Virus record (IMG/VR): IMGVR_UViG_3300009466_000164
Coordinates: 1-21,338 of that record
Strand: one strand, 5' to 3'
Length of the DNA stretch: 21,338 nucleotides
Origin: a virus
Shown here: positions 1 through 21,338 of the stretch, piece after piece
Layout of the letters: each line of letters opens with the position of its first letter
How positions within the stretch are numbered: the stretch's first letter is position 1
Position numbers and translations under genes: made by a program
Notes under the pieces: model-generated
The model's input: only the letters and a program-made list of their open reading frames with translations
Database searches by the model: none
Told to the model about the DNA's origin: nothing

Positions 1-1
1 T

Positions 2-182
2 TAGAGTTTTCCTTATTAAGATCAAAGACTTCTTTTTCTAGTATTTTTATATTTTCTACATAGATATGAATATATCTTTCTACCTCGCTTCGCTCCTTAT
101 ATTGCCTATATAAATAGGCAAGACTGAGCGCATTGGATACCACTAGTAATCCAACACCTATCCATAAAAATATAAAAACCAT
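2..182 (-). CDS. Small single-pass membrane protein (3' end outside window)
   Basis: I read this reading frame directly from the DNA. It starts with ATG at 182-180 and stays open for 60 codons to the window edge, so its C-terminus is missing. Residues 2-25 are almost all hydrophobic (VFIFLWIGVGLLVV and onward), which predicts one transmembrane helix. The rest (YRQYKERSEVERYIHIY and onward) is charged and helix-prone, possibly a short coiled coil. I do not recognise a family; small phage membrane proteins of this shape include holins, spanins and many unknowns, and nothing here chooses among them. The start lies one base past the 3' end of tRNA-Pro, so any Shine-Dalgarno sequence would have to lie inside the tRNA. 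Translation from a leaderless message released by tRNA processing is one explanation. Confidence 0.6.
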   Translation of the reverse strand, partial: MVFIFLWIGVGLLVVSNALSLAYLYRQYKERSEVERYIHIYVENIKILEKEVFDLNKENS

Positions 183-183
183 G

Positions 184-257
184 TCGGGATGAAAGGATTT
201 GAACCTTCGGCCCCCTGCTCCCAAAGCAGGTGCGCTACCAAACTGCGCCACATCCCG
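184..257 (-). tRNA. tRNA-Pro (anticodon UGG)
   Basis: The reverse strand folds as a canonical 74-nt tRNA. The acceptor stem CGGGATG pairs with CATCCCG, the D-arm is GGCGCAGTTTGGTAGCGC, the anticodon stem CCTGC/GCAGG closes the loop TTTGGGA, and the T-loop is TTCAAAT. Anticodon TGG reads CCA and probably other proline codons. The discriminator is A and no CCA end is encoded, so the host must add it. It is the last of two tRNAs after the terminase genes and should be on the same transcript. CCA is the commonest proline codon in the Pro-rich tail of the Fn3 protein at the other end of the window. Confidence 0.95.
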
Positions 258-260
258 GTA

Positions 261-388
261 GTTACAGACAGCGGCGACTCCATTTGCACGAAAGACGCTA
301 GAAACGACTCCAACGCTTTCAACCGACAGACTCGTTATAACGGGATATATTTATGTAACTAAACCATCCTAAGTTTGCTGCCTGTAAC
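261..388 (-). ncRNA. Candidate structured RNA between the two tRNAs
   Basis: The ends are a 12-base inverted repeat (377-388 and 261-272). Transcribed from the minus strand they form a 12-bp helix, GUUACAGGCAGC with GCUGUCUGUAAC, containing one G-U pair. The enclosed 104 nt holds a 13-bp helix at 290-320 (GAAAGCGUUGGAG, loop UCGU, UUCUAGCG, bulged U, CUUUC). It also holds a two-part hairpin at 343-369 (GGAU/AUCC enclosing UUUA/UAAA) and a weaker one between them (AACGA/UCG-UU). The wobble pairs become A-C mismatches if the plus strand is transcribed, so the fold favours the direction of the genes. Only 2 nt separate it from tRNA-Ile and 3 nt from tRNA-Pro. It has no tRNA cloverleaf and no tmRNA features. 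I do not know its function. Confidence 0.6.
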
Positions 389-390
389 CG

Positions 391-464
391 TAGGGCGGGT
401 GAGACTTGAACTCACGATCTTCACCTTATAAGAGTGACGCCTTCACCAACTTGGCCACCGCCCC
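391..464 (-). tRNA. tRNA-Ile (anticodon UAU)
   Basis: The reverse strand folds as a 74-nt tRNA. Acceptor GGGGCGG pairs with CCGCCCT (first pair G-U), the D-arm is GCC-AAGTTGGTGAA-GGC, the anticodon stem TCACT/GGTGA encloses CTTATAA, and the T-arm GTGAG/CTCAC encloses TTCAAGT. The variable loop is short (AGATC), which rules out Leu and Ser types. Anticodon TAT reads AUA directly. Many bacteria instead read AUA with a CAU tRNA modified to lysidine. AUA is frequent in this AT-rich phage, so the tRNA probably helps supply that codon. No CCA is encoded. It begins 17 nt after the terL stop codon. Confidence 0.92.
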
Positions 465-481
465 TTGTACTTACTACTATA

Positions 482-2272
482 TTAAATTATGTCCATACTG
501 TCAATAGCATTTTGTAAAGCAGGCGGAATAATTAATTCGCTGTTCCTTTTCCTACCCATCCTTAATTTTAACTCTTCATCACTATCTTGTTCAAGCATAT
601 CGTAGGAATATATTTTTATTTCTTGGTCGTTCTCTCTACGAGAGCGAGCAATCGCATTATAAATCGCCCCGCAAACTGCGTCAGCCAAGTCCTTGCTACC
701 CTTTCTGGGGTGGTCAACTTTATCACCGCGTATCCTTAATTGCAACAATTCATCTATTAATAATTTTAATTCTGGTCCATAGACACGCTCTTCTGTAACT
801 AGCAATGCCATGTCCTCATAATGTTTTTTAGCAACTGATAGTAATTCTGTATTGATCCCATAATGCTTTAATTGCTGCATCATATCGTGAGAATTCCATC
901 GGTCAAACGTGACTACACTTAAATTAAATCCTCGCTCACGCAATTCTATAATATAATCTTTTACCTCAGACAAATCCACGCTAGTCGTAGATGTTGGCTG
1001 CCAATATCTTACTGCGTCTACGATTACCCTAGGGGCTGCCTCTGTCATTGTGCCAGCGATCTTCATCTGCACCCAGCCCTCAATATGGGCCATGGCTACA
1101 GCACAATTATCATGCTTCTGGGCTAAGTCAACATGTAGAAAGTATTGCCTACCTTCTTCTGGCTTAAACCAATCAGCGAATCTTCCACCACTATCTACTG
1201 CAAACTTAGGGCTGCTGAATGCCTTTTCAATTTTTTCGCGTGACTTAAAGAACGCATCTGTTGCTTCTGGTGGCATACAAGCAAATCTCATTAGAGAGTC
1301 AAGTGGGTCATCATAAAATGCAATCGTGAAGTCTTGAATTTTTCTTGTTGGGTTAAATTCCCATGTAGGTCTTTTAAGGGCAAATATATGTGGGAGGGCA
1401 TAGGATATAATATGGTCTTCCTCCCACTCAATTGTAAATTCATTACCGTCATGCCCATCTGGAAGATCTGGATCTATTTTAAGTGTGTGTGACTTTACGA
1501 TTGTTTCTTTTTCTGCCACAGCATCATTATATTTTTGCTGAATAAAGTCATTCTTAAATCTTGGGAAGGAAAGCATGATTACTTTGCCAAAGTCTGGGAA
1601 TCGTGAATTTACAGATGCTCTATACATCTTATAAATAGCAGCAGATGTTTTCGGGCTTTGTCTTCCTGTAGTGTTCTCTAGTTCAAAGCCTGATATTTCG
1701 TCAAGTACAGCAAGCATGACGTTATATCCTTCCCACGACTCTGCTTCTGAGTGTCCTGAGTGAACAGTTATTTCTTTATCAAATTCAATACTATTAGCCT
1801 TTGGTATGTACCTACCTTGGAACCAGGCTGATTTTTCAATGATACGCTTGAATCCTTTAAAGAATACCCTATTTGCCTGAACAGCGTTTATAGCAATGTT
1901 AATAATGTCAATGGAATCTCCTGGAGGCTTGCCATAATATTTTGCTGGATCTTTCAGGCACAGTAGGAGGTGGACAACATAGGCGCATCCAATAGTAGAG
2001 ATAAAATCCTTACCGCCGCCCTTGCCTACCTGAAGGATAACCTCCTTAGAAGTCTGGTTCCATCTCTTTACTCCCTCTTCTTCTCCTAGCCATTTAACTA
2101 GAGTTTCTTTTTTATAAATTTGGGTCATTGCCCTAATAGATTGATATTGATATTCAGAAAGAGGGGGTAGGTCTAGATAATCATTATTAGTTACAAATTC
2201 TTCTATGTCTGCAGGAACCTCTTCAAATTGGTCTCCATCTAGTGCATCTATAAAGTCACTAAAATCAATCAA
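482..2272 (-). CDS. terL: Terminase large subunit (packaging ATPase-nuclease)
   Basis: This 596-aa protein has the order expected of a phage DNA-packaging motor. The N-terminal ATPase has a P-loop GKGGGKD at residues 83-89 and a Walker B strand MLAVLDE at 186-192 ending in the catalytic Glu. The C-terminal RNase H-fold nuclease has Asp382 (HVDLAQ), Asp457 (VVTFDRW) and the Lys-Asp-Leu-Ala-Asp group at 527-531. It translocates DNA into the prohead and cuts concatemers. The P-loop has Asp where Ser or Thr is usual after the Lys. The start appears to be TTG: an in-frame TAG lies just upstream, no ATG occurs before residue 49, and the frame overlaps the terS stop by 8 nt, which suggests translational coupling. 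The tRNA genes follow directly. Confidence 0.95.
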   Translation of the reverse strand: MIDFSDFIDALDGDQFEEVPADIEEFVTNNDYLDLPPLSEYQYQSIRAMTQIYKKETLVKWLGEEEGVKRWNQTSKEVILQVGKGGGKDFISTIGCAYVVHLLLCLKDPAKYYGKPPGDSIDIINIAINAVQANRVFFKGFKRIIEKSAWFQGRYIPKANSIEFDKEITVHSGHSEAESWEGYNVMLAVLDEISGFELENTTGRQSPKTSAAIYKMYRASVNSRFPDFGKVIMLSFPRFKNDFIQQKYNDAVAEKETIVKSHTLKIDPDLPDGHDGNEFTIEWEEDHIISYALPHIFALKRPTWEFNPTRKIQDFTIAFYDDPLDSLMRFACMPPEATDAFFKSREKIEKAFSSPKFAVDSGGRFADWFKPEEGRQYFLHVDLAQKHDNCAVAMAHIEGWVQMKIAGTMTEAAPRVIVDAVRYWQPTSTTSVDLSEVKDYIIELRERGFNLSVVTFDRWNSHDMMQQLKHYGINTELLSVAKKHYEDMALLVTEERVYGPELKLLIDELLQLRIRGDKVDHPRKGSKDLADAVCGAIYNAIARSRRENDQEIKIYSYDMLEQDSDEELKLRMGRKRNSELIIPPALQNAIDSMDII

Positions 2273-2780
2273 TTGGCTCTACCTTACCAGTAACTTCTGA
2301 CAGCCTTTTAGCAACTTCTACCTTACAATGATTGCATTCTGAAGTTACTTCCTTAAGAATACTCATAAGAATTTCTTGCTTACGCTCTGTCTCTAGGAGT
2401 TGGGCAGACATTTCATTATTTTCTAGTAGCCCAGCCTTTTGCAACATGTCAATTCTTTTTTGCTCTATGTCAGCAATCATTTTTAGAGCAGTTGCCTTAG
2501 TCCCATATTGCTGATTAGCATCAGCCTGATCTACTGTCTCCCATGCACGCTGGATAATCATAGAGTAATGCTGATCTGCCCCAGCCAAGGCTTCCTTGGC
2601 TCGCTCACGAATTTTACTATCTCCTGAAACCAATTCTCTCCAGGTATCTATATGTTCTAATACCTCAGATCTTTTTATCCCAAGAAACTTTGAAATGTCT
2701 GTTGGATTCTTTCCTTTAAGAAGTTCTTCTACGACTAGATTCATCTGATCGAAAGAACTTGTTAACTCAATCTCTGACAA
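2265..2780 (-). CDS. terS: Probable terminase small subunit
   Basis: The assignment rests on its position directly upstream of terL with an 8-nt overlap, its size (171 aa), and its layout. Residues 11-50 look like a helix-turn-helix (DISKFLGIKRSEVLEHIDTW), and a long helical region covers about residues 55-145, as in small terminases that recognise packaging sites and oligomerise. A C-x2-C pair at 149-152 near the C-terminus may bind metal or be incidental. The start is TTG, preceded by AAGGAAG at a suitable distance. The gene overlaps the preceding 99-aa gene by 14 nt. I infer the role from context and fold rather than from a diagnostic motif. Confidence 0.75.
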   Translation of the reverse strand: MSEIELTSSFDQMNLVVEELLKGKNPTDISKFLGIKRSEVLEHIDTWRELVSGDSKIRERAKEALAGADQHYSMIIQRAWETVDQADANQQYGTKATALKMIADIEQKRIDMLQKAGLLENNEMSAQLLETERKQEILMSILKEVTSECNHCKVEVAKRLSEVTGKVEPID

Positions 2781-3066
2781 GTTGCTTCTTCCTTCTGCTC
2801 TTCTTATCTCTTAGTAGGCCAGAAAGCCTATCTATATAAAATGATCTATACTCGCCAGTCTGAGGATTACGACAATCAATCCACGTTACGTCTTTTTCAG
2901 CGTTATGAGCCATCAAAATAAAAATAAAATGCCCTCTCATATGCTTAAACTTTATTTTATCTCCTGGCTTTATAGTGTCTTTTAAGTATTCAATTTCATA
3001 ATATACATGAATATCTGGATTTACACTATATGGTACATATTCATATTCTTTTTTATTACGAGCCAT
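2767..3066 (-). CDS. Unknown basic protein upstream of terS
   Basis: This 99-aa protein starts at ATG with a textbook AGGAG five bases upstream. The N-terminal part is Tyr-rich (KEYEYVPYSVNPDIHVYYEIEY). The middle looks like a small beta-barrel (IKPGDKIKFKHMRGHFIFI, then DVTWIDCRNPQTGEYRSFY), and the C-terminus is strongly basic (RDKKSRRKKQLVRD). The GDKIKF and VTWIDCR stretches are reminiscent of SH3- or KOW-like barrels, but I cannot name a family. The basic tail is compatible with nucleic-acid binding. Its place immediately before terS suggests a packaging or late-replication role, which is inference. Confidence 0.75.
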   Translation of the reverse strand: MARNKKEYEYVPYSVNPDIHVYYEIEYLKDTIKPGDKIKFKHMRGHFIFILMAHNAEKDVTWIDCRNPQTGEYRSFYIDRLSGLLRDKKSRRKKQLVRD

Positions 3067-3074
3067 TTTATCTC

Positions 3075-3248
3075 CTAAAAAGAATATCCGCCGTTACGAG
3101 TAGGACTCCATACCATACCTGGCCTATCTAAGACACGAATAAGTTGATACCCGCAAACTTCGCAGTACTGATTATCTCTTTTATCGATAGAAGAAAGCAT
3201 ATCCTTATCGATATCACAAACTTTACAATAATAACTATAGAGTGGCAT
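3075..3248 (-). CDS. FmdB-like zinc-ribbon protein
   Basis: This 57-aa protein begins MPLYSYYCKVC, the usual opening of the FmdB-type zinc ribbon (MPxYxYxCxxC), with Cys8, Cys11, Cys29 and Cys32 as two CxxC knuckles. I chose the ATG at 3248-3246. It overlaps the upstream stop as TAATG and has GGAG seven bases before it. A TTG four codons earlier is possible but lacks a family match. FmdB domains occur in many small bacterial and phage proteins, and their function is mostly unknown. The tail (SPTRNGGYSF) is short and uncharged. Confidence 0.8.
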   Translation of the reverse strand: MPLYSYYCKVCDIDKDMLSSIDKRDNQYCEVCGYQLIRVLDRPGMVWSPTRNGGYSF

Positions 3249-3541
3249 TAGTTTCTCCAATTATCTCTAATTGCTACTTTCAATAATACCAGATACCCAA
3301 TTAGATCGTCAATATCATTATCGCCTGGATAATTATTGCCGCGAGCAAATCTACTTAATTTATCGTCTATTCTTACTTTTAACTGCTCTATATTATCTGA
3401 TTCTGAAAATACTCTTACTGGATCAAGGGCAGAGTTGCCGTATGCCCTATTCTTATTTATAAGAAATTGCCCCATATCTGAGCATACTGACCATATTTCT
3501 TTTTCTGTTTTATTTTTTAATTTACTCTCTATATCACACAT
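3248..3541 (-). CDS. NMAD1 (DUF1599)-like protein
   Basis: This 97-aa protein matches what I know of Nucleotide Modification Associated Domain 1 (DUF1599). It has a KNRAYGNSALDP motif at 30-41, RIDDKLSR at 57-64 and DIDDLIGYLVL at 76-86. This all-alpha family resembles MazG-type nucleotide hydrolases and is found in phages, often near base-modification genes. The precise reaction is not settled. The ATG at 3541 begins one base after the methyltransferase stop. A TTG four codons earlier is too close to the GGAG to be likely. Its place next to a methyltransferase and two glycosyltransferases makes a role in modified nucleotides worth considering. Confidence 0.75.
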   Translation of the reverse strand: MCDIESKLKNKTEKEIWSVCSDMGQFLINKNRAYGNSALDPVRVFSESDNIEQLKVRIDDKLSRFARGNNYPGDNDIDDLIGYLVLLKVAIRDNWRN

Positions 3542-3542
3542 A

Positions 3543-4058
3543 TTAATTATCAAACTCCGCTATAAAAACACCAGTTACTGAAAATTCCTTATACTCTTTA
3601 ATATATGAAAACTTTTCTAAAACCCTGTCCGTACTCCAATCCTCCTCAACATGTATTTCATATGGATTGTCATTGATTGCGTCTTGATGATAGTGAACAA
3701 TAGGAATTGATATGATAGCATATCTAGCCTTTTTAGATACCTTATCCCAGATTTCTAATGCTTCATCCTCATGCATATGCTCTAAAATATCTCCAAAGAT
3801 TACTAGATCATAGTCAAATTCATCTATGTTTCTAATATCATCTTCTATCACTTTGTTATATCTTTTATGCAAATTAAACTGTTCAATGTAGGGCTTCCAT
3901 ACTTCTACGGCTGTTATATTAACTTTATTTCCTAAATCTTTTCTTATAAGATCTAGATAAACTCCCTGCCCTGCTCCTACATCTAAAACTGTTGATGGAG
4001 ATATTTCTTTAATTTTTTCTGAAGCCCATGGCTTATTTTCTGGATCAGAGAACCCCAT
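3543..4058 (-). CDS. SAM-dependent class I methyltransferase
   Basis: This 171-aa protein has a Rossmann-type SAM site. Motif I is VLDVGAGQG at 24-32, an acidic residue follows the second strand (Glu52 in AVEVW), and a conserved stretch DLVIFGDILEHM lies at 84-95. It resembles small-molecule or sugar methyltransferases (Methyltransf_11/23 type). It lacks the NPPY or DPPY motifs of DNA N-methyltransferases and the PCQ loop of C5-cytosine enzymes, so DNA bases are less likely direct targets. The start overlaps the GT25 gene by 14 nt and has AGGAT upstream. It probably methylates a sugar, or another small acceptor, made by the neighbouring glycosyltransferases. Confidence 0.82.
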   Translation of the reverse strand: MGFSDPENKPWASEKIKEISPSTVLDVGAGQGVYLDLIRKDLGNKVNITAVEVWKPYIEQFNLHKRYNKVIEDDIRNIDEFDYDLVIFGDILEHMHEDEALEIWDKVSKKARYAIISIPIVHYHQDAINDNPYEIHVEEDWSTDRVLEKFSYIKEYKEFSVTGVFIAEFDN

Positions 4059-4743
4059 TTAAAATCATCCTTTTCTGTGTATTTTGGAATGTAGACTCAA
4101 TGTTGGCAATATCGCACATGAGTTCTACACTTGGCTTTATAGAATAAGAATTGAATTTTTCCTTTTGCCTATAAATATGCCAATCTAAAGGTAAACTTAT
4201 TGGCTTTTTACATGAATCTATTAATTTTTTAGCACCATTTCTGGATACCACATAACATAACATAGACCAGTCTTGGTAAACCTTACTAATATTTTTTGAT
4301 ACATCTAGCCCGATATCATGACTATGATGTTGGTCATACGGTACAAAGTAGGAGAAAATATCCCAGCCATCTGGAAGTTCAGCCATCTTATCTTTTAAAT
4401 CATAGATAAAATTATCATCAAATATAATGTCATCTTCCATTAATATTGCAATATCATTATCGGTATCTAAAAATCTTTTCCATGCTATAAAATTGCTTGC
4501 CCATATTCCTACTTCTCCAAACTTCCATCCCTGAATAGAATCAAGGTTATATCCGTTGGGGTCTAGATTAAAATCATTGTTCTCATCTAAAAAGTTTTTT
4601 ACATCTTTAGTATTTGATATAGATATCGTAGGAGTATCTAATATATTTAGTCCATGCGACTTTAGATATTTTGTCATGGCAACAGAGAATTTTGTTCTGA
4701 CTCTATTACTAGATAGGTGAAAAACTTTAAAGCAGATTTTCAT
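4045..4743 (-). CDS. Glycosyltransferase, GT25-like
   Basis: This 232-aa protein has the hallmarks of family GT25 (LPS-type beta-1,4-glycosyltransferases). The opening KICFKVFHLSSNRVR corresponds to the usual N-terminal strand and loop. GEVGIWASNFIAWKRFL at about 76-92 matches the GE-x-G...S...W segment, and the metal-binding acidic triad ILMEDD is at 100-105. A late W-x-x-C-Y-V-V-S-x-x-G-A-K-K-L region is also typical. It probably transfers a nucleotide-sugar to a phage or host acceptor in the cytoplasm. It overlaps the GT32-like gene by 17 nt and the methyltransferase by 14 nt, so the three should be translated together. Confidence 0.8.
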   Translation of the reverse strand: MKICFKVFHLSSNRVRTKFSVAMTKYLKSHGLNILDTPTISISNTKDVKNFLDENNDFNLDPNGYNLDSIQGWKFGEVGIWASNFIAWKRFLDTDNDIAILMEDDIIFDDNFIYDLKDKMAELPDGWDIFSYFVPYDQHHSHDIGLDVSKNISKVYQDWSMLCYVVSRNGAKKLIDSCKKPISLPLDWHIYRQKEKFNSYSIKPSVELMCDIANIESTFQNTQKRMILNGVL

Positions 4744-5515
4744 TTATTTTATCCCGTTCTATGATCCATTGATCATATCTCCCATCACTCCATGCTTGAC
4801 TTCCATAAAGATGACTTGATGCTTGATTATGGAAAAATCTATGTGATGGAGTTAAGTATATTCCTGAGTACCTAGCAGCCGCTGAAGAGTTAATTAAATC
4901 AACATCATTTATTAGATTTACTTTATGTATATTAAATTTTGCCCACTCATCTGACTTATATATTTCTCCATCAATATCTTCTGCTGGCTCCCATATATCT
5001 AAAAATTCCAATATAGATCTAGTAAATATCCCTGGTCCAGTCATAGCATGTACGAAGTGCGGGTTAGAATAATCTGGATTTTCAAAAGCCTTCTTAATAT
5101 TTTCTAGCATATAGTTAAATGCAGGATGCTCTGGTTCTGATAAAAATGTCCATTGTTGAATATGAACCTCATGCTCAGCATTTATAATTACCCTTTTATC
5201 TGAAATTTTATCAAACCAGTCTGATATACGAACATTGCATACAGTATCAAGGTCTGTGTACATGCCTCCATTTATAAATAGAACCATTACCCTCCAGATA
5301 TCTGCCTTCATTACTCCTAATGGACAAGAATTAAATATCTCTACCCAGCCCTTACCAAAGTGGTCACTCACAAAGTCCATAATATCGTCATCAGAAAAGT
5401 ATGAATATGTCCAATCTGGATTTCTATCTTTCCAGGTTACGGAGGCTTCTATTGCATACTCTGGTAAATCCTCATAGGGAAGTTTATATGTCTGCCAGAT
5501 CTTCTTAGGTATCAC
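4727..5515 (-). CDS. Glycosyltransferase, GT32-like (DXD sugar-binding)
   Basis: This protein belongs to the sugar-binding DXD glycosyltransferase group (Gly_transf_sug, GT32). It opens IPKKIWQTYK, as family members usually do (IPKxIHQxW), and has the core KADIWRVMVLFINGGMYTDLD, whose DXD (Asp88 and Asp90 from the start chosen here) binds metal and nucleotide-sugar. I place the start at GTG 5515-5513, giving 262 aa: AGGTGG lies five bases upstream, the GTG overlaps the previous stop as GTGA, and the product then begins MIPKK. A GTG three codons earlier overlaps its own Shine-Dalgarno. The acceptor is unknown; virion proteins, cell-surface glycans or modified DNA are all possible. Confidence 0.85.
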   Translation of the reverse strand: MIPKKIWQTYKLPYEDLPEYAIEASVTWKDRNPDWTYSYFSDDDIMDFVSDHFGKGWVEIFNSCPLGVMKADIWRVMVLFINGGMYTDLDTVCNVRISDWFDKISDKRVIINAEHEVHIQQWTFLSEPEHPAFNYMLENIKKAFENPDYSNPHFVHAMTGPGIFTRSILEFLDIWEPAEDIDGEIYKSDEWAKFNIHKVNLINDVDLINSSAAARYSGIYLTPSHRFFHNQASSHLYGSQAWSDGRYDQWIIERDKINENLL

Positions 5516-5673
5516 TTTGTCCACCTACGCTGATTTTTTATAAGATTATATTTCTCTAAGTATCTTTGGATAGTCATATGAGAGCATCCTGCCTCTTTCG
5601 CCATCTCCTGAATTTTTTTCTTTTCTACAACATATCTTTTTCTTAGCCAATTAACATCTTCATATAATTTCAT
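5512..5673 (-). CDS. Small helix-turn-helix protein (53 aa)
   Basis: This frame runs from ATG 5673 to TGA 5512. The start overlaps the RuvC-like stop as ATGA and the end overlaps the GT32 start as GTGA, so it fits exactly into an otherwise empty 150-base gap. The product contains a clear tri-helical DNA-binding pattern: KKKIQEMAKEAGCSHMTIQRYLEKYNLI at about residues 19-46, like homeodomain-like or resolvase-type helix-turn-helix units. The tail is basic (KNQRRWTK). It may be a small regulator. Domains like this also occur beside HNH homing enzymes. No catalytic part is present. Confidence 0.8.
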   Translation of the reverse strand: MKLYEDVNWLRKRYVVEKKKIQEMAKEAGCSHMTIQRYLEKYNLIKNQRRWTK

Positions 5674-6236
5674 TCTGACCTCATAAGATTATTGGCAGCA
5701 TACCATCCTATCCCACAGGCATCTGCAACATTATCACTTTCTACTTTTACTCCGATAGATGAGCAGAAATCTATAGTTTTTTGCTTTCTCATCTCTCTAA
5801 CCCTGGCCTTATACCAATTAGCAGATTTTCCTGGGTACATCTTTTGGACCTCTAACTTCTCAGACTTGGTAAAGTTTTTATTACCAATAAATGATTGCCA
5901 GGTTATTGGATGAACTTCTACTACAGATCTTCCATCAGCAATCAACTCTCCCATTATAGCACCAAATATATATGCCATTTTTAATCCAGTATTAGCACTT
6001 CTTACCATGACGGCTGCTTCTATTGCAACAAAGTCGGATGGGAATGTCTGAGCAATTCCTCGCATTTTATTTTTAGCATCTAGGATTCTTTGGTAAACAT
6101 CTCCACCGTCAAAAAATACCTCACCCCATCTAACTGCCTTTTTATTATCAAATAGACAGAATGCTACAGATCTTGTACTAGCATCTATACCAAGCACTCT
6201 AGTATCTTTAATTTTTGCTAATTTAGCGAGAGACAT
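5670..6236 (-). CDS. RuvC-like Holliday junction resolvase
   Basis: This 188-aa protein has the RNase H-fold acidic set of RuvC-type resolvases: Asp18 in LGIDAST, Glu73 in FVAIEAAV, and Asp168/Asp172 in SDNVADACGIG near the C-terminus. The length is close to bacterial RuvC. Its likely role is to cut branched recombination and replication intermediates so that the DNA can be packaged, using metal-dependent hydrolysis. It overlaps the zinc-protein gene upstream by 14 nt and the 53-aa gene downstream by 4 nt. A small nuclease candidate (7584-7886) in the same block may act on similar substrates. Confidence 0.85.
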   Translation of the reverse strand: MSLAKLAKIKDTRVLGIDASTRSVAFCLFDNKKAVRWGEVFFDGGDVYQRILDAKNKMRGIAQTFPSDFVAIEAAVMVRSANTGLKMAYIFGAIMGELIADGRSVVEVHPITWQSFIGNKNFTKSEKLEVQKMYPGKSANWYKARVREMRKQKTIDFCSSIGVKVESDNVADACGIGWYAANNLMRSE

Positions 6237-6507
6237 GCATTATCCTTAATAATTCATCTCTAGCACTAGAGTTAGATTTTGCAATACATGTATTACAAGT
6301 CTTACTGTCATTATATCTGCTCAATGTATTACTACATCCACGAGTCTGACATACCCTTTTCTTGCCAGACAATCTTTCTTTTTCTTCGTAATACTTATCT
6401 CTAATTTTCTTATTAGTTGCTTCACGGCAGCATTCATCTGAGCAGTATTTTTGATTATGAGTTACTTTATTGAATTCATTACTGCATCCATCATTAGCGC
6501 ATATCAT
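6223..6507 (-). CDS. Two-knuckle zinc-binding protein
   Basis: This 94-aa protein has two cysteine clusters: Cys3-x4-Cys8 with Cys22-x3-Cys26 in the first half, and Cys53-x4-Cys58 with Cys71-x2-Cys74 in the second. The first contains QKYCSDECC, common in small phage and HNH-linked zinc-finger proteins. Between them is a charged helix (KKIRDKYYEEKERLSGKKR). The arrangement suggests a nucleic-acid-binding or structural zinc protein, with no catalytic residues visible. The start overlaps the nuclease gene stop as ATGA, so it is likely coupled to the Cas4-like nuclease on one side and RuvC on the other. Confidence 0.75.
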   Translation of the reverse strand: MICANDGCSNEFNKVTHNQKYCSDECCREATNKKIRDKYYEEKERLSGKKRVCQTRGCSNTLSRYNDSKTCNTCIAKSNSSARDELLRIMHVSR

Positions 6508-7283
6508 TTTGGTGGGACTAACGCTCCTATCTCAACTACTCCATCTCCTAGCCCATTCTTATTCCAACAAGTCTTTCTTACTGGACAATTCTGGCAGGCG
6601 TAAGATGTTTTAGCGAATGACTGAGTAGGTAATGTACCATTTTCATAGTTTGCATATACTTTTCTCATCCAGTCGAATGTATCATCTATTATTTTTTTAT
6701 TTCTTTCATTCATACTAATAGGGATGATACAGAGATCTTGAGTATTTTTATTCTCATACAATAAAAATCCCTCCTCTGCTCCAGTAACTTTCATATATGT
6801 CAATATCTGGAGTAGGTGGTTTGCTGAAGGCTTCATAGATGCTTGTCTAATTGCAAATGACTCATCTTTGGTAGTCTTTATTTCACCTACGATTTCTGTA
6901 TCATTCCAGTCTAGTATGAGATCAGCAAATCCTCTAATTGGTGGATCATTTGAAAGTATTTCTCTTTCAATTTCTTTTAATACGCCAGTCTCATCTATAA
7001 TCTTTTGCAATCTCTCATGGGCATATGTTCCATTTAACATATTAGCAATTGCTGTAGCATCGAATTTTTCATCGAAATCTGCCCCAGAGAACGCAATAAA
7101 CCAGTACCTTGCACAATTGCCGTGGCCATATCCAATGGTGCTTGGGCTAAATGTTTTTTTCTGAGTATGTGTCTTCTCTCTACGTCTTGCGTTATAAGCA
7201 TTATCGATCATTTTAGAGAATTCGCCATAGTCAAATCCATCTACCTTTTTAAATTTTAAACTTTTAACAATATTTTTACTCAT
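6504..7283 (-). CDS. Cas4/RecB-like PD-(D/E)XK nuclease with Fe-S cysteines
   Basis: This 259-aa protein has the RecB/Cas4 nuclease motifs in order: His89-Glu90 (YAHERLQ), Asp121 in GFADLILDW, Glu134-Ile-Lys136 in VGEIKTT, and Gln159 in LLQILTYMKV. A cysteine at 57 (GNCARYWF) plus Cys230, Cys233 and Cys239 (YACQNCPVRKTC) form the split four-cysteine pattern that holds a 4Fe-4S cluster in Cas4 and AddB. It is probably a DNA exonuclease that resects ends for RecA-driven recombination. It is not evidence of a CRISPR locus, because no repeats or other cas genes are present. It overlaps its neighbours by 4 nt on each side. Confidence 0.85.
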   Translation of the reverse strand: MSKNIVKSLKFKKVDGFDYGEFSKMIDNAYNARRREKTHTQKKTFSPSTIGYGHGNCARYWFIAFSGADFDEKFDATAIANMLNGTYAHERLQKIIDETGVLKEIEREILSNDPPIRGFADLILDWNDTEIVGEIKTTKDESFAIRQASMKPSANHLLQILTYMKVTGAEEGFLLYENKNTQDLCIIPISMNERNKKIIDDTFDWMRKVYANYENGTLPTQSFAKTSYACQNCPVRKTCWNKNGLGDGVVEIGALVPPK

Positions 7284-7597
7284 ATACCAAACCTAGCATT
7301 GTATTTTAGTGCGTCTACAAGTTTATTTACTGCTTCTGCGGTTGTATAGTAGACATTCTTTTTCTTAGATGCTTCTGGCCCCTTCTCAAATGTTGTATAG
7401 TATCTTGACATTATAGCAAGTTTTGCTGCGATTGCTTGTAGTCTAGTTATAACTTCTGGTGCTTTTGCAGCAGGAACATCAGGCTTTGCAATTAATTTAA
7501 TTATCAGTTCCATAGCAGCATCAAGATCTGGGTCTTGCATAAACTCAGATATTTCATTAAGTTCTGTAATCTCACTAATATTTTCAAGAAGGTTCAT
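7280..7597 (-). CDS. Unknown helical protein in recombination block
   Basis: This 105-aa protein looks almost entirely alpha-helical, with an acidic N-terminal half (SEITELNEISEFMQDPDLDAAME) and a longer helix around 50-65 (ITRLQAIAAKLAIMSRYYT). No motif is recognised. The start is ATG with GGAG upstream, and the gene overlaps the small nuclease gene by 14 nt and the Cas4-like gene by 4 nt. The tight coupling to two nucleases suggests a partner or structural role in the same process, but that is only context. Confidence 0.75.
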   Translation of the reverse strand: MNLLENISEITELNEISEFMQDPDLDAAMELIIKLIAKPDVPAAKAPEVITRLQAIAAKLAIMSRYYTTFEKGPEASKKKNVYYTTAEAVNKLVDALKYNARFGI

Positions 7598-7886
7598 TGT
7601 TCTCCATTAGTTCTGCTAGAATATCCCATTCTATAACGGCCAGTCTGACCTTAGAGTTTCCCTCGCCCATAATTATTTTTAATGCTGGGTGCTTTTTAGA
7701 ATCCACTCTAAATGAATCTGTGCATATTTTAGCCCACATATCCTTACTCAAGGATACTGATTTTGCTGTTTCTTTATAATCTACTACAAAGTCGTACCAG
7801 ATAGCATCGCCTTTCTGGTACTTCCCGCGACCAGAATTCTTCTGAGCCCTCGCTTTATCTCTTTTTATTTCAGATGCCTCAGACAT
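7584..7886 (-). CDS. Possible small PD-(D/E)XK nuclease (resolvase-like)
   Basis: This 100-aa protein resembles small phage nucleases of the Holliday-junction-resolvase-like PD-(D/E)XK group. It has a basic N-terminus ending GRGKYQKGD (Asp27), then FVVDYKETAKSVSLS with Asp36 and Lys38 in a D-x-K triad, then DMWAKICTD and HPALKIIMGEG. The family pattern is G-D, E/D-x-K-x-T, a run of S-x-S-L, then PALxI. The match is by memory of the pattern and not certain; it might instead be a non-catalytic relative. The start overlaps the preceding stop as TAATG. Confidence 0.55.
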   Translation of the reverse strand: MSEASEIKRDKARAQKNSGRGKYQKGDAIWYDFVVDYKETAKSVSLSKDMWAKICTDSFRVDSKKHPALKIIMGEGNSKVRLAVIEWDILAELMENNEPS

Positions 7887-8065
7887 TATAATTTCACCCT
7901 AGATTCGTGTCCTTTGCTACAGAAGTAAGTTATTATCATATCTGATTCTTTCATCCATCCATCATGTACAATTTCATTGCATTCCTGGCACGCTAATGAA
8001 CCACTTATCTTTATAGAGTCCTTCGGAGCCTTTGGCCTTAGAAAATCTTCTAGATCACGATCCAT
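7886..8065 (-). CDS. Small zinc-knuckle protein after recA
   Basis: This 59-aa protein has a single zinc-ribbon-like set: Cys26-x2-Cys29 and Cys49 with His53 (CSKGH). The N-terminus is acidic (MDRDLEDFLRPKAP). I chose ATG 8065, overlapping the recA stop by 11 nt; a TTG four codons earlier is the alternative, and neither has a strong Shine-Dalgarno. It has no identifiable enzymatic residues. Its place between recA and a nuclease candidate suggests a role in recombination or replication, but the function is unknown. Confidence 0.7.
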   Translation of the reverse strand: MDRDLEDFLRPKAPKDSIKISGSLACQECNEIVHDGWMKESDMIITYFCSKGHESRVKL

Positions 8066-9056
8066 TAATTTTACCAATCAGTTCTTCTACAACATCTGGG
8101 TTTTCTCTTAGCCATGCTACTGCCTTAGCCTTACCCTGTAGTCTCTCCCCAAGGATAGTGTACCAAGATCCTCCACGTTCGATATACCCCATCATCTCAG
8201 CAATATCAACAACTTCAGATACTTGATCGATCCCCACATGGCCACCCTGATAATAAAAGTCGTACTGCCCAGATAGATTTGGAGGGCCAAGTTTATTATA
8301 GTCTACGATCCAATTTACTGGTCGTCCTACCTTTTGTTGAATAAACTTGTCTCCAACTTGAACATCAGACTTTATTTGATTGGCTTCCGCTTCTGATGAC
8401 CATAATTTGATAACCGTGCTGGAGAAGAACTTAACGGCCATTCCTCCAGTTGGGATATGTGATGCGTGCATACTGCCAAATTGATTTCTTTGTTGGCTGA
8501 TGAGTACCAGGAGAGTATTTTTATTAGCGTAATTAAGCATTTTGACTGCATGTGTCATATCCTTAGCCTCTGCACCAATTTGCTTGGTGTCTTGCAATTG
8601 CTTTAGTTCATCACCATCTTTATCAAAGTAGATGGCGGGAAGTAGTGCAGAGATACTATCAACGACAATAATATCTACTCCTGCCTTCATTAATCCAGTA
8701 CCAACGTCCACCATATCATTAATAGTTTTTGCTGGAGAATATATAAGATTATTTGAATCTACCCCTAGCAGTGATGCCCAATCTGCTGAGTATGATGATT
8801 CAGAATCAATCCACGCGCATGTTCTCCCGCTTCTTTGAGCATCACCGATCATTTGTAGGCAAAAGGATGACTTACCTGCACTCTTATTTCCCCATATCAT
8901 AACCTGACGGCCATATCCAAGGCCACCCTTAAGTGCTAGGTTTAGACCGATACTTGGAGTCTGCTGCTTTTGTACGTCTACCTCTGTTGCTAGTTGAATT
9001 CTTTGTCTTGTTTTTGGATCTAGTTTCGCTAGAATTTCTTCTGCAACCATCATCAT
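8055..9056 (-). CDS. recA: RecA-like recombinase
   Basis: This 333-aa protein carries RecA features in order. The P-loop is GNKSAGKSS at 56-64, Glu86 lies in WIDSESSYSADWA (the RecA catalytic glutamate segment), Walker B is DIIVVDSISAL at 128-138, SQQRNQFG is near 187-194, and the loop-2 anchor TGGMAVKFF is at 203-211. A C-terminal part (LQGKAKAVAWLRENPDVVEEL) resembles the RecA C-terminal domain, so it looks closer to bacterial RecA than to T4 UvsX. It should form ATP-dependent filaments on ssDNA for strand exchange during recombination-linked replication and repair. The start offers three consecutive ATG codons; an in-frame TAA sits just before them. The first 128 nt overlap another frame. 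Confidence 0.93.
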   Translation of the reverse strand: MMMVAEEILAKLDPKTRQRIQLATEVDVQKQQTPSIGLNLALKGGLGYGRQVMIWGNKSAGKSSFCLQMIGDAQRSGRTCAWIDSESSYSADWASLLGVDSNNLIYSPAKTINDMVDVGTGLMKAGVDIIVVDSISALLPAIYFDKDGDELKQLQDTKQIGAEAKDMTHAVKMLNYANKNTLLVLISQQRNQFGSMHASHIPTGGMAVKFFSSTVIKLWSSEAEANQIKSDVQVGDKFIQQKVGRPVNWIVDYNKLGPPNLSGQYDFYYQGGHVGIDQVSEVVDIAEMMGYIERGGSWYTILGERLQGKAKAVAWLRENPDVVEELIGKINGS

Positions 9057-9210
9057 TTAAACTCTTTTCTAATTCTAGAGCGAACTCTTTAAAATCTTTA
9101 CGCCTGCTCGCGGCGATTCTATCTATTATTGATAATATAAGATCATATTCGTGAGACTTTATTACTAATAAATACTCATCATCTATGCCTTGTAGGATAT
9201 AGCCATCCAT
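8929..9210 (-). CDS. Unknown small protein overlapping recA
   Basis: The first 52 or so residues (MDGYILQGIDDEYLLVIKSH, then IIDRIAASRRKDFKEFALELEKS) look like a real protein: an acidic strand region followed by an amphipathic helix. The last 40 residues are read through the start of recA in another frame and are low-complexity (Ser, Asn, Lys, Arg rich), as expected of a shadow. The overlap of 128 nt is far longer than any other here. Either the real protein truly extends into recA, or a one-base indel in the sequence hides a stop. In the frame shared with recA a TAA lies immediately before the recA ATG. I do not recognise the protein. Confidence 0.55.
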   Translation of the reverse strand: MDGYILQGIDDEYLLVIKSHEYDLILSIIDRIAASRRKDFKEFALELEKSLNDDGCRRNSSETRSKNKTKNSTSNRGRRTKAADSKYRSKPST

Positions 9211-9219
9211 GCTATATCT

Positions 9220-9225
9220 ATTATA
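9220..9225 (-). promoter_or_regulatory. Weak candidate -10 box upstream of the recA-overlapping gene
   Basis: TATAAT on the minus strand ends 10 bases before the ATG of the 93-aa gene at 9210, in the only 15-base gap in this part. The start has no Shine-Dalgarno, so a transcript beginning near 9213 would be almost leaderless. No convincing -35 box is visible, and TATAAT is frequent by chance in AT-rich DNA, so this is tentative. Confidence 0.25.
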
Positions 9226-9567
9226 TCATCCACGATTTCCATGTAATCTTGGTCTATTTTTATTTACATTTGCCTTTTCTAGCAATGTATCATGAATAGA
9301 TGGTAATTCTCCTACACGAATCTTATTCATACCCGACCATAGATCTAGGACACGAATAATAATATCAGATAGTTCTTCAACAAACTTCTGGTCCCCGTAA
9401 TCCTTTCTTAGTGCTTCAAGTGCTTCTGTTACTTCTGAATGAATCATAGCAAGTTGCTTTGCATAGAAAATAAAATCATCCTGGATATCCATGCGAGCCA
9501 TTGGCTCCCAGAAACCCTTTTTCATGGCAGTATCATTTAAGTTATTTGCTAATTCATCAAGATTCAT
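9226..9567 (-). CDS. MazG-like nucleotide pyrophosphohydrolase
   Basis: This 113-aa all-helical protein has the MazG/HisE-type metal-binding arrangement: Glu45-x2-Glu48 (SEVTEALEAL), then Glu64-Glu65-x2-Asp68 (FVEELSDIIIRVLDL). Enzymes of this fold hydrolyse nucleoside triphosphates to monophosphate and pyrophosphate. In phages they are thought to adjust nucleotide pools or (p)ppGpp levels. I place the start at ATG 9567, six bases after a strong GGAGG and overlapping the previous gene by 11 nt; a longer reading frame adds 17 residues without family resemblance. It sits between the polymerase genes and recA, consistent with a job in nucleotide supply. Confidence 0.85.
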   Translation of the reverse strand: MNLDELANNLNDTAMKKGFWEPMARMDIQDDFIFYAKQLAMIHSEVTEALEALRKDYGDQKFVEELSDIIIRVLDLWSGMNKIRVGELPSIHDTLLEKANVNKNRPRLHGNRG

Positions 9568-9745
9568 TAGTTTCCTCCAAGGAGATCTCAAACATCTCTG
9601 TCTCATCATTAAAATCAATTCTTAATTGATAGTTTTCATCTACATCTTCCATCAAAGACTGTGGACTTACTTCTACCATTTCATATCCCTTAAGGATTGC
9701 CATAAGAACTTTTCCTAAATTAAGTTCTACTTGCTGATCATTCAT
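9557..9745 (-). CDS. Unknown acidic protein after polymerase
   Basis: This 62-aa, strongly acidic protein (for example SLMEDVDENYQLRIDFNDETEMFEISLEE) starts with ATG overlapping the polymerase stop as ATGA. It likely forms a small alpha-plus-beta unit. No motif is recognised. Coupling to the polymerase and MazG-like genes suggests it is part of the replication operon. Confidence 0.7.
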   Translation of the reverse strand: MNDQQVELNLGKVLMAILKGYEMVEVSPQSLMEDVDENYQLRIDFNDETEMFEISLEETNES

Positions 9746-12700
9746 CCAATATTCCTAACTGTTAGAGTTCCATCTTCCATCTTCCCCACTTGAAGGTCTA
9801 CAATTGTTCCTGCCTTCATCTTTCCTAATGCCTGAGCATAGAGTTTGGGGAACACAATAAGTCTTGTCATTTCTTTATTATTATTCGCAACAATAACGTG
9901 GGCCATCATTTTCCCAGCCTTTGTCTTGTAGTTAGTGAAATCTACAACATACTTCTCACCCTCACCAGCCAATGTTTCTTCCATGTATAGGAATTCTACG
10001 AATGGGTCTGGCTTCCGCTCAACTACATCCTCTATAGTAACATATCGATGAATTCGATTGTCTCCTACTAAGAAGAAATACATGTTCCCTGTTTCGATTT
10101 GAGTATTCTCTGTGTGGAAAATACCAATCGCCCCTGTATCGTCTACTAACTCTACTCTGGACCATCCGTTACCCTTCTTAATAGATTTAACCATAGCCAT
10201 AAGTACATAGCATCCATCCTCAGTAAAGTCTTCTAATGGTGATACCTGACTCTTAATAAATGGAGTCAATCCCTTTACATCGAATTTTGGAATATTTAAA
10301 TACTCATAGTACTTTTCAGATTCATTACCAATTCTAGGATTATCTTCAAATGCTGCGGCCCCGATTGCATTTAGTGCAGATATTGCTCTACTATTTACTC
10401 CGCTGCCTTTAGCCTGAGAAAATTCAAGTAGTTGCTGATAGTTACCGAACGGCCTTGCAGCAATAAGTTTATTACTAATAGATTCAGAAATAAACTTAAT
10501 ATCGGCTAGACCAAATCTAATGCTGTTCCCCTGCAGACTAAATTCAATATCAGATTCATTTACATGTGGAAGCAATACCTTCAAGTTAAGTCTTTTAGCC
10601 TCAAGGAGGTACTCAGTTCTAGCGTCCTTATCCCCCTCATTTTTAAGAATTGCAAATATAAATTCTAGAGGATAGTAATGCTTTAGCCATGCAGTCCAGT
10701 AAGAAAGCATAGAATACGCTACAGCATGAGATCTATTAAAAGAATATCCTGCGTGTGCTTCAAAGTCGTGCCAAAGATGCTCTGCGGCCTCTTGACTTAT
10801 ATGATTAGTAGCGCCAGAAATAAACTTTTCCTTGAACTGCTCAAATTCTTTAGCGTCCTTCTTCTTACCAATAATTTTACGAACCTTATCTGCCTCTGCC
10901 CAAGTCATCCCACCAAGATGGACGCAAGCCTGCATGACTTGCTCCTGATAGATAATAACACCATATGTTCTCTCAGTAAATGGCTTAATAATATCGCTAA
11001 CATATGATACTTGTTCTCTGCCCTGCTTTCTAGCAATGTACGCTGCTCCAACAGTATTCATAGCGCCAGGCCGAACTAGAGCATTTGAAGCAACTAAATC
11101 TTCAAATCTTTCTACACCCATCTTAATAAGAAGATTAGTATATGGAGTCGCTTCTGCCTGAAAAACTCCCTTGGTAAACCCATTACTAAGATCTGTATAA
11201 ATATTAGGATCATCCATAGATAGCGAAGATAAATCAATCTTCTTTCCATATCTATCTTCAATAATATCTATTGTATCTTTAATTACAGATAGAGTTTTAA
11301 GACCTAGTGCATCTAGTTTAATAAGACCAATCTCTGCCGCCTGATCCATATCATATGCGACAACTGGGACTCTGCCGCTTACCTTATCACTAGGGTCACT
11401 TCTAGTTTCAATTGGAGCATAATGTGAAATTGGCTCCTTGGCAACAACGACTCCTGCGGCATGGACACCTACTGCCCTGATTCTTCCACGCAACTTAGAC
11501 GCTAAATCTGTCACCTCTGGATATTTATCGCGGAACCATCTAGTGTTAGGATTTGACTCATAATCTTCCCAGGTCTCAATACCCTTCAATGCTTTATTAA
11601 CATCTCCTAGGGGCACAGCAAAGACGCGGGAAGCATCTCTGACGACCCCCTTATCCTTAAAATACTGGAAGGTAGAAATGCTTGCTACGTTCTTAAACTT
11701 CTTTCTGAGATATTCTTTTACCTCGCCACGGCGGCGGTCCATAAAGTCAGTATCAATATCTGGAAAATCATTTCTTTCAGGATTGATAAACCTAAAGAAC
11801 AGCAAATCATATTCAATAGGATCAACTTCTGTAATGCCTAATAGGTAGCATACAAGAGATCCTGCTGCTGAGCCGCGTCCTGGTCCAACTAGAATTTCGT
11901 TTGACTTTGCAAACTGAATCATGTCAGCAACTACAAGGAAGTAGGACGCAAAATCCTTATCCTTGATTACTTCTAGTTCTTCATCAAGTCGTACGCGATA
12001 TTCTTCATCTTTAATTCCGCGCTCCGTAAGAGCATTGACACACAATTCCTTAAGTTGCTTATTTGGATCTTTGCGTGGCTTGGGGAGCAGAGAAAGGTTT
12101 TCATAATATTCATACTCACCAATCTTATCTGCAATCTCTAAAGTATTTTCATAAATATCTGTTCTAGTAATTCCTTCACGCTCATACCATTCTGCTGACT
12201 CTGCTCGTGACTGAATAAATAGATCAATATCTTGGAAACTAATCGGCCTATCTGGCCAAAGGTGGTTTAGCCTCTCATATATATCTTTAATTCTCTTAGC
12301 AGAATCATAGGATGCATCCTTATTCATATTAGGCTTAGTAGAAAGAATAAGAAGAGCCTCTTCTACTGCACGCTGATCTGATGTAGCGAAATGGCAATCA
12401 GATGTTGTTACTGGCTTAATCTTATATTCATCTGCTAGACGCAGTAGGGAAGAATTAATTTCAATCGGATTGTGCGGCTGAACTTCAATATAGAAGTCAT
12501 CATCGAACCTATTCTTAAACCATCTAAGCATACCGCGAGCCTTATCTTCATCCCCGCGCTCAATTGCCTTAGAAATAAGTCCATTTAGGCATCCAGATAG
12601 AACAATTAGTCCATCTCCTAATTCACTAAGAACTTCTAGGTCAATTCGTGGCTTACGATAAAATCCCTCAGTCCATGCAATTTCTGATAGAGCCTGAAGA

Positions 12701-13017
12701 TTCTTAAGACCATTAGCATCCTTGGCAAGCAGGATAATATGGTTAAAAGCCTGAGTATTATCATCGCGCTTCTTTACATCTCGCTTGTCAAAGCGGTCAG
12801 TTTCTGAGATATACGCCTCTACTCCTAAAATTGGCTTGAGTCCAGCCTCCTTTGCGGCTTTCTGCATATCCCTATGTGAAGATAGCGTACCATGATCAGT
12901 AATGGCCAGAGAAGTCTGACCTAGATCCTTTGCAGCCTGAAGCAATTCTGCTGGTGATGATAGTCCATCCATAAGACTATAATGGCTATGAACATGAAGA
13001 TGTACTAAATCTGACAT
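9742..13017 (-). CDS. dnaE: DNA polymerase III alpha subunit (DnaE type)
   Basis: This 1091-aa replicative polymerase starts with a PHP domain (HLHVHSHYS, ITDHG, GVEAYI). The family-C catalytic core follows: GPGRGSAAGS at 378-387, PDIDTDF with Asp420 and Asp422, and the third catalytic aspartate Asp569 in LIKLDALGL. Later come IYQEQVMQ and the SHAVAYSMLSYWTAWLK segment. A beta-rich OB-like domain occupies about residues 960-1020. All nine PHP metal ligands appear present (His8, His10, Asp17, His42, Glu67, His93, Cys143, Asp207, His209), so the PHP domain may proofread. Its length is slightly below bacterial DnaE. AGGAG lies five bases before the ATG, just after a strong hairpin. Confidence 0.97.
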   Translation of the reverse strand: MSDLVHLHVHSHYSLMDGLSSPAELLQAAKDLGQTSLAITDHGTLSSHRDMQKAAKEAGLKPILGVEAYISETDRFDKRDVKKRDDNTQAFNHIILLAKDANGLKNLQALSEIAWTEGFYRKPRIDLEVLSELGDGLIVLSGCLNGLISKAIERGDEDKARGMLRWFKNRFDDDFYIEVQPHNPIEINSSLLRLADEYKIKPVTTSDCHFATSDQRAVEEALLILSTKPNMNKDASYDSAKRIKDIYERLNHLWPDRPISFQDIDLFIQSRAESAEWYEREGITRTDIYENTLEIADKIGEYEYYENLSLLPKPRKDPNKQLKELCVNALTERGIKDEEYRVRLDEELEVIKDKDFASYFLVVADMIQFAKSNEILVGPGRGSAAGSLVCYLLGITEVDPIEYDLLFFRFINPERNDFPDIDTDFMDRRRGEVKEYLRKKFKNVASISTFQYFKDKGVVRDASRVFAVPLGDVNKALKGIETWEDYESNPNTRWFRDKYPEVTDLASKLRGRIRAVGVHAAGVVVAKEPISHYAPIETRSDPSDKVSGRVPVVAYDMDQAAEIGLIKLDALGLKTLSVIKDTIDIIEDRYGKKIDLSSLSMDDPNIYTDLSNGFTKGVFQAEATPYTNLLIKMGVERFEDLVASNALVRPGAMNTVGAAYIARKQGREQVSYVSDIIKPFTERTYGVIIYQEQVMQACVHLGGMTWAEADKVRKIIGKKKDAKEFEQFKEKFISGATNHISQEAAEHLWHDFEAHAGYSFNRSHAVAYSMLSYWTAWLKHYYPLEFIFAILKNEGDKDARTEYLLEAKRLNLKVLLPHVNESDIEFSLQGNSIRFGLADIKFISESISNKLIAARPFGNYQQLLEFSQAKGSGVNSRAISALNAIGAAAFEDNPRIGNESEKYYEYLNIPKFDVKGLTPFIKSQVSPLEDFTEDGCYVLMAMVKSIKKGNGWSRVELVDDTGAIGIFHTENTQIETGNMYFFLVGDNRIHRYVTIEDVVERKPDPFVEFLYMEETLAGEGEKYVVDFTNYKTKAGKMMAHVIVANNNKEMTRLIVFPKLYAQALGKMKAGTIVDLQVGKMEDGTLTVRNIG

Positions 13018-13033
13018 TCTACTCCTAAATAGT

Positions 13034-13061
13034 GCTAGGGCGGCATTGCTGCCGCCCTAGC
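13034..13061 (-). terminator. Perfect 12-bp GC-rich hairpin between SSB and polymerase
   Basis: GCTAGGGCGGCA and its exact complement are separated by four bases. This is the strongest simple hairpin in the window and is much more GC-rich than its surroundings. It lies in the 56-base gap after the SSB stop and before the polymerase ribosome-binding site. In the transcribed direction it is followed by ACTATTTAGG rather than a U-run, so it is not a classical intrinsic terminator. It could be a U-less or partial terminator that lowers polymerase relative to SSB, or a hairpin that protects the 3' end of the SSB message. Confidence 0.65.
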
Positions 13062-13073
13062 AACAATGAATAT

Positions 13074-13736
13074 TTACCATTCTACATTAGATGATGAGCC
13101 TGAGTCATCAGATGATGATGACCCCATGTAAAATGCTTCCTGCTCATCGTAGGGAACATCTCGCACAGCAATCTTTTCTAGATCAAACAACTCAAGGCTG
13201 TCAATATCTACTGGATCTGAGTCTGTGGGTAGAGGAATGATACTGTAATTAGTATCTGTACGCTCTCCTGTACGCTTCAAGCGCCATGTATTCGATGTGA
13301 TACTACCAGTCTCTCCAGCATACTGAATAATTTCAGGTGTGGCAGACTTTGGACCAGTACCCTGACTAAAAATTGCTACATACGGATCTTCATTACCATC
13401 ATTTACTAGAATGTTGCAGTAGAGTCGGCTACGACCCTTCCATCCAGCCTTTGGGTCACGGCGGTGCATCTCACAACCAAAGCATCGACCCTGGTCATCT
13501 GAAGAACAGAGAGCCTTACGACGGTAATCTGATGGATTTGTATGCTCAACGGCAATAAATGCTAGTCCAGCCTTATCGTTATAACTTGGTGAATCTGGAT
13601 CTAGTTCCTGCAAAAACTTAATCTTTACGCTCTGACCATCTCCCAACTTCAGCCAGCGTCCACGGGGACCATCTGAAGAAGCAGCGGGACGATCAATTGT
13701 TTGGTTCATGGCCTTAAGGCCCTTTACTAATCCCAT
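13074..13736 (-). CDS. Single-stranded DNA-binding protein, gp32-like
   Basis: This 220-aa protein contains a zinc site with spacing His65-x11-Cys77-x7-Cys85-x2-Cys88. This closely resembles T4 gp32, which uses His64-x12-Cys77-x9-Cys87-x2-Cys90. The N-terminal region is basic (KGLKAMNQTIDRP), a beta-rich middle follows, and the C-terminus is acidic and Ser-rich (GSSSSDDSGSSSNVEW), as expected for tails that contact replication partners. Such proteins coat ssDNA and load helicase and recombinase. AGGAG lies eight bases before the ATG. It lies between the primase and the polymerase, which supports the call. A separate hairpin follows its stop codon. Confidence 0.8.
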   Translation of the reverse strand: MGLVKGLKAMNQTIDRPAASSDGPRGRWLKLGDGQSVKIKFLQELDPDSPSYNDKAGLAFIAVEHTNPSDYRRKALCSSDDQGRCFGCEMHRRDPKAGWKGRSRLYCNILVNDGNEDPYVAIFSQGTGPKSATPEIIQYAGETGSITSNTWRLKRTGERTDTNYSIIPLPTDSDPVDIDSLELFDLEKIAVRDVPYDEQEAFYMGSSSSDDSGSSSNVEW

Positions 13737-13785
13737 AATATATATCTCCTAGTGTAATTGGGCTATAGTATGCCCTATTCTTCAA

Positions 13786-14742
13786 TTATAGCATTCTATA
13801 TTCATAGTCTGCAAGGGAATTTTCAATACAAGTTTTAATCTCTTGTTCCGTCATATCTCCAACATCTTTAGCGTCATGTGGGTATAGCGTATCATTTGAA
13901 TAGTGTGCCCACAAGACTTCTTTAGTCTTTAGAGTATTGGCTATAAGTTTTCCAAGTTCTCTGCCTGCCTGATCTGCATCAGTCATAATAATAATCTTAC
14001 TAAAATTTCTGTTAAGATTACTCAAGTTTATCTTAGACATAGATCCCCCAAGCGTTGCTACAACATTAGGATAACCAGACTGACGAACACGAATAGCATC
14101 GAATGAAGACTCTACAATTATTGCCGTGCCGCCCATTCTCTTAGCACGATGAATATTAAACATTGTCTTATTTCTTGGAAGCCCTGTGCTATTTTTAAAT
14201 GACTTACCTTCTACAGATCTTCCTACAAGACCGACCGGAATTCCATCTGGTGAATGTACGGGAACAATGACCATATCCTGACTAGCAGAATAACCTAACT
14301 TAAAATGATCAATTGACTCATCATTAATTCCACGACCATTTAGATATGATCTTCCGCGATCATCCATTTGAGAGTGTAATCGATCTAAGATTTTCTGGTC
14401 AAAGTCGGTGAACTCAGGCTTTTCATCTAGAATTTCTGCTAACTCTTCCTCAAAGTTTTCTGCTGCGGAAGGTTGTGCAGACATAATAAATCTTAAAGCC
14501 TCGTACTCATTTCTATGAGAAATATTCTTAACTAGTTCTACAATAGTTCCGCTCGCTCCACATGATGGATTAAAGCAGAGGTAGAGACCCTTTTGGTGAC
14601 TTACAGAAAACGATGGCGTATGCCTATTGCCATGAAATGGACACAAGCATAGAAAGTCATTAGATGTTTCACTTACAACGTGCAGGCCCAATTGCCTTAC
14701 TATTGCTCGCATATGCGAGGGGCTGTAAGTTTCCAATAGCAT
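13786..14742 (-). CDS. DnaG-like DNA primase
   Basis: This 318-aa protein has a CHC2-type zinc domain at the N-terminus (Cys34, His37, Cys56, Cys61 in CLCPFHG and CFNPSCGASG). A TOPRIM catalytic domain follows, with Glu211 in IIVESSFDAI and Asp255/Asp257 in IIMTDADQAG. Between them lies the linking region with RSYLNGRGI and MVIVPVHSPDG. It makes RNA primers at the fork with the DnaB-like helicase. It is shorter than bacterial DnaG (about 580 aa) and lacks an evident C-terminal helicase-binding domain, which is common in phages. The start has AGGAAAG upstream. It lies 49 bases before the SSB gene. Confidence 0.93.
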   Translation of the reverse strand: MLLETYSPSHMRAIVRQLGLHVVSETSNDFLCLCPFHGNRHTPSFSVSHQKGLYLCFNPSCGASGTIVELVKNISHRNEYEALRFIMSAQPSAAENFEEELAEILDEKPEFTDFDQKILDRLHSQMDDRGRSYLNGRGINDESIDHFKLGYSASQDMVIVPVHSPDGIPVGLVGRSVEGKSFKNSTGLPRNKTMFNIHRAKRMGGTAIIVESSFDAIRVRQSGYPNVVATLGGSMSKINLSNLNRNFSKIIIMTDADQAGRELGKLIANTLKTKEVLWAHYSNDTLYPHDAKDVGDMTEQEIKTCIENSLADYEYRML

Positions 14743-14750
14743 TACTTTCC

Positions 14751-15029
14751 TTATTGTTTAGGAACTAAATTCTGTCCTGAGAAACCTTCGTATAGATGTG
14801 CTTTTTTCTTACCGACATACACACCATAGACTACTATATCAAATTCGTAGATATCTGTCGATTCATCATATACTAAAGAAAACTGAATGTCCAGGTCTAA
14901 TATGGGAACGTATCCCTGCTCTCTCATATCTGACTCTATTAATTGTTCGTAATGCGCCCTTAATCTAGGGATAGCAGAATCGTCGTGAATCTGTCCCTGC
15001 ATTCCGAAACTTTTTAGTTTTTTGTTCAT
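14751..15029 (-). CDS. Conserved-looking unknown protein next to primase
   Basis: This 92-aa protein has a charged helix (IPRLRAHYEQLIESDMREQG) followed by a beta region (YVPILDLDIQFSLVYDE, then YEFDIVVYGVYVGKKKAH). The GVYVGKKKA stretch seems familiar from phage hypothetical proteins near replication genes, but I cannot name a family. The start ATG has no clear Shine-Dalgarno sequence, and TATAAT lies 16 bases upstream (15046-15051), so a short-leader or leaderless transcript is possible. It sits between the helicase and the primase. Confidence 0.7.
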   Translation of the reverse strand: MNKKLKSFGMQGQIHDDSAIPRLRAHYEQLIESDMREQGYVPILDLDIQFSLVYDESTDIYEFDIVVYGVYVGKKKAHLYEGFSGQNLVPKQ

Positions 15030-15053
15030 GATGATATCTGTAACAATTATACA

Positions 15054-16280
15054 TCAAATAGGTATATCATCGTAAATCTCTTTTACAACTCCTCTATCAA
15101 TATCCCAATCAAGGTAGAATGCAAAATCTGTACCGTGACGATTCTTTCTGCTAACGACTTCAATGATATTAGTATCTGGATGACGGTGAACTGCCATAGC
15201 CATATCAGCATCATATTCAATAGCCTTTGACCATGCTACCTGAGAAAGTAGAGGTGGAGCATCTTGATCTGATACATCATCCATAGTTGCTGCAGTAATA
15301 TCAATAACGGGAATGTTATTACGAACTGCTAGTAGTTTGAATTCCCGCGAGATGTTCCTGTTCCGCTCAACTTCAGAATTAGATCGCTTAGTGTCATTAA
15401 ACAACTGGTGATAATCAAGGATAACAAGGTCGGGGCGATGCTGATCGATCTTACCCTGGACCGTCTGTGGAGTAACTTCATTTGTCCCCTCGTTAGATAC
15501 TAGAATAAAACTATTTTTATCATCAAACCTCTTCTTAGCCCAATTATGGAAATCATCAATATTAATGTTTCCACGGGAAAAGTCTGATGCCCTAAACATA
15601 CCGCTTCCAAGCATTGTATAGATGCGGTCACGCATATTCTCTGGGCTCATTTCCAATGATACAATCATAGGCTTGAACCCCTGCTCCCAAGCCTTGCAGG
15701 CAAGGTAGGAGGTCATCCATGTCTTACCGCGCCCTGGCCAGCCAATAGCGACAATTAAATGTCCTGGTGCCATGCCAGTAGGGTATGCTAAATCTAGGGC
15801 CGTGAAGCCTGTTTTAATGCCTGGGCTGCCGCCCATAACAGCAGACCTCTCCTGAACAGAAATAATGTGCTTTTCCGCTAGTTCATAATCTGTTAGATCA
15901 ACATCTCGCACATTATTAGTAAGTCGGGAAAGTGTGGCAATCTCAGATTGCATATCTGCTAGAACTCGTGACGCGGCATTATCTTTAAGAGATGAGCCAG
16001 ACTTCATAAGTAGATTTCTCATACGAGCGGCAAGGTACTCATTCTTAAGTTGATCAAGGTAGTAGCCAGTCTCAGCATTTACATTAACTGGCTCAAAGTC
16101 GCGGAACTTCTCCTGAAGAACATTTACTTCTGGAACAGACTTAAACTTATAGTAATAAGACTTAAGACCTTCCCATACATCACGGTGGGATTGAAAAATC
16201 TCATCTACATTATCCGCTAGAATGGTGGAAATATCTTTATTCTTGCATACTGATGTGATTACCGCTGCTTCTGTATTCAT
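15054..16280 (-). CDS. DnaB-like replicative helicase
   Basis: This 408-aa protein has the RecA-like motor of DnaB helicases. TGFTALDLAYPTGMAPGHLIV leads into the P-loop GWPGRGKT at 180-187. Then follow MIVSLEMSPENMRDRI (the DnaB SLEM motif) and Walker B LVILDY at 285-290. The DnaB4-type region continues with EFKLLAVRNNIPVI and a late KNRHG. The N-terminal 130 residues are helical, like the DnaB collar. It should unwind the fork as a hexamer and recruit the primase. It overlaps the upstream 107-aa gene by 4 nt (ATGA). It is a little shorter than bacterial DnaB (about 470 aa). Confidence 0.93.
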   Translation of the reverse strand: MNTEAAVITSVCKNKDISTILADNVDEIFQSHRDVWEGLKSYYYKFKSVPEVNVLQEKFRDFEPVNVNAETGYYLDQLKNEYLAARMRNLLMKSGSSLKDNAASRVLADMQSEIATLSRLTNNVRDVDLTDYELAEKHIISVQERSAVMGGSPGIKTGFTALDLAYPTGMAPGHLIVAIGWPGRGKTWMTSYLACKAWEQGFKPMIVSLEMSPENMRDRIYTMLGSGMFRASDFSRGNINIDDFHNWAKKRFDDKNSFILVSNEGTNEVTPQTVQGKIDQHRPDLVILDYHQLFNDTKRSNSEVERNRNISREFKLLAVRNNIPVIDITAATMDDVSDQDAPPLLSQVAWSKAIEYDADMAMAVHRHPDTNIIEVVSRKNRHGTDFAFYLDWDIDRGVVKEIYDDIPI

Positions 16281-16600
16281 AACCGTTCTTCCACCATCTT
16301 CCTTGTAGCCTCGCGCATCTTCTTACGCTTTAATTGGTCCTCTTCTGACTGAGTAAGCATATCATCAAGTCGATCAAAATTGTAGAAAAACCATTGAAGT
16401 GGATGACCTTGCTTAGTAACCTTAAAATAGTATTGTAGCAAATCTCTGGCACGCTCATATCCAATAGATGATATTACATCTGCCATGGCCCACTTCTCTT
16501 TATACTTATTTATTCGTGGCTTCTTTGAATATTTATCAGAATATAATGACTCATAGAGACTAAGCAATGCATATGGTTGCTTGCCATCCTCTTTAGCCAT
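16277..16600 (-). CDS. Unknown helical protein before the helicase
   Basis: This 107-aa protein appears alpha-helical, with aromatic residues (SIGYERARDLLQYYFKVTK, then PLQWFFYNFDRLDDML) and a charged C-terminal helix (EEDQLKRKKMREATRKMVEERL). AGGAG lies seven bases before the ATG. The 4-nt overlap with the helicase gene suggests a partner, possibly a helicase loader, but no loader motif is recognised. Confidence 0.75.
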   Translation of the reverse strand: MAKEDGKQPYALLSLYESLYSDKYSKKPRINKYKEKWAMADVISSIGYERARDLLQYYFKVTKQGHPLQWFFYNFDRLDDMLTQSEEDQLKRKKMREATRKMVEERL

Positions 16601-16811
16601 TCTTCAACTCCTTCTCAATTTCTGAAACCTTTTCTACTACCTTATTTTCAACAAAATCATACACGCGATCTGTCGCGGCGTCAACAGTTTCTCCTTTGCG
16701 GACATAATCTTCTACGCCAATGGAAACTCTTAGACTTTCATAGTTTCCTAGATTTCTTACGAATTGAAGTTCTACTCTTACATGGGTAGATTCATGATTC
16801 TGTGTTGTCAT
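16593..16811 (-). CDS. Unknown small protein in replication operon
   Basis: This 72-aa protein has a beta start (THVRVELQFVRNLGNYESLRV) followed by an amphipathic helix (DAATDRVYDFVENKVVEKVSEIEKE). The pattern looks like a small conserved phage protein. AGGAT lies upstream of its ATG, and it overlaps its neighbours by 8 and 20 nt. Its function is unknown. Confidence 0.75.
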   Translation of the reverse strand: MTTQNHESTHVRVELQFVRNLGNYESLRVSIGVEDYVRKGETVDAATDRVYDFVENKVVEKVSEIEKELKNG

Positions 16812-17028
16812 CGATAAATCCTAACTTTAGTTTTTCTCCATGGTCTTCTTCTGTATGAGATAGCATAGCATATAGTCTGAGCCATCTATCTGATACGGCT
16901 AGCATAGAATCAACATCTCTATGGTCTACCGCGAATTCGAATGCAGTCATTAAAGACGATGCACACTCATTCAGTACTCCATCTTGATCTAGCATAAGAA
17001 CTTCTTCTTGCTTATTTTTCTTACCCAT
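16792..17028 (-). CDS. Unknown acidic helical protein
   Basis: This 78-aa protein starts with a basic patch (MGKKNKQ) followed by mostly acidic helix (VDHRDVDSMLAVSDRWLRLYAML). The phrase MLDQDGVLNE resembles the DxDG motif of HAD phosphatases, but the protein is far too short and has no other HAD motif. The start is three bases after the previous stop. No function is assigned. Confidence 0.65.
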   Translation of the reverse strand: MGKKNKQEEVLMLDQDGVLNECASSLMTAFEFAVDHRDVDSMLAVSDRWLRLYAMLSHTEEDHGEKLKLGFIDDNTES

Positions 17029-17031
17029 ATC

Positions 17032-17553
17032 CTACCAATCTGGCTGCTTCCATACAGGAACAAACTCGCCGCTCTTATCTTTTGTATATAGAACACGATC
17101 TTCGCGCATTAGTGCTTCTAACTCTGCTCTAGATATCATACCGCTTTGTTGCGTTACTTGTCCATCCATTCTTGGCCTACCGCGATGGACTGTAAGAAGA
17201 TATGAATGTAAATCTCTCATATCATCTTCACTAAATAAATATTTACCTGGCCTTTCGCCAGATCCACCAATCGGTCCTGCCTGAGCAGGTTTTCGTATTT
17301 TACCTTCACGAATATATTCATGAATCATTAATCTATTTCTATTAAATATAGATGAGGCTTCTTTAATAGAGAATGCTTTTTGCATATTCTTCTGAGTGAT
17401 AGACCATATATATGTGCATCTTTTATTTTCTACATAATTCCATGCGATAATAATATCTTCAGCACGAGATATTCTTATAACTCTATGATGCTCTCCATTA
17501 AGAAAAAAATACTTTATCCTGCCTCGTTTAGATATTCTATTCGGCTTAACCAT
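17032..17553 (-). CDS. Helix-turn-helix (MerR/excisionase-like) protein
   Basis: This 173-aa protein has a winged-helix-like segment around residues 60-90 (AFSIKEASSIFNRNRLMIHEYIREGKI). It continues into a region that could be the wing and next helix (GKYLFSEDDMRDLHSYL) and a basic GRPRMDG element. That layout is typical of MerR/excisionase-type DNA-binding proteins. The first 55 residues are beta-rich (GRIKYFFLNGEHHRVIRI). No recombinase is in the window, so it is more likely a regulator or replication DNA-binding protein than a true excisionase. It overlaps the upstream zinc-ribbon gene by 40 nt, so the exact start is a little uncertain. Confidence 0.7.
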   Translation of the reverse strand: MVKPNRISKRGRIKYFFLNGEHHRVIRISRAEDIIIAWNYVENKRCTYIWSITQKNMQKAFSIKEASSIFNRNRLMIHEYIREGKIRKPAQAGPIGGSGERPGKYLFSEDDMRDLHSYLLTVHRGRPRMDGQVTQQSGMISRAELEALMREDRVLYTKDKSGEFVPVWKQPDW

Positions 17554-17687
17554 CTTCCAAAAGCGCCCTTATCTCTTTTAATAAACCATCTATTTCCACA
17601 TCTTAAGCAAAATAAATCAAGCCTCAAATCGTGTGAAAATACTCTATCTATAAATACATTTCCTCCACACTTTTTATGAGTCATCAT
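17514..17687 (-). CDS. Small zinc-ribbon protein
   Basis: This 57-aa protein has Cys27-x2-Cys30 (LFCLRCGNRW) and an N-terminal His4-x2-Cys7 (THKKCGG), a plausible zinc ribbon. The rest is basic (KRDKGAFGRWLSRIEY). I chose ATG 17687, which overlaps the phosphoesterase stop as ATGA; a longer frame begins at a TTG ten codons earlier. It probably binds nucleic acid or protein. Function unknown. Confidence 0.65.
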   Translation of the reverse strand: MMTHKKCGGNVFIDRVFSHDLRLDLFCLRCGNRWFIKRDKGAFGRWLSRIEYLNEAG

Positions 17688-18439
17688 GCAATAAATACCT
17701 TTCCATCTACAACACAAGTATAGTCATGGATTTGAATTAGTTGCATATGTGGATAATCATTGACAACGTGTGCTATTGCAAATCCCGCCTGCCAATTCTT
17801 TTGAATAGAATAATCCATCTGACTTTCATCACATAGATGCCCAATTTCATACCCTCTAAGTTCCTGACCACTTAGATTATACGTTTGGAAATATGCACCC
17901 ATGCGGTGCGAATGGCCGCGTACAAGAGAAATGCCCCAATTATTAACGTCATTACGAACCGATTCTCCAGAATGCTTTGAGATTGATTCCCCATGGTGCC
18001 CATATATATCTCCGAATCTTTTTACTGGCGGATCTTGCCATAGGTGCCATTCAAATCCTGACTTTGAATACTCATATAAAGTATCTGCCGTTACTAGTTC
18101 AAGGAATTGCGGCGCTTTCTTAGCAAGGTATTCGCCGTGGCGAGTCCAACCATGATTCCCATCATGAAAATGGCAATCAGCCTTTGGCGCGATTGCCCGT
18201 ATATCTTTAAGGAACTTCCTTGTTCCATCTACCCCTCCATCATTAATAGATATTGACATTTCTAGAGGCTTATCAGCCGCCCAACGACTTGTGGAATCAG
18301 CATCATCAATATCTCCAAGCAAATCTACTGCATCCGGCTTAAACCATTTCATTACTTTAAGAAATAGTTCTACCTTACGCGGGTCATGTCTAGGGAAGTG
18401 AACGTCTGAACACATCATCCACTTTAAATCGTTATTCAT
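17684..18439 (-). CDS. Calcineurin-like metallophosphoesterase
   Basis: This 251-aa protein shows the binuclear-metal phosphoesterase motifs: SDVHFP with Asp12 and His14, LLGDIDD with Asp43, GNHGW with Asn95 and His96, GHHG with His148, and RGHSHR with His176 and His178. Phage enzymes of this fold are usually phosphatases or nucleases acting on nucleic acids or nucleotides, but the substrate cannot be read from sequence. AGGAAA precedes the ATG. It is followed by a zinc-ribbon gene with a 4-nt overlap. Confidence 0.9.
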   Translation of the reverse strand: MNNDLKWMMCSDVHFPRHDPRKVELFLKVMKWFKPDAVDLLGDIDDADSTSRWAADKPLEMSISINDGGVDGTRKFLKDIRAIAPKADCHFHDGNHGWTRHGEYLAKKAPQFLELVTADTLYEYSKSGFEWHLWQDPPVKRFGDIYGHHGESISKHSGESVRNDVNNWGISLVRGHSHRMGAYFQTYNLSGQELRGYEIGHLCDESQMDYSIQKNWQAGFAIAHVVNDYPHMQLIQIHDYTCVVDGKVFIA

Positions 18440-18450
18440 AAATTTCCTAT

Positions 18451-18711
18451 CTATTTGTGAGCCTTCAAATGCTCTCTTCTTGTGCAGACAAAGAGGTTTA
18501 TATCGTCATTCCATTCCTTGTCGCCATTTATATGGTGAACTGTTTCCCAGTCCTTTAGTATTCTACTATACTTTTTTTCCATTACGAGGCGGTGTTCATA
18601 ATACCACCCACCCCCAAAGCATTTAGGATGCTCAGGAACCCATACTACTATATATCCATCTTGCATCCTAGATTTTCTACCAAGCCAATTTTGAATAGGT
18701 CTGTATGGCAT
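18451..18711 (-). CDS. HNH endonuclease
   Basis: This 86-aa protein is an HNH_3-type nuclease: YEHRLVMEKKYSRIL at 38-52, TVHHINGDK with His59-His60, Asn72 in INLFV and His81 in RREHLKAHK. Such free-standing phage HNH enzymes include homing endonucleases and packaging or recombination nucleases. I see no DNA-binding module attached and no intron, so a homing role would rest only on context. The start overlaps the previous stop as TAATG. Confidence 0.88.
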   Translation of the reverse strand: MPYRPIQNWLGRKSRMQDGYIVVWVPEHPKCFGGGWYYEHRLVMEKKYSRILKDWETVHHINGDKEWNDDINLFVCTRREHLKAHK

Positions 18712-19127
18712 TAATCAGTTATGTCTGCTGCTTCGCCAATTGCTATAATATTTAAAAATACTCTAACGTTCTTATCTCTTTCTATAACAAACGTTGCACT
18801 AGTTTTAGTATATGACTGGAGAAGTACAGACGCTCCTAGGGGTGTTAGTTTTTCATTTGCTGGCTTTAAAGTAGCAGTAATAACTGGCGGCTTATCAAAT
18901 CTATTTGGACCGAATTCAACTTTTACTGTACTTGTTTTACCATCAACAGATATTCTATCTGCAAATATTCTCAACTTTGCTATGGATAGATTAGAATCTA
19001 AAACCCTGGCTACAGATTTTCTTCCCACCAACCTATTGAAATCTTTTTTTAATTCATTTATAGATTGCTGTATGCCGATTATTGCTTCATAATCTATTCT
19101 TGCGTATGCTTCATTTATTGAAGACAC
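18711..19127 (-). CDS. Beta-rich protein, possibly virion-associated
   Basis: This 138-aa protein has a short coiled N-terminus (IIGIQQSINELKKDFNRLVG) and a beta-rich rest (TVKVEFGPNRFDKPPVITATLKP, then SATFVIERDKNVRVFLNII). The FGPNRFDKPPVI and SATFVI elements resemble H-type lectin-like or fibre-associated domains in phages, but I cannot confirm a family. The start is GTG, five bases after a strong GGAGG, overlapping the previous stop as TAGTG. Its closeness to the Fn3 protein fits a structural role. Confidence 0.6.
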   Translation of the reverse strand: MSSINEAYARIDYEAIIGIQQSINELKKDFNRLVGRKSVARVLDSNLSIAKLRIFADRISVDGKTSTVKVEFGPNRFDKPPVITATLKPANEKLTPLGASVLLQSYTKTSATFVIERDKNVRVFLNIIAIGEAADITD

Positions 19128-19291
19128 TATTCCTCCGATGTAGCGGTAAGAGATTTAATCTGCTCATCCCGCCTTGAAATTTCTTCAGTAGCCTGTGCCT
19201 TTAGCATAGCCATTTGAAGTTCATAGTTAGACGTAATTTGTCCAATTCTATTTTGCAATTCTTGTATTACTAGTTCTAATCCGTTAGACAT
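19127..19291 (-). CDS. Small coiled-coil protein (54 aa)
   Basis: I read this frame directly from the DNA: ATG 19291 to TAG 19127. AGGGGAG precedes the start at a good distance and the stop overlaps the next GTG. The product (MSNGLELVIQELQNRIGQ and onward) has heptad-like Leu, Ile and Met spacing with Glu and Gln between, ending acidic (SLTATSEE). It is probably a small oligomerising helical protein. The function is unknown. Confidence 0.75.
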   Translation of the reverse strand: MSNGLELVIQELQNRIGQITSNYELQMAMLKAQATEEISRRDEQIKSLTATSEE

Positions 19292-19303
19292 AATGCTCCC
19301 CTA

Positions 19304-19543
19304 TTATATTGTTGGCTCTAATAATTCTAATTCGTTTAATTTTTCCAATAGAAAATTTTCTTTATTATTAATCTTTAGTAGATCATTATTATATGAATCT
19401 ATGAGTGTTAAATTTGGCTCACCTGAAGAGTTTTCAAGTTCTATAGCGAGTTCATTTTGATATTTGCCATACTGTAAATTTTTTAACTGTCCACGCACAA
19501 CCTGCTTTTTTTCTTCTACAGTCAAATCTAAATATGTTTCCAT
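19304..19543 (-). CDS. Unknown small protein, first gene after the AT-rich gap
   Basis: This 79-aa protein begins METYLDLTVEEKKQVV. ATG 19543 is chosen because GGAGG lies eight bases upstream; a longer frame would add nine residues that contain the Shine-Dalgarno. The product is helical and acidic, with a long C-terminal helix (NNKENFLLEKLNELELLEPTI), so it may be a small coiled coil. No family is recognised. It appears to be the first gene of the operon that continues through the replication block. Confidence 0.75.
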   Translation of the reverse strand: METYLDLTVEEKKQVVRGQLKNLQYGKYQNELAIELENSSGEPNLTLIDSYNNDLLKINNKENFLLEKLNELELLEPTI

Positions 19544-19561
19544 AAGTATACCTCCTTTCAT

Positions 19562-19567
19562 ATTATA
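19562..19567 (-). promoter_or_regulatory. Candidate -10 box (TATAAT)
   Basis: TATAAT on the minus strand lies 18 bases before the ATG of the 79-aa gene and just ahead of its GGAGG. Transcription would begin near 19555 and give a short leader with the Shine-Dalgarno sequence. No good -35 box is seen at the usual distance. It is the only substantial gap upstream of the long series of close-packed genes, so a promoter here is expected. Confidence 0.4.
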
Positions 19568-19670
19568 CAATATCTAATGCTATAATCCGTATATTAGAAT
19601 ATAACTATTTAATATTTATTATCATAAATAACATGATATTTATATATAAAAATTTATTTTTTTATATTCC
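19568..19670. other. AT-rich intergenic gap
   Basis: The gap between the Fn3 gene stop and the next transcription unit is nearly all A and T. It contains a 6-bp inverted repeat (TATCAT/ATGATA at 19620-19638) and an 8-bp all-AT hairpin (19645-19666). Neither looks like a good terminator because there is no GC stem. They could be a weak terminator or operator-like site. Confidence 0.4.
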
Positions 19671-21338
19671 TTAATCAACAAAGTAGGGGGCTACATATGG
19701 CGCGAAACTGGGTGGGAAATATGGTGGGAAGTATGGCGGGAAGAATGGTGGAGCAGGAGTTGTGTTTTGCGTTGTAAATGAAACTGCATTAGAATTCGTA
19801 TATGCTGCTCCAAATAATCTACCGTTATTTACAGCAGTAACTTGAGCAGTATAATTAGTATTAGATATTAATCCAGTTACTGATTGTGGAGATGTAGAAT
19901 TATAATTCTCATAGACATAAGAATATTCATCCCCAACTCGTACTATATATGAATCAGCGTATGAAGAATTTGTCCATAATAATCTTACTGAATTAGACGT
20001 TAACAAATCATAACTTAATGTAAATGCTCCAGGTGTCGCTGGCCCAACAGCCCTTGAATCAGATCTGGTAGATATATATGGAGAATATACTGAACCTGAA
20101 TTTACTCTAGCAGAAACAATGCATGAAACGTAGTAGTCAGCATCTGAATTAGTTAAAGTATATGATGAAGATGTTGCTCCACTAATATTAGACCACGATA
20201 TGTTATCAAAACTTCTTTGCCATTGATATATATAAGATATATTATTATTTATGTTGTCGTATGACCATGAACCACTAGAACAAAACAGGGCAGATCCTGG
20301 AGTTTGTGTCCCAGAAATACTTGGACTTGATGTTAAAAGGGGAGGAGAGCAAAATTGTATACTCTCTGTATCACTATCTAGTGTTGATGATGTTATAGTT
20401 AACTGTGCAGTATAATAATGTCCTGGATATATTTGTTGTGGAGATGGTGGTGTTGTAAATGTTGTTTGAGTTGAAGAGTTTATAACATTATTGCTTCCTC
20501 CAACCCCGTCTATGTTTATAGAAGCAGTATTTTGATTCGTTGCAGACCATGAAAAAGATGCCTGTGTTTGAGTTACTCCTATTAGCGAAAAACTTAATAT
20601 TGTTGGTATTATTTGCTGTGGAGTAGTGAATGAATTTCCTGCAAGGGTCGCTGATGGAGAATTATATGCATTATCATTATATACTGTAACTATAGGAGTA
20701 TATGTAGTATTTAATAGTAAATTATTAAATACCACAGTTTTTTCAGCACCTACTATTTGCTCCTCATACCCACCATTATAGTTTAGTCTAACTCTTGCTG
20801 TTGTTTGTAATGTAGACTCCCAGGATAGTGTAGCCCTTGCTGTATTTCCTATTTTTAGTGTTTCACTATATATATTACTAACAGTTGGATTAGCACTAGC
20901 ACTAGTAAATGTTCCATCAGTAGTAGAATTCTGTATATAATTAGAATTTCTTACTAATACCTGAGAATCATAAAAATATATATTTGCTGGCAAATTATAT
21001 ATTGTTCCACCCTGTGTAGAACTAACTATCCAGTCAGAAGAAAAAATCGTAGTACCCTCTGAAAATGAATCTGTAAATACATTTATTTTATACTCATATT
21101 GATTAGTTGAATTCCATGAAAATGTTGCTGATGAAGAAGAATCTGATTGAAGTTGAGTATTAATAAATTGCATATTTGTTACTGTAGGTGGAGATAAAAT
21201 AACTATTGGCCCTATTATTTCTGAATCAACAAAGTCTTCTGTTTCTGAATAAACTCTAATTTGAAAATATTTAGTAGAACCAGTTATTAGAGAATCTACT
21301 ACTGTTGTTGTTAAGGAATTATACATATAATATATATA
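19671..21338 (-). CDS. Fn3/Ig-like domain virion-type protein (5' end outside window)
   Basis: The frame stays open to the right edge, and the only nearby ATG (21326-21324) has no Shine-Dalgarno and falls inside an Fn3-like domain, so the gene is 5' truncated. Counting from that ATG, Fn3-like units appear at about 1-45 (partial), 47-145, 146-235, 239-325 and 430-520. A bacterial Ig-like unit lies at about 330-428 (ISYIYQWQRSFDNISWSNISG, ending TLTNSDADYYVSCIV). The C-terminus is Pro and aromatic rich (524-551). Such proteins are usually displayed on tails, fibres or capsids and bind host surfaces or glycans. The exact role is unknown. Confidence 0.82.
   Translation of the reverse strand, partial: YIYYMYNSLTTTVVDSLITGSTKYFQIRVYSETEDFVDSEIIGPIVILSPPTVTNMQFINTQLQSDSSSSATFSWNSTNQYEYKINVFTDSFSEGTTIFSSDWIVSSTQGGTIYNLPANIYFYDSQVLVRNSNYIQNSTTDGTFTSASANPTVSNIYSETLKIGNTARATLSWESTLQTTARVRLNYNGGYEEQIVGAEKTVVFNNLLLNTTYTPIVTVYNDNAYNSPSATLAGNSFTTPQQIIPTILSFSLIGVTQTQASFSWSATNQNTASINIDGVGGSNNVINSSTQTTFTTPPSPQQIYPGHYYTAQLTITSSTLDSDTESIQFCSPPLLTSSPSISGTQTPGSALFCSSGSWSYDNINNNISYIYQWQRSFDNISWSNISGATSSSYTLTNSDADYYVSCIVSARVNSGSVYSPYISTRSDSRAVGPATPGAFTLSYDLLTSNSVRLLWTNSSYADSYIVRVGDEYSYVYENYNSTSPQSVTGLISNTNYTAQVTAVNNGRLFGAAYTNSNAVSFTTQNTTPAPPFFPPYFPPYFPPSFAPYVAPYFVD
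19710..19749 (-). repeat. Short tandem repeat encoding FPPY/FPPF units
   Basis: Degenerate 12-base units (TGGTGGGAAATA, TGGTGGGAAGTA, TGGCGGGAAGAA on the plus strand) encode the repeated Pro-Pro-aromatic-Phe pattern near the C-terminus of the Fn3 protein. Unit number could vary between relatives by slippage. Confidence 0.7.

Follow-up and report, generated by a model that had tools for sequence, protein, structure and literature searches.

A covarying RNA family in actinophage tRNA arrays with complementarity to helix 69-71 of host 23S rRNA

The question raised by this locus is what lies between two neighboring tRNA genes of a phage, and what it might do there. The DNA analyzed, called the window hereafter, spans positions 1 to 21,338 of IMG/VR record IMGVR_UViG_3300009466_000164. 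Its gene content (terminase, RuvC, RecA, DNA polymerase III alpha, and DnaB) is that of a phage fragment, and the nearest cultured relatives of its terminase, at 57-63% in tblastn, are Stanwilliamsviridae phages of Streptomyces. A reading made from the sequence alone (the sequence-only reading) had proposed that the spacer between a tRNA-Ile and a tRNA-Pro encodes a new stable RNA, comparable to those of phage T4 and perhaps acting on host translation.

A structured RNA between tRNA-Ile and tRNA-Pro

The cluster comprises the following features.

482..2272, minus strand: gene for the large subunit of terminase, which precedes the cluster of tRNAs and RNA element (tblastn); it served to find relatives
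390..464, minus strand: tRNA-Ile(TAT), directly upstream of the RNA element (ARAGORN, Rfam)
258..389, minus strand: RNA element of about 132 nt, a member of class I (fold z score; match of covariance model R1 at 260-389)
377..389, minus strand: 5' strand of the closing helix P1, GGUUACAGGCAGC, pairing with 260-272
260..272, minus strand: 3' strand of P1, GCUGUCUGUAACU, pairing with 377-389
290..320, minus strand: long internal hairpin, a group-specific part of the Ile-Pro members (MFE)
183..257, minus strand: tRNA-Pro(TGG), directly downstream of the RNA element (ARAGORN, Rfam)

ARAGORN confirmed that the element sits exactly between the two tRNAs, in a 132-nt gap (258-389). The tight flanking by tRNAs also stands, but with other spacings: P1 follows tRNA-Ile by 0 nt and precedes tRNA-Pro by 2 nt, in place of the 2 and 3 nt first given, and the closing helix, described as 12 bp, proved to be 13 bp long (389-377 with 272-260), with a G-U as its outermost pair. 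The MFE of 258-389 on the minus strand is -50.9 kcal/mol, a value that none of 200 shuffled sequences equaled (-30.6 +/- 3.4 kcal/mol, z = -5.97), whereas the plus strand reaches -27.1 kcal/mol (z = -1.42), so that the fold beats shuffles on the transcribed strand, as had been expected. The internal helix at 290-320 and the small hairpins of the sequence-only reading all appear in the MFE structure; the former is missing from most class I members outside the Ile-Pro group. Rfam 15, searched at E <= 10, returned for the window the two tRNAs, plus a sub-threshold match on the strand opposite tRNA-Ile, in keeping with the impression of an unfamiliar RNA, and the other class I members were likewise without a family match.

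A covarying family in actinophage-like contigs

Relatives were collected from 80 loci with related terminases, in which every gap between neighboring tRNAs was listed. The same element is present in the Ile-Pro gap of close relatives, and a similar one, with the common core CUUAGGAUGnnUAUAGUUACAUAU, occupies Leu-Gly, Met-Gly, Gln-Gly, Leu-Gln, Gln-Ser, and Asp-Ser gaps of divergent phages. Pattern scans together with a closing-helix search brought this set, class I, to at least 67 distinct members in actinophage-like viral contigs. The class I genomes that were checked carry one copy each, a second pattern match in one of them (G002) being devoid of the UAGUUAC half. Class I RNAs share a P1 of 10-16 bp and free sequence, 13 bp long in the window, followed by the core CUUAGgAUGn(n)UAGUUACAUA, which the window contains from 355-373 onward.

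Covariance model R1, built from 17 class I members, none of them of the Ile-Pro type, matches the window at 260-389 with 45.4 bits (E = 1.2e-6). Covariation in related phages, proposed earlier as a check, was found in every P1 pair of these 17 members: 12 of 12 pairs change on both sides while 99.5% of the cells are paired, and when all pairing partners in the structure are shifted by 1 to 3 columns, pairing falls from 97% to 15-46%. Within the Ile-Pro group, two-sided changes affect 6 of 13 P1 pairs (100% of P1 cells paired), and the core hairpin has one pair that goes from U-A to G-C (UUUA/UAAA to UGUA/UACA).

Some members (L065, L090, L108, and L111; L022, L027, and L028) are minimal forms of 69-80 nt that consist of P1 and the conserved segment described below as motif 1, with little else. 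A separate search for bacterial homologues among 84,980 genomes gave two pattern matches; neither has a P1, and we judged them to be chance. A mini-ORF in the core (AUG to UAG) was discarded because its reading frame is not kept among members, and so was a likeness by eye to the 23S GTPase center, which is lost in most of them.

Ends and production of class I RNAs

The 5' end of class I RNAs lies within 6 nt of a tRNA in 53 of the 67 members (almost always at 0 or 2 nt), the 3' end within 12 nt of the next tRNA in 49, and both ends are near tRNAs in 43. Tight abutment of this kind would allow tRNA-processing enzymes to excise the RNA from the phage tRNA transcript. Among the 14 members lacking an upstream tRNA, 7 have a perfect TTGACA-18-TATAAT whose -10 box lies 6-7 nt before P1, and three more have promoter scores of 10-11 out of 12, compared with 10 at the 99th percentile and a maximum of 11 in shuffled flanks. 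In these stand-alone copies transcription from a putative promoter would thus begin with the first base of P1, and class I RNAs are presumably expressed. Two stand-alone copies (L017:6805-6904 and L042:6859-6959) lie directly before a gene with a Shine-Dalgarno sequence, where the RNA may be a 5' leader.

Since tRNA processing and a promoter are unrelated routes that would lead to the same 5' end, this agreement, taken with the covariation, makes the RNA real in the evolutionary sense. A chance fold of a functionless spacer has nothing but the short length of the element to recommend it, and it is already contradicted, to the point of having virtually no probability, by the fold z score of -5.97, the two-sided covariation throughout P1, and the promoters placed at P1. 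The proposal of a new stable RNA from a tRNA array is upheld by the P1 covariation, by ends kept across different tRNA gaps, and by the copies with their own promoters; that class I is a real family of stable RNAs is in our view nearly certain.

The conserved core is antisense to 23S rRNA

The features that bear on the core are listed below.

355..373, minus strand: motif 1, CUUAGGAUGGUUUAGUUAC, aligned to the antisense of actinobacterial 23S 1910-1929
350..363, minus strand: hairpin UUUA-GUUACA-UAAA, whose loop presents the GUUAC part of motif 1; it shows a compensatory change
343..369, minus strand: helix P3, GGAU (369-366) with AUCC (346-343), enclosing the GUUACA hairpin (MFE)

Read as its reverse complement, the conserved class I core, CUUAGGAUGGU(U)AUAGUUAC, corresponds to positions 1910-1929 of actinobacterial 23S rRNA, from helix 69 (H69) to H70, the site of intersubunit bridge B2a, which is essential if the ribosome halves are to join. 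The window's motif 1 agrees with 19 of the 20 positions of that reverse complement, with one base missing (score 33). Streptomyces sp. BHT-5-2 and Arthrobacter sp. ERGS1:01 provided the 23S references, with positions converted to E. coli numbering by anchor. For all 67 class I members, the best local antisense match in the whole 4.5-kb actinobacterial rRNA locus starts at 1910. The mean score over the members is 31.1 for the antisense, as against 20.0 for the sense strand, 23.7 for the antisense of E. coli 23S, and 16.6 for that of 16S, and in 59 members none of 100 shuffles reached the observed antisense score.

The match is specific to actinobacteria. At this site Streptomyces and Arthrobacter read GUAACUAUAACCAUCCUAAGG and E. 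coli GUAACUAUAACGGUCCUAAGG, and motif 1 agrees with the actinobacterial variant (...AACCAUCC...), not with that of E. coli (...AACGGUCC...). Against E. coli 23S the antisense is weaker and partly mismatched (GGACC versus GGAUG), whereas against actinobacterial 23S it is near-exact; with the members rotated, 60 of 67 score best with the actinobacterial 23S, and patterns carrying GGACC for GGATG were found in 1 and 0 viral contigs, compared with dozens for GGATG. Hybridization energy, which alone is not decisive, places H69 best or among the best for several members, and for the window's RNA on Arthrobacter it ranks fifth of 896 hybridization windows. Since part of motif 1 lies in a hairpin with a compensatory change, some of its conservation serves structure; P3 is invariant within the Ile-Pro group.

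Separately, a single RNA with CUUAGGACC (L276:2506-2538, minus strand) scores 41.6 with E. coli-type 23S and 30.9 with actinobacterial 23S, and it is a possible case, one candidate so far, of an RNA tracking the 23S variant of its host.

A second motif at the level of the family

Two further segments of the window align with 23S rRNA in the antisense direction.

285..294, minus strand: motif 2, CUUUCGUGCA (family-level peak at 23S antisense 1966)
319..334, minus strand: possible third antisense segment, CGAGUCUGUCGGUUGA, weak (23S ~1990-2005; rotated alignment, Arthrobacter 23S)

After removal of P1 and motif 1, first 18 and then 21 non-redundant interiors were compared with both strands of 23S and 16S. 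They peak at 1966 on the antisense strand of 23S, 40 nt away from the target of motif 1. With 18 interiors this peak scores 14.7 in gapped alignment (next best 11.9) and 12.9 in ungapped alignment, against a maximum of 12.2 in 121 kb of unrelated DNA; with 21 interiors it reaches 13.7, against a maximum of 12.2 in 167 kb of control DNA. The common motif, UUCGUGCAG, also given as INDEPENDENTLY, has the shared sequence UUC(n)GUGCAG and maps to 23S 1961-1971. In the window, UUCGUGCA (292-285) is the reverse complement of 23S ~1961-1969, an 8-nt match partly buried in the internal helix. Taken singly, class I interiors without motif 1 are no more complementary than their shuffles (mean z 0.3); that of the window has z 1.9 with its best match elsewhere, and its third segment has no significance on its own. 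Motif 2 is therefore a statement about the family, resting on the family as a whole and on class III below, and since the large z values of rotated chains come mostly from motif 1, we do not claim the whole RNA as antisense.

Relatives with reversed motif order and cultured Streptomyces phages

A search for motif 2 placed before motif 1 retrieved RNAs in which the two stand the other way round, as they do in the antisense 23S itself; the order in class I and that in classes II and III are thus related by circular permutation. Class II RNAs are closed by P1 and lie beside tRNAs, the copy in L282 being located directly after a terminase like that of the window, and P1-closed RNAs without nearby tRNAs occur in L200 and L276. 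Class III RNAs end in an intrinsic terminator, with a putative upstream promoter in L246, L254, L284, and L286. Even without motif 1, the L246 RNA matches 23S 1961-2010 with a score of 36 (null 19.0 +/- 2.3), including GUUACGCCAUUCG; that of L254 also exceeds its null (42.1 versus 30.9 +/- 3.3), while most other class III members rely on motif 1. Some contain GGAAUU(U)CGC, complementary to 23S 1933-1942.

In Stanwilliamsviridae phages, an unannotated class III relative immediately follows the endolysin gene; matches to this region, part of which is endolysin sequence, occur in 127 Streptomyces records. Fifteen such loci were read: UUAGGAUG is present in all those checked except Faust, which has UUAGGGUG, and the UAGUUAC half has a mismatch or a missing base. 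Model R1 found no match in nine cultured phages, whose relative was reached only through class III, and the GenBank phage records that we read carry no annotation for the RNA.

The gaps between tRNAs of Streptomyces phages were considered as family members and rejected, since they are structured but without 23S complementarity and are a different thing; examples are the Pro-Pro and Gly-Gln spacers of Stanwilliamsviridae arrays (L155:5621-5804, L160:4588-4713, and L159:5162-5291). In close relatives of the window, the Gln-Gly gap (L007:7921-8281, L011:8200-8542, and L014:5620-5984), with 343-365 nt and -81 to -101 kcal/mol, is possibly another structured RNA.

Could class I be a structural RNA with some other role, such as protein binding, a decoy, a tRNA-array spacer, or a processing element, with its 23S likeness a relic of captured host rDNA? 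The hairpins do explain part of the conservation, and the class I interiors alone are without significant complementarity. However, the same 20-nt complementarity is kept in 67 divergent members whose closing helix is wholly rewritten, motif 1 tracks the actinobacterial variant, and both motifs are retained although their order differs between classes; we consider this alternative unlikely.

Possible action on the host ribosome

The most conserved segment of these RNAs being a near-exact antisense of host 23S, they probably work by base-pairing with the host ribosome. That the RNA works by pairing with 23S we regard as quite likely, and a phage RNA that acts by pairing with the intersubunit face of host 23S is, on balance, the best explanation of the data. 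The sequence-only reading, which had not seen the 23S complementarity, is strengthened by it in its suggestion of an action on host translation, whose effect would be as follows. The RNA, cut from a tRNA transcript or, in other phages, transcribed from a promoter of its own, would have its ends protected by the long closing helix, and its loops would offer segments complementary to 23S domain IV (motif 1 for 1910-1929, motif 2 for 1961-1971). It would pair with free or newly made 50S, where the intersubunit face is open, and pairing would block subunit joining or 50S maturation, so that phage protein would still come from the 70S ribosomes already present, with newly made host ribosomes barred from service. 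A block of 50S joining or assembly is the effect we favor, as a tentative proposal. Helix 69 is itself paired in the mature 50S subunit, so that the RNA could bind only a target that is opened or still immature; this point, the imperfect UAGUUAC half in the Streptomyces phages, and the need of phages themselves for ribosomes count against an explanation by 23S pairing.

Helix 69 forms an intersubunit connection (PMC7038079), and PNA directed against H69 stops E. coli growth (Kulik et al. 2017, cited in PMC7038079). Those growth-inhibiting oligomers share target and principle of complementarity with our proposal, but they are synthetic, as opposed to a natural, structured, and actinobacterial-specific phage RNA. 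Subunit association requires H70, which the actinobacterial toxin MazF-mt6 cuts in 50S, not in 70S (PMC5408214).

The best rival to a block of joining or assembly is that the RNA is a shield which pairs on both sides of the H70 loop (1930-1945) and guards free 50S from host toxins of the MazF-mt3/mt6 type, as the tRNAs of the array would likewise counter tRNA-cleaving toxins. MazF-mt3 and MazF-mt6, both from an actinobacterium, cut UUCCU in helix/loop 70 of 23S (PMC5408214), the GGAAUU(U)CGC of some class III members covers that cleavage site, and the location in tRNA arrays would fit. The H70 segment is covered in part of class III only, though, being short or absent in the window's RNA and in the majority of class I members, and these phages have no known host toxin; we consider a shield distinctly unlikely.

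The duplex on 23S might instead act as a guide or tag that recruits RNase III, another nuclease, or a modifying enzyme, leading to rRNA cleavage or modification. Interrupted pairing around unpaired bases characterizes guides such as snoRNAs, and H69 bears several modifications. Inspection of the aligned class I members revealed no box C/D or H/ACA boxes, however, and bacteria, to our knowledge, lack the partner proteins and enzymes of such guides. No co-conserved protein gene was identified, and Ro (TROVE, PF05731) gave no match in any of the 10 class I genomes or fragments tested. A guide function is very unlikely in our estimation.

Relation to known RNAs

The tRNA cluster of T4 encodes stable RNAs of unassigned function (species 1 and 2, RNA C and D). 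The likeness to these, drawn by the sequence-only reading, is one of position in a phage tRNA cluster; the host group is another one, and no homology was found, since Rfam gives no link and class I had no blastn match in 50,697 phage records. GOLLD/ROOL and the YrlA Y RNAs are further noncoding RNAs of phages or bacteria found near tRNAs. Class I RNAs had no Rfam match and are far smaller than GOLLD/ROOL; the Ro-binding GGUCCGA signature of Y RNAs is absent from the class I P1, whose sequence is unconstrained. As a separate observation, an RNA between tRNA-Gln and tRNA-Trp in Streptomyces phages Samisti12 (L159:5367-5493) and Riptide (L157:6381-6586) starts with UGGUCCGACUU, has a CGGACC strand that matches it, and resembles the Ro-binding stem of Y RNAs; both phages encode a TROVE/Ro-like protein.

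Class III resembles the trans-acting sRNAs of bacteria in its sigma70-like promoter, structured body, terminator, and complementary seed, but known sRNAs target mRNAs and the match here is to ribosomal RNA. The snoRNA-type guides (box C/D, H/ACA) of archaea and eukaryotes likewise have short loops complementary to rRNA, whereas the present RNA is phage encoded and without visible boxes. By analogy, its mode of action would be that of an antisense sRNA or, in a looser sense, of a snoRNA guide, and we claim membership of neither set. Among the RNAs of bacteria and phages, we are aware of none whose action depends on base-pairing with 23S rRNA, and a full-text literature search, thin on subscription journals, found no description of phage RNAs antisense to rRNA, so that an earlier description is possible.

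Implications for actinophage biology

Our overall proposal, which we put forward tentatively, is that actinophages possess a widespread natural family of antisense RNAs against host rRNA, rewired in motif order and unannotated in cultured Streptomyces phages, which, paired with helix 69-71, would stop the joining of new 50S subunits and so take over the host. It is readily testable, because many cultured Streptomyces phages have unannotated relatives downstream of their endolysin gene. If true, it would account for one sort of structured RNA found in the tRNA arrays of phages and explain why the RNA is retained through total rewriting of its closing helix; it would also make helix 69-71 a natural antisense target and add a way for phages to take over the host or to protect ribosomes.
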